DNA of 64,000 nucleotides from positions 248,001-312,000 of the forward strand of contig DASYYH010000023.1 of NCBI GenBank assembly GCA_035934015.1, in the 5' to 3' direction. The first letter of the stretch is position 1. Every line of letters begins with the position of its first letter. The notes beneath the pieces were generated by a model. The model worked only from the letters and a program-made list of their open reading frames with translations, had not been told where the DNA came from and did no database searches. The position numbers were made by a program, and so were the translations under genes. This DNA is from Candidatus Acidiferrales bacterium. Lineage in GTDB: Bacteria; Acidobacteriota; Terriglobia; Acidiferrales; UBA7541. Below are positions 1-64,000 of the stretch, one piece after another.

Positions 1-2
1 AT

Positions 3-1040
3 GAGGAAATGAAGTGGGGGCCGGGAGTGGTCGAGCATTACTGCGGACGGCTGCGCAAGCTCTGCGATGACGAGAAGCTGCTGCCGTTTGACCGCGAAGC
101 CATAGCCGTACTGATGGAACACGGCGTGCGCCAAGCGGGACGACGCGGGAAAGTGACGGCAAGATTCTTCGACATTGCAGATGTGGCGCGCGAGTCGAGT
201 TACGCCGCGCGGCAAACGGGCGCGACGCTGGCTACCGCCGCGCATGTGCGCGAGGCGCTGGAAGCCAAGATTCAGCGGCACAATCTGGTCGAAACGAAAA
301 TTCAGGAGATGATTGAGAAGGGAATGCTGCTCATTGATGTGGAAGGCGAACGCGCCGGGCAAGTGAACGGGCTGAGCGTGCTTGAGCTGGGAGGATATGC
401 CTTCGGTAAACCGGTGCGGATCACGGCGTCGGCGGCGCTGGGCAAAGCGGGGATTATCAATATCGAGCGGGAATCGAATTTGAGCGGGCGGTTCCACGAC
501 AAAGGCATGCATATTATCTCGGGCTACCTGCGGCGAACGTTTGCGCAGGACAAGCCGCTGTCGCTGGCGGCCAGCGTGTGTTTCGAGCAATCCTATTCCG
601 GAGTGGACGGAGACAGCGCGAGTTCGACGGAGATCTATGCGCTGGTTTCTGCACTCGCTGGCGTACCGATCCGGCAGGATTTGGCTGTGACGGGTTCCGT
701 CAATCAACAGGGCGATATCCAGCCGATTGGCGGAGTGAATGAGAAGATCGAAGGATTTTATGATGTATGCCGCGTGAAAGGGATGACCGGAAAGCAAGGC
801 GTCCTGATTCCGATTGAGAATGTGGATGATTTGATGTTGCGCGAAGACGTGGTTCATGCGGTCGCGGCCGGCAAATTCCATATTTATCCTGTTGCGCGGA
901 TTGAAGAAGGAATCGAAATTCTTACGGGCACGAAAGCGGGCAAGCAAAATGCAAACGGAAAGTTCGAAGAAGGAAGTGTTTTTGCGCTGGCCGACGCGCG
1001 GCTGCGCGAAATGGCCAAAACCCTCAGCGAATTCGAATAG
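3..1040 (+). CDS. Lon-family (LonB/YcbZ-type) ATP-dependent protease, 3' part
   Basis: The frame is open to the left edge, so this is the C-terminal part of a longer gene. The protein ends with a Lon-type serine protease domain. Counting from the Met codon at position 9, the catalytic Ser lies in GVDGDSASS (about residue 203) and the catalytic Lys in GGVNEKIEG (about residue 246), the Ser/Lys dyad of peptidase family S16. The stretch around SLAASVCFEQSYSG and AVTGSVNQQGDIQPIGG is typical of the YcbZ/LonB-like branch, whose ATPase module lies N-terminal and would be upstream of the window. About 35 low-complexity residues follow the protease domain. Expected role: ATP-dependent degradation of cytoplasmic proteins. 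It is convergent with the next gene, and no clear terminator is seen between them. Confidence 0.93.
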   Translation, partial: EEMKWGPGVVEHYCGRLRKLCDDEKLLPFDREAIAVLMEHGVRQAGRRGKVTARFFDIADVARESSYAARQTGATLATAAHVREALEAKIQRHNLVETKIQEMIEKGMLLIDVEGERAGQVNGLSVLELGGYAFGKPVRITASAALGKAGIINIERESNLSGRFHDKGMHIISGYLRRTFAQDKPLSLAASVCFEQSYSGVDGDSASSTEIYALVSALAGVPIRQDLAVTGSVNQQGDIQPIGGVNEKIEGFYDVCRVKGMTGKQGVLIPIENVDDLMLREDVVHAVAAGKFHIYPVARIEEGIEILTGTKAGKQNANGKFEEGSVFALADARLREMAKTLSEFE

Positions 1041-1194
1041 CAAAGCCGCGATTTCCCATGTCCTGCCGCAGAGTTAATCTCTTACCCCGTCGATGCGGTT
1101 AAGACACTTTCCAAACGAGAACTGTCACCAGCGGTTTTTGGGCGATTCACTTCATGTGTGGAATTAGCAAAGGTCAAGGCTGGACTCGCGAAGG

Positions 1195-2508
1195 CTAGAG
1201 CAGCGGCTTCAGTGTGAACGTGAAGGTGATGAGCTTGCCATTGCGGCGCACGGTAAAAACATGCTGGACGGCGCCCTGACACAGGAGGGCGCGAATGTCG
1301 TCGAGAGTGCCTTCGGATGTGGGATTGCCATCGATTTTTTCAATCATGTCCCCCGCAGCCATGCCAGCGTCTTCCGCAGGAGACTTGGGAATCACCTGAG
1401 CGACTTCAAAGGCGTGGAAAGCGGGAGGGATCGCGACAAGCACAAGGCCGCTCATGTCCTCGACGAAGCGATCGGGGAAATGCTTGTTGGGCTCGAGATA
1501 GAGGAGATGCGCGGGATAGTCGATGTAAATATTGAAGCGATTGAGAATTTTGCCGCCGAGCGAGCCAGCGAAATCGGAAGGAATATGCGTATCCGAGGAG
1601 GCCGATTTGCCGGGGAAGGCCGCGATTGGGTCCGAGAGGGTGATCTTTCCAAACTGAATTTCGCGCAAGCGACCGAGGCGCCCGGCCGAATCGGAATCCG
1701 AGGATGTGGTGTCAGGGAAAAAAGGGATTGTGCGCTCGGTGGAACCTCGCAGGTCATGCGACGACGCGAAATGCGGCGCGAATTGGATGGCTTCTGTCTG
1801 TCCTGTAGCAATCGAGAAGAGGCCATGAAAACTTCCCCGATGGGGTACGGAGACTTTGGCTTCGATGACTGGGACGCCACCAAGAAGCTGCAGCGGCAAT
1901 TTCACGGCAGACGCGAAGTATTGGAACGACTTGGGATCGTAAAAGCGAACCGACTGGCGGTCGTAACTGATGGCAACGACGAGCTGGCCGACGGCGTCGG
2001 CGCCGAGAACGCCATCAACCGCGTGACCGATTCGCGAGGAAAGATCGCCGAAGGACTCGAGAGCCAGCGAAGGAATGGTGATTCTGAGGCCCGGAAAATC
2101 GAGTGTGGCATTTGAGATGAATTTTCCGGCAGGGTCTCCGGAGCCAGGCACATGGAGGCCGAGCGCCGCGGCGCGAATGTCGTCTATAGAGGAAGTGGCG
2201 CGTGAAGTATCCAGCAAGAACCAGGAGGGCCGGCCGCCATTGATGCCGACGGGGAGGAAGACGAGGTCATCAGAGATTTCGACAGGAACTTGGGCAACAT
2301 TGCCGCCCAGCGCAAACTGGACGGCGGCGTTTGATTGCTGCGGCGATGACGGAGATTGATTCTTCTCTCGATGTGCGAAGTTTGCGCGCGCCAACCCACC
2401 CGACAAAAGAGCGAAGAATAAGAGCAGCAAACAACTCAGACGCAAGGCGATGTTTGCAGGAGTATGTCTCAACGATCGCAAAACGAAAGTTTCCCTCAGC
2501 AAGCGCAC
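1195..2508 (-). CDS. Exported retropepsin-like aspartyl protease homologue with C-terminal PDZ domain
   Basis: 437 residues. An N-terminal hydrophobic segment (about residues 22-40, ending SGGLARA) suggests export. Two retropepsin-like lobes follow. The first has FLLDTS at residues 97-102, where the family usually has DTG. The second has FSIATG at 231-236, where Ala replaces the expected Asp. A GVLGADAVG motif near 167 is typical of bacterial aspartyl-protease/PDZ proteins. A PDZ domain occupies roughly residues 345-437, with IPKSPAEDAGMAAGD. The start is a GTG without a clear ribosome site, so the N terminus may be off by a few codons. Family role: periplasmic or exported proteolysis. The degenerate second motif makes activity uncertain. 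It is last in the minus-strand run, 58 nt after the DUF3352-like gene. Confidence 0.8.
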   Translation of the reverse strand: MRLLRETFVLRSLRHTPANIALRLSCLLLLFFALLSGGLARANFAHREKNQSPSSPQQSNAAVQFALGGNVAQVPVEISDDLVFLPVGINGGRPSWFLLDTSRATSSIDDIRAAALGLHVPGSGDPAGKFISNATLDFPGLRITIPSLALESFGDLSSRIGHAVDGVLGADAVGQLVVAISYDRQSVRFYDPKSFQYFASAVKLPLQLLGGVPVIEAKVSVPHRGSFHGLFSIATGQTEAIQFAPHFASSHDLRGSTERTIPFFPDTTSSDSDSAGRLGRLREIQFGKITLSDPIAAFPGKSASSDTHIPSDFAGSLGGKILNRFNIYIDYPAHLLYLEPNKHFPDRFVEDMSGLVLVAIPPAFHAFEVAQVIPKSPAEDAGMAAGDMIEKIDGNPTSEGTLDDIRALLCQGAVQHVFTVRRNGKLITFTFTLKPLL

Positions 2509-2566
2509 ACGCAGAGCCGCTAAAAAGTAATATCAGATGTTCAGCCGATGCGCAAAATGGCGCGAG

Positions 2567-4357
2567 CTATTGGATGTAGGAATCGAAATAAATGCCGCTC
2601 GGATCCTTCCATGCGCCGCCGACGGAGAAATGCAGGTAACGCGAAATGACGTTTGCATTGAATCCCTGAATCCAGTCGAACGACGGCGGAGGCTGCTTGT
2701 TGGCTGCTTTGGCGGCCGCCTGAGCTTGTTCGTCAATGTCTTTCTGTAGGTCGGCAAACATCTTTTGCCAGTTATAGCGCGCGAAATTTGTGTAGGACAA
2801 ACTGTCCAGCTTGGCGGGCAGGGCGGCGCGCGCTCTCAGAAAATCCGGGTTGCGAGAGATTACATCCACTGGCGCGGAACCCGACGCAGGATGCAAGCGA
2901 GCCAAGGCGTCGTTGAGACGCACTCTCTGATGGGAGGCGAGGAGCATCGTGGGCGTCAGCGCCATGTACAGCGCCGGCGGATCGGGCGCTGAAGTCGAAG
3001 AGCTTCCTAAGGCGACGGTTATGTATGTGGTGTCTCCCAATTGCTTCGTGGAAGCCTGCTCACCAGGAAAAGCATGCTGCAAAACAGGGAGGAGCTTCTC
3101 TGGATTCCGAATTGTAAGAGCGTAGAGAGTATCGCTGGGATTGGCGACCGGATCGGGACGTATGGAAGTAACTTCGCCGGTGAACAAGCCAAGAGCCTGA
3201 TCAGGCGGCATGCCCCAACTGGATGAAAGAAGCGACGTCATCGCCATTACGATTGCGGAACGATTCGCAGGAAGGGCCGCGGTGACGGCAGTAAAGAACG
3301 TATTGTAGAAAGCGGCGAAATTCAGCACGGAAGATTGGAACGACGAAACGGAGGGCGCCAAAGCCATCGTTGCAAAGGAATCCCGGTTGTCACCGAAGAT
3401 GTCGAGAACACTACCCCGCGATGTGTCCCCGAGTATCACGCCGTGCCATCGCGTGACTTGTTGGCCAAAACTCATGCGCCCACAAACAGCGTGGATGCGG
3501 TCGAGGTGGAGCGATGTAGCAAAAGCGTGAATATCGAAATCCGGGCTTGAAGGCGCGCCAGGCACGTGAAGTCGCGATGGAAGAACGAATAGCTCCATAA
3601 GCGAGGACTGACCATCATTGCGGCACGCAGACGGGATATCCGATGCCTGTTCGAACGAAATTGCCGGAGGCCGCGAATTCGAGAAGCGAGGAACCAGCTC
3701 CATCAGCGCCGCGAAAGTATCGGTGGAAATGAAATAGTTGCCGACCTGAGCATCGTAGGAAACGTTCCCGTTGGACTCGACTTTTTCCGCAGTCACGTCG
3801 CCGACAGGCAGAGGAGTCCGCGAGGCAGGCGACCCATTCATTTCGTGCATGTGACGCAACAAATTGACGACGTCCTGCTTTCCCGTAGCGTCAAATATAA
3901 AGAAAAAACCTACAGGGCTTGAGGCTCCCGCCACGCGACCGCCCGCAGGACGATTGAGGAAGCCTATAACTGCCGGGTTTTCGAGGGCGGAAAGGATTTC
4001 ATTGGCGAGCATTTGCGTCATTGCCGCCGACTGCGGATTTGTTTGATTGCCACCTTGCGCAATGTGGTTAATGAATCGCGTGCGGAGCGACGCGAAGGAA
4101 GGATCGCTCCAGAAGCGCAGGACGGAATTTGTGCTGCTGACAGCGTTTAGAGATGACGTGCCACGCCAATTGATGTAAGCCCACGTGTCGGCAGGAAGGC
4201 GATCCACCAGAGCATTCGATTGGGCGAAGACGGGCGAGGAAAAGAGCACGAGCAAGGCCATTAGCAGAGCACAGGCACCTACCGTCGTTTGAAAAATGCG
4301 ATGCCGCCATGAGATGTGGACGCAGGCGCCGACTTGAGTTCGGTTCAAAAACTTCAT
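2567..4357 (-). CDS. Exported protein, DUF3352-like
   Basis: 596 residues with a signal peptide (hydrophobic stretch about residues 27-45, likely cleavage after SPVFAQ). The mature start LVDRLPADTWAYINWRG resembles the DUF3352 family, in which a 'LPADT..Y' segment opens a large, mostly beta domain of unknown function. No catalytic motif is visible. The ATG is preceded by GGAGCG at good spacing. The gene lies 66 nt downstream of the coiled-coil membrane protein gene and 58 nt upstream of the aspartyl protease-like gene, all on the minus strand, so co-transcription is plausible. The DUF3352 assignment is from general resemblance only; a profile search would decide it. Confidence 0.7.
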   Translation of the reverse strand: MKFLNRTQVGACVHISWRHRIFQTTVGACALLMALLVLFSSPVFAQSNALVDRLPADTWAYINWRGTSSLNAVSSTNSVLRFWSDPSFASLRTRFINHIAQGGNQTNPQSAAMTQMLANEILSALENPAVIGFLNRPAGGRVAGASSPVGFFFIFDATGKQDVVNLLRHMHEMNGSPASRTPLPVGDVTAEKVESNGNVSYDAQVGNYFISTDTFAALMELVPRFSNSRPPAISFEQASDIPSACRNDGQSSLMELFVLPSRLHVPGAPSSPDFDIHAFATSLHLDRIHAVCGRMSFGQQVTRWHGVILGDTSRGSVLDIFGDNRDSFATMALAPSVSSFQSSVLNFAAFYNTFFTAVTAALPANRSAIVMAMTSLLSSSWGMPPDQALGLFTGEVTSIRPDPVANPSDTLYALTIRNPEKLLPVLQHAFPGEQASTKQLGDTTYITVALGSSSTSAPDPPALYMALTPTMLLASHQRVRLNDALARLHPASGSAPVDVISRNPDFLRARAALPAKLDSLSYTNFARYNWQKMFADLQKDIDEQAQAAAKAANKQPPPSFDWIQGFNANVISRYLHFSVGGAWKDPSGIYFDSYIQ

Positions 4358-4423
4358 GGTGCGCTCCGTTTCTTTCCGGACGACAGTCGCGATTCGTTCC
4401 GGAGTGCGAATTTGGGAGTGAGC

Positions 4424-5302
4424 CTATTGGCTTGACGGATTTGACGGCGTTTGCGGCGCCGTTTCTTTTGGCGTCGAAAGATATCCGGTCACGCGGTTCT
4501 TGGTGATCGTGTAGACGACAATCTCGTACGGGACGTGAGCGCCCTGCGTGTAAAACTGCACGGGCTCCTCAAGGGTCTTGTCCTTCTTCTCGATGCGTTT
4601 GTCGTCGACGATGACGTCAATCGTGTAGGTGAAATGCCTGGTATCGACTTTACGAAGCAGGAGTTGTATGGGGCCGACGTGCTGAGGCCTTTTTGCTTTG
4701 GGAAGATTGAATTCGTAGATATTCCGTTCACCCATGCGCTTGAGTTCTTCCACTTCTTCGTGGTTGCTGGCGATGAGTCCGCTCTGGACGTTTAGGTCGC
4801 CCATGGCGGTGGTCAATTTGTTCTTCGTGTCGGCCAAGTCCTTTTGTGTGGCGGCGACATCACTTTTCGTATTGCTGAGGTCACTGGAAACCTGGCCAAT
4901 CTGACTGGTAGTCTGCTGCTGAACTTGCCCAATCTGCTCGCGAAGCTTTTGTGCATTCGCCGCCTGTTCCATGCGAATGGACTGAGACAAGGCGCGAGCG
5001 TGAGCGAGCTCATCCTCAGTAAGGCCGAGCTTTTGCGCGGTGACCTGGAGGTCGGATTTCAGGTCGCTGAGCGAGGCGTTGGTTTTGTCGAGTTCGGCGG
5101 TGAGAACGCCAGCGCGCTTATTCGCGGCATCCAGCGATTGATTGATCTGGTCGCGCTGCGCATAGAGCGCGTAGAGCAGATAGCCGCTCAGCGCGAAGCA
5201 CACGAGAAACGCGAGAATGACCCATCGCGGCGTGTACGGATACGATTCCGGAGGGGGTGCCATACTACTGCTCGAATGGGCCTCGGACGAATCGGTCATC
5301 AT
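4424..5302 (-). CDS. Single-pass membrane protein with long coiled coil, unknown function
   Basis: 292 residues. A Ser/Pro-rich cytoplasmic N terminus precedes one transmembrane segment (WVILAFLVCFALSGYLLYAL, about residues 27-46). Residues 50-185 are rich in heptad-like Leu/Ala with Lys, Asp and Gln (repeated DLxxTK-type segments) and should form a coiled coil. The last 100 residues look globular and beta-rich (VGPIQLLLRKVDTRHFTYTI). This is a one-helix anchor with an extracytoplasmic stalk and head. No family is recognised. GAGGAG directly precedes two adjacent ATG codons (5302 and 5299); the second has better ribosome-site spacing. It is 59 nt downstream of queF. Confidence 0.75.
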   Translation of the reverse strand: MMTDSSEAHSSSSMAPPPESYPYTPRWVILAFLVCFALSGYLLYALYAQRDQINQSLDAANKRAGVLTAELDKTNASLSDLKSDLQVTAQKLGLTEDELAHARALSQSIRMEQAANAQKLREQIGQVQQQTTSQIGQVSSDLSNTKSDVAATQKDLADTKNKLTTAMGDLNVQSGLIASNHEEVEELKRMGERNIYEFNLPKAKRPQHVGPIQLLLRKVDTRHFTYTIDVIVDDKRIEKKDKTLEEPVQFYTQGAHVPYEIVVYTITKNRVTGYLSTPKETAPQTPSNPSSQ

Positions 5303-5361
5303 TTCTCCTCAAGAACCCTCTGACAGGGCTGAAAAATTATCGCCAAGCCGGGCAGATAAGT

Positions 5362-5766
5362 CTACGACCGAAGGCGAGGAGTGTGTCTTTGTGGCCAGCG
5401 TGCCTCGACGTTGGTGTAAAGCCCGCCGCGGGGCGTGAATTCTCCGCGGACAATGCACCACGCAGGTTTCGCTGCGGAAACGATATCGCGAAGCATGCGA
5501 TTGACGGCGTTCTCGTAGAAAATTCCTAAATCGCGATATGCAAGGAGATACATCTTGAGCGCCTTAAGTTCGAGGCAGACTTTGCGCGGCTGATATCGAA
5601 TCGTGATCGTGCCGTAGTCAGGCAGTCCGGTTTTCGGGCAAACAGAAGTGTATTCAGGAAAACGGATAGTGATCTCGTAGCCGAGGAAATGATTTGGCCA
5701 GGTTTCGAGCGTGGGAAGTTTGGCGTCGATTCCGGCCCGAGCGTGCGCAGCGGTGTAATCAGGCAT
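5362..5766 (-). CDS. queF: NADPH-dependent 7-cyano-7-deazaguanine reductase (type I QueF)
   Basis: 134 residues, the size of unimodular (Bacillus-type) QueF. It reduces preQ0 to preQ1 in queuosine biosynthesis. Visible motifs are FPEYTSVCPKTGLPDYG, with the nucleophilic Cys at residue 43 and the conserved Asp at 50, and LELKALKMYL, the NADPH-binding ExKSxK-type QueF motif carried here as ExKALK. GKFTPRGG-like FTPRGGLYTNV is near the C terminus. The open frame extends 32 codons upstream, but the family start fits MPDYTAAHAR at 5766, which also clears the upstream RND pump gene. No other queuosine genes are in the window. It sits between an efflux pump and a membrane protein, so position says little about its role. 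Confidence 0.93.
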   Translation of the reverse strand: MPDYTAAHARAGIDAKLPTLETWPNHFLGYEITIRFPEYTSVCPKTGLPDYGTITIRYQPRKVCLELKALKMYLLAYRDLGIFYENAVNRMLRDIVSAAKPAWCIVRGEFTPRGGLYTNVEARWPQRHTPRLRS

Positions 5767-5858
5767 GCGTGCCTCCAGGCGCCATTCTACAACGAGCGAG
5801 GAATTGCGCGGAGCGGCACGGACTAAATGCACTGCTGTGGAGGCGACAAAACGCGGCC

Positions 5859-8800
5859 TCACGGATGCAACGAAGGAGTTTCACCTGCCCCCGGGGTGGC
5901 TGGTGCTTTGTCGCGAAGGCTCATGCTTTTGACGATCACGTAGAGCACGGGGATAAAAAGCAAATTGAGCGAGGTGGCGAAAATCATGCCGCCAAAGACT
6001 GTCGAGCCCACCGATTTGCGCCCAGCCGCGCCGGCACCAGTGGCCAGTACGAGGGGCAACACGCCCAATAGAAATGCGAATGACGTCATCAAGATGGGCC
6101 GGAGGCGAATGCGCGCCGCTTCAATCGCCGCCTCGTAAAGGTCCATGCCTCTTTCTCGCAGTTGCTCAGCGAACTCGACAATGAGGATCGCGTTCTTGCT
6201 GGAAAGGCCGATGAGCATCACCAGCCCGATCTGGCAATACACATCGTTGATGTTTCCACGCAAGGATTGGAAAAGTAAGGCGCCGAGCAAGGCCATGGGC
6301 ACAGCCATCAGTACGATGAACGGCAGGGTAAAACTCTCGTACTGCGCTGCAAGCGTGAGATAAACGACAAGCAAACCGAGTCCGAAAAGCGCAGCAGCCT
6401 TGCTGCCGGACTGAATTTCTTCCAGCGAGAGGCCCGACCACTCGTAGGACATCCCACGCGGCAAGACTTTCGCGGCAAGATTTTGCATCTCGTCGATGGC
6501 ATCGCCGGAACTGCGACCTGCCGCAGCCGACCCGTCGATTTCGGCCGAACGGAAAAGATTATAGTGAGTGATTACTTGTGGGCTGGCCGTTTGCGTGATG
6601 CTGACCAGGTTGTCCAGCGGAATCATGCTGCCGGAATTCGAACGAACGTAGAACTGATTGATGTCGCTCGGGTGCGAGCGGAATTGTTTTTCTCCCTGAA
6701 TGTACACACGGTAGGAGCGATTATTGAATGTGAAATTATTGACGTATACGGAGCCAAGAAAAACCTGCAGCGCATCCGTCAGCTGGTTGAGCGGGATGTT
6801 CAAACTCTTCGTGGCGCTGCGGTCTATGTTCACGACGAACTGCGGGTCGTTTGCCGTGAAGCTGGTAAAAAGTCCGGTAAGCTTAGGGTCACGGTTGCCT
6901 GTTCTAGCCAATGCTCCCGTATATTGCTGCAACTCTTGGAGGGTTGCCGCGCCCTGATCTTCGACTTCCAGTTGGAATCCGCCGAAGTTGCCAAGGCCTT
7001 GAACAGCAGGAGGATTAAAAGGCGCCACGATCGCTCCGGGAATTGCGGAGAATGGGCCGCGCAGGCGATTTATGTACGCCATAGCACTGTGGGCGGGACC
7101 CTGGCGTTTAGCAAATGGCTGCATGTTGACGAAAACCATGGCGTAATTGGACGCCGTGCCAGTGAAGCTGAAGCCCGCGACGGAAAAAATGTCCGCTGTT
7201 TCGGGCTGGCGCCACAGAATAGATTCCACCTGGTGACAGATGTTGGATGTGTAGTCCAGCGAAGCGCCCGGCGGTGCTTGCACGAGGATCATAATGTAGC
7301 CCTGGTCGTCGTCCGGCACAAACCCGCGCGGGACCTTGTTGAAAACCCAGTAGGTCAGCCCGGAAAGCAGCAGGAAGAGGACGGTTGTCGCAAACTTCCA
7401 ATTGAATAGGTGTCGCAGCGTCGCGCGATAGAGATTCGTTCCGCTAAAAATCAAGCGATTGAAAGGAGCAAAGATGCGTTTGCTGAAGCGACCTTCGTGC
7501 CGGTGGCCCAGGAAAATGGCGGAGAGCGCCGGAGTGAGCGTCAGCGCGTTGAATGCAGAGATGGCCACGGAGAACGCGATGGTCAATGCGAATTGACGGA
7601 AGAGAATTCCTGTAGTACCCGGAAAAAGTGCGACGGGAACGAAGACGGATACGAGTACGAGCGAAGTGGCAACTACAGCGCCAGCGACTTCGCCCATGGC
7701 GACCGAAGCGGCGCGATGCGGCTCGGTGATGCCTTCGCTGATGTGGCGCTGAATATTTTCGATGACAACGATGGCATCATCGACCACAAGACCGGTGGCC
7801 AGCGTGATTCCGAACATCGTCAGCGTATTGATCGAAAAACCCAGCAATTTGACGAAAATGAAAGTGCCAACGAGCGAAACAGGGATCGTGACGGCGGGGA
7901 TGAATGTGCTCCGCCAGTCCTGCAGAAAGAGGAAGATCACGGCGATGACAAGGAAAATGGCTTCGATCAGCGTGGTGATGACGTCGCGAATGCCTTCGCT
8001 CACGGCCGTGGTCGTGTCGAAAGCGACTCCGTATTTCAAGTCGGCAGGAAAAGAAGGAGCGAGCTTCGCCAGTTCCTCTTTGCATAGCGTGTCGACCTGC
8101 AACGCGTTGGCGTTGGGAAGTTGCTGGACGGCGAGGCCGATCGCTTCGTGGCCGTCGATAAAAAGATTGCTGTTGTAATCCTGAGCCCCGAGTTCCGAAT
8201 AACCGACATCTTTTACGCGGACGAGCGTGCCATCGGCGCCGGTCTTCAAAATGATGTTGTCGAACTCCGAAGGCTCAACGAGCTGACCCATCGCGCGCAC
8301 GCTGATCTGAAAAGCCTGGCCGGGCGGCGAAGGTGGCTGGCCGATCTGGCCGGCAGCCACTTGGACGTTTTGCTCCTGGAGCGCATTGATAACGTCCGTA
8401 GCGGTGAGCTGGCGCGCGGCAAGTTTGGCGGGATCGAGCCAGATGCGCATGGCGTATTCACGTTGTCCAAAGATCGTGACGTTGGCTACGCCGGGGACGC
8501 GCTTGATGGCGTCACTGACGTAAACATCCACGTAATTGCTGATAAACAATCCTGTGTACTTGCTGTTTTCCGCATAGAACGCCGCTGCAAAGACGAATCC
8601 AGAAAAACCCTTCGTGATGGTTACGCCGTTGGCATTGACCTCAGCAGGAAGCAGCCCCACGGCAGCTTGGACGCGATTCTGCACGTCGACTGCGGCCAGA
8701 TCAGGGTCACGCGTTACGTCAAATGTAGCCGTGATTGTGCTCGTGCCGTTGTTGCTGCTCGTCGAGGTCAGATATTTGAGCCCCTCGACGCCGTTAATGG

Positions 8801-9005
8801 AGCGTTCGAGCGGAATGGTAACGGCGGATTCAACGGTTTGCGCATCCGCGCCGTTATAAGCGCTTGTGACAATGACCTGCGGAGGCGCGAGATTCGGGAA
8901 CTCCGCAATAGGAAGCGTGGGAATCGCGACCGCGCCGCCCAGAATGATGATCAGCGCGCAAACCGTGGCGAAAATCGGCCGCCGGATGAAGAAATCAACG
9001 AACAC
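5859..9005 (-). CDS. RND efflux pump, HAE1/AcrB-type inner-membrane transporter
   Basis: 1,048 residues, the usual length for hydrophobe/amphiphile efflux RND pumps. The N terminus FFIRRPIFATVCALIIILGG is the classical first transmembrane helix. The proton-relay motif GLVVDDAIVVIENIQRH (paired Asp in TM4, about residue 405) and the Lys in TM10 (SSKNAILIVEFAEQLRERG) are present, so proton coupling should be intact. Two large periplasmic porter/docking loops follow the family plan. The start is GTG with AGGAG a few bases upstream. The adaptor gene ends 78 nt upstream on the same strand. No TolC-type outer-membrane factor is encoded nearby, so the tripartite pump must borrow one from elsewhere. 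Confidence 0.97.
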   Translation of the reverse strand: MFVDFFIRRPIFATVCALIIILGGAVAIPTLPIAEFPNLAPPQVIVTSAYNGADAQTVESAVTIPLERSINGVEGLKYLTSTSSNNGTSTITATFDVTRDPDLAAVDVQNRVQAAVGLLPAEVNANGVTITKGFSGFVFAAAFYAENSKYTGLFISNYVDVYVSDAIKRVPGVANVTIFGQREYAMRIWLDPAKLAARQLTATDVINALQEQNVQVAAGQIGQPPSPPGQAFQISVRAMGQLVEPSEFDNIILKTGADGTLVRVKDVGYSELGAQDYNSNLFIDGHEAIGLAVQQLPNANALQVDTLCKEELAKLAPSFPADLKYGVAFDTTTAVSEGIRDVITTLIEAIFLVIAVIFLFLQDWRSTFIPAVTIPVSLVGTFIFVKLLGFSINTLTMFGITLATGLVVDDAIVVIENIQRHISEGITEPHRAASVAMGEVAGAVVATSLVLVSVFVPVALFPGTTGILFRQFALTIAFSVAISAFNALTLTPALSAIFLGHRHEGRFSKRIFAPFNRLIFSGTNLYRATLRHLFNWKFATTVLFLLLSGLTYWVFNKVPRGFVPDDDQGYIMILVQAPPGASLDYTSNICHQVESILWRQPETADIFSVAGFSFTGTASNYAMVFVNMQPFAKRQGPAHSAMAYINRLRGPFSAIPGAIVAPFNPPAVQGLGNFGGFQLEVEDQGAATLQELQQYTGALARTGNRDPKLTGLFTSFTANDPQFVVNIDRSATKSLNIPLNQLTDALQVFLGSVYVNNFTFNNRSYRVYIQGEKQFRSHPSDINQFYVRSNSGSMIPLDNLVSITQTASPQVITHYNLFRSAEIDGSAAAGRSSGDAIDEMQNLAAKVLPRGMSYEWSGLSLEEIQSGSKAAALFGLGLLVVYLTLAAQYESFTLPFIVLMAVPMALLGALLFQSLRGNINDVYCQIGLVMLIGLSSKNAILIVEFAEQLRERGMDLYEAAIEAARIRLRPILMTSFAFLLGVLPLVLATGAGAAGRKSVGSTVFGGMIFATSLNLLFIPVLYVIVKSMSLRDKAPATPGAGETPSLHP

Positions 9006-9083
9006 GCTCTAACTCCTGATTCCGGCAAGCGCGCAGGGGGAAACCATCCCGCGGATTCCAGATGATGACGTCGCTATTGATTG

Positions 9084-10220
9084 TCAACGAGATCCCGCCG
9101 CCGGGGCATTCACAACCGTCTCTTTTACGGGGACACCGTCGGCCAAAAACTGGAAACCGCCAACGATGACGTGGTCACCGGGCTTGATGCCGCTTAGGAC
9201 AACATAATTATTCCCAAGAATGTCTCCCACCTGGATCTGCTGCTGGCGCGCAACAGTTCCTTTCGGCCCATTGGACGCGAGAAAAATGAAAAACTGGCCG
9301 TTCAATCGCTGAACGGCAAGCACGGGCACCTCGAGCCCCCTGGTTGTCCGCCAGGTAATTCTTGTATTCACGAATTCATCGGTACGGAATTTGCCTGTGG
9401 TGTTCGTGACGATTGCCTTTGCCAGCACGGTCTGCGTTGCGCTGTCAACTTCTGGTGAAACGAAAAACACACTTGTGCGAGCCAGAACGTTGCCCGAATC
9501 ATCCAGCAAGTCGACCGGTTCGCCCAGCCTCAGATCCGATGAATGTTCCGTCGGGATATACAGGTAAGCCTCAAGGCTGCCTGGCCGGTCAACTGTTGTG
9601 AGCAAGGTCGTGTTGGTAACGCGGTCGCCTACGTGCACAGGGATATCGCCGACGATTCCATCCGTTGGCGCGGAAACGGTGTAATAGTGCAAGGTCGCTC
9701 GTTGCTGAGTGACTGCTGCATCGAGCGATTTGGTTTGAGCAAGAGCGCTCTGGTAAGTTGTCTCGTACGTGTCGAAATCCTGTTTACTAATAATTCCGGC
9801 CTGATAAAGCTTCAAGCCGCGCTGATACTGAGCGTCTGCATTCGCGAGATTCGCCGCTTGGGCATTGCGAGCCGCGATTTGGCTGTCCACGGTGGCTTCT
9901 TGGACGCGCGGATCGATTTCCATCAACGACGCACCCTGACTGACATGCTCGCCGGAACGCACGAAGATTTTTGTCACCCACCCCTCGACTTGAGGATTGA
10001 TGGATGCAGAACGCCGCGATTTCAATGTAGCTAGGTATTCCGACGCGTCCGGAATATCCACCAAACTGGCAACTTGGGTCTGCACGGCCAGCGCCGAAAA
10101 TCCTGCCCCGTGGACAACAGGCTTATTGGTGCAGCCGGTGAGGAGACACGGGTAGAGGACACAAGCTGCGGATACAAGTATTCGCAGGGTCGACCATCGC
10201 ATGCAGAAATCGCTTCTCAT
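9084..10220 (-). CDS. RND efflux periplasmic adaptor (membrane fusion protein), lipoprotein
   Basis: 378 residues from the chosen start. A signal peptide ending in the lipobox LLTGC suggests a lipid-anchored adaptor. Family features in order are a barrel-sandwich/lipoyl half (SINPQVEGWVTKIFVRSGEHV), an alpha-hairpin rich in Ala/Gln (about residues 100-170), the second lipoyl half (YTVSAPTDGIVGDIPVHVGDRV) and a beta-barrel (GEPVDLL). It would link the downstream RND pump to an outer-membrane channel. The ATG at 10220 has AAGGAC directly upstream, which favours it over the longer frame starting at 10307. This is the first gene of the minus-strand run, divergent from the Oar-like receptor gene. 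Confidence 0.95.
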   Translation of the reverse strand: MRSDFCMRWSTLRILVSAACVLYPCLLTGCTNKPVVHGAGFSALAVQTQVASLVDIPDASEYLATLKSRRSASINPQVEGWVTKIFVRSGEHVSQGASLMEIDPRVQEATVDSQIAARNAQAANLANADAQYQRGLKLYQAGIISKQDFDTYETTYQSALAQTKSLDAAVTQQRATLHYYTVSAPTDGIVGDIPVHVGDRVTNTTLLTTVDRPGSLEAYLYIPTEHSSDLRLGEPVDLLDDSGNVLARTSVFFVSPEVDSATQTVLAKAIVTNTTGKFRTDEFVNTRITWRTTRGLEVPVLAVQRLNGQFFIFLASNGPKGTVARQQQIQVGDILGNNYVVLSGIKPGDHVIVGGFQFLADGVPVKETVVNAPAAGSR

Positions 10221-10644
10221 GACCGTCCTTGGTGGCGTCAAATAGGGGAAGTAAATCACCGATTTTAAGCTAACTTCGCCTCCAACGCCACTGGGAATGA
10301 TACGCACCGCACGCCCAAGAATTTTCGATGCTCGAGAACCAAAGAGGCTACAAGAAATTACGTCATCAAATCGCGATCGGATTCCGCGATCTCGATTCTC
10401 TCAACCTACGAGAGACGCCACTGTTCGCTTTCGGACATGTGGCGTCGCTGAACTTGCAACAGTGCAACACCAAAGGCCTCTCCAGGCACAGACGGAACTC
10501 GGGTCGATAAATTGTTATGATCTTTTGCGTTTGACAAGATCTTGCAATAAGTAGTATTTAGCGCCTACCCAACGGCGTCTCTGAGCATCTTCTTCAGTGG
10601 GTTCAATTCAAGAGACTCGATAAAGCCACGGGGAGCCAATATCA
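10221..10644. other. Divergent intergenic region between efflux operon and Oar-like receptor
   Basis: 424 bp with no convincing gene; the short frames here lack ribosome sites and family resemblance. It must hold the promoters of both divergent transcripts. I see a perfect TTGACA hexamer at 10531-10536 on the plus strand but no good -10 at 16-18 nt (best TAGTAT at 15 nt). A TATGAT lies at 10516-10521 without a matching -35. The segment after TTGACA contains the 8-bp palindrome AAGATCTT. Ribosome-site GGGAG lies just before the ATG at 10645. Confidence 0.6.
10531..10557 (+). promoter_or_regulatory. Possible promoter of the first Oar-like receptor gene
   Basis: TTGACA at 10531-10536 matches the -35 consensus exactly. 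The best -10 candidate, TAGTAT (10552-10557), has a short 15-nt spacer. This would give a leader of about 80 nt before the ATG at 10645. Weak because of the spacer. Confidence 0.3.
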
Positions 10645-13600
10645 ATGACTGCCTTTTTCAGCGGTCAACAGCGGGATATTCTTTTCAATGCCCTTAGCGT
10701 GCCTGAGCTTTTGCGACGAGGAACCAGATTCAGGATGGGGACGGGTTATCGATATGGCCTGCTGGTTTTAGGTCTATTTTGCTTCGCAGGCCTTACCCCC
10801 GGAGTTTTGCAGGCACAAACGGCTACCTCCGGATTGCTTTCGGGAACTGTAACCGACCCCTCAAACGCGATTGTCCCAAACGCCAGCGTAATGTTGCAGG
10901 AGCACGACACGAACGCCAAACGATCTACCATTACGGACCCAACGGGGCATTATGTCTTCCCTGCGGTGCTTCCGGGAGAATACACGCTGCAAGTTTCTGC
11001 AACGGGATTTGAAACGACGGTCATCGGCGACGTACACATCGAAGTTTTGAAATCGACCGTTCAGAACATATCGCTGAAACTCGGCGAAGCCTCACAAACG
11101 GTCCAAATGCGGGAAGTGCCTTCTGCGGAATTGCAAACCACCAGTTCGACAGTGGGAGCGACACTGGGCGGCATCGCCTTGGAGCGATTGCCAGCGTTCA
11201 CGCGAAGCGCCAGCGCCTTGATGTTCTTGCAGCCAGCGGTAACTCCCCCGGTAGCCAACAACAAGGCTCTGGGCGGGCAGGTCGCGGGCGCCCGCAGCGA
11301 ACAGCTTACATTCCATCTTGACGGTGGGGACGCGACAAGCGACTTGGAAGGCTCAAGCAATTATGCCGGTCCTCCGAGTGAGCCGCAGCCGGCTCCAGTC
11401 GTTCCTGTTCCCACTGATAGTACGCAAGAGTTCCGAGTGGCGACGAGCAGTCCTAGTGCGACGTTTGATCACTCAGCGGGTGGTCAAGTTAATGTGATCA
11501 CCAAGCATGGGACCAACGGCCTGCACGGATCGGCCTACGAATACCACAGTGATGACGGGCTCAACGCAAATAGCTGGCTCGATAACCGTGTGGGACTAGC
11601 CAGACCGCAGAGTGTCGACAATAGTTTTGGGTTTACGCTCGGCGGACCGCTGGTGAAGAACCGTTTCTGGTTCTTCGCGAATTATGAAGGCCGGCGGCTC
11701 CATGATCAAACTCCCTTTTCCGCCGTCGTTCCCACCAGCACGCTGAAGTCCGGGATTCTTACGTTTGACGATTGCGCCAACGGATTTAGCGCGATCGGCA
11801 GTTGTCTCGGGGGCAATCCCATCAGCTACCCCTTGCAGGCCGGCAATATTTCGACTGCGTGCGCCGGTGGCTCGTGCGACTCGCGCGGGCTCGGAATAAG
11901 CCCCGTTATTGCAGCACAGTTGGCGTTGTATCCCACAGGGAATAATTCCAATCTCGGCGATGGGTTGAATACCACGGGCTACACATTTAACGCTCCCACC
12001 CCCATTTCAGAGAATATGGGCGTAATTCGGCTGGACTACCAAATGAGCAATAAATGGAGTCTGTTCACCACCTACCACGAAGCCTCGATTCAGCGCCAGG
12101 GACCCGAGCAGGTGAACATGCTTACCAATCAATCTGTGGCAACGGACCCGACTTATCCGAGCTATGCCACCTTCGCGGTGACCGGCCAGCTCACGTCGCA
12201 ATTAACTTCTGTTACACATGGATCGTATTTACGCGATTGGTGGGCGTGGAACCGCGAAGCTCCGACGCCGCTCGTGTCTTCGACGGGAATTACTCAAGCA
12301 ATGGAGTTGGCCGGCGAAGGCCTTGGTCAGAGTAATTCGACCGCGAAACTCCTGGCGGATCCAATCAATATCAATACACAGCAAGCCGGGGGGAGAGTCT
12401 GGGATGGACACGATTGGTATATCGCCCAGGACTTTAGCTGGTTGCATAAGAGCCACCTGCTGCAGTTCGGCGGATCCGGCTATATATTGGACAACTATCA
12501 TCTTCAGACCGACGACGTCCTAGGCGGTCTAACGAGTGCTCCAATCAATTACGTGGAGGCCAGCGGCAATGGGAGCGGAGAGTACGTCAACGTTCCTAGC
12601 GCCTATCAACCCATTTCTTGCAGTGCGACCGCAGGAATATCAACGAACTGCCTCCCAAGTGGTCAGTTGTTGAACTGGAACGAACTGTATTCGACTGTCC
12701 TTGGTCTCGTGGACCGCGCCGCCCAAGTCGAAACCCGAGGCAGCACGTTCCAGCCCAATCCGCTTGGAACGCCCCTTTCTTCCAACGTGCGCATCCCTTC
12801 CTTCTATTCCTATTTCCAGGATGTTTGGCAGGCGCGCCGGAACCTCACTATCACGGCGGGCCTTGATTGGGGCGTCCAGCTCCAGCCTAGCGAGGCACAG
12901 GGTAAAGAGGTCGTAATGACCTACGCGGCGACAAACACACCGGTTGATTATTATCAATACATTCAGAATCGAGCAGCAGCTCTTGAGAATGGGCGGACCT
13001 TTAATCCACAGTGGGGGCTTATGCCGGTTAATTCATTAGCGACCCCCTTTCATGGAGCGATAAGAAATACTCCTTGGCACGACATCGGTCCACGCGTAGC
13101 GATGGCGTGGCAAGTGCCATGGAAGAATCGCCTCTTTGGAGACAACGCGACTGTGATCCGTGGCGGATACGATTTGCTATTCGATCGTAGTAGCACCATG
13201 GGCGAAGTGCTGAATCCGCTTCTGGGCGGCGGTTTGGCGGACGTGGACGCTTGTGGCGGGCCGAGTATCAGCGGCACCTGCACCGGAGCACCAACAGATC
13301 CGACGAACGCATTCCGTTTAGGGCCGACAGCGTCCGGTTGGGACGGAACGACGGTTACAATTCCCAATCCTGTCACCCAAAGCATTCCTTATAGTCCGTC
13401 AGTTCCAAACGGCCTTTTTCTCTCATCCGCGCTGGATCCTTACGCCGTGCCGGGCCATTCTCACAACGTGACGGTAAGCATCGAGCGATCGCTGCCGGGC
13501 AAGACTTTGTTTGAGGCGGGTTTCATTGGTAGAGTGAGCCGCAACTTGGCTCAAGGAATCCAGCTCAATGCACCGGACTATATGATGAAGGATGGGGCAA

Positions 13601-14631
13601 GCGGTCAGACGTACGCTCAGGCGTTTGATGGAATAGCCCAGGCGGTTCGGGGCGGCACATCGGTTCCTGATGAGCCGTTTTTTGATAACCAACTGGGTTT
13701 GGCGAACTGCACCGGCGCGGGATACGCAAATTGTTCAACCTATCTTGCTGCCAAATATCCTTCAAATCTGGCGAATGGAGACCTCGGGAGCTTCGCGCAA
13801 ATGTTAAACAACGAGCTGACCAAGTTTGGTCAGCCAGCGATGGACAATTTTCAAGTGTTTGAATTTTCAGGCACGACAGATGGTGGCTTTTCAAATTACT
13901 TGGCCGGATATGTCAGCCTGAATAAGGCCTTCTCGAGCGGTCTCCAGTTTCAGGTCAACTGGACGTGGAGCCATGCCATCGGCAATCAGGGTACGAACCA
14001 GCAATACGTTTATTCGATGAACAGCCCGTACAATTTAAACCTCGACTCTTCGTCCGAGCCTTGGGACCACAAACACACAATCAATGGCTGGTTTTATTAC
14101 GCCTTGCCGTTTGGCACGGGAGGGCGATTCAAAGCCGCAAGCGGAATTGTGAACAGAATTATCGGAGGCTGGTACACGTCAGGAATTTATTCTTTCGCGA
14201 CAGGGTTTCCTACTTGCGTTAACGCCGATGGCAACTTCGGAGCCTTTCTGGCGGGCGACTGCGCTCTGTCCTCGCAGCATCTGCATGGTATGGAGTCACA
14301 GCACAAGGCCAATGGAGCCTACAACTTCTTCGCGGACCCGAGTGCAGTCATGGCAGGTCTCTCGAGACCGCCATTGAGCACTGCGGGAGAGATACCCTAC
14401 GACGAACTGCGAACTCCGACGACGTGGAACCTGGATTTCTCGATAGGTAAGAACATCGCCTCCACGGAGCGATACAAAGTGATTATGTCCGCTGACGCTT
14501 TCAACGTCCTCAACGTGGTAAATTTCAGCTTTCCGAGTCTGGATCTGAACCTCCCCAACACCTTCGGGGTCTGGAATAGCCAGGCTAATTCGCCCCGTCA
14601 ATTGCTGATCGGCCTTAGGGTCGAGTTTTAG
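10645..14631 (+). CDS. Oar-like TonB-dependent receptor with carboxypeptidase-regulatory N-domain (copy 1)
   Basis: 1,328 residues. A signal segment (YGLLVLGLFCFAGL, about residues 36-60, ending LQAQ) is followed by a carboxypeptidase D regulatory-like beta-sandwich (SGTVTDPSNAIVPNASV to LQVSATGFE, about 62-150). A plug-like region and a long beta-barrel follow, with recurring FNPQW, GGYDLLFDR and GFTLGGPLVKNRFWFF motifs typical of acidobacterial Oar proteins. The chain ends in an aromatic residue (LLIGLRVEF), as outer-membrane barrels do. The ATG at 10645 has GGGAG upstream; an internal Met at 10735 would give a more standard signal peptide. Likely role: outer-membrane uptake or export of large molecules. 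The substrate cannot be read from sequence. It is paralogous to the next gene. Confidence 0.93.
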   Translation: MTAFFSGQQRDILFNALSVPELLRRGTRFRMGTGYRYGLLVLGLFCFAGLTPGVLQAQTATSGLLSGTVTDPSNAIVPNASVMLQEHDTNAKRSTITDPTGHYVFPAVLPGEYTLQVSATGFETTVIGDVHIEVLKSTVQNISLKLGEASQTVQMREVPSAELQTTSSTVGATLGGIALERLPAFTRSASALMFLQPAVTPPVANNKALGGQVAGARSEQLTFHLDGGDATSDLEGSSNYAGPPSEPQPAPVVPVPTDSTQEFRVATSSPSATFDHSAGGQVNVITKHGTNGLHGSAYEYHSDDGLNANSWLDNRVGLARPQSVDNSFGFTLGGPLVKNRFWFFANYEGRRLHDQTPFSAVVPTSTLKSGILTFDDCANGFSAIGSCLGGNPISYPLQAGNISTACAGGSCDSRGLGISPVIAAQLALYPTGNNSNLGDGLNTTGYTFNAPTPISENMGVIRLDYQMSNKWSLFTTYHEASIQRQGPEQVNMLTNQSVATDPTYPSYATFAVTGQLTSQLTSVTHGSYLRDWWAWNREAPTPLVSSTGITQAMELAGEGLGQSNSTAKLLADPININTQQAGGRVWDGHDWYIAQDFSWLHKSHLLQFGGSGYILDNYHLQTDDVLGGLTSAPINYVEASGNGSGEYVNVPSAYQPISCSATAGISTNCLPSGQLLNWNELYSTVLGLVDRAAQVETRGSTFQPNPLGTPLSSNVRIPSFYSYFQDVWQARRNLTITAGLDWGVQLQPSEAQGKEVVMTYAATNTPVDYYQYIQNRAAALENGRTFNPQWGLMPVNSLATPFHGAIRNTPWHDIGPRVAMAWQVPWKNRLFGDNATVIRGGYDLLFDRSSTMGEVLNPLLGGGLADVDACGGPSISGTCTGAPTDPTNAFRLGPTASGWDGTTVTIPNPVTQSIPYSPSVPNGLFLSSALDPYAVPGHSHNVTVSIERSLPGKTLFEAGFIGRVSRNLAQGIQLNAPDYMMKDGASGQTYAQAFDGIAQAVRGGTSVPDEPFFDNQLGLANCTGAGYANCSTYLAAKYPSNLANGDLGSFAQMLNNELTKFGQPAMDNFQVFEFSGTTDGGFSNYLAGYVSLNKAFSSGLQFQVNWTWSHAIGNQGTNQQYVYSMNSPYNLNLDSSSEPWDHKHTINGWFYYALPFGTGGRFKAASGIVNRIIGGWYTSGIYSFATGFPTCVNADGNFGAFLAGDCALSSQHLHGMESQHKANGAYNFFADPSAVMAGLSRPPLSTAGEIPYDELRTPTTWNLDFSIGKNIASTERYKVIMSADAFNVLNVVNFSFPSLDLNLPNTFGVWNSQANSPRQLLIGLRVEF

Positions 14632-14816
14632 TTCCGAGATGGTCGTGGGCACAGCTCCCGCGCTGATTGCATTCTCATATTGAGACTGGCATTTCCAAGC
14701 TCAGGTTATAATACTCGAAGTGTTTTCCATTATATTCAATTTATCTACGTAATTTGGTAGTTTTATCGCACGAAATACGCATATTCCACATATTCCTATA
14801 TTAGAGTAATTTTTCA

Positions 14817-14845
14817 TTGACAAACATGTGTCCTCGAACTAAAAG
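14817..14845 (+). promoter_or_regulatory. Sigma-70-type promoter of the second receptor gene
   Basis: TTGACA (14817-14822), a 17-nt spacer, then TAAAAG (14840-14845, 4 of 6 to consensus). Transcription would begin near 14852, giving a leader of about 80 nt before the ATG at 14931. The inverted repeat at 14845-14864 overlaps the end of the -10 and the predicted start site. Confidence 0.5.
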
Positions 14846-14864
14846 GCACACCAGCAGGTGTGTC
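14845..14864 (+). promoter_or_regulatory. Inverted repeat at the start site of the second receptor gene (operator or leader hairpin)
   Basis: GGCACACC, loop AGCA, GGTGTGTC: an 8-bp stem with one G-T pair. It lies across the predicted transcription start. It could be a repressor operator or a 5' leader hairpin; there is no T-run, so it is not a terminator. Confidence 0.45.
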
Positions 14865-14930
14865 TTGGCGCCGGGGGTAGGCGTCAGATGAGACCAAATT
14901 TTAAAGTTCTCGACCAGGAGGTCGTAGAAA

Positions 14931-17900
14931 ATGTTTAATCCCTCCAGGAGTTCGTTTCTCCGCCTTTCGTCATTCCTGTGCCTGGCTGCGTTTTTCTGCG
15001 CTTTTGCGCTGATTCTCGCGCCAATGGCCACATGGAGTCAGTCGACGAACACGGGCATGATCGTTGGCGTTGTGACCGACGCCAGCAATGCCATCGTGCC
15101 GAATGCGACGGTGACAATCACGTTGAAGTCAACGGGGACGTCGCGTTCGACCGTGACAGACGCTCAGGGGCGTTACGTCTTTGCTGACGTAGACCCTGGT
15201 GCATACGACATTACGATTTCCAAGACCGGCTTCTCGTCTACGGTGATTTCAAGCCAGACGGTGAAGATCGGAACCCAACTGACGGAGAACGCGAAGATGC
15301 AGTTGGGAAGCGTCTCGACGACAGTGACGGTGACGGAGACGCCGGGAGCCGAGTTACAGACGGTGACACCGACGGTCGGCACAACGCTCAGCGGCGCGAT
15401 CGTCCTGAACCTGCCCAACCAGAGCCGCGATGCTTCGACCTTGGCGGTGCTGGAGCCCGGTCAGAATATCAACGGCGCGACGGGTGGCGCGGAAACAGAC
15501 GAGAACTCCTTCCAACTCGACGGTGGCTATGCCACGGACGACATGAGCGGTGACAACAATACGTATATCAAGAGCTTCGGTGCGGACACGGCGGGCGGTG
15601 CGGGCGCGATGCATAGCGCCGGATTCACTCAAATGCCGTCAGCGGTGGTGCCTGTTCCCGTAGCGAGCATCGAGGAGTTTAAGGTATCGACGTCGAACCA
15701 GACGGCGGACTTCAACGGCGGCGCGGGAAGCCAGATGCAACTGGTGACCAAGCGCGGCACGAAGACGCTGCACGGTTCGGTTTACGAATACTATCTGGAC
15801 AACAATTTCGGTGGCGCGAACACGTGGGACAACAACAGCACGGGTACGGCGCAGCCGAGTTCGCATTTCAGCCGGTTTGGTGCATCAGCGGGCGGCGAGA
15901 TACCGCACTCGAACTTCCTGGGCGGGAACTGGTTTATCTTCGGCAACTACGAAGGCTATCGTTTCCCATCAAGTTCGGAATTTGAAGAGAACTTTCCGCT
16001 GCCATCCATGCGGGCTGGCATTATCCATCTTCCCTCTACCACGCCTGGTAGTCCTCTGACGATTAACCTCAATCCTTTCGCGGTTAACGATCCTGGCTGC
16101 GGTACGGTGACGCTGGGCTGCAAGGTTACAGCTGCCAATGGGTACACTCCAGGGGCAAGCATTGCTACGACAGCGTGCCCTTCCGGCCCTTGCGATCCGC
16201 GTGGTTTTGGAACTACAACGAACGGCGTGTCTGGCGGACCTCTGAATCCCGTCATTACGCTGTGGAACACCTACCTTCCGCTTCCGAATGACTGCACCCA
16301 CGGTGACGGTCTGAACTATTGCGGATATAAGGGCGGCATTTCCACGCCGGAGTCGAGCAACTTTGGCGTGGCGCGCGTTGACCACGATTTTGCCAAGAAC
16401 TGGCATTTCAACGGCACCTATCATTACTACAAGCTGCAGAACTTGGTATCCAACCAGTGGGATGTGGGCGGATTCTTCCCTGGCGATACGCTTGGGCAGT
16501 ATTCGGCCATCCGGACCAAGCCGCAGGAGCCGTGGATGTACACGGGCGGTTTGACGACGGATGTGACCTCAAACCTGACCAACGATGTGCACTTCAGCTA
16601 TACGCGTAACTTCTGGGCGTACGGAGATCCCAGCGGCGTGCCGAACGTTGCCGGCTATCCGGCGGCGTTGGAAATCGGCGGCGAAACGAGCAACCCGTTT
16701 GGTCCCTACAATACGAACAACCAGTCCACGCGTACACGTTTCTGGGACGGGCACGACACGATGTACCGCGACGACCTGACGTGGATCAAGGGCAACCATC
16801 TGTTCCAGTTGGGTGGCTTGTATCAGCATAACAACGATACGCATAACCGAAACGACAACGGCCAGAGCATCAACACCTTCGAACAATATCTGGTCGGGGC
16901 TGGCAACGGCGCTTCGCTTGCGGGTTACGGAATTAACATGGCTGGCTACATTCCCTCCGGCCTTGCTGGTTTCAACGATAACAAGTATGGGAACCTATAC
17001 TCGATGATCCTGGGTATGGTGGATGAATCACAGAGCCTTTACGTCCGGGGTTTGGGCACGCGCCAGACAGGCTTGCCGCTGGCTCCGCGGACGTCCTGTG
17101 CCATCGCAGGAATCGCGGCGACGTCGGGCTGCATTTCCTCGCCGCCACTGGTAAATACGAGCATCATCCCAACCTACAATCTGTACTTTACCGATTCCTG
17201 GCACCTGAAGCCGACGATTTCGCTGAACTACGGCCTTGGGTACACGGTAGAAATGCCGCCGTACGAAGTGAATGGCGGCGTGCAGACGGTGATGGTGGAT
17301 CAGAACGACAACATTCTGTACGCAATGAATTATCTGAATAACGAGCGGGCGGCGGCGCTGCAGGGTAACGCCTATGCCCCACTGATCGGGTTTTCGACAG
17401 TGCGCAACGTGAATGGTCATACGCACTATCCGTACAACCCGTTCTTCGGCGGCTTGAGCCCACGCGTTGGACTTGCGTGGAACGTCCGTCCGGACACAGT
17501 GGTGCGCGCGGGCTATTCGCGCATCTACGGCCGGATCAACGGCGTGGACCCGATCCTGGTACCGATGCTGACGCCGGGCTTGATGCAGCCGGCGACCTGC
17601 GGCGGGCCGAACATCAGCGGTGGCTGCGGCGGCGACCCGACGAACGTGTTTCGCGTCGGAATCGATGGAAAGAACGCACCGCTGCCAGCGCCGAGCGCAA
17701 ATCTGCCGCAACCTTGGTATCCGGGCTTCAATGACGTGGCCACAGGTTCGGGAGAGACGATTGACCCGAATTTCGTCCCGGATCGCTCGGATGAATTCAC
17801 CGTCAGCATCCAGCATCAGTTCGGTCCGAAGATTCTGGCCGAAGCGGGCTACATTGGTCGCATCATCACCAATGAAATCCAGTACTACAGCCTGACGAAC

Positions 17901-19082
17901 GTGCCGTACATGATGACTCGTGGCGGGCAGACGTTCGCGAACGCTTGGTCGCAAATCATGCAGTACACCAACTACGGGAGCGCGAACTTGGCCAGTGTCC
18001 CCGTACAGCCGTTCTTCGAGAACTCACTTGCGCCCGGCTACTGCAGCGGATTCTCGAGCTGCACAGCTGCGTTTGTCTCCAATAACGCGGGTCTGATGAA
18101 TGTTTCGGACCCATTCGACGCATGGGGCGGTGTATCGAATGCCGGGAACTTCCTATTCGGCCGCAGCTTCACCAGCGATCCGATTCCAGCATCCGGTGCG
18201 CTGGGAGCAGGCGGTCAAACAAATTCACTGTCTACCACCGTGAGCAACGGCTTTGGCAACTACAACGCCGGTTATCTCCAGTTGACTCTCACGGATTGGC
18301 ATGGACTGACGATGAAGAGCAACTTCCAGTACAGCAATGCACTGGGAACAGGAAACGTCGTGCAGGCCAGCAGCTCGTTCTCAACGGACGATCCATTCAA
18401 TCTGCAGAACGCCTACGGCCCACAGACGTACAACGAGAAGTACACGTTCAACTTCTTCATCAACTATGCCGAGCCGTTCTACAAGTCGCAGAACGGAGCG
18501 ATTGGCCGGTTGCTTGGCGGATGGAGCTTCGCGCCCTTGTTCGTTTGGGGCAGCGGCTTCCCGATCGAGATCAATACTGCCAACTTCGACTGCGGAACAT
18601 TCGGAGAATGCAATACGAACTACGTCGGCGCACTGGAGAACGGGGTCATTACGCAAAACCTGCACTACAGTGCGACCCGAAAGGCCGGCTATGGAAGCAC
18701 TTGCGGTTATGTCGGCCCCGGCTTCAACGTATTCTCAAATCCAGATGCGACATGTCCCACGCTCGGTCCCGGAACCGGAATCTTTGGCGATCCAGTCCGC
18801 GGCCCAATCTTGGGGTATGACGGCCAGATTGGTGGTGGCGGTCCTCTGACCGGCCTGCCGTTCTGGAACCTGGACTTGGGCATCAACAAGAACATCAAGA
18901 TCACGGAGAAGTTCAGCGGCACGATGTACTTTGACTTCACCAACGTGACGAACCACATGCAGCCCAACGATCCCAGCTTCAACCTGTATGACACATCGAG
19001 CTGGGGCGTGCTGGGCGGCGGCGGGAACTTGCAGGGCAACAATCCTCGCCAGTTGCAACTCGGCGTGAGCATTGACTGGTAA
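14931..19082 (+). CDS. Oar-like TonB-dependent receptor with carboxypeptidase-regulatory N-domain (copy 2)
   Basis: 1,383 residues, same architecture as the preceding gene: signal peptide (LSSFLCLAAFFCAFALILAP, about residues 13-32), carboxypeptidase-regulatory-like domain (GVVTDASNAIVPNATV to ISKTGFS, about 45-110), then plug and barrel ending LQLGVSIDW with terminal Trp. The two copies share segments such as DASNAIVPNA, GGPNISG, LHGSVYEY and GGWY/GGWS but are clearly diverged, so the duplication is old. AGGAGG lies 12 nt before the ATG. A strong terminator follows at 19122. The Asn/Gly/Tyr/Thr-rich composition is typical of the family. The substrate is unknown; the neighbouring secreted peptidase-like genes make peptides or protein fragments a reasonable guess. 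Confidence 0.93.
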   Translation: MFNPSRSSFLRLSSFLCLAAFFCAFALILAPMATWSQSTNTGMIVGVVTDASNAIVPNATVTITLKSTGTSRSTVTDAQGRYVFADVDPGAYDITISKTGFSSTVISSQTVKIGTQLTENAKMQLGSVSTTVTVTETPGAELQTVTPTVGTTLSGAIVLNLPNQSRDASTLAVLEPGQNINGATGGAETDENSFQLDGGYATDDMSGDNNTYIKSFGADTAGGAGAMHSAGFTQMPSAVVPVPVASIEEFKVSTSNQTADFNGGAGSQMQLVTKRGTKTLHGSVYEYYLDNNFGGANTWDNNSTGTAQPSSHFSRFGASAGGEIPHSNFLGGNWFIFGNYEGYRFPSSSEFEENFPLPSMRAGIIHLPSTTPGSPLTINLNPFAVNDPGCGTVTLGCKVTAANGYTPGASIATTACPSGPCDPRGFGTTTNGVSGGPLNPVITLWNTYLPLPNDCTHGDGLNYCGYKGGISTPESSNFGVARVDHDFAKNWHFNGTYHYYKLQNLVSNQWDVGGFFPGDTLGQYSAIRTKPQEPWMYTGGLTTDVTSNLTNDVHFSYTRNFWAYGDPSGVPNVAGYPAALEIGGETSNPFGPYNTNNQSTRTRFWDGHDTMYRDDLTWIKGNHLFQLGGLYQHNNDTHNRNDNGQSINTFEQYLVGAGNGASLAGYGINMAGYIPSGLAGFNDNKYGNLYSMILGMVDESQSLYVRGLGTRQTGLPLAPRTSCAIAGIAATSGCISSPPLVNTSIIPTYNLYFTDSWHLKPTISLNYGLGYTVEMPPYEVNGGVQTVMVDQNDNILYAMNYLNNERAAALQGNAYAPLIGFSTVRNVNGHTHYPYNPFFGGLSPRVGLAWNVRPDTVVRAGYSRIYGRINGVDPILVPMLTPGLMQPATCGGPNISGGCGGDPTNVFRVGIDGKNAPLPAPSANLPQPWYPGFNDVATGSGETIDPNFVPDRSDEFTVSIQHQFGPKILAEAGYIGRIITNEIQYYSLTNVPYMMTRGGQTFANAWSQIMQYTNYGSANLASVPVQPFFENSLAPGYCSGFSSCTAAFVSNNAGLMNVSDPFDAWGGVSNAGNFLFGRSFTSDPIPASGALGAGGQTNSLSTTVSNGFGNYNAGYLQLTLTDWHGLTMKSNFQYSNALGTGNVVQASSSFSTDDPFNLQNAYGPQTYNEKYTFNFFINYAEPFYKSQNGAIGRLLGGWSFAPLFVWGSGFPIEINTANFDCGTFGECNTNYVGALENGVITQNLHYSATRKAGYGSTCGYVGPGFNVFSNPDATCPTLGPGTGIFGDPVRGPILGYDGQIGGGGPLTGLPFWNLDLGINKNIKITEKFSGTMYFDFTNVTNHMQPNDPSFNLYDTSSWGVLGGGGNLQGNNPRQLQLGVSIDW

Positions 19083-19121
19083 GGTGGCCCGTAAGGCGTA
19101 AGTTGTGGTTCTGAAATTTAA

Positions 19122-19153
19122 GGCCGGGAGTAACCCTCCCGGCCTTATTTTTT
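19122..19153 (+). terminator. Rho-independent terminator after the second receptor gene
   Basis: A perfect 9-bp GC-rich stem GGCCGGGAG / CTCCCGGCC with a 5-nt loop (TAACC), followed by TTATTTTTT. It lies 40 nt after the stop codon. Confidence 0.93.
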
Positions 19154-19247
19154 GCCTGCGTTCTCCTTAGATTCGCTCTCATTGGATGCCGCAGACTGAT
19201 GTGAACCCTCGCTCCTGCCGCGAGCTTTTGATCATTTGAACCTGCTT

Positions 19248-19259
19248 CGGAGCGCTCCG
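19248..19259. promoter_or_regulatory. 12-bp perfect palindrome upstream of the sortilin-like gene
   Basis: CGGAGCGCTCCG, 73 nt upstream of the next ATG and after the terminator, so within the region that must hold the promoter. A possible operator half-site pair; no recognised regulator motif. Confidence 0.25.
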
Positions 19260-19332
19260 TTTGCTGTGAATTTTTTCGGGCCCTTGTGGGCCTACTCATG
19301 ATAGATTCACCAGTTTTGTGCGGAGGTTACAT

Positions 19333-22300
19333 ATGATCCGACGAATTCGTGGGTTACGTTTTTTTGCTTTTGGCGGGATTTTTTTTGCGGTAGTTGTCTG
19401 CCTTCCATTCTGGAGTCACGCGCAAAATAGTGCCTCGGACAGGTCGGGGACGGCCAATCCACTGGCACAACTGAAATATCGCTCTATAGGTCCGGTCGGC
19501 AACCGCGCCGATACCATCGTCGGCGAGCCCGGTAATCCGGCCGTGGTTTACATTGGCGCCGCTGCTGGCGGAATATTCAAGACGACTGACGGGGGCATCA
19601 ACTGGCAACCGATTTTCGATAAAGAGGACGTGGCTGCGATTGGTTCGCTGGCAATTGCGCCCTCCGCGCACAACGTCGTATGGGCGGGAACTGGCGAGCC
19701 CTTTCTGATTCGCCCCGATTATCCGATGGGCGATGGTATTTATAAGTCGACGGACAGCGGCCGCACCTGGCAACACATGGGGCTCGACTTGACGGGTCAC
19801 ATCGGACGCATCGTCATCAATCCTCATAATCCTGACATCGTTTACGCGTGCGCATTAGGCCAGACGTACCGTCCACAACATGAGCGTGGAATTTATCGCA
19901 CGACCGACGGCGGTAAGACTTGGCAGCAAGTGCTCTTCGTCAACGAAGATACCGGCTGCTCCGACATCTCGATGGATGCACACGATCCGCAAACGCTTTT
20001 TGCAGGCATGTGGCAGGTGGAAATCCGAACTTGGAATCTTAAGAGCGGCGGCAGCGGTAGTGGCGTCTACGTGTCGCACGATGGGGGCGATACGTGGAAA
20101 AAATTGGCGGGAAATGGTCTGCCGGCAGCAACCGAAGCAATCGGGAAGACCGGAGTCGCGGTCGCGCCGAGCGATTCGAATCGTGTTTATGCTCTTATTG
20201 AAGAAAAAACACCAAGCCTTTATCGTTCCGACGACGCAGGAAAGACATGGATGCTTGTCAACCAGCAACACGTTCTTGCCGAACGCGCGCCTTATTATGT
20301 GCGATTTGGCGTAGCGCCAAATAATGAAAATGAACTTTTTTTTGTGTCCGTTGGCTTCAGCATTTCCGTCGACGGTGGGCATACGATTTTTATCCCCGGT
20401 TTTGGCGGTGAAGGAGGAGCCAATCCTACGGGGCTTGGGTCAGCGGGCGGCGACAATCACGACGTATGGTTCGATCCTCTGAATCCGCAGCGCGTGATGG
20501 TCGCGAATGACGCTGGTGGTTCCATCAGTTTCGACGGTGGAAAGACCTACGCGCGCGTGCAATTGCCCATCGCGCAGCTTTATCATGTTTACACCGACAA
20601 CCGGGTTCCGTATTTCGTTTACACCAATCGCCAGGATGGCACCTCATTTCGCGGACCCAGCAACAATCTGGAAGGCCAGGGCGGACTCTTTGGCGGCGGC
20701 ATTTCGACCGGTGAATGGACGCATGTGGGCGGGTGCGAGAGCGGATTCACGATTCCCGATCCCGCGGACAATAACATCGTCTGGTCGGCCTGCTATGACG
20801 GCGAATTGACGCGCATGGATTTGCGTACAGGCCAGGCGCGCAGTGTAACAGTGTGGCCGGATGCCAGCTATGGCTGGGCGCCCGCGGACGTCAAGTATCG
20901 CTGGCATTGGACGTTTCCCATCAACGTGTCGCCCCATGATCACAATCGCGTCTATGTCGGCAGCCAGTACGTTCATGAAACCGATAATGGGGGGCAATCG
21001 TGGCGCGTCATCAGCCCAGACCTCACAACAAACGACAAGAGTCACCAACAGAGTTCTGGCGGCATCGCGGGCGATAATTTGATGACCTTCGATGGGTCCA
21101 CGCTCTACGCCATTGCAGAGTCGCCCGTCACGGCGGGGCTCATCTGGACAGGCAGCAATGATGGCCAGGTAAACATGACCCGGGACGGCGGCAAGAACTG
21201 GACGAACGTCACGAAGAATATCCCCAATCTCCCGCCGTGGGGCACGGTCGAGAACATCGAGCCGTCGCATTTCGATGCGGGTACCGCGTACATTTCCGTG
21301 AACCTGGAGCAGGTCGGCGATTACGGCACGTACATATACAAGACAAGCGACTATGGTCAGTCCTGGCAGTTGATTAGCGGCGATGTGCCAAAGTCGATGA
21401 ACAGCAGCGTGCACTGCATCATCGAAGACCCAGTTCGCAAGGGCATGCTGTACCTCGGAACGGATAATTCCGTCTACGTATCTTGGGATGATGGAGGCCA
21501 TTGGACGGCGTTGCGCAACAATATGCCTCCAGCGCCGGTGTATTGGCTCACCATCCAACCGAAGTTCAATGACCTTGTTGTGGCAACTTATGGACGCGGC
21601 CTGTACATTCTCGACGACATTACGCCGCTTCGCGACTACGACAAGGCCAAAGGCGCAGATACCTATCTTTTCCAGCCTCGGTCGGCGTATCGTTTCCGCA
21701 CGTTCGACAACACTCGAGAAGCTGACACTGGCAGCCATGTAGTCGGCAAAAATCCACAATATGGCGCAGACATTAACTTCTATCTGAAAGCGCCAGCAAA
21801 AAAGGCAGAAATTACGATTGCAGGCGCAGACGGAAAAGCGATTCGCACCATCAAGTATGATGGTTTAAAACCAGGGCTCAACCGCGTCTGGTGGGATCTG
21901 CGCTACGATCCAGCGACAGAAATTAAGCTGCGTACGAGTCCCCCCGGCGAGCCGTGGGTAGAAGTACCCAAAGAAGGCTACCGAAAGTTTGTAAACTGGG
22001 TGCATTTCGATGGCGCACCACGTGTCGCACCGGGCAAGTACACAGTGAAGCTGAGCGTTGACGGCAAGGACTTCGCGGCGCCGCTCGAAGTGCTGCCCGA
22101 TCCGCATACGCTTGGCACCGAACGGGACATCGAGAGCGAAGTACAGTTCCTGCTGCAAATTCGCGGCGAGATGAGCGACATCGCGAACATGGTCAACCAC
22201 ATTGAATGGACGCGCAAGCAATTGGAAGACCTGCAGAAGATGTTCGGCGATGACCCGAAATATGCTGTGGTCGTGAAGGCCGCGAAAGAGCTGGAGACCA

Positions 22301-22608
22301 AAGCTATTGCGACCGAAGGCAAATTTATCGACGTGACTTTGACGGGCCGCACGGAGGATTCTTTCCGCGCTCCGATGGGCCTTTACGGTCGATTGACAAA
22401 TCTCGGCGCTCTGATGAACGGTTCACCGGGCGAAGGCTCAAGCGGCGCTGACTTGCCGCCGACGGATCAGGCTATCGCTGTCCATAACATGTTCAAGCAG
22501 GAAATCGCAGCGGCACAGCGATCGTTTGAGGAACTACGCGACAAGGACACGCCCGCCTTTAATGAGACTCTGAAGGCCAACCACGTGTCTATGTCGATTT
22601 TGCCGTAG
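19333..22608 (+). CDS. Secreted VPS10/sortilin-like beta-propeller protein with BNR (Asp-box) repeats
   Basis: 1,091 residues. A signal peptide (FFAFGGIFFAVVVCLPFWSHA) leads into a large propeller with many Asp-box motifs: DGGINW, DSGRTW, DGGKTW, DGGDTW, DAGKTW, DGGKNW, DYGQSW. The VPS10/sortilin-like glycosyl-hydrolase-related family has this form (GGIFKTTDGG, AIAPS, VWAGTGE). The last 300 residues hold a beta-rich segment (IRTIKYDGLKPGLNRVWWDLRY) and an alpha-helical tail. The frame opens at a GTG (19318) that lies across the ribosome site; GGAGGT at 19322-19327 points to ATG 19333. Bacterial members have no proven enzymatic function; protein or peptide binding is the usual suggestion. It is followed 85 nt later by an M14 peptidase gene. 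Confidence 0.92.
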   Translation: MIRRIRGLRFFAFGGIFFAVVVCLPFWSHAQNSASDRSGTANPLAQLKYRSIGPVGNRADTIVGEPGNPAVVYIGAAAGGIFKTTDGGINWQPIFDKEDVAAIGSLAIAPSAHNVVWAGTGEPFLIRPDYPMGDGIYKSTDSGRTWQHMGLDLTGHIGRIVINPHNPDIVYACALGQTYRPQHERGIYRTTDGGKTWQQVLFVNEDTGCSDISMDAHDPQTLFAGMWQVEIRTWNLKSGGSGSGVYVSHDGGDTWKKLAGNGLPAATEAIGKTGVAVAPSDSNRVYALIEEKTPSLYRSDDAGKTWMLVNQQHVLAERAPYYVRFGVAPNNENELFFVSVGFSISVDGGHTIFIPGFGGEGGANPTGLGSAGGDNHDVWFDPLNPQRVMVANDAGGSISFDGGKTYARVQLPIAQLYHVYTDNRVPYFVYTNRQDGTSFRGPSNNLEGQGGLFGGGISTGEWTHVGGCESGFTIPDPADNNIVWSACYDGELTRMDLRTGQARSVTVWPDASYGWAPADVKYRWHWTFPINVSPHDHNRVYVGSQYVHETDNGGQSWRVISPDLTTNDKSHQQSSGGIAGDNLMTFDGSTLYAIAESPVTAGLIWTGSNDGQVNMTRDGGKNWTNVTKNIPNLPPWGTVENIEPSHFDAGTAYISVNLEQVGDYGTYIYKTSDYGQSWQLISGDVPKSMNSSVHCIIEDPVRKGMLYLGTDNSVYVSWDDGGHWTALRNNMPPAPVYWLTIQPKFNDLVVATYGRGLYILDDITPLRDYDKAKGADTYLFQPRSAYRFRTFDNTREADTGSHVVGKNPQYGADINFYLKAPAKKAEITIAGADGKAIRTIKYDGLKPGLNRVWWDLRYDPATEIKLRTSPPGEPWVEVPKEGYRKFVNWVHFDGAPRVAPGKYTVKLSVDGKDFAAPLEVLPDPHTLGTERDIESEVQFLLQIRGEMSDIANMVNHIEWTRKQLEDLQKMFGDDPKYAVVVKAAKELETKAIATEGKFIDVTLTGRTEDSFRAPMGLYGRLTNLGALMNGSPGEGSSGADLPPTDQAIAVHNMFKQEIAAAQRSFEELRDKDTPAFNETLKANHVSMSILP

Positions 22609-22693
22609 CTCTTGCGCTGCTCTGTGAGTGAATCCTTAAACTCACGCGCACTTAGCGCGCCCGAGTTGATCTGTCAAAATACGGGGGGGGACC

Positions 22694-25600
22694 ATGTTTA
22701 ATCGAATCTGGCATCTGCGCGTAATTCGGTGCTGTGCGCTCCTTTTTTGTGGAATTCTATTGGTCACCACAGGCCTTTCCGCTGCGGACTCCGATACGCC
22801 GGGGCGAGACCCCAAACAGCCAGTTGACGAGGCCTACACGCAAAAGATTCAGAAGTACACCACGGAGCCGTACTTCACCTCGCCACTCGTCAATTACCTA
22901 CCGGCATCGAAAACTGTGCCCACGCCGGAAGCTGTGCTGGGAGACATTGCTGGCGCACCGGATATCCTCCCGTATTCTTCGCAGGTTTATCAGTACATGC
23001 GCATGCTGGCTAAGGCCAGCCCGCGTGTGAAGGTTTTCTCCATCGGCCACACGGAAGAAGGGCGCGAGATGATTGCCGTCGCCGTGACGTCCGAGGCAAA
23101 TATGCAGCATCTGGAGGAAAATCGCGCGCGCCTTGCGCAGCTCGCCGACCCCCGCACGATTCATCTGGACGATGCCGTGGCGGACAAGCTCGTTGACGGA
23201 TCGGTTCCGGTCTACTACATCACAGGCACGATTCATTCGACGGAAACGGGTGCGCCGACAGCGCTGATGGAATTGGCTTATCGACTGGCCGTTGATGACA
23301 GTCCCTATATCCAAGAAATTCGCGACCACGTCATCACGCTGATTACGCCCATCGTCGAGGTCGACGGGCGCGACCGCATGGCCGATCTTTATCGCTGGCA
23401 CCGTGCGCATTTGCAGGAGAATTATCCTCCGCTTATTTATTGGGGCCACTACGTGGCGCACGACAACAATCGTGATGCCATGGGAATGACGCTCAAGCTC
23501 AGCCAAAACGTCCTCAACACATTCGTTGGTTGGGATGCGCAAGTCTTGCATGACCTCCATGAGTCGGTGCCCTATCTTTACGACAACACCGCGGGCGATG
23601 GCCCTTTCAACGCCTGGGTTGATCCGATCCTCACAAATGAGTGGGAAATCCTCGGCTGGCGCAATGTACAGGACATGACCAAGTTCGGCATGCCAGGAGT
23701 CTTCACGCACGGTCAGTTCGACACTTGGTCGCCCGGCTATCTGATGTTCTTCGCCGCGCTGCACAACGGCATCAGCCGCCTTTATGAGACATTCGGCAAT
23801 GGTGGGGCTGACACGGAACAACGCACGCTTGGCCCAGATGAATATTCGCGCACCTGGTGGCGGCAAAATCCTCCGCTGCCCAAGGTCACGTGGTCGCAGC
23901 GCGACAACAACAATTACGAAGAAACAGGTTTGCTGACCTCCCTGCACTTCTTCTCTGAGAATCGGCAGATGTTTCTGAAGAACTTCTACTTGAAGGCGAA
24001 GCGCTCTATCCAAAAGCCCGAGGAGGAAGGCCCAACCGCTTATGTTATGCCGGCGGATGATCCGCGCACCGGAGCCCAGGCCGAATTGCTGCACATCCTA
24101 CAGTTGCAGCACTGTGAGATTTCTCGTGCTACAGCTGCTTTCACAGTGATGATGCCCGCGAGAAGATCTCATGAGCGCGCCCGCGCTGGCACTCCGCAAT
24201 CCGCTGCGGATAATTCCGCTCCGCAAACCACGACGCTCAGCTTCCCGGCGGGCAGCTATATCGTTCGCATGGATCAACCCTATTCCCGCATTGCCGATTC
24301 TTTGCTCGATTATCAATATTGGAGCCCGGACGACCCACAAAAAACTCCGTATGACGATACGGGCTGGACTTTCGGTGAATTGTTCGATGTCAAAGTCGCG
24401 CGCGTCACCGATCCGGGCGTTCTTTCCGTTCCCATGGAACGTGTCACGCAAATCGCTCCGCCGAGCGGCGTTTTCGGCGCGGGAACGGTGCTCGCCATCA
24501 ATGACAATGCAGATACAGCCCTCGCCACTTTGCGTTATCAGTTGAAAGACGCGCAAATTGAAGCGGCGGAAGAGCCCTTCACGGCCGACGGACATAATTT
24601 CAATCGCGGCACGTTTTTGATTCAAGGAGTGGACAGTGCGGCCCTGCAGAAAGCCGTCTCGGATTTGGGTTTGCAGGCGTACGCGTTGAGCACGGCACCT
24701 TCAGTGAAGACGCACCCCGTGCGCGCTGCCCGCGTTGCTATCCTCCATACATGGCTCAGCACGCAGACGGAAGGTTGGTGGCGTCAAGCTCTCGACTTTA
24801 TGCATGTCCCGTATGACTACATCAGCACGCAAACCGTCGCGAAGAATGCCGATCTCAATTCAAAATACGACGTCATCCTCTTTCCACCAGTTGGCCGCTT
24901 CGTGAGCCCGGATTTAATTATCAATGGCCTGCCGACGGCTTGGGGCAACCCACTTCCCTGGAAAACTACCGAGCTCACTCCGAATATTGGCAAACTCGAT
25001 TCCACGGACGACATGCGCCCAGAACTCGGCTGGGATGGTGTCGCGCACTTGCAAGATTTTGTTAATCACGGCGGCGTGTTGGTCACCGTGATGGACACGG
25101 CCAATCTGGCCGTAGCTCTGGGCCTCACGCACGGGGTCTCGATAGGTCGTGCGCCGCGCGAACGCATCATCGGCAGTGTCGTGCGCACACAAATTGTCGA
25201 CCCCGCAAGCCCGATTGCTTACGGCTACGGCGACGAGCTTTCCGTTTACTGCTATAACGGTCCGGTATTCGACGTAAGCAACGTTCAGGGCCGCGGCGGT
25301 TTTCGCCGGCTTGGCCCGGGAATCAACGGGCGCGCAACCGGCCGGGGAACGCTGGACGACCCCGATTTTGTGGTTGGTCGCAAGAACGAAGCAGTGCCGC
25401 CAAAGCCTGTCGTTGAACCTTGGCAGGCCGGGCCGGTGACGCCGGAAGAGACACGAAACAACGTCGGCCTGATTCCCCCGCAATATCGTCCGCGGGTTAT
25501 TTTCCGTTATACCGATAGCCGTAATCTTCTGGTTTCCGGCCTTGTCGAAGGTGGCGAGGACATCGCGCAGCATGCGAGCGTCATCGATGTGCCCATGCAA

Positions 25601-25732
25601 TCCGGCCACGTCGTGCTGTTCTCGAATAACCCGATTTATCGCGGCGAAACTTGGGGAAGTTATTCGCTTGTCCTGAACACAATCCTGAATTTCGACAATT
25701 TGAGCGCGGGAAGAAAGCTGGACGCGCGCTAG
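22694..25732 (+). CDS. Secreted M14-family zinc carboxypeptidase-like protein (copy 1)
   Basis: 1,012 residues with a signal peptide (LLFCGILLVTTGLSA). The M14 domain spans about residues 45-400. Zinc ligands are visible as H181 and E184 in GTIHSTETG and the third His at 290 in VLHDLHES. HDNNRD near 258 is the Asn-Arg substrate carboxylate-binding segment, and EVDGRDR near 225 is in place. The remaining 600 residues are a beta-rich region followed by a domain with a glutamine-amidotransferase-like look (RVAILHTWLSTQTEGWWRQAL, then HGGVLVTVMD) that is common in large bacterial M14 proteins. Expected role: extracytoplasmic peptide hydrolysis. It is paralogous to, and convergent with, the gene at 25812-28964. 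Confidence 0.92.
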   Translation: MFNRIWHLRVIRCCALLFCGILLVTTGLSAADSDTPGRDPKQPVDEAYTQKIQKYTTEPYFTSPLVNYLPASKTVPTPEAVLGDIAGAPDILPYSSQVYQYMRMLAKASPRVKVFSIGHTEEGREMIAVAVTSEANMQHLEENRARLAQLADPRTIHLDDAVADKLVDGSVPVYYITGTIHSTETGAPTALMELAYRLAVDDSPYIQEIRDHVITLITPIVEVDGRDRMADLYRWHRAHLQENYPPLIYWGHYVAHDNNRDAMGMTLKLSQNVLNTFVGWDAQVLHDLHESVPYLYDNTAGDGPFNAWVDPILTNEWEILGWRNVQDMTKFGMPGVFTHGQFDTWSPGYLMFFAALHNGISRLYETFGNGGADTEQRTLGPDEYSRTWWRQNPPLPKVTWSQRDNNNYEETGLLTSLHFFSENRQMFLKNFYLKAKRSIQKPEEEGPTAYVMPADDPRTGAQAELLHILQLQHCEISRATAAFTVMMPARRSHERARAGTPQSAADNSAPQTTTLSFPAGSYIVRMDQPYSRIADSLLDYQYWSPDDPQKTPYDDTGWTFGELFDVKVARVTDPGVLSVPMERVTQIAPPSGVFGAGTVLAINDNADTALATLRYQLKDAQIEAAEEPFTADGHNFNRGTFLIQGVDSAALQKAVSDLGLQAYALSTAPSVKTHPVRAARVAILHTWLSTQTEGWWRQALDFMHVPYDYISTQTVAKNADLNSKYDVILFPPVGRFVSPDLIINGLPTAWGNPLPWKTTELTPNIGKLDSTDDMRPELGWDGVAHLQDFVNHGGVLVTVMDTANLAVALGLTHGVSIGRAPRERIIGSVVRTQIVDPASPIAYGYGDELSVYCYNGPVFDVSNVQGRGGFRRLGPGINGRATGRGTLDDPDFVVGRKNEAVPPKPVVEPWQAGPVTPEETRNNVGLIPPQYRPRVIFRYTDSRNLLVSGLVEGGEDIAQHASVIDVPMQSGHVVLFSNNPIYRGETWGSYSLVLNTILNFDNLSAGRKLDAR

Positions 25733-25753
25733 GAAGCTCCGCGAATATAAACG

Positions 25754-25782
25754 ATCGGGCGGCTCGATTTGTGCCGCCCGAT
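25754..25782. terminator. Bidirectional terminator between the two M14 genes
   Basis: A perfect 10-bp inverted repeat ATCGGGCGGC / GCCGCCCGAT with a 9-nt loop, between convergent stop codons (25732 and 25812). T-rich sequence follows on both strands (TGTTCTGTTC on plus; CGTTTATATTC on minus), though neither is a long T-run. Confidence 0.8.
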
Positions 25783-25811
25783 TGTTCTGTTCATTCGCTG
25801 CTATTGCGACT

Positions 25812-28800
25812 TCATCGGGGACCCGCCGTGTCGGTCAGATGGTCATAGTTCATCGCTGCGTTAAGCAGTAGCATGAAGCTGCCTTGCGTGATTTGCCGCC
25901 ACATCGGATTGATCGCGAACAAAACGACGTGGCCGCGACCTACAGGCACATCTACGATGGCGGGTGACTGCGCAAGTGCCTGTCCTCCGTCCAACATCCC
26001 GCTGACCCAGAGATTTTTCTCGTCCGCGAAACGCAACACGACGTGTGGCCACAGCGGCTTCGGAGGGATATAGGCGCTCACGTATTCCCTTGCTCCCGGC
26101 GGAACGTAAAGCTCCTGCTCCGCGCGTGTCCGGTGATCAGCCGGCGGTGGAGCGACGTACGGACGGCCCTGCGGAACATCGGGATCGGTGAGAGAGCCGC
26201 GTCCGCTGGTACGTCCACCCATTCCGCCGTCTTCACCGCCACCCCCGAATCCGCCACCGCCGCCGGTGAGCGAAACGCGAAACACCGGCGCTTGGTTGAA
26301 ATAAACTGGAACCTTGGAATCGTATCCGTAGGTAATCGCATCGCGCGGATCCTCCACCGTCGCGTTAAAAATTGCGCCGCGCGCGTGCAATTGCGGCGTG
26401 GGGACGATCGAGACAGTATCGGTGATTCCTGTGTTCACGGGAATCACGGAGCTGCTGCTGATGGTGATGAGCAAACCTCCGTTGTCGACAAATGTTTTCA
26501 AATTCGCGAGGCCCGAAAAATCGAATCCGCCGCGAATATCGCCCGTTTGATCCGCGCCAAGGCCGAAGCTCGGAGTCAAATCGGACTTTTCCCATGGAAT
26601 CGCATTTCCAGCCACGCTGCCATCCGGGAGCATCCGCAGAGGAACGCCATTGATGAGGCGCGCAAGATTTGGCATGGATGGCGGAAGGATAATCACATCG
26701 TATTTTGCACGCAGGTCCGGTGTCTCGCGGACGACTGCCTCTGAGATATAGGAATACGGCACCTTGCATGCTTCGAGAGCAAGGCGATACCAACCTTCCG
26801 GCTGCGTGTTCATCCAGTTGTGCACCAAGGCGATGCGCGGCGTCTCTAGCGGATGACGCGTTACGGAAATGTTTGCCGAGGTCGCGTGAATCTCCAGGCC
26901 GAGATCCTTCGCAGCGGAAGAAAGCTCGTCGCGAAGATTGGACGGATTGCCGTCTGCGGGAATGATGAACGAGCCGACGTGAAAATCCTGGCCGTCCGCC
27001 TGGAATGAATCCTCTGCGGCGAACATCTTCACGTCAGCTAATCGGAAGCGAAGAGTAGCAAGCGCCGGTTCGGCATCGGCGTTGATGATGAAAGATCCTC
27101 CGCCTCCGTCGATTTGTCCGGTGGCACGCGCAGGCCCATCGATGAGCGTCATCGGAGCTTTCAGAATGGACGGATCCGTAATGCGCACTGTGGTGACATC
27201 CATGAGCGGGCCGAGAGTCCAGCCCGTGTCGTCATAGGGCGTGGGATCGTGAATGGAGTAATACTGCGTGTCGAGAAGCATATCGGCTTCACGGCTGTAT
27301 GGTTGGTCCATGCGGATGATATAGCTGCCCGCAGGGATCGTCGTTGTCGCGGGAGGTTTTTCCGCGGGATTCATGCCTCCGTGTGACCTTTGATCGGAAT
27401 TGTCGCCGGACATCTTGCCATCGGCAGACTTTCTGTCGGTTGTTTGTCCGTCGGCAAAAGGATCGGCGAAGGTGGGTGAAGTCACCGTTACCGCCTTTTC
27501 CAAACGCGCGACTTCGACACCTTGGTCTTGCAAGAGACGCGCGAGGTGCGCGTCGAGCGCAGGGCGCTTGCCGTCATTCACGACGGCGTAGGCGGCCGGC
27601 CCTTCAGTGGTCGCTTTAGCGACGGAACGCCGACTCATGTTGTAAAAGCGAGCGAGGAATTGCTCCGGCCGCTGCGCCATATAATTCAATCCGATGAGCA
27701 GAGCACTCTGCTGCAGGTTGACATTGTCTCGGATGGACCAGTTGATTTTCGGCATCGGAGGATTGGGCCGATACCAGTTGATGCTCGTGTCCGCCGGGGA
27801 AATGGTCTGTACGGATGTATCCGCGCCGCGGCCACCGAATGTTTCATAGAAACGTCCGATGCCGTTGTGCCCTGCCTCCGCGAACATCATGTAGTTCGGC
27901 GCCCAGCCGTCATAGAAGCCGTGCGTCCAAACACCGGGAACACCATACGCGGTCATCTGCTGTACTTCATTGAAGGCAAGCTCCTGCCATTCGCTCTCCA
28001 CAATCGGATCGAGCCAGGCGTTGTACGGCCCTGTGCCGGTGGAGATGTAAAGGAAAGGAATAGATTCGTGCAAATCGTGAAGGACCTGCGGATGCCAGGT
28101 GAAAAACGTCTTCATCTGGATCTTTGAAAGCTGCAACGCCATGGCGATGCCATCGCGATTGTTGTCATGCGCGACGTAGTGACCCCAGTAAATCAGGCTC
28201 GGCGCCTGTTTATCGGGATTGGCTTTTTCCCAGTTGTAGAGATCCACTTCGCGATCACGTCCATCCACTTCGAGAACAGGTGTGATGAGCACGATGACGT
28301 TCTTGCGAATCTGATCGATCATCGGTGAATCTTCGACGGCCAGCCGATACGCAAGCTCCATCAGCATTTCGGGCGAGCCAGTTTCTGGTGAGTGAATTGA
28401 GCCAGAAAGCCAGTAGAAAGGCTTGCCGGTTTGCTCGAGTTCCGTTGCTTGATCGGGGGTAATTTTCCGCGAGTCGGCTAACTTTGCGGTGATATCACGA
28501 TAATGGTCGAGTTGGGCGATGTTGCGTTCATCGCTGATGGCGACGACCATAAAATCGCGTCCCTCTTCGCTCTTGCCAGTGATGAAGGTGCGGACGCGCG
28601 GCGAAGCCTTTTCGAGCGCATGGTAGTAGCGATAAATATCCGCCACGTGGGTAAGCTTGTTCGGTGTGCCGATGATGTATCCGAGAACCTTGTCGGGTGA
28701 AGGGACGGTGCTCGACGCAGGGAGGTGGTCAACGAGCGGCGTCGAAAGATAAGGCTCCGTCGTGTATTCTTTGATTTTTGCGGTGTAGTCCGCGTCCATT

Positions 28801-28964
28801 GCCTGCACAGCAGGCTCGGCGCTTTTCTTTTTTGTTTTTGTCGATGTCTTGTGAGCGGAATTGGCCGTCACGGAACCATTCGCGCTGACATTCGGGCAGA
28901 AGAAAAACAGCGGCAAAATCGCAAGGCAGGCAGCGAGCTTTGAAAAAGAACTCTTTCTTGTCAT
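25812..28964 (-). CDS. Secreted M14-family zinc carboxypeptidase-like protein (copy 2)
   Basis: 1,050 residues from MTRKSSF at 28964, chosen because a typical signal peptide follows (LAACLAILPLFFFCPNVSA) and AAGGGG precedes it; the open frame runs 38 codons further upstream. The M14 zinc motif is H191/E194 in GSIHSPETG with the third ligand His299 in VLHDLHES. HDNNRD and EVDGRDR are also conserved. The C-terminal half has the same amidotransferase-like region as copy 1 (RIALVHNWMNTQPEGWYRLAL). A Gly-rich linker (GGGGGFGGGGEDGGMGG) and a Lys-rich segment after the signal peptide (KTSTKTKKKSAE) are specific to this copy. The proteins keep the same domain order and many identical motifs. Likely exported peptidase. 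Confidence 0.92.
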   Translation of the reverse strand: MTRKSSFSKLAACLAILPLFFFCPNVSANGSVTANSAHKTSTKTKKKSAEPAVQAMDADYTAKIKEYTTEPYLSTPLVDHLPASSTVPSPDKVLGYIIGTPNKLTHVADIYRYYHALEKASPRVRTFITGKSEEGRDFMVVAISDERNIAQLDHYRDITAKLADSRKITPDQATELEQTGKPFYWLSGSIHSPETGSPEMLMELAYRLAVEDSPMIDQIRKNVIVLITPVLEVDGRDREVDLYNWEKANPDKQAPSLIYWGHYVAHDNNRDGIAMALQLSKIQMKTFFTWHPQVLHDLHESIPFLYISTGTGPYNAWLDPIVESEWQELAFNEVQQMTAYGVPGVWTHGFYDGWAPNYMMFAEAGHNGIGRFYETFGGRGADTSVQTISPADTSINWYRPNPPMPKINWSIRDNVNLQQSALLIGLNYMAQRPEQFLARFYNMSRRSVAKATTEGPAAYAVVNDGKRPALDAHLARLLQDQGVEVARLEKAVTVTSPTFADPFADGQTTDRKSADGKMSGDNSDQRSHGGMNPAEKPPATTTIPAGSYIIRMDQPYSREADMLLDTQYYSIHDPTPYDDTGWTLGPLMDVTTVRITDPSILKAPMTLIDGPARATGQIDGGGGSFIINADAEPALATLRFRLADVKMFAAEDSFQADGQDFHVGSFIIPADGNPSNLRDELSSAAKDLGLEIHATSANISVTRHPLETPRIALVHNWMNTQPEGWYRLALEACKVPYSYISEAVVRETPDLRAKYDVIILPPSMPNLARLINGVPLRMLPDGSVAGNAIPWEKSDLTPSFGLGADQTGDIRGGFDFSGLANLKTFVDNGGLLITISSSSVIPVNTGITDTVSIVPTPQLHARGAIFNATVEDPRDAITYGYDSKVPVYFNQAPVFRVSLTGGGGGFGGGGEDGGMGGRTSGRGSLTDPDVPQGRPYVAPPPADHRTRAEQELYVPPGAREYVSAYIPPKPLWPHVVLRFADEKNLWVSGMLDGGQALAQSPAIVDVPVGRGHVVLFAINPMWRQITQGSFMLLLNAAMNYDHLTDTAGPR

Positions 28965-29167
28965 AGGATCCACCCCTTTTCGTGCGCCAAGACAGACGGA
29001 TTCCGGCCTTGCAGGGTTTCGCGGAATCATAACAGAAGGCAGATTTATGCGCGCGACTTCGAATAGTGGTTGGCCCACTTGCGGCTAATGTACAGGCATG
29101 CGAAAATTGCCATATTGTACTGCAGGGTCTAGTTGAATTTGTTGCCTTGCCGGCTGATTGTCTGTGG

Positions 29168-29242
29168 GGCGATATCGTCTAACGGTTAGGACGGAGCCCT
29201 CTCAAGGCTCAAATCCGGGTTCGATTCCCGGTATCGCTACCA
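29168..29242 (+). tRNA. tRNA-Glu (anticodon CUC)
   Basis: 75 nt with encoded CCA. The acceptor stem is GGCGATA / TATCGCT (one G-T pair at the end), the D-loop is GTCTAACGGTTAGGAC and the anticodon stem is GAGCC / GGCTC around loop CTCTCAA, with CTC at positions 34-36. The T-arm is CCGGG TTCGATT CCCGG. The D-loop sequence is typical of bacterial tRNA-Glu. It stands alone; no other tRNA is adjacent. Confidence 0.96.
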
Positions 29243-29340
29243 AACCACTTCTCGCGTTTCTGACGAAAAGGTTGTTCTGGGTGCCGGATGAGGCTCGCGA
29301 ACTTAAAGAATCTATCGCAAGGCATTCGGAAAGGGCATAG

Positions 29341-29703
29341 CTAGTTCTTGCGTGCCTTTTGCGCGCGATACTCAGCAGCGACTTCGACAATGGTTTTGGG
29401 CTTGCGGGTCATTGCAGCGATTCCCATTTCTACGGCTTCTTTGTAGGAAACGAACGTCGAAGGTTCATATGTTCTCGAGCCTTGTGCACTGACAATCCGA
29501 AACCTGGCGGGACTTGTAGGTCGCAGAAAACTGAATCCAAATCCTACCGACCCCCCGCTGCCACTGCCCGCAGTGCCGCCGCCCGCATAACTCAGAGCCG
29601 ACGTCGGCGAGCCTCCGCCGTTAGCATTGGCGTGCTGTTGCGCGTGGGCTGGCACAGCAAACAGCAATAGTGAGAATGCGAAAATTACGCCCTTTATGTT
29701 CAT
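29341..29703 (-). CDS. Small exported protein of unknown function
   Basis: 120 residues from MNIKGVIFAF at 29703. The N terminus is a clear signal peptide (VIFAFSLLLFAVPAHAQQ). The mature part starts with a Gly/Ser-rich linker (ANGGGSPTSALSYAGGGTAGSGSGG) followed by a short conserved-looking segment (RFRIVSAQGSRTYEPSTFVSYKEAVEMG) and a basic C terminus. The frame continues 93 codons upstream, but that part has no family look; GGAGGG sits 13-14 nt before the chosen ATG. No family recognised. It ends just downstream of the tRNA gene, on the opposite strand. Confidence 0.6.
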   Translation of the reverse strand: MNIKGVIFAFSLLLFAVPAHAQQHANANGGGSPTSALSYAGGGTAGSGSGGSVGFGFSFLRPTSPARFRIVSAQGSRTYEPSTFVSYKEAVEMGIAAMTRKPKTIVEVAAEYRAQKARKN

Positions 29704-30161
29704 CCCCGTTCTCGCCCTCCTGTAACAAGCCTCGCCACTGCTATGAACGCAGAACTCCAGAACTCGCAGGAAACTCACCGCAACGCGCCGCATACCGTTC
29801 GTAAATCTCCCAAACAGCATCTCCCGCATCGGACCATATACTTTGCCTGTCAGCGAGGCCTGCCGATAGAGAAGCATATGAGCCACCAATCTAACAGGCT
29901 GTAAAGAAAGGACATATTGGATACTTCCGAGGTCGCTTGACGCTTCGACTTCCCGCATGTTGCAAAACTTTGCTGCATGCACGGCGGGATTTTAGATTCG
30001 TTTCAGGTATACTCTGCTGCGGTTGCGAGCGCGCTTTGTGCGATGTGTTAACTCATGAGTGGAGCCTATCAGAGAGATCGGTAAACATCCACGAGAGTGA
30101 AATTTTTGATGAAGCGGCAATTCTTCCGTCCCTCGGCACTTATGGGTTGAATCCCTCGATA
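29704..30161. other. Intergenic region between divergent small genes
   Basis: 458 bp. Both strands carry upstream in-frame extensions of the flanking genes, but these have no start-site support and a non-protein-like composition. A TATACT at 30008-30013 is a possible -10 for the GNAT gene, without a good -35. Nothing else is recognised. Confidence 0.5.
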
Positions 30162-30518
30162 ATGGGTAAAAGCCACGAAGAAAACGAGCCCGTGATGGAA
30201 TCTCTGGATCATGTGACTGTGGCAAACAATGAAGAAGCTCATCGCTTTGAAGCCAGATTGGCCGGCGAAACCGCTGGTATCACCTATCGGCGCATAGGGG
30301 ATCAAATTGTGTTTCTGCATACGGAAGTGCCTGCAAAATTCGAAGGAAAAGGCGTAGCCACAAAACTGGTTCGAACCGCGCTTGATTTTGCGCGCATGAA
30401 TCATCTTCGAGTCATTCCGTTGTGCCCATTTGTGGCAAGCTACATTCGTAAGCATGCGGAGTATCAGGATCTACTCTCACAGAGCCAGCGAGATCGCCTT
30501 TTGGCCGAGCCAAATTGA
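30162..30518 (+). CDS. Small GNAT-type acetyltransferase, YjdJ-like (GCN5-related CG family)
   Basis: 118 residues from ATG 30162; a second Met at 30195 is equally possible and neither has a strong ribosome site. The core matches the short one-domain acetyltransferase family of about 90 residues: RFEARLAGETAGITYRRIG, IVFLHTEVPAKFEGKGVATKLV (acetyl-CoA loop) and VIPLCPFVASYIRKHAEYQDLL with its characteristic PLCPF. The substrate is unknown for the family. It is followed after 12 nt by a second, unrelated GNAT gene, so the two are likely one transcript. Confidence 0.85.
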   Translation: MGKSHEENEPVMESLDHVTVANNEEAHRFEARLAGETAGITYRRIGDQIVFLHTEVPAKFEGKGVATKLVRTALDFARMNHLRVIPLCPFVASYIRKHAEYQDLLSQSQRDRLLAEPN

Positions 30519-30530
30519 GGAGACGAATGG

Positions 30531-30989
30531 ATGAGTTCCACGGACGCTTTCAAAGTGAGGCCGCTGCAAATCACGGATCAGGAGGTTTGGCTGCCTCTAT
30601 GGCTCGGCTACCAGAAGTTTTACAAGGAGCAGATTCCTGAGGCAACGACTCGCATGACGTGGAGGCGCCTTCTCGATCCGCGCGAACCGATGTTTGGCGC
30701 CATCGCATTAGCTGGCGACCAGGCTGTGGGCATCGTGCACTGGATTTTTCACCGCTCCTGCTGGACCGTTGAGAATTATTGCTATCTGCAGGATCTTTTC
30801 GTCGCGGAAGACAAGCGTGGCGCAGGAATCGGACGCAAACTGATCGAACACGTATATGCCGTCGCTCGCGCGGCTAGGTGCTCGCGTGTCTATTGGTTGA
30901 CGCACGAGACGAATACGGACGCAATGCTGCTTTACGATCGCATTGCAGGGCGGTCCGGTTTCGTCCAATACAACAAAAACCTCACGTAA
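30531..30989 (+). CDS. GNAT family N-acetyltransferase
   Basis: 152 residues. The GNAT fold is recognised by the N-terminal beta strand and helix (FKVRPLQITDQEVWLPLW), strands around GAIALAGDQAVGIVHWIFH, the acetyl-CoA motif LQDLFVAEDKRGAGIGRKLIEHV (variant of Q/RxxGxG/A) and the C-terminal VYWLTHETNTDAMLLYDRI with the family Asn and Tyr. GAGGAG precedes the ATG. The substrate is not predictable. Likely co-transcribed with the upstream GNAT. Confidence 0.9.
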   Translation: MSSTDAFKVRPLQITDQEVWLPLWLGYQKFYKEQIPEATTRMTWRRLLDPREPMFGAIALAGDQAVGIVHWIFHRSCWTVENYCYLQDLFVAEDKRGAGIGRKLIEHVYAVARAARCSRVYWLTHETNTDAMLLYDRIAGRSGFVQYNKNLT

Positions 30990-31030
30990 TTTAGGCGAAT
31001 CTCAACTGCACGCTAGGAGTTTCTTAATGT

Positions 31031-31474
31031 TCATGCTCCGCTTGCACGTTGATTCTCGAGTTGCGCTGTCATCGTGATATTCGCTTTCAGGACTTTCGAG
31101 ACTGGGCAGCCAGCCTTAGCGGCTTCGGCAGCTTTCTCAAAGGCTGCTTTGTCGGCGTTGGGAATGCGAGCTTTTACGTCGAGATGAATCTTCGTGATCG
31201 AGAAACTGTCTCCCTGTTTTTCGAGCGTGACTGCAGCCGTCGTTTCAATCGTCTCTGGCTTAAGCCCCGCATTGCCGAGCTGCGCGGAGAGAGCCATGCT
31301 GAAGCATCCTGCGTGCGCCGCAGCAATCAATTCTTCTGGATTTGTTCCTTTGCCATTTTCAAATCGGGAAGTGAAAGAATAATTCGCCTTCGAGAGCACG
31401 CCGCTTTCCGTCGAAATCGTGCCGCTTCCATCGCGAAGCATACCGTTCCAGACTGCCGTTGCTTTCCTTGCCAT
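31031..31474 (-). CDS. osmC: OsmC-family peroxiredoxin
   Basis: 147 residues, the normal OsmC length. The two redox cysteines of the family are present: Cys57 in [12 protein letters not shown] and Cys123 in [25 protein letters not shown] is the diagnostic OsmC motif. The enzyme reduces organic hydroperoxides in the cytoplasm with a thiol donor. GAGGAGG precedes the ATG. It lies 94 nt downstream of the lactate permease on the same strand, so the two may share a transcript. Confidence 0.95.
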
Positions 31475-31568
31475 ACGTTCCTCCTCAGGACCACGCTAAT
31501 AGTCTACGGCGGGAGCCTGACTCGGCGCTACACGCTTGGGAATGCAGCCACATTTCGCAGCGCGGTGC

Positions 31569-33188
31569 TTATGGGACCATCCAGCTGAGCCAGTGGACTT
31601 GCGCAAGCGCGAGCAGGCCAATCAGTAATGCAAAAAATATACTGTGCCAGAAAGCAGAGCGAAGGACCTTGCCTTCTTCGCCGATAAGGCCGACGGTGGT
31701 GACGCCAACAGCGATATTTTGCGGCGAGATCATCTTTCCCGTAATCGCGCCGGAGGAGTTGGTCGCGGCCATCAGCACAGGATTCAAATGCAATTGGTGC
31801 GCAGCGACGACTTGCAAATTGCCAAAAAGCAGATTGCTCGCAGTATCGCTGCCGCTCAGAAAACATGCAACCCAGCCAACGTAACTGCTTAGCACTGGGA
31901 AGAAGCGTCCTGCATGAGCGACCGCAGCGCCGAGTGTGTAGGCCATGCCGGAATAATTGTAAAGATAGGCCAGCGCGACGATGAGCAGCACGGTGAGACC
32001 AGCGACGCGAAGCTGACGTAGCGTTTTTATTCCGGCGTTGGCGAACGTCTTGGGCCGCACCCGAAGGCAAAGCGCTGTGAGGATAGCCGCCGCGAGAACC
32101 GCAGTGCCAGCGGCCAGCGGCTGGAAAGAATAGCGGGCCGCGTAAGGCTGGCCATAGAGCGTAATAAGAATTGCATTGTGAAGATGCGGGATTTCGAACG
32201 TTATCTGTCCCTTCGCGAAAACCTTAAGGTACGACCACAAGACCATGACGCCGGACAGAAGAATCCACGGCAACCAGGCACTGAACGCTTCACGGGAGGA
32301 GATCGGAAAATTCTGCCGGTTGGGAGATTTCGCCGGATTCGAACTGTCTACCGCGAGGGGTTTCCAGAAACGCAGCAAAAGAACCAGTGCCGCAATCGAC
32401 GCCAATGCGGCGATGATGTCCGCGGCCCAAGGGCCCCAGAAGTTAGAGACGAAATATTGCGCAAGCGCGAAACTGATTCCTGCAACCATCGCCGCTGGCC
32501 ATGCGCGCTTCAACCCTTTGCCGCGCGCCACCACCCAAACCAGATATGCAGGCAGGATGGCTGAAAGAAAAGGAAGCTGTCTTCCCTCCATGGACGAAAG
32601 TTTCATCAGGTCGATTCCCGTCACCGCGGCCAGCGCGACGATGGGAATGCCAAGCGCGCCGAATGCCACAGGAGCAGTATCGGCGATGAGTGAAATCAAA
32701 ATGGCCCGGCGAGGCGCAAATCCCATGCCAACGAGAAGGAAAGCTGTAATCGCGACTGGGGCTCCGAAACCGGCCGTGCCTTCGAGCAGGGCGCCAAAGC
32801 AGAAAGCGACCAGAACGGCCTGGATACAAGCATCGCCGGATGCGTTCTGCGTCATCCAACGCCGGAGCGATTCAAAGTGGCCTGTTTCGACCGTCAGGTT
32901 ATACAGCCAAAGCGCGGCGAACACGATCCACATGATAGACCACAGCGCATAGATCAAGCCGTAGACGACACTCCAAAGCTCGAGCACAAACGGCATTCGC
33001 CACACGAAGATCGCCATAACACCAGCTACGACCAGCCCGCACGCGGAAGAGAAAAGACCGCTCTTGCGCAATCCCCCCATCAGCGTCAGAACAACCGCTA
33101 GCGGGACAATCGCAGCAAGAGCAGAGAGCCAAAGCGAGCCTGCCGGCTCAAGAGGTTGTGGCCAAACGAGAACGAATGAGAAAAGCAT
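31569..33188 (-). CDS. lldP: L-lactate permease (LctP family)
   Basis: 539 residues of mostly hydrophobic sequence with about 13-14 membrane segments. Family hallmarks are FCFGALLEGTAGFGAPVAITAFLL, ALGIPIVALAAVTGID, VGWVACFLSGSDTASNLLFGNLQ and AATNSSGAITGKMISPQNIAVG. It imports lactate (and glycolate in some members) with protons. No lactate dehydrogenase genes (lldD or lutABC) are nearby, so use as a carbon source is inferred from the transporter alone. No obvious ribosome site precedes the ATG. Divergent from the dGTPase gene. Confidence 0.95.
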   Translation of the reverse strand: MLFSFVLVWPQPLEPAGSLWLSALAAIVPLAVVLTLMGGLRKSGLFSSACGLVVAGVMAIFVWRMPFVLELWSVVYGLIYALWSIMWIVFAALWLYNLTVETGHFESLRRWMTQNASGDACIQAVLVAFCFGALLEGTAGFGAPVAITAFLLVGMGFAPRRAILISLIADTAPVAFGALGIPIVALAAVTGIDLMKLSSMEGRQLPFLSAILPAYLVWVVARGKGLKRAWPAAMVAGISFALAQYFVSNFWGPWAADIIAALASIAALVLLLRFWKPLAVDSSNPAKSPNRQNFPISSREAFSAWLPWILLSGVMVLWSYLKVFAKGQITFEIPHLHNAILITLYGQPYAARYSFQPLAAGTAVLAAAILTALCLRVRPKTFANAGIKTLRQLRVAGLTVLLIVALAYLYNYSGMAYTLGAAVAHAGRFFPVLSSYVGWVACFLSGSDTASNLLFGNLQVVAAHQLHLNPVLMAATNSSGAITGKMISPQNIAVGVTTVGLIGEEGKVLRSAFWHSIFFALLIGLLALAQVHWLSWMVP

Positions 33189-33286
33189 TGTGTGACCGTA
33201 AGTGCGATTGATCTCCGGCGCGGGATTCTAACATCGAAAGCGGCTAGAAACAGCGGGCATGGGAAGCGCCGCGAGGTTCCGCTACA

Positions 33287-34477
33287 ATGGCAAATATGAA
33301 TATCGCCTCGAATCTGGCTCCGTATGCCATGGACGTGCGCCAGACGCGCGGCAGGCGCCATATTGAGCCGCCGCATCCCTACCGTAACGATTATGCGCGG
33401 GACCGCGATCGCGTCGTCCATTCCCGGGCCTTCCGGCGTCTCGAGGCGAAGACGCAGGTGTTTACCACGCGCTTTTCGGATCATTTCCGCAATCGATTGA
33501 CGCACACACTCGAAGTAGCTCAGATCGCCCGAACGGTGGCAGGTGCGCTTGGTTTGAACGCAGATCTTGTCGAGGCCTTGGCTCTCGTGCACGACATTGG
33601 CCACCCTCCTTTCGGCCATGCCGGCGAGCGCCAGTTGGACCTGCGCATGCGCGAGCACGGCGACCGTTTCAATCACAATCTCCACGCGCTTTACATTGTC
33701 GAGCAGTTTGAGCAACGTTATTTGGATTTTTCGGGCCTCAACCTGACCTTTGAGGTGCGCGAAGGAATCATCAAGCACTCTCGCGATTATTCCGCTGCGG
33801 AATTTCCCGAACTCGTCGAATATCTTCTCGATCAGCGTCCTCCCCTCGAAGCCCAGCTCATCGATCTGGTTGATGAAATCGCCTATAACACGGCTGATCT
33901 GGACGACGGTTTCGAAGCTCGCTTGCTGCAACTTGATGATCTGGCTTCAGCAGTCCCTTTGTTCGACGAAGTCTATAAGGACGTCGACCGCCGCTATCCG
34001 AGCGGTCAGAAAAGACTGAAATTCAACGAAGCGCTCAAGCGAGTTCTGGACACTTTGGCCACGGACTTGATCGAGCACGCTCGCTCCGAGGTGACTGCGG
34101 CAAGAGTCGCGAGTGTCGAAGATGTCCGCCGCCAACCCAAGAGGCTTGTCAGTTTTTCAATGGGAATTGCTGCAAAGGTTATGGCGCTAAAGAGATTCCT
34201 GAGCGCGCGTCTCTACGAGAATCCGGCGATCACCGAAGATCGCGAACGTTCCGTCGCGGCTCTCGATGAGCTATTTCTCTTCTATCTGCAACATCCTGAA
34301 AAGATGCCCGCCGCCTATGCAGAAAAGACGCGCCGCGAGAAACCCCACCGCGTTGTTTGCGAGTATATCGCCGGCATGACCGATCATTATTTGTTGCAAC
34401 AGCATCAGGAGCAGATTGGTTCGTCCAAGCCTCTTGGCGCCAATTCGTTGGTTCCACCATCTCGGAATTCAAGGTAA
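33287..34477 (+). CDS. dgt: Deoxyguanosinetriphosphate triphosphohydrolase-like HD protein
   Basis: 396 residues, the size of the bacterial dGTPase-like subfamily (type 2). HD-domain residues are clear: RNRLTHTLEVAQIAR (His73) and LALVHDIGHPPFGHAGE (His102-Asp103). The opening RDRDRVVHSRAFRRLEAKTQVF is typical of the family, and DEIAYNTADLDDGFEA holds the third metal-site Asp. The enzyme hydrolyses dNTPs to deoxynucleoside and triphosphate, affecting the dNTP pool. Two Met codons 9 nt apart (33287, 33296) are both possible starts. Confidence 0.93.
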   Translation: MANMNIASNLAPYAMDVRQTRGRRHIEPPHPYRNDYARDRDRVVHSRAFRRLEAKTQVFTTRFSDHFRNRLTHTLEVAQIARTVAGALGLNADLVEALALVHDIGHPPFGHAGERQLDLRMREHGDRFNHNLHALYIVEQFEQRYLDFSGLNLTFEVREGIIKHSRDYSAAEFPELVEYLLDQRPPLEAQLIDLVDEIAYNTADLDDGFEARLLQLDDLASAVPLFDEVYKDVDRRYPSGQKRLKFNEALKRVLDTLATDLIEHARSEVTAARVASVEDVRRQPKRLVSFSMGIAAKVMALKRFLSARLYENPAITEDRERSVAALDELFLFYLQHPEKMPAAYAEKTRREKPHRVVCEYIAGMTDHYLLQQHQEQIGSSKPLGANSLVPPSRNSR

Positions 34478-34510
34478 GCCGGAGGCCTCGGCAAGAGTGG
34501 ATTTCGTTTT

Positions 34511-34539
34511 TTGCGCCGGACTCTAATTTGTGCTATTTT
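34511..34539 (+). promoter_or_regulatory. Candidate promoter of the TetR-Lnt-like pair
   Basis: TTGCGC (34511-34516), 17-nt spacer, TATTTT (34534-34539); each hexamer is 4 of 6 to consensus. Transcription would begin near 34546, immediately before the operator-like repeat at 34551. Confidence 0.4.
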
Positions 34540-34550
34540 GTGCGGATGGA

Positions 34551-34565
34551 GTATACACCGTATAC
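34551..34565. promoter_or_regulatory. Operator-like repeat directly before the TetR gene
   Basis: GTATAC, 3 nt, GTATAC: two copies of a palindromic hexamer forming a 15-bp near-symmetrical site that ends at the ATG. The form and position fit a TetR-family autoregulatory operator overlapping the leader and start codon. Confidence 0.6.
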
Positions 34566-35147
34566 ATGAGCAGAGATCGCACTGCGCAAAAAATCGCTAT
34601 TGCCGCTCGCAAACTTTTGGACGAAGAAGGAGCGGACGCGGTGACCATGCGCCGCGTCGCAAAGGCCGTGGGAATCACAGCCATGGCCATTTATCGGCAC
34701 TACCCCGACCGAGAAGGTTTGCTGAATGCCCTAGCAGACAAAGGATTCGCCGAGTTGTCTGTCCGCCTTTCACGCCGGCAATTTTCCGGCAGCGCCGAGA
34801 AACAGTTGGCGCGGATGGCAGACATCTACTTGCTGCACGCGCTCGAAAGTCCGCGACTTTTCGAGCTTATGTTTCTCAATCCGCGCAAAGGTGCCCGCCG
34901 CTATCCGCTGGACTTCAAAGCGGGTCGCTCTCCCACGGCAAATCTGATGGCGGAGGCAGTGCAAGAGGGAATGTGGAGTGGTCATTTTCGTGAGGACGAC
35001 GCCTGGGAAATCGTCTTCGAGATGGGGGCACTGTCCCACGGCCTAATCATGCTCTATTTGGGAGGACGCATTGGTACGAGGGCGCGGAGCTTTCGCGCGC
35101 TCTATCGGCGATCGTTCAAGAGGTACATCGATGGTCTTCGAAAATGA
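34566..35147 (+). CDS. TetR-family transcriptional regulator
   Basis: 193 residues from MSRDRTAQ. The N-terminal helix-turn-helix is typical: IAIAARKLLDEEGADAVTMRRVAKAVGITAMAIYRHYPDREGLLNAL (about residues 8-55). The rest is an alpha-helical ligand domain resembling the TetR C-terminal type with a helix ending RSFRALYRRSFKRYIDGL. The ligand is unknown. The longer in-frame start at 34530 would place the operator-like repeat inside the gene, so ATG 34566 is preferred, although the nearest ribosome-like GGATGGAG is about 15 nt away. It overlaps the next gene by 17 nt, so both are probably controlled together. Confidence 0.9.
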   Translation: MSRDRTAQKIAIAARKLLDEEGADAVTMRRVAKAVGITAMAIYRHYPDREGLLNALADKGFAELSVRLSRRQFSGSAEKQLARMADIYLLHALESPRLFELMFLNPRKGARRYPLDFKAGRSPTANLMAEAVQEGMWSGHFREDDAWEIVFEMGALSHGLIMLYLGGRIGTRARSFRALYRRSFKRYIDGLRK

Positions 35148-36594
35148 TCGGCGGCGCTTAGCAGCCGCATCAGTTGCAATTATATCTACGGCGGGATTGG
35201 TTTGGTTCGGCAACGGGCTCAATCCTTGGTGGCCGCTGATGTGGTTTGCGCCGTTACCCGTGCTTATTTTTGCCTCGCGTAGTTCCTCGCCGACCGCCGC
35301 CATCTCGGCGTTTCTTGCGTGGTTCGCCGGCAGTTTCACGATGTGGCGCTACCTGCATACAACTCTGGGCCTGAGTTTTGTGACGTTCGTATCCATTTTT
35401 TTCGTTGAGGCGTTTGTGTTCACGCTGGGTGTGTTGCTATTTCGCGCACTGCTCCGGCGCGGCGCGCCATGGAGCGCATTGCTGGCCTTCCCGGCGCTTT
35501 GGGTCGCCTGCGAATACGCTCATAATCTCTTTACGCCCGATGGTACGGCGGGGAGTCTTTCTTATACGCAGCTCAAGTTCTTGCCTTTTTTGCAACTTGC
35601 GTCGGTCACAGGCCCGTGGGGCCTGTCGTTTCTATTGTTGCTATTTTCCGCCGCACTTGCCATCAGGCTGTACTTGCGTCGAACTGCGCCGAGACAGGGA
35701 TTGCGTATCGTCGGCACGGGAGTAGGGATTATTGTCTTGGTCCTCATCTTTGGCGCGTTTCGCCTCGCGATGCCAATGCGAGACCAGCGGATGCGCGTCG
35801 GACTCATCGCCTCAGATCAGCCAGCCAACGTGAACGTGGCCATCGCGGGTAGCCAGACCGATCAGCTTTTCCGCGAATATGTTGCCGCGGCAGAGAGTCT
35901 AGCAGGTCGCGGAGCACAGGTTATCGTATTGCCCGAGAAACTCGGAGTCGTCGGGCCCGACAGTAAGACTGCCGACTCGATCTTCCAGTCCTCGGCTGAC
36001 AAAACCAAAGTCGTCATCGTCGTCGGTATGGTCGCTGTATCTCCACCATTGAAATATAACCAGGCCCGCGTGTACCGGGCGGCTGCTCCAGTCATGCGCT
36101 ACGATAAAGAGCATATGCTGCCCCCGTTTGAGTCGAAATTCAAGCCAGGCACGACTCTCACATTCATGCGGGAGGCTTCCGAAACTTGGGGCGTGGCAAT
36201 TTGTAAGGATATGGATTTTACCGCGCTCTCCCGGAAGTATGGCGAAGCAGGGGCAGGCCTCATGTTGGTTCCTGGTTGGGATTTCGTCATTGACGCGAGT
36301 TGGCATGGCCACATAGCAATAATGCGCGGTGTGGAGGACGGGTTCAGCATTGTTCGTGCGGCAAGAGGCGGCTACTTGACGGTCAGCGACGACCGTGGAC
36401 GCATCCTGGCGGAGACAAGAAGCGATTCTGCTCCGTTCGCGACACTCGTCGCGGATGTGCCGGTTACGCATGACGCGACTCTATATCTTCGGCTGGGAGA
36501 TTGGTTTGCGTGGCTCGCGTTCGTGATTCTGGTTTTCACGCTGGGGCGGCTTTGTAGACTGTACATGGTCCAGAGTGGCGCTCACCCATCCTGA
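35131..36594 (+). CDS. Apolipoprotein N-acyltransferase-like membrane protein with CN-hydrolase domain
   Basis: 487 residues. The N-terminal half has 6 or more membrane helices (about residues 12-205) followed by a nitrilase/CN-hydrolase domain. The catalytic triad can be assigned as Glu269 (VLPEKLGVV), Lys326 (RYDKEHMLPPFE) and Cys358 (GVAICKDMDF). This is the layout of Lnt, which adds the third acyl chain to lipoproteins. The residue after the Cys is Lys, where Lnt and nitrilases have Tyr or Trp, so it is a divergent member and may act on another substrate. The start at 35131 (after AAGAGG) overlaps the TetR stop by 17 nt. One helix (WFAWLAFVILVFTLG) closes the protein, again as in Lnt. Confidence 0.8.
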   Translation: MVFENDRRRLAAASVAIISTAGLVWFGNGLNPWWPLMWFAPLPVLIFASRSSSPTAAISAFLAWFAGSFTMWRYLHTTLGLSFVTFVSIFFVEAFVFTLGVLLFRALLRRGAPWSALLAFPALWVACEYAHNLFTPDGTAGSLSYTQLKFLPFLQLASVTGPWGLSFLLLLFSAALAIRLYLRRTAPRQGLRIVGTGVGIIVLVLIFGAFRLAMPMRDQRMRVGLIASDQPANVNVAIAGSQTDQLFREYVAAAESLAGRGAQVIVLPEKLGVVGPDSKTADSIFQSSADKTKVVIVVGMVAVSPPLKYNQARVYRAAAPVMRYDKEHMLPPFESKFKPGTTLTFMREASETWGVAICKDMDFTALSRKYGEAGAGLMLVPGWDFVIDASWHGHIAIMRGVEDGFSIVRAARGGYLTVSDDRGRILAETRSDSAPFATLVADVPVTHDATLYLRLGDWFAWLAFVILVFTLGRLCRLYMVQSGAHPS

Positions 36595-36656
36595 GAGTCT
36601 GGCTGGAAGGGTAAGTATCCGATTCGCACCATTCGTGTGGTTTCTTGGCCGTTTCC

Positions 36657-36684
36657 TTGACATTGCCTGACCGCACCTTATAAT
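36657..36684 (+). promoter_or_regulatory. Consensus sigma-70 promoter of the yceD-rpmF-plsX-fab cluster
   Basis: TTGACA (36657-36662), 16-nt spacer, TATAAT (36679-36684). Both hexamers are perfect. Transcription would begin near 36691, 25 nt before the yceD ATG. The strongest promoter seen in the window, as expected for ribosomal protein L32 and lipid synthesis genes. Confidence 0.85.
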
Positions 36685-36714
36685 GAACCTTCACTCGCAT
36701 TTTCTGGGATTTTC

Positions 36715-37248
36715 ATGTTCCTCGACGTACACGAACTGGCCACGCGCAAGATTCGCATCCGGCGAAACTATGCCCCGGGCACGCTGGATTTCCATTCCGG
36801 TGAATTCCGCCAAATCGAACCGCTGGATGTGCGTGCCACGGCGGAGCTGGTCGACAATCAGATTCGCATTTACGGCACGTTTCATACCCGGCTTGAGCTG
36901 AATTGCGCCCGCTGCCTGGAGACGGTTGTCGAGGAAGTCAGCAAGAATTTCGATCTTTTTTACAGACCCATGACCTCCATCAGCAGGGAGGAAGAAGTCC
37001 GCCTGAATCTGGATGATACGGATGTGGCATTTTTTGAGGGAGACGGGCTTTTCCTTGCCGACGTCCTCGCCGAACAGGTCAATTTGTCGCTGCCCATGAA
37101 GGTGATTTGCCGCAGTGATTGCCGCGGGCTTTGCCCGCACTGCGGGGTGAATTTGAATCAGGAAGAGTGCCGCTGCGAAACCCATGTCGCTGACCCGCGC
37201 CTGGTGCCGCTCGCACGTCTCAAGCAGGACTGGTCGAAAAAGCAATAA
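36715..37248 (+). CDS. yceD: YceD-family (DUF177) protein
   Basis: 177 residues. It has the conserved Cys cluster VICRSDCRGLCPHCGVNLNQEECRCE near the C terminus and an earlier CARC (LNCARCLETV). The neighbour is rpmF, as in most bacteria. The family is linked to 23S rRNA metabolism by genetics in E. coli and plants; the exact biochemical role is not settled. It is the first gene after a consensus promoter and lies 61 nt before rpmF. Confidence 0.93.
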   Translation: MFLDVHELATRKIRIRRNYAPGTLDFHSGEFRQIEPLDVRATAELVDNQIRIYGTFHTRLELNCARCLETVVEEVSKNFDLFYRPMTSISREEEVRLNLDDTDVAFFEGDGLFLADVLAEQVNLSLPMKVICRSDCRGLCPHCGVNLNQEECRCETHVADPRLVPLARLKQDWSKKQ

Positions 37249-37309
37249 AAAATAGTAAGATCTCAATTTGGCGGAAGGGCGCCGTGCGTCCTCCGCGCAA
37301 GGAGTTGGA

Positions 37310-37489
37310 ATGCCGAATCCAAAGCGACGTCACTCGAAGAAACGCACTAGCACGCGGCGCGCGCACGATCATCTGAAAACGCCGTCGATCGCGAAGTGTC
37401 CGCACTGCCACGAGCCGAAGCTCGCCCATCGCGCCTGCCCTCATTGCGGGTATTATAAGGGGCGGGCAGTCGTGGATACAGAAGCCTGA
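37310..37489 (+). CDS. rpmF: 50S ribosomal protein L32
   Basis: 59 residues beginning MPNPKRRHSKKRTSTRRAHD, the standard L32 start. Two CxxC pairs (CPHCHEPK and CPHCGYYKGR) show the zinc-binding C+ form. ATG 37310 follows AAGGAG; the longer frame from 37268 is not needed. Component of the large ribosomal subunit. Confidence 0.98.
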   Translation: MPNPKRRHSKKRTSTRRAHDHLKTPSIAKCPHCHEPKLAHRACPHCGYYKGRAVVDTEA

Positions 37490-37511
37490 TCCCCGAGATT
37501 GGGGATCTCGG
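37489..37511 (+). promoter_or_regulatory. Two mutually exclusive hairpins between rpmF and plsX
   Basis: ATCCCC (37489-37494) can pair with GGGGAT (37501-37506) around GAGATT. Alternatively CCGAGAT (37493-37499) pairs with ATCTCGG (37505-37511) around TGGGG. The two stems share bases and cannot coexist. No T-run follows, so this is not a simple terminator. It could tune read-through, stability or plsX translation. Confidence 0.4.
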
Positions 37512-37544
37512 AGTCTCCTAGTCAATTTGAGCGGGTGCGAGCCG

Positions 37545-38558
37545 ATGATAACCATTGCGTTGGACGCTATGGGTGGCGACCACGCTCCTCGTGCGGAAGT
37601 CGAGGGAGCTGTCCTTGCTGCGCGCCAATACGGCGTGCGCATTCTCCTCGTTGGCATGGAATCGAAGGTGCGCGCTGAGCTCAACCGCCAATCGTGGAGG
37701 GGCCTTCCGCTCGAAGTTGTGAATGCGACGGAAGTGATCACCATGGAGGATTCACCCTCCCTGGCGTTCCGCAAGAAACGTGACAGCTCGGTGCACGTCG
37801 GAGCCAAGTTGGTGCGCCAGGGGCAGGCGGATGCGCTGGTCAGCGCTGGAAATACGGGCGCTGTAATGGCCGTTGCACGATTTATCTTGGGGACGCTGCC
37901 TTCTGTGGATCGTCCGGCGCTTGCAGCTCCCTTTCCGACGGCCAAGGGCGGGGCTGCGGTTCTCCTGGATATCGGTGCCAATGTCGATTCGAAGCCAGAG
38001 CATCTCGAGCAATTTGCCGTCATGGGCGAGATTTATTGCCGCGCGATTTTCGGCGTGAGGCGGCCTCGTGTTGCCGTTCTCTCCATCGGCGAGGAGGAAA
38101 TGAAGGGCAATGAGCTGACGCGCGAGGTGTCGAACCGCCTCAAGCAAAGTTCCCTGAATTTCGTCGGCAATGTCGAAGGTAAAGATTTTTTCAAGGGCAA
38201 CGTCGATGTCATCGTATGTGACGGTTTCGTCGGCAATATTGTTCTCAAGATCAGCGAAGGCCTCGTTGAGCATGTGGGCGGGATGCTAAAAAAGGCTTTG
38301 CAGAGCAGCCTGAGCGCGCAAGTGGGTTACGTCTTGTCCCGCCATGCGTTCGCCGAATTTCGCAAAAAGATTGATTACTCCGAGTATGGTGGCGTGCCTT
38401 TGCTCGGTGTGCGTGGCATCACCATTATCGGGCACGGCCGCTCGAACTCGAACGCGATTAAGAATGCCATTCGCGTCGCCTCCGAGCTTTGCCGATCGAA
38501 TGCAAACGAGAAGATTGAACAGGAGCTTTCCGCGGCGGTTACTGGCGCTCGCGCCTGA
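37545..38558 (+). CDS. plsX: Phosphate acyltransferase PlsX
   Basis: 337 residues. It opens with ITIALDAMGGDHAP, the PlsX signature, and continues with DALVSAGNTGAVMA, LLDIGANVDSKPEHLEQFAVMG and VSICDGFVGN-like VIVCDGFVGNIVLK. It makes acyl-phosphate from acyl-ACP for PlsY in phospholipid synthesis and acts as a peripheral membrane enzyme. The ATG at 37545 is preferred over TTG at 37527. In many genomes plsX is followed by fabH; here fabD comes next. Confidence 0.97.
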   Translation: MITIALDAMGGDHAPRAEVEGAVLAARQYGVRILLVGMESKVRAELNRQSWRGLPLEVVNATEVITMEDSPSLAFRKKRDSSVHVGAKLVRQGQADALVSAGNTGAVMAVARFILGTLPSVDRPALAAPFPTAKGGAAVLLDIGANVDSKPEHLEQFAVMGEIYCRAIFGVRRPRVAVLSIGEEEMKGNELTREVSNRLKQSSLNFVGNVEGKDFFKGNVDVIVCDGFVGNIVLKISEGLVEHVGGMLKKALQSSLSAQVGYVLSRHAFAEFRKKIDYSEYGGVPLLGVRGITIIGHGRSNSNAIKNAIRVASELCRSNANEKIEQELSAAVTGARA

Positions 38559-38653
38559 ATCTCCGGCGTCGAGCCGCTGGACTTTCCTCCCAAAGAGAGT
38601 TAGAACCGGCAGTCGGTATTGCGGCCGAGGTGCATCACAGAACGGAATAGCAT

Positions 38654-39613
38654 ATGAGCAAGCTCGCATTCTTGTTTCCAGGCCAGGCGTCCCAGTATTC
38701 GGGTATGGGGCGCGATCTCGCGGAGAAATTTCCCGGGGCGCGCCGCGTTTTCGAGTCTGCCGACGCTACCCTGGGCTTTTCCGTATCGCATCTATGCTTT
38801 GAAGGTACGGAAGATGAGCTGAAGCTCACGGAGAACACGCAACCGGCGATCCTGACAGTTTCGGTCGCCGCAGAACGCGTGCTGCAAGAAAATGGCGTTG
38901 TCCCTGACTATGTTGCGGGGCACAGTCTGGGTGAATATTCGGCTCTTGTTGCCGCAGGGAGCCTCGAGTTTTCGTCTGCCATAAAGCTGGTCCGCAACCG
39001 GGGGAGATACATGCAGGAAGCCGTGGCGCACGGCGATGGCGCGATGGCTGCGATTCTTGGACTCGCTTCAGCAGAGGTTATCGACATCTGCAAGAAGGCT
39101 GCGGGCAGCGACGTCGTCATACCGGCCAATTTGAATTCGCCTGAGCAGACTGTCATTTCCGGGCACGCCGCCGCTGTCAAGCGTGCCGTTGAAATAGCGT
39201 CGCAAAGCGGAGCGAAGCGCGCGGTTGTTCTGGCTGTCTCCGCTCCCTTTCATTGCGAGTTGATGAAGCCAGTCGAAAAGCGCCTGGAAGCCGACTTGCT
39301 TGCCGCCAGATTCAGCGATCTGCGGTTTCCTCTAATCACGAACGTTGACGCAGAAGCGATTACGAAAGGCGACGAGGCCCGCACCGCTCTGATTCGCCAG
39401 GTGTGCGCGCCGGTGCGCTGGGAAGATTCCATCCGTGAAATGATTGCGCAGAATGTGCGTATTTTCATCGAAGTCGGCCCAGGACGTGTCTTGAGTGGCC
39501 TGCTGCGCCAGATTGACCGCTCCGTGCGCTGCTTGAATGTTGAGGATTCGGCAAGCTTGCAATCCACGCTCGAGAAAATCTCGCAAGCGCGCACCGAAAC
39601 GACCGAAGCGTGA
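38654..39613 (+). CDS. fabD: Malonyl-CoA:ACP transacylase FabD
   Basis: 319 residues. FLFPGQASQYSGMG, GHSLGEYSALVAAG (nucleophile Ser91) and SAPFHCELMKPV (catalytic His) are all present, so the enzyme should be active. It transfers malonyl from CoA to ACP. The gene is 95 nt after plsX and 28 nt before fabG. Confidence 0.98.
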   Translation: MSKLAFLFPGQASQYSGMGRDLAEKFPGARRVFESADATLGFSVSHLCFEGTEDELKLTENTQPAILTVSVAAERVLQENGVVPDYVAGHSLGEYSALVAAGSLEFSSAIKLVRNRGRYMQEAVAHGDGAMAAILGLASAEVIDICKKAAGSDVVIPANLNSPEQTVISGHAAAVKRAVEIASQSGAKRAVVLAVSAPFHCELMKPVEKRLEADLLAARFSDLRFPLITNVDAEAITKGDEARTALIRQVCAPVRWEDSIREMIAQNVRIFIEVGPGRVLSGLLRQIDRSVRCLNVEDSASLQSTLEKISQARTETTEA

Positions 39614-39641
39614 TCTCATCCAAAAGGAACTGAACACCACA

Positions 39642-40388
39642 ATGTTTTCACTTCAGGGCAAAGTGGCACTCGTCACCGGCGCGTCCCAGGGAATCGGTCG
39701 GGGGGTGGCAATCGCGCTGGCGGCGGCTGGCGCGCGCGTCGCTGCCGCGGCGCGCAATGAGCAAAATCTGATCGAAGTCGTGAAGCAGATTGAGGCGGCG
39801 GGGGGTGAAGCGGTCGCTGTGAGGATGGATGTCGCTGAGCCGGAGCAGGTCAAATCCGGCTTCCAGCAGGCTTTGGCGAAGTTCGGCCGGCTCGATATTC
39901 TGGTCAACAACGCCGCAATCACTCGCGATGGCCTCGCTCTGCGTATGAAGCTCGAGGATTGGGATACGGTGCTGCGGACGAATCTGACCGCGGCGCATCT
40001 TTGCACGCAGCAGGCGCTCTCCGTGATGATGAAGCAGCGTTGGGGGCGCATTATCAATATCACGTCCGTGGTCGCCGAGACGGGGAACGCCGGGCAATCG
40101 AACTACGTTGCAGCGAAGGCAGGTCTCATTGGCTTGACGCGCGCGATCGCGATAGAAATGGCTTCGCGCAATATTACAGTCAACGCTGTCGCACCCGGCT
40201 TTATCGCCACTCCCATGACGGATCCGCTGCCGGATAAGGTGAAAGAGGAAATGAAATCCCGTATTCCCTTGGGGCGTTTTGGCGCCGAAAATGATGTTGC
40301 CGCTGCAATCGTTTTTCTTGCTAGCGAAGAGGCGGGATACATCACCGGACACGTGCTCGACGTCAACGGCGGCATGCACATGGGTTAG
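39642..40388 (+). CDS. fabG: 3-oxoacyl-ACP reductase FabG
   Basis: 248 residues, short-chain dehydrogenase fold. Cofactor loop TGASQGIGRGVA, NNAAITRDGLALRM, and the catalytic Ser/Tyr/Lys in ITSVVAETGNAGQSNYVAAKAG. GHVLDVNGGMHM at the end is typical of FabG. The start at 39642 after AAAAGGAAC is correct; the frame runs 35 codons further upstream into fabD. NADPH-dependent reduction of beta-ketoacyl-ACP. Confidence 0.97.
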   Translation: MFSLQGKVALVTGASQGIGRGVAIALAAAGARVAAAARNEQNLIEVVKQIEAAGGEAVAVRMDVAEPEQVKSGFQQALAKFGRLDILVNNAAITRDGLALRMKLEDWDTVLRTNLTAAHLCTQQALSVMMKQRWGRIINITSVVAETGNAGQSNYVAAKAGLIGLTRAIAIEMASRNITVNAVAPGFIATPMTDPLPDKVKEEMKSRIPLGRFGAENDVAAAIVFLASEEAGYITGHVLDVNGGMHMG

Positions 40389-40447
40389 TGGCAGGACATC
40401 CGATTTACGAGCACTGCCATTCCATGACTGCCGTGCGAGGATCTTGA

Positions 40448-41194
40448 ATGTCGATTGAGAATGAAAACGATTTGCTGGCATTGAAAGAAGTCGGGGGCAT
40501 CGTCCGGCTTGCGCTGACGGCTATGGCGCGGTGCGTGCGCGCGGGAATTACCACCGGCAAGCTCGCCGAAATCGGCGGCAAAGTGATGCGCGAAAATGGA
40601 GCCAGTTCCGCGCCGCGCATGGTTTACGGTTTCCCGGGAGATGTGCTGATCAGTCTCAACGATGAGGCCGTGCATGGTATTCCTTCGTATTCGCGAACGA
40701 TCCGCGCGGGTGATCTCGTGAAACTGGACGTCACGTTTGAAAAGAACGGCTACATGGCCGATGCTGCTGTGACCGTACCCGTTGAACCTATTTCAGAGGA
40801 CGCGCGCCGCTTGGCGGCCTGCGCGGAACGCGCGTTTCAGCGGGCAATGCAGTTTGCACGCGCAAACAATCACGTCAACGAAATCGGACGAGCCGTGGAG
40901 CGAGAAGTCAGGCGAAGCGGTTTCCGTGTCATTCGTGAACTCGGCGGGCATGGCATCGGCCGGACGATTCACGAGGCTCCAACGGTGCCCAATTTTGATG
41001 ATCCCTCGGCGCGTCAGCTTCTGACCAAGGGCTTGGTCATCACTATCGAGCCGATTATTGCCATGGGCTCGGGCAGACCTGCCGATGGAGGAGACGGTTG
41101 GACCGTGAAGACCGCAGACGGCAGCCTTTCCGCACATTATGAGCACACGCTGGTCATCACCGAGGGCGCGCCGATCCTGCTGACTGCCGCATGA
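40448..41194 (+). CDS. map: Methionine aminopeptidase, type I
   Basis: 248 residues. Metal ligands are visible in order: Asp in VKLDVTFEKN, Asp in YMADAAVT, His in LGGHGIGRTIHEAP, Glu in VITIEPI and Glu in HYEHTLVIT. SLNDEAVHGIP is the substrate-side His motif. Removes N-terminal Met co-translationally. The position is odd: it separates fabG from acpP in the fatty-acid cluster. It lies 59 nt after fabG, so it is likely in the same transcript, while acpP has its own promoter. Confidence 0.97.
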   Translation: MSIENENDLLALKEVGGIVRLALTAMARCVRAGITTGKLAEIGGKVMRENGASSAPRMVYGFPGDVLISLNDEAVHGIPSYSRTIRAGDLVKLDVTFEKNGYMADAAVTVPVEPISEDARRLAACAERAFQRAMQFARANNHVNEIGRAVEREVRRSGFRVIRELGGHGIGRTIHEAPTVPNFDDPSARQLLTKGLVITIEPIIAMGSGRPADGGDGWTVKTADGSLSAHYEHTLVITEGAPILLTAA

Positions 41195-41313
41195 TTCGCC
41201 ACCGGGGTCACTGTCCGATGATTGACGTGCAGGACCGATTGGTTGTAAGAAGTGTGGGCCCAAGAGATGCTACGTGCCAGCCATCTCGACGAGTGATTTT
41301 AGGCTGTCTCTGG

Positions 41314-41342
41314 TTGACCTGATTTCGCGGGCCGCATAGAAT
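41314..41342 (+). promoter_or_regulatory. Sigma-70-type promoter of acpP-fabF-etfBA
   Basis: TTGACC (41314-41319), 17-nt spacer, TAGAAT (41337-41342); each hexamer is 5 of 6 to consensus. The start would be near 41349, about 74 nt before the acpP ATG. It separates acpP expression from the upstream cluster, as expected for the very abundant ACP. Confidence 0.8.
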
Positions 41343-41422
41343 GAACAACGGGAAAAGTCGAGGCAGCCGCTCAGTAGTTCGCAGTAGAACCACCGAACGC
41401 CGATACTGGAGGAAGAAAGAGA

Positions 41423-41668
41423 ATGGCCAGCGTTGAAGAACGCGTGAAACAGATTATCGTTGAACAACTAGGTGTGGATGAGGGTGAGGTGACGCCAACG
41501 GCTTCCTTTGTGGATGACCTGGGCGCCGATTCGCTCGACATCGTGGAGCTGGTGATGGCATTCGAAGAGGCGTTCGGCATTGAAATCCCCGATGAGGACG
41601 CGGAAAAGATCGCCACGGTGAAAGACGCCATCGCCTACATCGACAAACACGCCCAGGCGAAGAAGTAG
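41423..41668 (+). CDS. acpP: Acyl carrier protein
   Basis: 81 residues, acidic, with the phosphopantetheine site [12 protein letters not shown] (Ser37). It starts [16 protein letters not shown] like other bacterial ACPs. GGAGG lies upstream of the ATG. Carries acyl chains in fatty-acid and phospholipid synthesis. The fabF gene starts 40 nt downstream. Confidence 0.98.
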
Positions 41669-41708
41669 TTCGCCGGCCTCAGAAATCCCACGAGGAGAAA
41701 ACTCCGCA

Positions 41709-42953
41709 TTGAATCGCCGAGTCGTCGTTACGGGAGTCGGACTGGTCTGCGCCTGCGGCATCGGCACAGAGGAAGTCTGGAAGAGCCTGATTGCTGGCAA
41801 GAGCGGCATCGCCCCGATCACCCAGTTTGACGTCACGGGATTCGACTGCACGTTCGCGGGTGAGGTCAAGGGCTTCGATCCTCTGCAATGGATCGAGAAA
41901 AAAGAAATCAAAAAGATGGCGCGTTTTATTCAGATCGCCATCGCGGCGACGGATTTCGCCGTGAAGATGGCCGGCCTGCAAATCAACGAACAAAACGCGG
42001 CCTCGACCGGTGTTTACATCGCCTCGGGTATCGGCGGATTCGACGTCATCGAGCGCGAGCATAGCAAACTGATTCATGGCGGCCCCGGCAAGATTTCTCC
42101 TTTTTTCATTCCTTCCGCGATTATCAATCTGGCCTCTGGGCAGGTCTCTATTCGGCTGGGCGCGAAAGGCCCGAATTCCGCCACAGCGACGGCTTGCTCG
42201 GCTTCGGCCCACGCGATCGGCGACGCTTTCAAGATCATTCAACGCGGCGACGCGGATGTGATGATCGCCGGAGGCTCTGAAGCCGCCATCACGCCGATGG
42301 GCGTCGGCGGATTCGCCGCAATGAAGGCTCTTTCCACGCGCAACAACGAGCCGGAGCGCGCTAGCCGCCCGTTTGACGCGCAGCGCGATGGTTTCGTAAT
42401 CGGCGAAGGATCGGGCATGCTGATTCTGGAATCGTTGGAACATGCGCAGCGCCGCGGCGCCAAGATCTTGGCGGAAATTGTTGGCTATGGTATGTCTGCG
42501 GATGCCTATCACATGACGCAGCCTTCCGAAGATGGCGATGGGGCCTATCGTGTGATGCGCGCTTCGCTGAAAGATGCCGGAATTGCTCCGAGCGAAGTCG
42601 GATACGTGAATGCCCATGGCACTTCCACGCCCATCGGAGACGCCCTCGAAACGCTGGCGATCAAGCGCACGTTTGGGGAAGACGCGAAGAAAATTCCGGT
42701 CAGTTCAACGAAATCGATGACGGGTCATGTGCTTGGCGGAGCGGGTGGAATCGAAGCGGGCATCTGCGTCCTGGCGTTGCGCGATCAAGTTTTGCCGCCG
42801 ACAATCAATTACGAAAACCCCGATCCGGCCTGCGACCTCGACTACGTTCCGAATCAGGCGCGCAAAGTGAACATGCGCTACGCCCTTTCGAATTCCTTCG
42901 GCTTTGGCGGGACGAACGCCTCGCTCGTGTTCAAGATTTGGGAGGGCCGGTGA
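41709..42953 (+). CDS. fabF: 3-oxoacyl-ACP synthase II (KAS II)
   Basis: 414 residues. The catalytic Cys163 lies in TATACSASAHAIGDA, the first His in VNAHGTSTPIGD and the second in SMTGHVLGGAGG. The condensing-enzyme layout is complete. TTG start at 41709, with GAGGAG upstream. Elongates acyl-ACP with malonyl-ACP. Its stop overlaps the etfB start by 4 nt (GTGA), so translation of the two is probably coupled. Confidence 0.97.
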   Translation: MNRRVVVTGVGLVCACGIGTEEVWKSLIAGKSGIAPITQFDVTGFDCTFAGEVKGFDPLQWIEKKEIKKMARFIQIAIAATDFAVKMAGLQINEQNAASTGVYIASGIGGFDVIEREHSKLIHGGPGKISPFFIPSAIINLASGQVSIRLGAKGPNSATATACSASAHAIGDAFKIIQRGDADVMIAGGSEAAITPMGVGGFAAMKALSTRNNEPERASRPFDAQRDGFVIGEGSGMLILESLEHAQRRGAKILAEIVGYGMSADAYHMTQPSEDGDGAYRVMRASLKDAGIAPSEVGYVNAHGTSTPIGDALETLAIKRTFGEDAKKIPVSSTKSMTGHVLGGAGGIEAGICVLALRDQVLPPTINYENPDPACDLDYVPNQARKVNMRYALSNSFGFGGTNASLVFKIWEGR

Positions 42954-43720
42954 AGATTGCCGTTTGCGTGAAGCAGGTACCGGCGAAGGATGCGCCGCTG
43001 GTCATCGACCCGAGCGGTTCGTGGATACGCGAAGCGGATATCAGTTTTGAAACGAATGAGCCGGACAGCTTCGCCCTCGAAGAAGCCCTGCGGCTGAAGG
43101 AAAAGCATGGGGGCGAAGTCGTTGCCATTTCCATGGGCCCGGAGCGCGTGAAGCAAACGATCAAGGAAGCGCTGGCGAAAGGCGCGGACCGCGGCATTCA
43201 CGTCGCCGATGACAAATTTTTCATCCTCGACCCACTGGCTTCGGCGCGTTCGCTTGCCGCGGCGATCCAAAAAGAACAATTCGATCTGATCCTCACGGGC
43301 CTCCAGAGCGACGACCACGGCTTCGGCCAGACCGGAGTTTTGCTCGCTGAGTTATTGGGCTTGCCGCACGCAACAATCATCATGTCGATTGAGGCTCAAG
43401 GGGATCATCTACGCTTAAAGCGCGAACTCGAGGCTGGCTGGTTTCAGTGGGTCGAGCTGCCTCTGCCTGCCGTGCTGACGATTCAATCCGGCATCAACAA
43501 GCCGCGTTACGCCACGCTCAAGGGCATCATGGCCGCCAAGAAAAAGGAAATCGCCACGGTTGCGCGCGATTCGCTCAATGTTCCTAGCGAACTGACGCAG
43601 CGCGTTGAGCGCATTTACGTCCCGCAGAAATCGAAGAAGACGGAATTCATCGCGGGATCGCCCAAGGAGATCGCCGCAAAGCTGGTGGAGAAGTTGCGTC
43701 ACGAAGCTCGCGTGATTTAA
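42950..43720 (+). CDS. etfB: Electron transfer flavoprotein, beta subunit
   Basis: 256 residues. KIAVCVKQVPAKD is the standard EtfB start; DLILTGLQSDDHGFGQTGVLLAELLG and the basic KPRYATLKGIMAAKKKEI segment are typical. GTG start at 42950, inside the fabF stop, with GGAGGG at 42941; the longer TTG frame is less likely. EtfAB accepts electrons from acyl-CoA and related dehydrogenases. The downstream etfA and ETF:quinone oxidoreductase genes complete the path to the membrane. Confidence 0.96.
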   Translation: MKIAVCVKQVPAKDAPLVIDPSGSWIREADISFETNEPDSFALEEALRLKEKHGGEVVAISMGPERVKQTIKEALAKGADRGIHVADDKFFILDPLASARSLAAAIQKEQFDLILTGLQSDDHGFGQTGVLLAELLGLPHATIIMSIEAQGDHLRLKRELEAGWFQWVELPLPAVLTIQSGINKPRYATLKGIMAAKKKEIATVARDSLNVPSELTQRVERIYVPQKSKKTEFIAGSPKEIAAKLVEKLRHEARVI

Positions 43721-43732
43721 TTGACGTCGAAA

Positions 43733-44722
43733 ATGAAAATTCTACTCATCACCGAACAGCGCGAAGGCAAATGGAACAAAGTCAGTTTTGAAACGCTTGC
43801 TGCGGCGCAGCAAACCACCTCGCAAGCGGGTGGCTCGCTCTCGGGCGTTGTAATTGGCCAGGGAATCTCGGGCCTGGCGGATGAACTGGCTGAGTTTAAA
43901 CTCGACGAAGTTCTCCTCGTCGAAAACGCCCTCCTCGACAAATACACTCCCGACGGATATTCCATCGCGCTCAGGCAAGTCATCGAGCAAGCGAAACCTG
44001 ACATCGTCCTTTTCCCGCACACATATCAGGTTCGCGATTTTGCTCCAAAGCTCGCTGCCTCGCTTGGCAAGGGCATGATCGGTGACTGCGTTGGCTATCG
44101 CTACGAAAACGGAAAGCTCATTTTTGTGCGTCAGATGTTTCAGGGGCGTACAGCAGCTGATGTCGTTTTTCAGGGGGCGGCGCCTTGGTTTGCTTCTTTT
44201 CAGTCGGGCGCTTTTCGCGCGGATCTTGCCGCCAAGAAAGAAGGCGGCAATGCTGCGATTAAGCCGATCGCCGTCGAATTGAAGTCCGAGCAGATCCGCA
44301 CCAAGCCGCTCGATCTTTTCCGCGAGGCGAAGCAGGCCGTGGATTTGACGCAGGCGCCGATTCTGGTGTCCATTGGCCGGGGCATCAAAGCTCCGGAAAA
44401 CATTCCGCTGGCCGAGAAGCTCGCCAAAGCCCTTGGCGCGGAACTTTCCGCTTCGCGTCCTATTTGCGACGAAGGCTGGCTGCCCATGGAGCGCCAAATC
44501 GGCAGTTCTGGCCAGACCGTCTCGCCGAAGCTCTATCTCGCCCTCGGCATCAGCGGCGCGATTCAGCACGTCGTAGGCATGAAGGGCTCTCGCTGCATAG
44601 CCGCAATTAACAAGGACCAGAACGCTCCGATTTTTGAGATCGCCGACTACGGCGTCGTCGGCGATCTTTTCGAAATCGTTCCCGCCCTCACCGAAGAACT
44701 GGAAAAAACGAAGTCCAGCTAA
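43733..44722 (+). CDS. etfA: Electron transfer flavoprotein, alpha subunit
   Basis: 329 residues from the ATG at 43733; a TTG at 43721 is also in frame. The C-terminal FAD-binding domain is clear: LVSIGRGIKAPENIP, LPMERQIGSSGQTVSPKLYLALGISGAIQHVVGM and IAAINKDQNAPIFEIADYGVVGD. It pairs with EtfB. No strong ribosome site is seen, and the gene follows the etfB stop after only 12 nt, suggesting coupled translation. Confidence 0.96.
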   Translation: MKILLITEQREGKWNKVSFETLAAAQQTTSQAGGSLSGVVIGQGISGLADELAEFKLDEVLLVENALLDKYTPDGYSIALRQVIEQAKPDIVLFPHTYQVRDFAPKLAASLGKGMIGDCVGYRYENGKLIFVRQMFQGRTAADVVFQGAAPWFASFQSGAFRADLAAKKEGGNAAIKPIAVELKSEQIRTKPLDLFREAKQAVDLTQAPILVSIGRGIKAPENIPLAEKLAKALGAELSASRPICDEGWLPMERQIGSSGQTVSPKLYLALGISGAIQHVVGMKGSRCIAAINKDQNAPIFEIADYGVVGDLFEIVPALTEELEKTKSS

Positions 44723-44793
44723 CTTTTCAGCGGCTCCCTGCTTCATGCTTCTCTCGCGAGAGCAAATGCGTGTGAAAAATTTTCCGCAATTTC

Positions 44794-44835
44794 CTGTCGC
44801 GACAGAAAAGTCCAGTGCTCCTGTTCTGTTACAAT
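44794..44835 (+). promoter_or_regulatory. Palindrome and -10 element before the ETF:quinone oxidoreductase gene
   Basis: CTGTCGCGACAG (44794-44805) is a perfect 12-bp palindrome, with partly symmetrical T and A flanks. TACAAT (44830-44835) is a good -10, and the predicted start near 44842 would almost coincide with the ATG at 44844. No good -35 is present, which would suit an activator bound at the palindrome. Interpretation is tentative. Confidence 0.4.
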
Positions 44836-44843
44836 AATTGTTT

Positions 44844-46511
44844 ATGCCCGTCCAACGCGAGACGCTCGAAGCCGACGTCCTTATCGTCGGTGCCGGCCCT
44901 GCCGGACTTGCCTGCGCTCTTCATCTTTCGCGCCTGATCGAACAGCACAATGCCGCTGGGCGCACGCCGAAGCTTTCTCCCGAAAATGTCTACGTCCTTG
45001 AGAAGGCGCGTGAGCTTGGCGCACATCAGCTTTCCGGCGCAATTATGGACCCATGTGCGCTCCGTGAGCTTGTTCCTGATTTTGAGAAATCCGCCCCGCT
45101 CGACACTCCGGTCATCGGCGATGCCGTTTATTTTTTCACCCAAAATCGTGCGTGGAAATTGCCCGTCACGCCTCCTCCATTCAAGAACCATGGCAACTAT
45201 GTTGTTTCGCTGAATCGCTTAACCAAATGGCTCGGCGGGCTCGTTGAGAAAGCCGGCGTCAACGTTTTCACGCAGTTTGCCGGCGCCTCGCTGATTTACG
45301 AAGGCCGCGGAATTGGCGGTGTAATTACGGAAGACAAGGGCGTTGACAAGAACGGCAAGGCGAAAGACAACTTCACTCCAGGCTACGAACTGCGCTCGAA
45401 AATAACCGTGTTTGCCGAAGGACCGCGTGGCTCGCTCACGAAAGACCTCGTCAATCATTTTCATCTCGATGGCGTAAATCCACAAATTTACGGCATCGGC
45501 ATCAAGGAATTGTGGGACGTGCAGCCCGGCCGGATCGAAACGGGTTTTGTCGCGCACACCGCCGGCTGGCCGCTCGATTCGCACAAATACGGCGGCGGGT
45601 GGGTCTATGGCATGCCCGACAGTCGCGTGTCTCTCGGCATGGTCATCAGTCTCGAATATGCCGACTCGCTCTTCGATCCGCACGAGGCATTTCAGAAATT
45701 CAAAACCCATCCTTGGATTCGCCGGATTCTCGAGGGCGGGAAGCTTGTTCGTTACGGCGCGAAGACTGTGCCCTACGGCGGCTGGTATTCGCGCCCGCAA
45801 AACAATTTCGATGGTGGATTGATTATCGGCGACTCGGCGAGTTTGCTCAATTCGCAGCGCCTCAAGGGCATCCACACCGCGCTCAAAAGCGGCATGCTCG
45901 CTGCGGAGACAATTTACGACGCGCTCGTCGCTGGCGACACATCCGCAAAATCGCTCAGTGCCTATACGCGCAAGCTGGAGTCAAGTTGGATTCGCGAGGA
46001 GCTCTGGCCTATTCGCAATTTCCATCAGAGCTTTCACGGCGGCATGTGGAAAGGCATTTTTCACGCCGGCTTGCAATTCATCAGCGGCGGGCGAGGTCTT
46101 GTCGACCCGATGCGCTGCGCGCCGGGCTACGAGGATTACCACAAACTCGATCGTCCCCGTGAGCTCGTCGATCAATCCACGCGGTTCAAAGGCGATGGCA
46201 CGCTCACATTCAATCGCCTCACGGACGTATATCACTCCGGCACACGCCACGAGGAAGATCAGCCCTGCCATCTCGTCGTCTCCGATCCCAACATTTGCTC
46301 GGACCGCTGCGTTCGCGAATTTGGCAATCCCTGCCAGTATTTTTGTCCCGCCGCAGTCTATGAGATGGTTCTCGATAAGGGCGAGCCGCGCCTGAAAATC
46401 AATGCGTCCAATTGCGTGCACTGCAAGACGTGTGATGTCGCCGATCCCTATCAGATAATCACCTGGATTCCACCGGAAGGCGGAGGCGGCCCGAACTACG
46501 AAGGTATGTAG
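44844..46511 (+). CDS. Electron transfer flavoprotein:ubiquinone oxidoreductase (ETF-QO)
   Basis: 555 residues. FAD-binding ADVLIVGAGPAGLACALHL opens the protein; HQLSGAIMDPCAL and GDSASLLNSQRLKGIHTALKSGMLAAE are typical of ETF-QO. The C terminus has the 4Fe-4S binding region with CSDRCVREFGNPCQYFCPAAVYE and NCVHCKTCDVADPYQIITWIPPEGGGGPNYEGM-type ending, given here only by its key Cys residues. It passes electrons from reduced ETF to membrane quinone. ATG 44844 is preferred over TTG 44838. Convergent with the FecR-like gene, 25 nt apart. Confidence 0.96.
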   Translation: MPVQRETLEADVLIVGAGPAGLACALHLSRLIEQHNAAGRTPKLSPENVYVLEKARELGAHQLSGAIMDPCALRELVPDFEKSAPLDTPVIGDAVYFFTQNRAWKLPVTPPPFKNHGNYVVSLNRLTKWLGGLVEKAGVNVFTQFAGASLIYEGRGIGGVITEDKGVDKNGKAKDNFTPGYELRSKITVFAEGPRGSLTKDLVNHFHLDGVNPQIYGIGIKELWDVQPGRIETGFVAHTAGWPLDSHKYGGGWVYGMPDSRVSLGMVISLEYADSLFDPHEAFQKFKTHPWIRRILEGGKLVRYGAKTVPYGGWYSRPQNNFDGGLIIGDSASLLNSQRLKGIHTALKSGMLAAETIYDALVAGDTSAKSLSAYTRKLESSWIREELWPIRNFHQSFHGGMWKGIFHAGLQFISGGRGLVDPMRCAPGYEDYHKLDRPRELVDQSTRFKGDGTLTFNRLTDVYHSGTRHEEDQPCHLVVSDPNICSDRCVREFGNPCQYFCPAAVYEMVLDKGEPRLKINASNCVHCKTCDVADPYQIITWIPPEGGGGPNYEGM

Positions 46512-46536
46512 CGGTTTGTGGCGTGTCTCCGCGATT

Positions 46537-47628
46537 TCAGCTCTTACTTCCGAAAAAGAATGCCCGCAGGTGGCTCCAGAATCCCCTCTTTTTCTGCGAT
46601 TTTGCTGTCCTATGAGCCAGCGCTTGGGGCGGTCCAATCACGTCTCCGTGAAAAGTCCACCCTGTCTCGACATCCGCTTCCTTCGCCAAGATGAGCGTCG
46701 CCACGCTGAGGGGTACTGCGGAAACCGTGGCACTTTCCGTATCGTCGCCGATACTCAGGTACGAAGCCTTCAGAGTCGGATTGCTAGCTGTGTATACACC
46801 GGCTTCACGCCTCGGCGAAGTGGATTGTTGTGCTGATTTGCTTGCGGATGTCACGGCCGTTTTTGCCGCCGGTGGCTCAATAGTCTTAGCTGGCGTTGAT
46901 ACCACGGAAGTCTTAGGAGAACTTCCGGTCGTCTGATTCCGAGCAGCAGTGATTGCCGAAGTGGTCGCTCGTTGTGCAACTGTCTCTCCAAAATCACAGG
47001 TGCAAGTTCCTGCCGTTGCTGGACGAGCGCCGAACGGCGCGTCTCGCAGCTCCACTGTACTCGGCTCGGGAATCACCAGCGTCTCGCCGCTTAGTTGCTG
47101 CTGGACTTGGACAGCTCCGTGCGTCGCGGCCACACACATGGCTCCCGAATTCGAAATTCCCAGCGTCATCTCGCGGGGTTGCTCCTGAATCGAAATCGGA
47201 GTCGCCAGAATCGTCGGCGTATAAATCATGATTGGCCGCAGCGCATCGATTTTCACGTGCACATGTCCAAAGCTAAGCGCGATCGTCAGTGCTTCGCCCG
47301 AGTCCAGCACGGTGAGTTTCGCCGGCCCGCAGATGTCGGCCTCGCCTCCGCCGGTGAAATCCAGCCGCGCTTTCCCCGAATGCACCACGATCGTGCTTCC
47401 ATCGGCAACGGAAAACATGTTCGGCGACCCGCTTCCGCTCGTTTCCGCCGGCGCGCTCGCTGGCCCTGTTACAGTGACGTCACTCCCACTCACTTGCCCA
47501 AGCGTCTCGCGTTGTGCGGCACTGGCATCCTGCGCGTGCACGTTCGTGCCTGCGAGCGCCAGAAGAATCACTCCAATCCCGAGCATCCCCCCTTTGCATG
47601 TCGCCGCGATTGTCTTTTTCATTCGCAT
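46537..47628 (-). CDS. Exported FecR-like protein of unknown function
   Basis: 363 residues. A signal peptide (LGIGVILLALAGTNVHA) precedes a domain that resembles FecR beta-repeats: FSVADGSTIVVHSGKARLDFTGGGEADICGPAKLTVL and IALSFGHVHVKIDALRPIMIYTPT. It is followed by a Thr/Ser/Pro/Ala-rich linker (about residues 215-285) and a basic, aromatic tail GFWSHLRAFFFGSKS. FecR domains normally bind surfaces or act as anti-sigma signalling domains, but no sigma factor or transmembrane segment is present here. The function is unknown; the FecR assignment is by resemblance. Confidence 0.7.
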   Translation of the reverse strand: MRMKKTIAATCKGGMLGIGVILLALAGTNVHAQDASAAQRETLGQVSGSDVTVTGPASAPAETSGSGSPNMFSVADGSTIVVHSGKARLDFTGGGEADICGPAKLTVLDSGEALTIALSFGHVHVKIDALRPIMIYTPTILATPISIQEQPREMTLGISNSGAMCVAATHGAVQVQQQLSGETLVIPEPSTVELRDAPFGARPATAGTCTCDFGETVAQRATTSAITAARNQTTGSSPKTSVVSTPAKTIEPPAAKTAVTSASKSAQQSTSPRREAGVYTASNPTLKASYLSIGDDTESATVSAVPLSVATLILAKEADVETGWTFHGDVIGPPQALAHRTAKSQKKRGFWSHLRAFFFGSKS

Positions 47629-47677
47629 TTCATCAGCGGTGAATCAGCCGCATGCGCGGTTGCTATACTATACGTGA

Positions 47678-48460
47678 ATGAGCGAGCCAGCCACATCCGG
47701 TGTGGAGCGCGAACCGGAATCCGTTAACCTTCATTACGATACTCGCTTGCCGCAGCTCTCGCGTTGGCGTCGCATGCAGATTCCGGTCATCGCATGGGCT
47801 GTCTATTTTGCCGTGCGCCTCATCGGTCCTACCCTGCGCTTTGAAGTCCTCGGCTGGCAGCATGCCCAACACGCGTACGACCGCGGTGAGCGTCTGATCG
47901 GCACGTTCTGGCATCGCTCGATTTTTTCGGCCATCTGGTGGTGGCGCAATCGCGGCGTAGTCGTCATGAACACCACGAACTTTGATGGCCAATGGACGCG
48001 CCGGGTTATCGAGCGTTTGGGTTTCGGCACGGCGCAAGGGAGCTCATCGCGCGGCGGTCTGAAGGGCCTGGTCGTGATGGCGCAGCGCCTGGAAGAAGGC
48101 AAGGACGTCGCATTCACCATTGATGGCCCGCGCGGCCCGCGTTACATCGCCAAACCGGGGCCGGTCATGCTCGCGCGGAAAACGGGGCAGCCAGTTTTCA
48201 TGTTTCACATCGGACTCCAGCGCGCCACCACATTTGAAAAGTCCTGGGACCTTTTTCAGGTCCCGCATCTTTTCTCACGCGCTGTCATGGTTATCGCACC
48301 CTTGATTTACGTTCCGCCTGACGCTTCACGCGAAATGATGGAGCAGAAGCATGTCAAAATGCAGGCTTCGCTCGAACGCGTGCGCGACGTCGCGGAATCG
48401 TGGTTCAGTCTCAGCGAAGCAGAACGCGCGCGCATCCGCTGTGAATGGAATTCCGCCTAA
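47678..48460 (+). CDS. Lysophospholipid acyltransferase-like protein, DUF374 family
   Basis: 260 residues. DUF374 hallmarks are IGTFWHRSIFSAIWWWRNRG, GTAQGSSSRGGLKGLVVM and VAFTIDGPRGPRYIAKPGPVMLAR. The family is related to the acyltransferases of lipid A and phospholipid synthesis (PlsC/LpxL-like folds). A single hydrophobic segment near residues 36-52 may sit in the membrane. The ATG at 47678 is 49 nt from the divergent FecR-like gene. Likely inner-membrane lipid acylation; substrate unknown. Confidence 0.88.
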   Translation: MSEPATSGVEREPESVNLHYDTRLPQLSRWRRMQIPVIAWAVYFAVRLIGPTLRFEVLGWQHAQHAYDRGERLIGTFWHRSIFSAIWWWRNRGVVVMNTTNFDGQWTRRVIERLGFGTAQGSSSRGGLKGLVVMAQRLEEGKDVAFTIDGPRGPRYIAKPGPVMLARKTGQPVFMFHIGLQRATTFEKSWDLFQVPHLFSRAVMVIAPLIYVPPDASREMMEQKHVKMQASLERVRDVAESWFSLSEAERARIRCEWNSA

Positions 48461-48516
48461 TTGTCCTTCGGTTTTTCGTGTTTTGCTTCGTGATCGTGGC
48501 CCGGCGGCGCAATCGC

Positions 48517-49116
48517 TCAAACTAGTTTCTTCCAGTGAGCGAGTGCCTCTTCGGTTTGCCGCCGCGTTTCGGCGAGCGTTTGTGAGCAATCGATCAAATC
48601 GTCGGCAAATTTGCGTTTCTCGTCGATGGCCATCTGCGACGCAATGCGTTTTTCCGCCTGTCCTCGCGTGAGCCCGCGGCCCATCGCGCGCTCGATCTGC
48701 TGCTCGCGGGTACACCACGCAACGGCCAGCCGGTCGAAATTCTTGTAATAGCCGCTCTCGATGTGCAGCGCAGCGACGACAACTGCTATGGCAGGTCCTC
48801 CCGGCTCGGCGAGTTTCTTGAGCTGCCTCGTGATCTCGCGCAACACGTGCGGATGAATGATCGCATCAAGGCGTTTCAGCTTTTCGGCATCGCCAAAAAC
48901 GATTTCGCCCAGTTTGCCACGGTCAATGTTTCCGGTCGCATCGGTGATGTCGCGGCCATATTCCGTGATCACTTCTGTCGCGACGGGATTTTCCAGCTTA
49001 AGGTATTCGTGCGCCAGCAGATCTGCTTCGATGATGGTGCAGCCATACTCTTTGAGGACTCGCGCCACCGTCGTCTTGCCGCTGGCGATTCCTCCCGTGA
49101 GTCCGACGGTCAGCAT
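48517..49116 (-). CDS. coaE: Dephospho-CoA kinase
   Basis: 199 residues. It opens with LTVGLTGGIASGKTTVARVL, containing the P-loop. IEADLLAHEYL and DAIIHPHVLREI are CoaE motifs, and RAMGRGLTRGQAEKRIASQM is the lid region. It carries out the last step of CoA synthesis. The gene lies 21 nt after folD on the same strand, so the two are probably co-transcribed. Confidence 0.96.
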   Translation of the reverse strand: MLTVGLTGGIASGKTTVARVLKEYGCTIIEADLLAHEYLKLENPVATEVITEYGRDITDATGNIDRGKLGEIVFGDAEKLKRLDAIIHPHVLREITRQLKKLAEPGGPAIAVVVAALHIESGYYKNFDRLAVAWCTREQQIERAMGRGLTRGQAEKRIASQMAIDEKRKFADDLIDCSQTLAETRRQTEEALAHWKKLV

Positions 49117-49137
49117 ACATTCATCATCGAGAAATCT

Positions 49138-50085
49138 TCAGCGCCGCGACGCCGCTTTTTCCTGCGCCCGCGATCCGCGTCGCAGCCGCGCGGCCTTCAC
49201 CGTGTTGCTCATCAGCATGGCAATCGTCAGCGGCCCCACGCCGCCGGGGACTGGCGTCAGCGCGCCGGCCACCTGCGCGACATCGGGGTGAGCGTCGCCG
49301 ACGAGCGCGAAGCCTTTTTCTTTGAACTTCTCAAGTCTCTGCGGCGAATGTTTGAAAAGCTCCGCCGCTAGCCGTGAATCACTTATCCGCGTCGTGCCGA
49401 CATCAATGACCGTCGCTCCCGGCTTGATGTCTTCCGGCATAATCAGTCCAGGGCGTCCGGAAGCCACAATCACGATGTCCGCCTGGCTCGTGAATTTTCG
49501 CATGTTGCGCGTCTTGGAATGGCAAACGGTCACCGTCGCATCCGCGTGCATCAGCAAAAGCACCATCGGTTTGCCGACGATGTTGCTGCGCCCCACGACG
49601 GCAGCATCTGCGCCCGCGATGGGAATTCCGCTGCGCCGCAGAATCTCCATCACGCCGAGCGGCGTGCACGCCACGAGCCGCGGCCGACCTTCAACGAGTT
49701 CGCCCATGTTCATCGGATGGAATCCATCGACGTCTTTCGCCGGGTCCACGGCTTCGAGAATTTTTCGCGTTTCGATCTGCGCAGGCAGTGGCAACTGCAC
49801 CAGAATCCCATCCACATCGTCGCGCGAATTCAAATCGTTGACGAGCGCCAGCAATTCGGCCGTTGTCGAGTTTGCCGCTGGAGTGATGTGCTCGCTGCAG
49901 AGGCCCAGTTGTTCGCACGCCGCGACTTTGCTGCGAACGTAAATTTTCGACGCAGGATCGTCGCCCACAAGCACTGCAGCCAGTCCCGGCCGGATACCGA
50001 CCGACGCGAGTTCGGCGACCTCATGCTCCAGCTCCGCGTAGATTTCGTCGCGAATCGCCGTTCCATTAAGAATTCGAGCCGTCAA
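49138..50085 (-). CDS. folD: Bifunctional methylenetetrahydrofolate dehydrogenase/cyclohydrolase FolD
   Basis: 315 residues. VGDDPASKIYVRSKVAACEQLG carries the family YxxxK motif, and DGILVQLPLP, PAKDVDGFHPMN, VVGRSNIVGKPM and DVAQVAGALTPVPGGVGPLTIAMLM are all FolD signatures. The TTG start at 50085 has GGAGAG upstream. The C terminus has about 15 extra basic residues (RLRRGSRAQEKAASRR). It interconverts methylene-, methenyl- and formyl-THF in the cytoplasm. Confidence 0.97.
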   Translation of the reverse strand: MTARILNGTAIRDEIYAELEHEVAELASVGIRPGLAAVLVGDDPASKIYVRSKVAACEQLGLCSEHITPAANSTTAELLALVNDLNSRDDVDGILVQLPLPAQIETRKILEAVDPAKDVDGFHPMNMGELVEGRPRLVACTPLGVMEILRRSGIPIAGADAAVVGRSNIVGKPMVLLLMHADATVTVCHSKTRNMRKFTSQADIVIVASGRPGLIMPEDIKPGATVIDVGTTRISDSRLAAELFKHSPQRLEKFKEKGFALVGDAHPDVAQVAGALTPVPGGVGPLTIAMLMSNTVKAARLRRGSRAQEKAASRR

Positions 50086-50244
50086 AATTCTCTCCTGGGC
50101 GTGTCAATCGAGTTCGAAAGCACATCATAACATAGCGAAATTCGCACTGCCGGCGCGGACCTCTTTCTGGCGAAGAAGTTTCGCAAAATTCTGACAGCGT
50201 CGAAATTCCAGTACAATGGAACAGTCGTTGAGGAATTCCAGTCG

Positions 50245-50856
50245 ATGTTTTTTGAAGGCAACGAGCGCAAGGAACGCGAACAGGAAATGCGGCGCGAGGG
50301 CCGCTTGCCGCCGGGCCAGTCTCTCACCTTAAAGTGGCCTGTGCTGCACTACGGCGCCGTGCCGCGCTTCGATCCTGCGCGCTGGGACTTTCGCATCGCA
50401 GGACTTGTCGAAAAGCCCGTGCGTCTCACCTGGGGCGAATTTAATCGCCTGCCGATGAAGGAAGTCACTGCGGATATGCACTGCGTCACCCGCTGGAGCC
50501 GTTTCGACGTGCGCTGGGAAGGCGTGCTGTTCACCGAAGTGATGAAACTCGTGAAGGTCAGTCCTGAAGCGCATTATGTGATGGTTCATGCCGAGCAGAG
50601 CTACACGTCCAACGTTCCGCTCGAAGATCTCACGCGGCCCATGACGCTTTTCGCCTTGCGCCACAATGGCGAACCTTTGCCACCCGATCATGGCTATCCC
50701 CTGCGCCTTGTCGTCCCTCACCTTTACGCCTGGAAGAGTGTGAAATGGGTCCGCGGCATCGAATTCATGGCCCACGACGCTCCCGGCTTCTGGGAGCAGA
50801 ACGGCTATCACATGTACGGCGATCCCTTCAAAGAGCAACGCTTCGACACGGATTAG
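50245..50856 (+). CDS. Sulfite-oxidase-fold molybdopterin-binding protein
   Basis: 203 residues with the sulfite-oxidase/YedY fold. The putative Mo-ligand Cys80 is in DMHCVTRWSRFD; RPMTLFALRHNGEPLPPDHGYPLRLVVPHLYAWKSVKWVRGIEFM is the family C-terminal core. No signal peptide is visible, unlike MsrP/YedY, so it is probably cytoplasmic. No matching membrane partner (MsrQ) is nearby. The substrate is unknown. Confidence 0.9.
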   Translation: MFFEGNERKEREQEMRREGRLPPGQSLTLKWPVLHYGAVPRFDPARWDFRIAGLVEKPVRLTWGEFNRLPMKEVTADMHCVTRWSRFDVRWEGVLFTEVMKLVKVSPEAHYVMVHAEQSYTSNVPLEDLTRPMTLFALRHNGEPLPPDHGYPLRLVVPHLYAWKSVKWVRGIEFMAHDAPGFWEQNGYHMYGDPFKEQRFDTD

Positions 50857-50866
50857 CGAGAGCGCG

Positions 50867-51226
50867 ATGACGTTCAATGACGTTCGCAAAATGGCGCTGA
50901 AGCTCGATGGCGTGGAAGAAAGCACGTCCTATGGAACCGCAGCGTTCAAAATTCACGGCAAGCTGATCGCGCGACTGAAAGAAGATGGCGAATCGCTTGT
51001 CGTGGGTACGACGTTCGAAGAGCGCGAAGAAATGATGGCTGCCGAGCCGGAGACCTACTACATCACCAACCACTATTTGAATTATCCGTGGGTCTTAGTC
51101 CGCCTCTCCCGCGTCCATCCCGATGCCCTGCGCGACTTGCTTAAAGGCGCGGCGCGATTGGCGGCAGCGAGCAAGCGCCGCTCAAAGAAGCACATCGACC
51201 GCCATTCCAAAGCTGATTACCCGTAA
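50867..51226 (+). CDS. MmcQ/YjbR-family protein
   Basis: 119 residues. FNDVRKMALKLDGVEESTSYGTAAFKIHGKLIARL and YYITNHYLNYPWVLVRLSRV match the small DUF419/YjbR double-wing fold family, often called DNA-binding-like. The C terminus is basic (KRRSKKHIDRHSK). The function is not known for most members. It follows the previous gene after 10 nt and is probably co-transcribed with it. Confidence 0.9.
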   Translation: MTFNDVRKMALKLDGVEESTSYGTAAFKIHGKLIARLKEDGESLVVGTTFEEREEMMAAEPETYYITNHYLNYPWVLVRLSRVHPDALRDLLKGAARLAAASKRRSKKHIDRHSKADYP

Positions 51227-51266
51227 GAAGGGTAAGGGTTATAATCGGGACCCACAGAGGGAACAC

Positions 51267-51506
51267 ATGAAATCCGTAGGGAAAGTCCTACTTGCAATCG
51301 TTCTAGCCTACGCGGGGCTAATGTTGGCGTCCGTGGTAGGCGGATTCTTGGCAGGCGCGCTCGGTGCGTTTTTCCATTTGAGCCTACGGACAGTTGCTTC
51401 ATTCGAGTGGACGTTCCCCAAGGTCATTTTCGTCGGTGTCTTGGTATGGCTCTACTTGAGGGAAAAACGAAAGCGATTATGGCCAAAGAAAGATATGAAG
51501 TCGTAA
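51267..51506 (+). CDS. Small two-helix membrane protein
   Basis: 79 residues from ATG 51267, with AGAGGGA upstream. Two hydrophobic segments (LLAIVLAYAGLMLASVVGGF and WTFPKVIFVGVLVWLYL) are followed by a basic tail (REKRKRLWPKK). No family is recognised. The 3' end overlaps a second small ORF by 28 nt. Confidence 0.6.
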   Translation: MKSVGKVLLAIVLAYAGLMLASVVGGFLAGALGAFFHLSLRTVASFEWTFPKVIFVGVLVWLYLREKRKRLWPKKDMKS

Positions 51507-51679
51507 GGATCAGCAGGCGCACTGGCAAGACGGTAGTGGTTTTAAGCACCCTAAGCCACAGCGAATGCGAAAAGGCTACCGCGAAGCATAATGCTGACTT
51601 GTCTCGCGAGCAGCAACTGGAAACGAAGTTCCAATGCCGCAAGAGCAACCCATCGTGCCGTTTTAGAGTAGGCAGCTGA
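51479..51679 (+). CDS. Possible small basic protein
   Basis: 66 residues from ATG 51479, beginning MAKERYEVVRISRRTGKTVV. The amino-acid composition is protein-like, with a Cys pair (FQCRKSNPSC) near the end. It overlaps the previous gene by 28 nt in another frame and has no ribosome site near the ATG, so it may be translated by coupling or may not be real. No family recognised. Confidence 0.4.
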   Translation: MAKERYEVVRISRRTGKTVVVLSTLSHSECEKATAKHNADLSREQQLETKFQCRKSNPSCRFRVGS

Positions 51680-51789
51680 TTGCTTGCGTTCGGAAGCGGC
51701 GACCCCCACGATCGCTAATTGTCTTTGGCGGCTGCGTTTTGTAAGGGTCTGCCCCAAAACAGGTGGACCCGACGCTTGCACTCATTTCC

Positions 51790-54700
51790 TCAGTAGATGT
51801 CGTACTGCTCCCAGTGAAGGGTCGGGTCGGCTTGAATAATGATGCTCTTGCGCGTCAATTGTTCGAGCTCATCCATCATCGCCGATTCGCGTGTCTTGAG
51901 CGCCTTGGCGATCTCCGGATGCACGCGCAGCGTCAGGCTCGCCGAATCGAGCTCCGGCGCCATTTTGCGCGCTTCGGACTGAATCTCATAGCACAGCGTC
52001 GGAATCGACTTCACCATGCCCGAGCCAGTGCAGTACGGACACGGCTGGCACAGCGTGCGCTCCAGCGCCTGCTTCGTGCGTTTGCGCGTAATGGCCACAA
52101 GCCCGAATTCGTTGAAGCGCAGTACCTTTGATGGCGCGCGGTCCGACTTCAATGCATCTTCGAGTGCCGCCATCACCTTTTCGCGGTTGCGCCGCTCCTC
52201 CATGTCGATGAAGTCGATGATGATGATCCCGCCCAAATCCCGCAGCCGGATTTGCCGCACGATCTCCTTCACCGCTTCGATGTTTGTCTTGACGATCGTG
52301 TCTTCCAGGCGATTCGATCCGCGACCCACGAATTTCCCCGTGTTGACGTCGATGGCCACGAGCGCTTCCGTGTGATTGATCACGATGTAGCCGCCCGATT
52401 TCAGCCACACTTTTGGCCGCAGCCCTTTGTCGATTTCCTGCTGAATCCCGAATTCCTCGAAAATCGGCGTCGACTTCGTGAACAGCTTCACGCGGTTCGC
52501 CAGCGTCGGCTGGAAGCGGCTCACGAATTCCAGAACCTTCGTGTATTCCTCCTCCGAATCGACCCAGATCGCCGTGTAATCCGAACTCAAATAGTCGCGG
52601 AGAATTCTCTCGACGAGGTTCAAATCGCGGTGCAGCAGCGACGGCGCTTTGCGCTGCTCGCCGCGTTCTTTGATCTCCGCCCAGGTCTTCGTCAGGAATT
52701 CAACGTCCGCGCGCACTTCCTCGGGTGCCGCGCTCGCCGCAGCCGTGCGCACGATGAATCCGCCGCCGGCCGCCCCTTTCGCTTCGGTCACGAGATGCCG
52801 CAAACGGGAACGCTCTTCCGCCGACGCGATTTTTCGCGACACGCCGGTGTGATCGAGTGTCGGCATATAAACCAAGAATCGCCCCGGCAGCGCGATATGA
52901 CTCGTGATTCGTGCGCCTTTTTTGCCGAGCGGTTCTTTCGCGATCTGCACGATGATTTCCTGCCCCGCTTTCAGCAAATCGGAAATCAACTGCGTCCGCC
53001 GCGGCTGTCCCCGGTGATGTCCGCCGTGTCCTCGGAATGGTTTCCGCCCGCGTCCGCGGTCTCGTCCGCCGCGCCTCATTGGTCGCTGCATACGCGCGCG
53101 AAAATCGCCGCGCACGCGCGCTTGCATCGGCTGAGGCTGCTCTTCATCTTCTTTCGCTGCTATTTCCGCGCCCTGCTCCGCCGCCTGCTCGCCAAGTTCG
53201 ATCGCTTCCGCGATGGCTTCTGCGTCCGCTTCGCTCACGCCAGAAGGAATTTCCTCGTCCTCTTCCACTTCACCGGCTTCGCCAATAGCATCTTCATCTT
53301 CGATCGCGTCGCGCTCCGCGTCTGATGCGCCTTCGTCAATCTCTGTCATTTCCGCCGCGGCCTGCACGCCATTTTCTTCGAAGCCTGCTTCCTGGCCGTC
53401 TTCATTTTCCGCAGCTTCTTGCGCTTCCGCGGCGCGAGCCTCCTCGGCGTTGCGCTCCGCTTCTTCCTGCTGCGCTTCGGCCACCTGCTCCGCAAGCGCC
53501 GCGGCTTCCTCTTCGCTCAACTCCGCCGCGTGAGGCACTTCGTCCGGCTCGACAAAATGGGTGGTCTCCTCATGCGCAATCACCGCCGCGGGATCCTTGT
53601 CTCCCTCGACAATCTCGTCCTCGTGAATCTCTTTTTCGTGAACGTGCGTCTCCTGTGCTTCGGAGACAAACGCCACATGTGATTCGCCAGCGCTTGCCGT
53701 CGTCTCCTGCGATTTCGCCTTCGCCAGCGACTCTCCCGGCAGTGGCTCTAGCGCCGTCGCCCAGCCTTGACTCGGTTCTTCTTGGCGACGGCCGAACTCG
53801 CGTCTTCCGCGGCCGTGTCTGTCGCGTCCACGATCCCGCCCGTAACGCCCGCCCCGATCGCCATGGCCTCCGCGCGAATAACCAGGCGGAAACGGCTCAG
53901 CGGCCTCCTGTGGCGTCGTCGCGTGCGCGCCCGCCTCCTGAGCGCTTGCTTCTGGCGCACCGGTTTCCTGTGCGTTTTCTTCCGCGGTGGGGGTCACTTC
54001 CGGAGCGCCATCATTTTCAGGTATTGCATTGCCGAATTCCATCTCCGGCTTCGCTTCGCCGCTAGTTTCAGCAATGGGCTCCGCGCTTGTAACCGGAGTT
54101 ATAGGGCTCGCTTTGAGCACCGAGAGCGACTCGCCCGGCAACAGAACTGCCTCGAATGGTTCAGTCGGCCCCGCTTCCGATGGCTCATATGGCCGGTGCG
54201 AGGCGTATTTCGACGAAGGCAACTCACGTCCATGCCGCCCGCGGTCTCGTCCACCGTACCGTCCGTCGCGGCCGCGCCCTCCGCGTCCACGATCCCGCCC
54301 GCCACGGCCGTACCCGCCGCGATCGTCCCTGGATCTGCCACCCCGCCCAAAAGGACGCCCGTGATAACCATGCTGCTCCCGTCCCGTCGCGCTCATTGCC
54401 GGTTGCGAAGACTCGCCGCCGGTGTTTCCGGGATGGATTGTTTCGCCCGGCAGCGGCTCGACGTCAATCGGCTCGATCGCTCCTTGTCCAGGTGCGCCTG
54501 TTCCGCCGAATGCCTGGCCGCCTTGGTCTTCCATCTTGTGAATCTTTTCCTCGACGGTGTGAACCACCGTGTCGAATTCTTCTACGTCTTGCAGGAAATC
54601 TGTGACGTAAAGGAATGCGTCGCTATCGAGGCCGATATCCACAAAGGACGATTGCATGCCGGGAAGCACGCGCGTCACTCGCCCTTTGTATATGCTGCCG

Positions 54701-54813
54701 ACTAACGCAAATTCTTTTTCTCGTTCGACGTAAATCTCACAAAGCTGTCCATCTTCCAAAATCGCGACCCGCGTTTCGTGCGGGTTCGCGCAAACCACCA
54801 TCTCCTTCGCCAT
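51790..54813 (-). CDS. Ribonuclease E/G family protein with a very large insert in the S1 domain
   Basis: 1,007 residues; RNase G is normally near 490. The S1 domain begins IYKGRVTRVLPGMQSSFVDIGL (residues 41-62), is interrupted by about 510 residues (95-605), and resumes at GQEIIVQIAKEPLGKKGARITSHIALPGRFLVYMP. The insert is made of Arg-Gly blocks (about 150-200, 312-345, 566-607) separated by Ala/Glu-rich acidic stretches (380-560), and carries the motif LPGE[S/T] three times (121, 225, 358). The catalytic part is intact: Asp in ALVAIDVNTGKFVG, Asp in IIIIDFIDM, and the zinc-link Cys pairs CQPCPYC. The ATG at 54813 has GGAG upstream. Expected role: mRNA and rRNA processing. Confidence 0.95.
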   Translation of the reverse strand: MAKEMVVCANPHETRVAILEDGQLCEIYVEREKEFALVGSIYKGRVTRVLPGMQSSFVDIGLDSDAFLYVTDFLQDVEEFDTVVHTVEEKIHKMEDQGGQAFGGTGAPGQGAIEPIDVEPLPGETIHPGNTGGESSQPAMSATGREQHGYHGRPFGRGGRSRDDRGGYGRGGRDRGRGGRGRDGRYGGRDRGRHGRELPSSKYASHRPYEPSEAGPTEPFEAVLLPGESLSVLKASPITPVTSAEPIAETSGEAKPEMEFGNAIPENDGAPEVTPTAEENAQETGAPEASAQEAGAHATTPQEAAEPFPPGYSRGGHGDRGGRYGRDRGRDRHGRGRREFGRRQEEPSQGWATALEPLPGESLAKAKSQETTASAGESHVAFVSEAQETHVHEKEIHEDEIVEGDKDPAAVIAHEETTHFVEPDEVPHAAELSEEEAAALAEQVAEAQQEEAERNAEEARAAEAQEAAENEDGQEAGFEENGVQAAAEMTEIDEGASDAERDAIEDEDAIGEAGEVEEDEEIPSGVSEADAEAIAEAIELGEQAAEQGAEIAAKEDEEQPQPMQARVRGDFRARMQRPMRRGGRDRGRGRKPFRGHGGHHRGQPRRTQLISDLLKAGQEIIVQIAKEPLGKKGARITSHIALPGRFLVYMPTLDHTGVSRKIASAEERSRLRHLVTEAKGAAGGGFIVRTAAASAAPEEVRADVEFLTKTWAEIKERGEQRKAPSLLHRDLNLVERILRDYLSSDYTAIWVDSEEEYTKVLEFVSRFQPTLANRVKLFTKSTPIFEEFGIQQEIDKGLRPKVWLKSGGYIVINHTEALVAIDVNTGKFVGRGSNRLEDTIVKTNIEAVKEIVRQIRLRDLGGIIIIDFIDMEERRNREKVMAALEDALKSDRAPSKVLRFNEFGLVAITRKRTKQALERTLCQPCPYCTGSGMVKSIPTLCYEIQSEARKMAPELDSASLTLRVHPEIAKALKTRESAMMDELEQLTRKSIIIQADPTLHWEQYDIY

Positions 54814-55005
54814 GAGAACTCCTCAGGGAGCATCGGCGCTCAGCCGCGCGGTGCATATTTGCACGCGAGTGTCCCGGCATTTCCGGGGCGGCCCGGAGGG
54901 ATTCATTTCTTTCCCTCGCATTCCACTTCATCCGATGCGCTCCTCGCTCCCCAATTATGATTTCCGGTGCGCCATGCGCTTCCGGAGTACAAACTTTCTC
55001 TGCGC

Positions 55006-56100
55006 TCAGTTGACGAATCGTTTTGTCCTCACGTTCATCACCAGGCCCAGAGCCAAAAATCCAAAAATCGTGGACGATCCCCCGTAACTCATAAACGGTA
55101 GCGGGATGCCCGTCACAGGCATGTACCCTATCACCATTCCAGCGTTGACCAGTACATGAAACGCTAGAATCGCGGCTACCCCCATCACGATATACATCCC
55201 CGCCCGGTCTTTTGCTTTTTGGGCGTTATCCACCAGCCGCAATAGCAGAGCCAGGTACAACAGTATGACCAATAGTACCCCGAAAAATCCCTGCTCCTCT
55301 GCCAGCGCGGCCAGGATGAAATCCGAATACCGGACCGGGACAAATCCTAATTGATTTTGGCTCCCTTTGCCAAACCCTTTGCCCCAGAATCCGCCCGAAC
55401 CCACAGCAATTTCCGATTGCAGGATTTGGTAACCAGCGCCGCGCGGATTTTCTGCTGGATTCAGGAAGGTCGACAAGCGTTGTTTCTGGTACGGCTTGAG
55501 GAAATGTCCGTTCCATCCCGCTACAGCCACCAAGCTTCCAAGCGCCACAACCGCTACCGCGTGCTTCCAATTAATCCCCGCGAGAAATGCTCCCACCACT
55601 GCCACCGGGAAAAGCACCATTGCCGTTCCCAGATCTGGCTGGAGCAAAACCAGTCCGGCCGGCACGCCCACCACCAAACCTACCTTCACCAAATCAGCCA
55701 GTGTCAGCCGCTCCGTTCGCACTTCGCTGAAATAGCGCGCCAGCACAATGATTATAATCAACTTTGCCAGCTCTGACACCTGCAAATCGACGCCGCCAAT
55801 AGCCACCCACCTTCGCGCCCCGAATCGTGAATGTCCTGCGGCCAAATCCAGAATCAGTGCACCAATGCATACCAGGTAGAGGACCAGCGACTGGTCGAGC
55901 AGCGTGTTGTAGTCGATCCGCGACAGGATCAGCATCCCCGCCAGTCCAATTGCGATCCACGTCAACTGCTTCCATTGCATTCCGTGCAGCGAACTTCCGT
56001 GCGTAGAGGAGTAGATTTCCAGCAGCCCAACCAAGCAAATCGTCAGCACGATGGCCAGCAGCCACCAATCGAGGTCAAATCCGCTTCGTCGCTCTCTCAT
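55006..56100 (-). CDS. rodA: Rod shape-determining glycosyltransferase RodA
   Basis: 364 residues with 10 predicted membrane helices. It matches the SEDS family (FtsW/RodA/SpoVE): KLIIIIVLARYFSEV, LVLLQPDLGTAMVLFPVAVV, SEIAVGSGGFWGKGFGKGSQNQLGFVPVRYSDFILAALAEEQGF and PLPFMSYGGSS. It polymerises glycan in sidewall synthesis with PBP2. The ATG at 56100 overlaps the mrdA stop by 4 nt (ATGA), so the pair is translationally coupled. The longer in-frame extension to 56328 lies inside mrdA. Confidence 0.96.
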   Translation of the reverse strand: MRERRSGFDLDWWLLAIVLTICLVGLLEIYSSTHGSSLHGMQWKQLTWIAIGLAGMLILSRIDYNTLLDQSLVLYLVCIGALILDLAAGHSRFGARRWVAIGGVDLQVSELAKLIIIIVLARYFSEVRTERLTLADLVKVGLVVGVPAGLVLLQPDLGTAMVLFPVAVVGAFLAGINWKHAVAVVALGSLVAVAGWNGHFLKPYQKQRLSTFLNPAENPRGAGYQILQSEIAVGSGGFWGKGFGKGSQNQLGFVPVRYSDFILAALAEEQGFFGVLLVILLYLALLLRLVDNAQKAKDRAGMYIVMGVAAILAFHVLVNAGMVIGYMPVTGIPLPFMSYGGSSTIFGFLALGLVMNVRTKRFVN

Positions 56101-58007
56101 TGCGTTTGCGGGGCTGTTTTGACGAGCTGCGCATGCGCCGGCCCTTGAGGCGCCGCCTGCTTGGCCTGTAGTTCCTGAATCGGTTGTCCCAGTTTCTCTT
56201 GGTAATATGCTTCGATAAAGCGTGCTGCCAGCGGTGCCGCTATCCCACCGGCCTCCAAATGTGTATCCTGTACTAGTACCACTATGGCAATCTCTGGATT
56301 TCGCTTTGGCGCGAATCCCACAAACCACGTGTTGTAGCCATAAGCGCCCCTTCCTCCGGCGGAAACGCGCTCCAGAGCCTGCGCACTGATGGTCTGGGCT
56401 GTTCCCGTCTTCCCGCAGAATTCGACGTTCTGAAGCTTCGCCTGCACCAAAATCGGATAGCCGAGCAAATGAGCTGTGCCCCCATCCTCGTTCACTACGC
56501 CGTACATCCCATCAGTTACCTGTTCGACTGTGTTCTCCGATATTGGGAATCGCACGACCTTTACAGGGCCGAAATCCTTGAGCAGGTGCGGTTCGTAGAA
56601 GACTCCTCCAGAGGCGATTCCGCCGATCGTGCGTACAAGCTGGATGGGGGTGACCTCAATGGGGCCCTGGCCGATCGCGAGTGAAATCGTCGAGCCGGGA
56701 TACCATTTATGGTGATAGGTGTTCTCTACCCATTGCGACGACGGCACCAGCCCTGCTTCCTCGCTCGGAAGATCGATTCCGGTCTTCTTTCCCAGCCCAA
56801 GGGACGTTGCGTAGTAGGCAAGCCGGTCAACGCCTAGCCGTTCACCAACATTGTAAAAGAACACGTCGCACGATTGGACAATTGCGGTGTGTAGGCCAAC
56901 ATCGCCATGGCCTGAGTGGTGGGTGGACCACACCCAGTCATGGAAGACGCGCCCGTAAAAAGTTGCGTAGCCGGGGCAGAAGACATGAAAATCCCGCGGG
57001 GGCATACCCGATTCCAGCATCGCCACCGACTCCAGAATTTTGAACACAGACCCCGGAGCCAGTTGTGCCTGAATGGCGCGATCCAGCAGCGGCTTGTTGG
57101 GATCTGCATTCAGCGTTTTCCACTCACTGCCTGAAATCCGTACCGAGAAATCATTCGGATCATAGGCCGGATGGCTCGCCATCGCCAGAATTTCACCGTT
57201 GCGTGGGTCCATGGCGATGACGGATCCGACTTTCCCGGCCAGCTCATCCTCCGCGACGGACTGCAAGTCCATGTCGATCGTCAATCGGATCGGCTTTCCC
57301 GGGATTGGTTCCATGTCGTCGAGCGTGCGCACCGGCTTCCCGATGCTATTCACGATCACTCGCCGCATTCCGTCCGTGCCCGTCAAGGTGTCGTTATATT
57401 GTTTTTCGAGGCCCGCTTTGCCCACGATGTCACCGGGCTTGTACTTGTCGCCAGACTCTTCGAGTTGTTCCGGCGAAACTTCGCCGACGTACCCGATCAC
57501 ATGCGCGAGGAAATCATTCGGCGGATATTTTCTCCGCTGCACCAGCATCAATTCGAGTTCCGGCAAATCCACGCGATGGGACTCAACGAACGCAAGGTCC
57601 GCTTCGCTCGCTTCCGGTTTCACGACAATCGGCTGGAATTTTGGTTCGTCGCGCGCGGCATCGAGCTGCTGTTTGAGATCCTCCGCCGTGATATTGAGGC
57701 CCGATGTAATCTGTGGCATGTCCTTCTTGATTTGTGCGGGATCATCGCGCAGCAGAAGAATGCTGAAGGAAGGATAGTTGTCAACAATCACGCGGCCGTT
57801 GCGATCCAGCATTTTTCCCCGCGGCGCAATGATCGGAATGGATCGGATGCGGTTTCTTTCCGCAAGATCCGCGAAGTGGCCGGACTGAATGATTTGCAAT
57901 TTCCAAAAACCGAGAAGCAGAAGAACAACCCCCAGAACAATGCAGTACGAAACGAGGATTAATCGTCCCTGAGGAAGTCTCTGATCGTTGCCTACCCAAT
58001 TCGCCAC
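56097..58007 (-). CDS. mrdA: Penicillin-binding protein 2 (cell elongation transpeptidase)
   Basis: 636 residues. N-terminal membrane helix (LILVSYCIVLGVVLLLLGFW), dimerisation/pedestal region (IPIIAPRGKMLDRNGRVI), and the transpeptidase with SxxK in LAPGSVFKI, SxN-like SCD in IVQSCDVFFYN and KTG in EFCGKTGTAQ. The GTG start at 58007 has GGGAG upstream. It works with the overlapping RodA. mreBCD, usually next to it, are not in the window; upstream on the same strand lies the anti-sigma-type ATPase. Confidence 0.96.
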   Translation of the reverse strand: MANWVGNDQRLPQGRLILVSYCIVLGVVLLLLGFWKLQIIQSGHFADLAERNRIRSIPIIAPRGKMLDRNGRVIVDNYPSFSILLLRDDPAQIKKDMPQITSGLNITAEDLKQQLDAARDEPKFQPIVVKPEASEADLAFVESHRVDLPELELMLVQRRKYPPNDFLAHVIGYVGEVSPEQLEESGDKYKPGDIVGKAGLEKQYNDTLTGTDGMRRVIVNSIGKPVRTLDDMEPIPGKPIRLTIDMDLQSVAEDELAGKVGSVIAMDPRNGEILAMASHPAYDPNDFSVRISGSEWKTLNADPNKPLLDRAIQAQLAPGSVFKILESVAMLESGMPPRDFHVFCPGYATFYGRVFHDWVWSTHHSGHGDVGLHTAIVQSCDVFFYNVGERLGVDRLAYYATSLGLGKKTGIDLPSEEAGLVPSSQWVENTYHHKWYPGSTISLAIGQGPIEVTPIQLVRTIGGIASGGVFYEPHLLKDFGPVKVVRFPISENTVEQVTDGMYGVVNEDGGTAHLLGYPILVQAKLQNVEFCGKTGTAQTISAQALERVSAGGRGAYGYNTWFVGFAPKRNPEIAIVVLVQDTHLEAGGIAAPLAARFIEAYYQEKLGQPIQELQAKQAAPQGPAHAQLVKTAPQTQ

Positions 58008-58206
58008 GCAAACTCCCGCGCGGCGGGTCCTGAGAAACCCGCTCGATACCTCTTCTTACTTCCGCGCATTTCTGGGATGAGTCGTGCCCTCGCTCAACTC
58101 CCGGCGGAAAGAAAGGTAAAATTCAACGTAGCACTTGCTCCGTAGCTGCGCAAGTTCGCTTGTCTTGTTAGATAGCACCCCGGTGCGCAAAAAATCTCGG
58201 ATGGAG

Positions 58207-58671
58207 TTAATGCGATGCAGAGGGATTCGCTGTCAGGCCGCCGCTTCCTGCGGATGAAGGAAGCCACTTGCTCATCACCAGTTCCGTGCCGCCGTGCGGC
58301 CCGCGCTGGATATCGAATTCATCCATGAACGCGCGCATCAGAAAAATTCCGCGACCGGAAGTACGCAGGAGATTTTCTTCCGCAAGCGGATCGGGAACAT
58401 CAGCGAGGCTGAAATTTTCGCCTTCGTCGCGGATATGAACCACAAGGCGCCGCTCCTCGATCTCGATAATCATTCCGATTTTGCGGCCGTGCTCCTGGCG
58501 GTTGCCGTAACTGTATGCGTTGATGATTCCCTCGCGCACGGACATGCCGATTTTGTGGCAGTCGTCTTCGTCGAAGCCGGACTCGCCGGCCACGCGCAAG
58601 GCAATCTCTTCTGCCAGATCCACGCTCTCGAGCACCGTGTCGAGAGTCACTTCAATGCGTTGGGAGTGCAT
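58207..58671 (-). CDS. RsbW-like anti-sigma/serine kinase, HATPase domain
   Basis: 154 residues from ATG 58671; a longer TTG start at 58737 is less likely. GHKL ATPase boxes are visible: N box MSVREGIINAYSYGN (Glu47, Asn51), G1 box IRDEGENFSL (a DEGxxF variant) and G2 box TSGRGIFLMRAFMDE. The family usually phosphorylates an anti-anti-sigma protein and binds a sigma factor. No partner protein is nearby. It is transcribed on the same strand between comM and mrdA. Confidence 0.88.
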   Translation of the reverse strand: MHSQRIEVTLDTVLESVDLAEEIALRVAGESGFDEDDCHKIGMSVREGIINAYSYGNRQEHGRKIGMIIEIEERRLVVHIRDEGENFSLADVPDPLAEENLLRTSGRGIFLMRAFMDEFDIQRGPHGGTELVMSKWLPSSAGSGGLTANPSASH

Positions 58672-58871
58672 CAACACCCGTTTGTCAGTCGCACGAAAAA
58701 GCGCGATATGCTCGCACGGCTGTGGCTGGGAAGTCAATCAAACCGGCGATGCCCGATATGGTAACGCCGCTTTGCACGGCGCGCTATGGGCATGAAGTCA
58801 CACGGCGATAGTACGAATGTTTTCCATGGCTGAATTTGTTCGTTTCGTTCTTTTTTTGTTGCTGTTCGTCA

Positions 58872-60413
58872 CTAGGCCCAGTAGGAACGGTCGAGCGTGC
58901 GGTATTGGATGGCTTCGCTGAGCTGGCGCGGCAGAATTTCCGGCGCGCCATCCAAGTCCGCAATCGTGCGGGCAACTTTTAAAATACGATCGTGTGCGCG
59001 CGCGGAAAGGCTCAATTTCTGGATGGCGGTCTCCAGCAATTTTTCGCCTTCTGCGGAGATGGTGCAGTGCTTGCGGAGAAGCTTCGGTGGCATCTGCGCG
59101 TTGGCATAGATTTTTTTTTCGATGGCAAAGCGCTCCTGCTGAACGCGGCGCGCGGCCATCACGCGCTGGCGCACCGCAGCCGAAGATTCCGAGTCGGCGT
59201 CGCCGCGCAGTTCCTTATATTTGACCGCAGGCACTTCGATGTGAATGTCGATGCGGTCGAGCAGCGGCCCGGAAATTTTCGAAACGTAGCGTTGGATCTG
59301 CATCGGTGTGCAGTGGCAATCGCGCGTGGGATCGCCGAAAAATCCGCAGGGGCAGGGATTCATCGCTGCGGCGAGCATGAAGCGTGCGGGGAAACTGACA
59401 GAAAGCGCCGCGCGCGCGATGGACACGATTCCATCTTCGAGAGGCTGGCGCAAAACTTCCAAAACATTTCGCTCAAACTCCGGCAACTCGTCGAGAAACA
59501 GCACGCCGTTATGGCCCAGTGAGACTTCGCCAGGGCGGGGAATCGCGCCGCCGCCGATCAGGCCGGCGTCGCTGATCGTGTGATGCGGCGAGCGGTACGG
59601 CCGCGTCCCAACGAGGCCACGCGAATCGTCGAGAACGCCGGCGACGCTGTGAATGCGCGTGGTTTCGATGGCCTCTTCAAGCGACATCGGCGGGAGAATC
59701 GTGGGAATGCGCTTGGCGAGCATCGTTTTTCCAGCGCCGGGCGGGCCGATGAATAAAATGTTGTGGCCACCGGCGCAGGCGACTTCGAGCGCACGCTTCG
59801 CGGATTGCTGGCCGCGCACATCGCGCAGATCCACGGGATACTGCGCGGCTTCGGAAAGCATCTGGCGCGTATCGACGCCGATGGGTGCGAAGGATTCCGG
59901 CGAATTGATAAGGTCGGCGGCCTTGGGCAACGACTTCACAGCGAAGACGCGAATGCCGTCGACGACGGCGGCCTCGCGTGCATTCGCTTCGGGCACGACG
60001 ACATTGTGAATGCCTTTGTCCCGTGCAGCGAGCGCTGCGGAAAGCGCTCCGCGCACGGAGCGCACGCTGCCATCGAGGGAAAGTTCGCCGATGAAAACGT
60101 AGTCCTCGAGAATTTTGCCGAAGAAGGTTCCCTGACAGCCAAGCAGGCCGAGGGCCATGGGAAGATCGAATGCGGAGCCTTCCTTGCGCATGTCCGCCGG
60201 CGCGAGATTCACAGTCACCGCGAGATGGCCGGGGTAATCGAAGCCGCAATTTTTCAGTGCGGCTTTCACGCGTTCGCGGCTTTCCTTCACGGCAATGTCC
60301 GGCAAGCCGACGACATTGAAGGTCCCGGGCTGGCCCGGGCCAACGTCGACTTCGACCTCGACGAGATATGCGTCGATGCCGTAAACCGCGGCGCTGAATG
60401 ACTTAAAGAGCAT
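58872..60413 (-). CDS. comM: YifB/ComM-family Mg-chelatase-like ATPase
   Basis: 513 residues from [10 protein letters not shown], matching the usual ComM length of about 505-510. It has an N-terminal chelatase-like domain, the Walker A motif [15 protein letters not shown], Walker [10 protein letters not shown] and the Cys cluster [18 protein letters not shown]. The C-terminal helical domain is complete ([18 protein letters not shown]). ComM acts as a hexameric branch-migration helicase in natural transformation in other bacteria. The frame continues 190 codons upstream over repeat-bearing non-coding DNA; that part is rejected. Confidence 0.95.
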
Positions 60414-60561
60414 GGAGAGAGGGAGGCGTGCGCTCCTTTTGCGCGACGTGAAGATAACGCAAAATGCACTTCCACGCCAGACCAACGCACGGCGGAAAGG
60501 GCAGATGCCGGAAGTTGCGGAGAAGGCGAAAACGGGATTGAACAAGGGCCGAAATCTGTCC

Positions 60562-60640
60562 CGATTAGAATGAGGTGTCGCCGTTTGTTTTCTGCAAGTT
60601 ACGCGAAACTCACTGAACGTTGGTGTCCCGATTAGAAATG
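60562..60640. repeat. ~80-bp repeat, copy 1
   Basis: Begins and ends with CGATTAGAA (60562-60570 and 60629-60637), with TTTGTTTTCTG in the middle. Imperfectly repeated at 60767-60846. Unit length about 78-80 bp. Confidence 0.7.
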
Positions 60641-60766
60641 GCGTAGATCGAGAGCGGGACAGGTTCCTCGGGAATGGATGAGGGCGCGAAGAGGTAAAAG
60701 AGAGGGGGCGATAGGAGCAGCGTCGCCGGGGAAAGGATCGCCTCTGCGAGGAAGCGCCAAAATTAA

Positions 60767-60846
60767 CGATTAGAAAATTTGTTGTGCTTTGTTTTCTGTG
60801 AGTTGCGGGCAATTCTAATTCTGGGAGTTGGCGATTAGAAATGAGG
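60767..60846. repeat. ~80-bp repeat, copy 2
   Basis: Same layout: CGATTAGAA at 60767-60775 and 60832-60840, with TTTGTTTTCTG between them. The terminal words are 65 nt apart in this copy and 67 nt apart in copy 1. The two copies differ at many inner positions. Confidence 0.7.
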
Positions 60847-60885
60847 CGGTTTGCTGGGATTCTCTCTGCGGGAGGTTCGCTCCGG

Positions 60886-60919
60886 GCCTGCCTCCCGCCG
60901 CGGCGGGCAAGCGGCAGGC
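60886..60919. repeat. GC-rich compound hairpin
   Basis: Outer arms GCCTGCC (60886-60892) and GGCAGGC (60913-60919) enclose the perfect palindrome CCCGCCGCGGCGGG (60894-60907). A T-rich stretch follows (TTTTCTTT at about 60928). It could be a REP-like element or a terminator-like structure. Confidence 0.5.
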
Positions 60920-61147
60920 AGAGCGGGTTTTCTTTGGCGTATGGCCTACTCACGCGGCTCCTTATCAACTCAATTGACAACATGACTAGCGAAGCATAGT
61001 TGCCACGAAAATGCCAGAGACAATGGGTGTGGATACGGTGTCACGAATGGGAAACGGCCGGGTCCTCCCCACAACGAGTGTCGGGACGTGAAGAGCGCGA
61101 AAGAACCGCTCGCCACAACAGGCAAGTCCCTACAGAGAATTGGAATC

Positions 61148-61210
61148 CACCCTTCGCGACTTCTTCACTTTGGGCTGCATGCCGCAGCCCGAGCGCGAAG
61201 AATGGGCCAC
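61148..61210. repeat. 62-bp hairpin repeat, copy 1
   Basis: Matches 63504-63566 with only about seven differences. It folds into a stem: CTTCGCG (61152-61158) pairs with CGCGAAG (61194-61200), and GGGCTGC (61172-61178) with GCAGCCC (61184-61190). The two copies flank the Rhs-bearing segment as direct repeats. Confidence 0.85.
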
Positions 61211-61354
61211 CCGGCATTGAGGCCCTTAGGCATGACTGAACCGCCCACGCTCGCAACCCGAGCGACGGGGCATCCGATAAACAACCTCAGGAGTGACGTG
61301 CGAAAATGGTATCATGCTCGGCGGCACGTTTATGGTATATCCAACGAAAAAAAC

Positions 61355-62348
61355 GTGGCTATGCGCAACGTCACGAGCGGCAACATCTACTATTACGAAG
61401 AGGACATGCTGGGAAGCTCGCGGACCATGGTGCAGGCGGGGCAGACGTCGGTGTGTTACGATGCGGATTTCTATCCGTTTGGCGGGGAGCGGGATATCAC
61501 GAACACCTGCACGCAGCACTACAAATTCGAAGGCAAAGAGCGCGACACGGAGACGGGCAACGACGACTTCGGCGCGCGGTATTACACGTCGCGGTTAGGA
61601 AGATGGCTTTCGGCGGATTGGAGCGCAGTGCCTGCGCCGGTGCCGTACGCGAATCTGACGAATCCGCAGACGCTGAACCTGTATGCTATGGTCAGCGACA
61701 ACCCGGAGACGTTTGCGGATCTCGATGGACATTTGTCGGGAACTGAGGGGTTGTGCTGGGTCGATTTTTGCGCAGGAAGTACGCAAACCGAGGCGGCTCG
61801 GGAAGGTGACGGGCCTCCTGCGCCGTCGAACACAGGCGACGGGCAGCAGCTTTCTAATTCGCAGCAAGCTGCCGGCGCAAACGCAAACGTACAGTCAGAC
61901 GAGCAGCATGCGACGCAACAGAAGACAAACACTGACGACACGCCCAGCAAGTTTGTGATTGAGCCTGACAAAACTGAGAATCACGGCTCCTACTCGGATT
62001 TCCACTATCAACTAGAGAATTCAGAGGGCCAGCCGCTGACCGGCAATGGCTACAGCTTACAGGAGCATACGTCGGGGGCACCATCCTCGATGACTACCTC
62101 AGACAAAAAATTTATCCCTCTTAATCACGGCGATGCGACCGACAGAGCTAGGGTACGTCAACTACGATCAAAACAATAAGCCACACAGTGTTAGCCTACC
62201 CAAAAACTTTAATGTCGACGTCAAAACGGGACAGACATTTACCGTCAGGTATAACGGGAAAAACTATAATCTGACGACTCGGTTCGAGCATGAAACCCGG
62301 GTCGTGAACGGGACCGTCACGAACATTGTGCGGGATCTGGTACCGTGA
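61355..62348 (+). pseudogene. Rhs core C-terminal fragment with variable tip, frameshifted
   Basis: From VAMRNVTSG (61355) the frame shows the conserved end of an Rhs-associated core: YYYEEDMLGSSR, YDADFYPFGGERD, YKFEGKERDTETGNDDFGARYYTSRLGRWLSADW and NLYAMVSDNPETFADLDGH (to about 61731). A non-conserved, Gln/Thr/Asn-rich tip follows. The frame stops at 62179, but the next frame carries protein-like sequence without a start (GYVNYDQNNKPHSVSL to IVRDLVP, ending 62348), which looks like the continuation after a one-base shift near 62130-62150. All upstream Rhs repeats are missing, so this is a displaced 3' piece. Rhs tips are often toxins; this one is not recognised. Confidence 0.7.
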
Positions 62349-62367
62349 AAAGAAAGGGGAACTGCTT

Positions 62368-63084
62368 ATGAATTTCAAGGCAGGAGCCGCGTTGACTCTC
62401 ACGCTCAGCGTTGTCCTAGGATTGCAGATATCGGCACGGGCCAGGACCCAGCCAGACTCACGGTCGTTTTTCGTCAGCGCACAGGACGAAGACAGCCTCT
62501 TGAACTATCTTGGATCCGCCCTTCGCACCTCGGGGCACGCAGGACGCTTGGACTATGCGGGCAGCTGTCAGAAGGATAGCATGGAGTTCGTTGCATTCCC
62601 GAGAATTGCCGTATCGCAACCGTCCGGGAATCTTATGGCCCTAGGGGCAGTCCAGCAGATTTTTCGTGGCGACGCTGGAGTCAACGTAGCGGAGGAGCCT
62701 CAAAAAATAATCTCAGTGAGAGTCGGCGAACCTTCAACCGCGATTCTGCAAACAAGGGTTTCCTTGCTCAAAATCAGCACAATGGGTCGATACAATCCGG
62801 CTATCGTGATTGGTTCTGTCGAAAGCACGAGAGAGCTGAAGACAGCGATGACAAAACTGGGACTGCGCGTGCCTCTCCAGCTTTCAGAGCAGCTCTTGGC
62901 GACGCCAGCACCAGGACTGCCCCATCTTCCCGCTGAAATGAAAGACGTCACGGTAAACCAAATCCTGAATTCAATTGCTGTGACGTTCAAGGGGATAGTC
63001 ATCTATGGGACTTGTACGCACCCGAACGGTGGGGGCCTGATTCAGATTCGTTTCACGGGTCTAGAGGACGGAGACGAGAAATAG
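62368..63084 (+). CDS. Secreted protein of unknown function between two Rhs fragments
   Basis: 238 residues from ATG 62368, with AAAGGGGAA upstream. Signal peptide (ALTLTLSVVLGLQISARA). The mature part has a conserved-looking core (YLGSALRTSGHAGRLDYAGSCQKDS; VRVGEPSTAILQTRVSLLKIS) and a C-terminal segment MKDVTVNQILNSIAVTFKGIVIYGTC with two Cys overall. No family recognised. It starts 20 nt after the Rhs-tip frame ends (62348), the position of an immunity gene in Rhs toxin cassettes, but a signal peptide would place it outside the cytoplasm, so an immunity role would have to be periplasmic. Could also be unrelated cargo. Confidence 0.6.
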   Translation: MNFKAGAALTLTLSVVLGLQISARARTQPDSRSFFVSAQDEDSLLNYLGSALRTSGHAGRLDYAGSCQKDSMEFVAFPRIAVSQPSGNLMALGAVQQIFRGDAGVNVAEEPQKIISVRVGEPSTAILQTRVSLLKISTMGRYNPAIVIGSVESTRELKTAMTKLGLRVPLQLSEQLLATPAPGLPHLPAEMKDVTVNQILNSIAVTFKGIVIYGTCTHPNGGGLIQIRFTGLEDGDEK

Positions 63085-63222
63085 GTCCAACATCGGATCA
63101 GATCTGACTTTACGTCCGTTGGTGACCTGGGTGGGCGGCCCAGGCCTCGCTTTTGATTTTTCGGGTGCCCCATGCTCGTTTTGTGAGCGTGGGATTTTCC
63201 GTCTCTGGAGTCATCGGCGGGC

Positions 63223-63492
63223 GTGAATTACGTGTACGATGGCGATGGCAAGCGTATCGAGAAATCCAGCGGCACGGTTTATTGGTACGCTTCGGCTTCG
63301 CTCAGCGCAGGCGGCGCGGGGACGGAAATCCTCGACGAGTCGAACAGCAGCGGGACGATCACCAACGAGTACGTCTTCTTCGGCGGGAAGCGCGTGGCCA
63401 TGCGCGCGTGCGCTTTACAAACTGACGAGGGGTACGTATGCTTGCGCGGAATGGGCGCGCGAGCGAAACAAACGCGCGTGTTAACCTACTAA
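63223..63492 (+). pseudogene. Rhs core N-proximal fragment
   Basis: 63226-63405 encodes NYVYDGDGKRIEKSSG, VYWYASASLSAGG and SGTITNEYVFFGGKRVAMR, which in intact Rhs proteins lies immediately before the 'YYY..D.LGS' core. After VAMR (63405) the frame continues as non-Rhs sequence to a stop at 63492. No start codon with ribosome site, so a remnant. It is the piece missing from the front of the fragment at 61355, but is placed downstream of it. Confidence 0.65.
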
Positions 63493-63503
63493 GGACTGAG
63501 ACT

Positions 63504-63566
63504 CACCCTTCGCGACTTCTTCAGTTCGGGCTGGTTGCCGCAGCCCGAGCGCGAAGGATGTGCCAC
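63504..63566. repeat. 62-bp hairpin repeat, copy 2
   Basis: Direct repeat of 61148-61210. CTTCGCG (63508-63514) pairs with CGCGAAG (63550-63556), and GGGCTG with CAGCCC. It lies 99 nt after the end of the second Rhs fragment and bounds the island on the right. Confidence 0.85.
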
Positions 63567-63715
63567 GCGCCCTTCGGTTTGGTCCGCCATCCGCCACGGC
63601 GGCTAAGTTCGGGGTGGCGTCGCGTCATCCGGAGACGGGTGGGGAGCGCGATCGAGTCGCGTGCTGGCGTGAAACATCGGAGCGCATTTAGGCGTATGCT
63701 TAAGCAGGAGGCGTC

Positions 63716-64000
63716 ATGATTGGCTGGATTGTACTGGCGGCGGTAGTCGTCGTCATATTCATCGTCATTGGGATGTACAACGGGCTTATCCGGCTGCGCG
63801 TGCAATGCGACAATGCGTGGTCGGACATCGATGTGCAGCTCAAGCGGCGCTACGACTTGATCCCGAATCTGGTGGAGACGGTGAAGGGCTACGCGGCACA
63901 CGAGAAAACGACGCTCGAAGGCGTGGTGCAGGCGCGCAACGCAGCGATGGCCGCGCAAGGGCCGGCGGCGAAAGCGGACGCGGAAAACATGCTGACAGGC
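63716..64000 (+). CDS. lemA: LemA family protein, 5' part
   Basis: The first 95 codons of a gene that runs off the right edge. ATG 63716 follows GGAGG at 63707-63711. One N-terminal membrane helix ([20 protein letters not shown]) and then the LemA start: [56 protein letters not shown] (two motifs, each within the conserved family core). LemA proteins are membrane-anchored, helical and of uncertain function. The gene is outside the Rhs island and looks like normal chromosomal sequence. Confidence 0.93.

Follow-up and report, generated by a model that had tools for sequence, protein, structure and literature searches.

A long, charge-blocked disordered insert in the S1 domain of an RNase G-type enzyme throughout the Terriglobia sampled

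INTRODUCTION

The C-terminal region of BR-body-forming alphaproteobacterial RNase E is disordered, consists of alternating arginine-rich and acidic blocks, and is joined to the same enzyme core as the protein described here (PMC10412687, PMC12691583). In Caulobacter, that charge-blocked region is sufficient for condensates (PMC10412687), and short linear motifs are described as assembling degradosomes on RNase E C-terminal domains (PMC11964227). Extra sequence is also found inside the S1 domain, where inserts of 50 to 150 aa are already known from alphaproteobacteria and plants (PMC4245959). The insert of Caulobacter crescentus RNase E is charged, predicted to be disordered, and located on the RNA-entry side (PDB 4OXP; PMC4245959), and the RNA helicase RhlB binds an S1/5'-sensor fragment of the enzyme that bears it (PMC4245959). 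Plant chloroplast RNase E likewise carries an insert within S1, and deletion of the insert in Arabidopsis is reported, in work cited in PMC4245959, to lower activity. E. coli RNase G (rng) has the same core at full length in 489 aa, with a C-terminal thioredoxin-like domain, a cell-shape gene neighborhood, and an 18-aa S1 loop, and it has no scaffold.

Acidobacteriota are among the commonest soil bacteria. The 2015 classification by Ait-Bara and Carpousis is the main one for RNase E homologs. In the open-access literature we found no study of the Acidobacteriota RNA-decay machinery and none of disorder in the RNase E/G of the phylum, although acidobacterial S1 inserts may have been mentioned before. 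A 2011 survey listed a single 511-aa RNase E/G for the Fibrobacteres/Acidobacteria group and predicted no degradosome-type complex (PMC3071783). Here, we analyze an RNase E/G gene in 64,000 nucleotides from the genome of a soil acidobacterium, Candidatus Acidiferrales (contig DASYYH010000023.1, positions 248,001 to 312,000), called the window below.

RESULTS

The window encodes an RNase G-type enzyme with a split S1 domain. An open reading frame (ORF) on the minus strand specifies a 1007-aa protein with an ATG start. The gene, its conserved parts, and its neighbors are as follows.

51790..54813, minus strand: rng-type RNase E/G gene (ORF; Pfam PF10150 and PF20833; ribonuclease G as best NCBIfam model; one genome match)
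54586..54813, minus strand: N-terminal strands and first part of the split S1 domain, residues 1-76 (ungapped alignment to E. coli RNase G 1-74, and to RNase E)
51793..53001, minus strand: rest of S1, 5' sensor, DNase I-like catalytic core, CPxC Zn-link, and thioredoxin-like C-terminal domain, residues 605-1007 (residue matches to E. coli)
55006..56328, minus strand: upstream mrdB/rodA (ORF, named by inspection)
56097..58007, minus strand: upstream mrdA/PBP2 (ORF, named by inspection)

Pfam places RNase_E_G at residues 642-913 and the thioredoxin-like RNase_E_G_Thio domain at the C terminus (924-1006). Ribonuclease G is the top NCBIfam model, at 505 bits against an equivalog cut-off of 594 and so below it. 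RNase E/G is single copy in the 3.37-Mb, 98.6% complete genome. The protein combines PF10150 with equivalents of the family's D303/D346, R169/T170 5'-sensor, and CPxC Zn-link residues: R689/T690, D822, N824, D867, C925, and C928 correspond to E. coli R169/T170, D303, N305, D346, C404, and C407, and F57, F67, and K112 of E. coli RNase E also have their equivalents. Because the catalytic, 5'-sensor, and Zn-link residues are retained, the enzyme is very probably active. Its nearest named relatives come from Acidobacteriota metagenome-assembled genomes (MAGs) labeled Candidatus Acidiferrales, "Terriglobia," or "gp2."

Several features assign the enzyme to the RNase G subfamily. It has the thioredoxin-like C-terminal domain, lacks a long tail, and groups with E. 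coli rng. The long disordered C-terminal scaffold of degradosome-type RNase E is absent because nothing lies beyond the core (0 to 3 aa), as the first-pass annotation had held of the catalytic domain. That annotation had set the protein against tailed RNase E; the family was right, but the enzyme is of the RNase G type. Moreover, the gene lies downstream of rodA and the PBP2 gene (55006..58007), and E. coli rng adjoins mreBCD, such that the cell-shape neighbors are those expected for rng.

The S1 domain is interrupted by a long insert. In E. coli RNase G/E, the N-terminal part and the first segment of S1 match residues 1 to 76 without gaps, and the remaining S1 and catalytic domain match residues 610 onward. 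The S1 loop between them, approximately 533 aa long here for a net insert of about 515 aa, has 18 aa in E. coli RNase G and 13 aa in RNase E. The insert had been called at 53000-54530, within 55 bases of the span found, and both its place inside S1 and its disorder over some 510 residues were borne out. Its parts, in order along the protein, are as follows.

53002..54585, minus strand: disordered S1-loop insert, residues ~77-604, about 515 aa net, replacing E. coli RNase E residues 77-89 (alignment, charge analysis, and AlphaFold2)
54439..54453, minus strand: LPGET motif, copy 1, residues 121-125 (alignment and motif count)
54226..54405, minus strand: RG block 1, residues 137-196 (net charge +3 and +8 in successive 30-aa windows)
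54199..54222, minus strand: LPSSKYAS motif, residues 198-205 (SKYAS in 61/99 class inserts)
54127..54141, minus strand: LPGES motif, copy 2, residues 225-229 (LPGE columns invariant in a 40-sequence alignment)
53785..53883, minus strand: RG block 2, residues 311-343 (charge analysis)
53728..53742, minus strand: LPGES motif, copy 3, residues 358-362 (alignment and motif count)
53134..53685, minus strand: long acidic Ala/Glu stretch, residues 377-560 (net charge -7 to -13 per 30 aa)
53401..53514, minus strand: predicted acidic helix within that stretch, residues 434-471 (AlphaFold2, pLDDT 78-91 over most of the helix)
53002..53118, minus strand: RG block 3, adjoining the S1 re-entry, residues 566-604 (charge analysis)

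Charge is strongly segregated along the insert. Acidic residues make up 22% and basic residues 11%, and arginine accounts for 81% of the latter. In 40-aa windows, segregation reached z = 11.8 against composition-preserving shuffles, and the inserts of the class had a median of 10.6. By the same measure, the tail of E. coli RNase E scored 5.4 and the catalytic domain of that enzyme -1.6. Of the class inserts, 96% were segregated at p<0.01. RG/GR dipeptides numbered 39 where 12.4 were expected (maximum of 24 in 1000 shuffles), and the final 60 aa were net positive in 97% of class inserts. The condensate-like charge blocks expected from the first reading were therefore found, but its RG-acidic-RG order was too simple, as an acidic spacer follows RG block 1 and the long acidic stretch separates blocks 2 and 3. 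AlphaFold2 agreed with disorder, giving pLDDT of approximately 30 to 40 across most of the insert, the exception being the helix at 434-471. A universal acidic helix was rejected, as a comparable helix-type run occurs in just 10 of the 99 class inserts. The two S1 halves were folded poorly from a shallow alignment, and the S1 geometry is therefore argued from homology only.

Short motifs are fixed within the variable insert. LPGES[LI] occurs in 99 of 99 class inserts and in 2 of 19,800 shuffles, is commonly extended to LPGESLAKY[RK], and LPGE[ST] is present in one to four copies per insert. A motif such as LPGES[LI], constant amid sequence that can no longer be aligned, typically indicates a docking site. 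The motif was in none of 14 long inserts from outside the class. Inserts of a sister clade instead carry one or two copies each of [FL]ER[IV]x[DE][DE] (8/8 checked), a motif in 0 of the 99 inserts of the window's class. A pattern search of 13 genomes matched LPGES essentially only in the rng-type gene, and the idea that it is common to several proteins was rejected.

The insert is not an artifact. GC-rich DNA yields long antisense ORFs at this locus; in every relative measured, the conserved S1 halves flank the insert in frame. Compared with two near relatives, the insert gave dN/dS of 0.12 and 0.10 and the core 0.01 and 0.03, and insert identity was 41 to 59% where the core was 85 to 96%, falling below 50% within the family. 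With dN/dS near 0.1, we conclude that the insert is translated and under purifying selection, even though it evolves much faster than the core.

Long inserts are fixed in the class. Around the window, 59 of 61 genomes have the RNase E/G family, and every measurable copy has an S1-loop gap of 274 to 723 aa and a tail of 0 to 3 aa; two further class members have gaps of 786 and 871. A class-level set of 99 non-identical complete inserts, sampled from the window's class, spans approximately 270 to 870 aa. Absence of the insert from close relatives had been named in advance as telling against condensation, and the idea survived because every measurable relative and all 99 class inserts were long. 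The 2011 statement of a single 511-aa enzyme (PMC3071783) does not hold for the Terriglobia examined.

The enzyme belongs to a wider RNase G group. We sampled 247 Acidobacteriota genomes and built a tree of 85 rows from cores without the insert. An RNase G group separated from a C-tailed group containing E. coli RNase E, and the window enzyme grouped with E. coli rng, apart from the C-tailed rne clade (support 100, with long branches flagged). Those branches make the deep splits provisional. Loop length in the RNase G group was 20 to 45 aa in outer lineages, 39 to 86 in one lineage, 124 to 307 in the next, 274 to 546 in another, and 271 to 868 among the tree rows of the window's class. Every long-loop row fell in one clade of RNase G (support 99), which is consistent with a single start followed by growth of the loop. 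Many genomes from other parts of the phylum encode a pair of these enzymes, a short RNase G of close to 510 aa plus a longer copy. The longer copies examined are RNase E-like and end in a tail of 78 to 305 aa. N-terminal extensions of 260 to 600 aa in five copies from other classes were rejected as wrong-frame read-through of GC-rich DNA; one other copy has a plausible extension, a short one of about 100 aa.

The set of RNA-decay partner genes lacks RNase Y. That enzyme is absent from the 98.6% complete window genome, which does encode RNase J and PNPase, and the genomes of the phylum sample that have RNase Y include no member of the window's class. Families without RNase Y carry longer inserts (Mann-Whitney p 1.3e-4, uncorrected for phylogeny), and the longest inserts occur in lineages without it, but the link reduces to about three independent contrasts, is not phylogenetically significant, and is suggestive only. 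Sets of RNA-decay endonucleases differ sharply across the phylum, largely by family, with some genomes having RNase Y alone and others RNase E/G alone, both enzymes, or a pair of RNase E/G paralogs. A canonical DEAD-box RNA helicase was not found in the window genome either, although the gene could lie in the unassembled part; its top PF00270 matches were interpreted as MrfA-like, Mfd, RecG, PriA, RapA-like, DinG, and SecA. By score, a DEAD-box RNA helicase was also missing from nine other sampled acidobacterial genomes. Some close relatives do have one.

DISCUSSION

How the insert serves the enzyme is best read, from its sequence, as making a degradosome or RNA hub. Because the arm is found in 99 of 99 class inserts and contains a short motif that never changes, the enzyme is probably the hub of an RNA-decay machine. 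We give a probability of roughly 0.55 to the reading that RNase G became a decay hub, with the scaffold job of the RNase E tail or of RNase Y taken on by the S1 insert. The disordered arm of about 515 residues would leave S1 beside the RNA-entry groove, where its three RG blocks probably bind RNA multivalently. The acidic stretches would balance the RG blocks, attracting those of neighboring subunits and keeping the groove unclogged, and the likely role of the short fixed motifs, LPGES[LI]AKY and SKYAS, is to dock partners such as PNPase. The enzyme, a presumed tetramer with four arms, would then be a degradosome hub, and a location within an RNA-dependent condensate is quite possible. What makes condensation plausible is that a charge pattern of this kind at the C terminus suffices for RNase E condensates in Caulobacter (PMC10412687). 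The three RG blocks and the invariant motifs, however, fit partner docking no less than condensation. Charge-blocked disorder is widespread, and not all of it condenses. Against a substitution for RNase Y, some lineages combine that enzyme with an insert of approximately 300 aa.

The main rival is that the insert gates RNA locally. The acidic parts and helix would cover the S1/RNA groove, mimicking RNA and restricting or choosing substrates; the RG blocks would hand RNA in, and no multiprotein scaffold would form. The structure of the Caulobacter insert suggests such gating, and both the predicted acidic helix and the positive block that nearly all class inserts keep at the S1 re-entry fit it. 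We nevertheless consider gating unlikely, as 270 to 870 aa are not needed for it, most inserts have no comparable helix-type run, and LPGES resembles a docking site. Alternatively, the insert could be an RNA-binding arm that raises substrate affinity, like the arginine-rich regions of RNase E, with neither docking nor condensation. The RG/GR dipeptides, far above chance and gathered in three blocks, are what such an arm would have, but motifs without arginine that are kept in all members are left unexplained, and this explanation seems very improbable.

A nearly neutral linker would account for other features. RG- and Glu-rich low-complexity DNA could have expanded in a tolerant loop and drifted in length with only its ends constrained, in keeping with the fast divergence and large length variation. 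We think this improbable in light of the dN/dS, the universal presence across the class, the invariant LPGES[LI], and the nonrandom charge blocks. Finally, a DEAD-box RNA helicase might dock on the insert, in the way that RhlB docks on the region of Caulobacter RNase E bearing the S1 insert. Binding is demonstrated there (PMC4245959), and the insertion site is identical, as the 4OXP alignment breaks at the same place, with chain positions 93 and 163 bracketing a loop of about 69 aa. As no canonical helicase was found in the window genome and nine other sampled genomes lack a high-scoring one, RhlB docking cannot be the shared function, and insert and motif are retained regardless of the helicase. 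We set it aside as the least probable of the explanations considered.

The hub reading places the insert between two known designs. Like the S1-inserted RNase E of alphaproteobacteria and plants, the window enzyme has a charged, predicted-disordered insert in the same loop, and the contrast first drawn with RNase E needs tempering in that respect: the position inside S1 was correct, but inserts there were known. The loop is about eight times longer than that of Caulobacter, and the Caulobacter insert sits in a C-tailed RNase E with a separate scaffold of its own, whereas the host enzyme here is tail-less and RNase G-type. An RG/acidic block series is not reported for the plant inserts. The insert also qualifies as a charge-blocked disordered region of the BR-body scaffold kind, but that region lies at the C terminus of an RNase E-type enzyme rather than inside S1.

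Neither S1 inserts at this site nor charge-blocked RNase E scaffolds are new in themselves; new, as far as could be found, are the size of the insert, its tail-less RNase G-type host, its class-wide fixation, and its clade-specific motifs. We speculate, tentatively, that the Terriglobia and a sister acidobacterial clade with the other motif have a new kind of degradosome, in which the RNase G S1 loop replaced RNase Y and C-tailed RNase E as scaffold, recruits partners through clade-specific motifs (LPGES[LI]AKY; [FL]ER[IV]xD[ED]), and condenses with RNA on the side where RNA enters the enzyme. Should the insert be a scaffold, nature would have run a relocation experiment, moving the charge-block logic from the tail to the RNA-entry loop, which would test whether position matters for RNA-decay bodies or patterning and motifs alone. 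The invariant LPGES motif offers a concrete bait for finding partners.

We note that three C-tailed RNase E copies have, in their tails, runs of 8 to 10 arginines interspersed with acidic blocks, so that a paralog shows this charge logic at its opposite end. Two contigs titled Betaproteobacteria and Acidimicrobiia carry an RNase G with a long Terriglobia-like S1 insert, and these MAGs are probably mislabeled acidobacteria.
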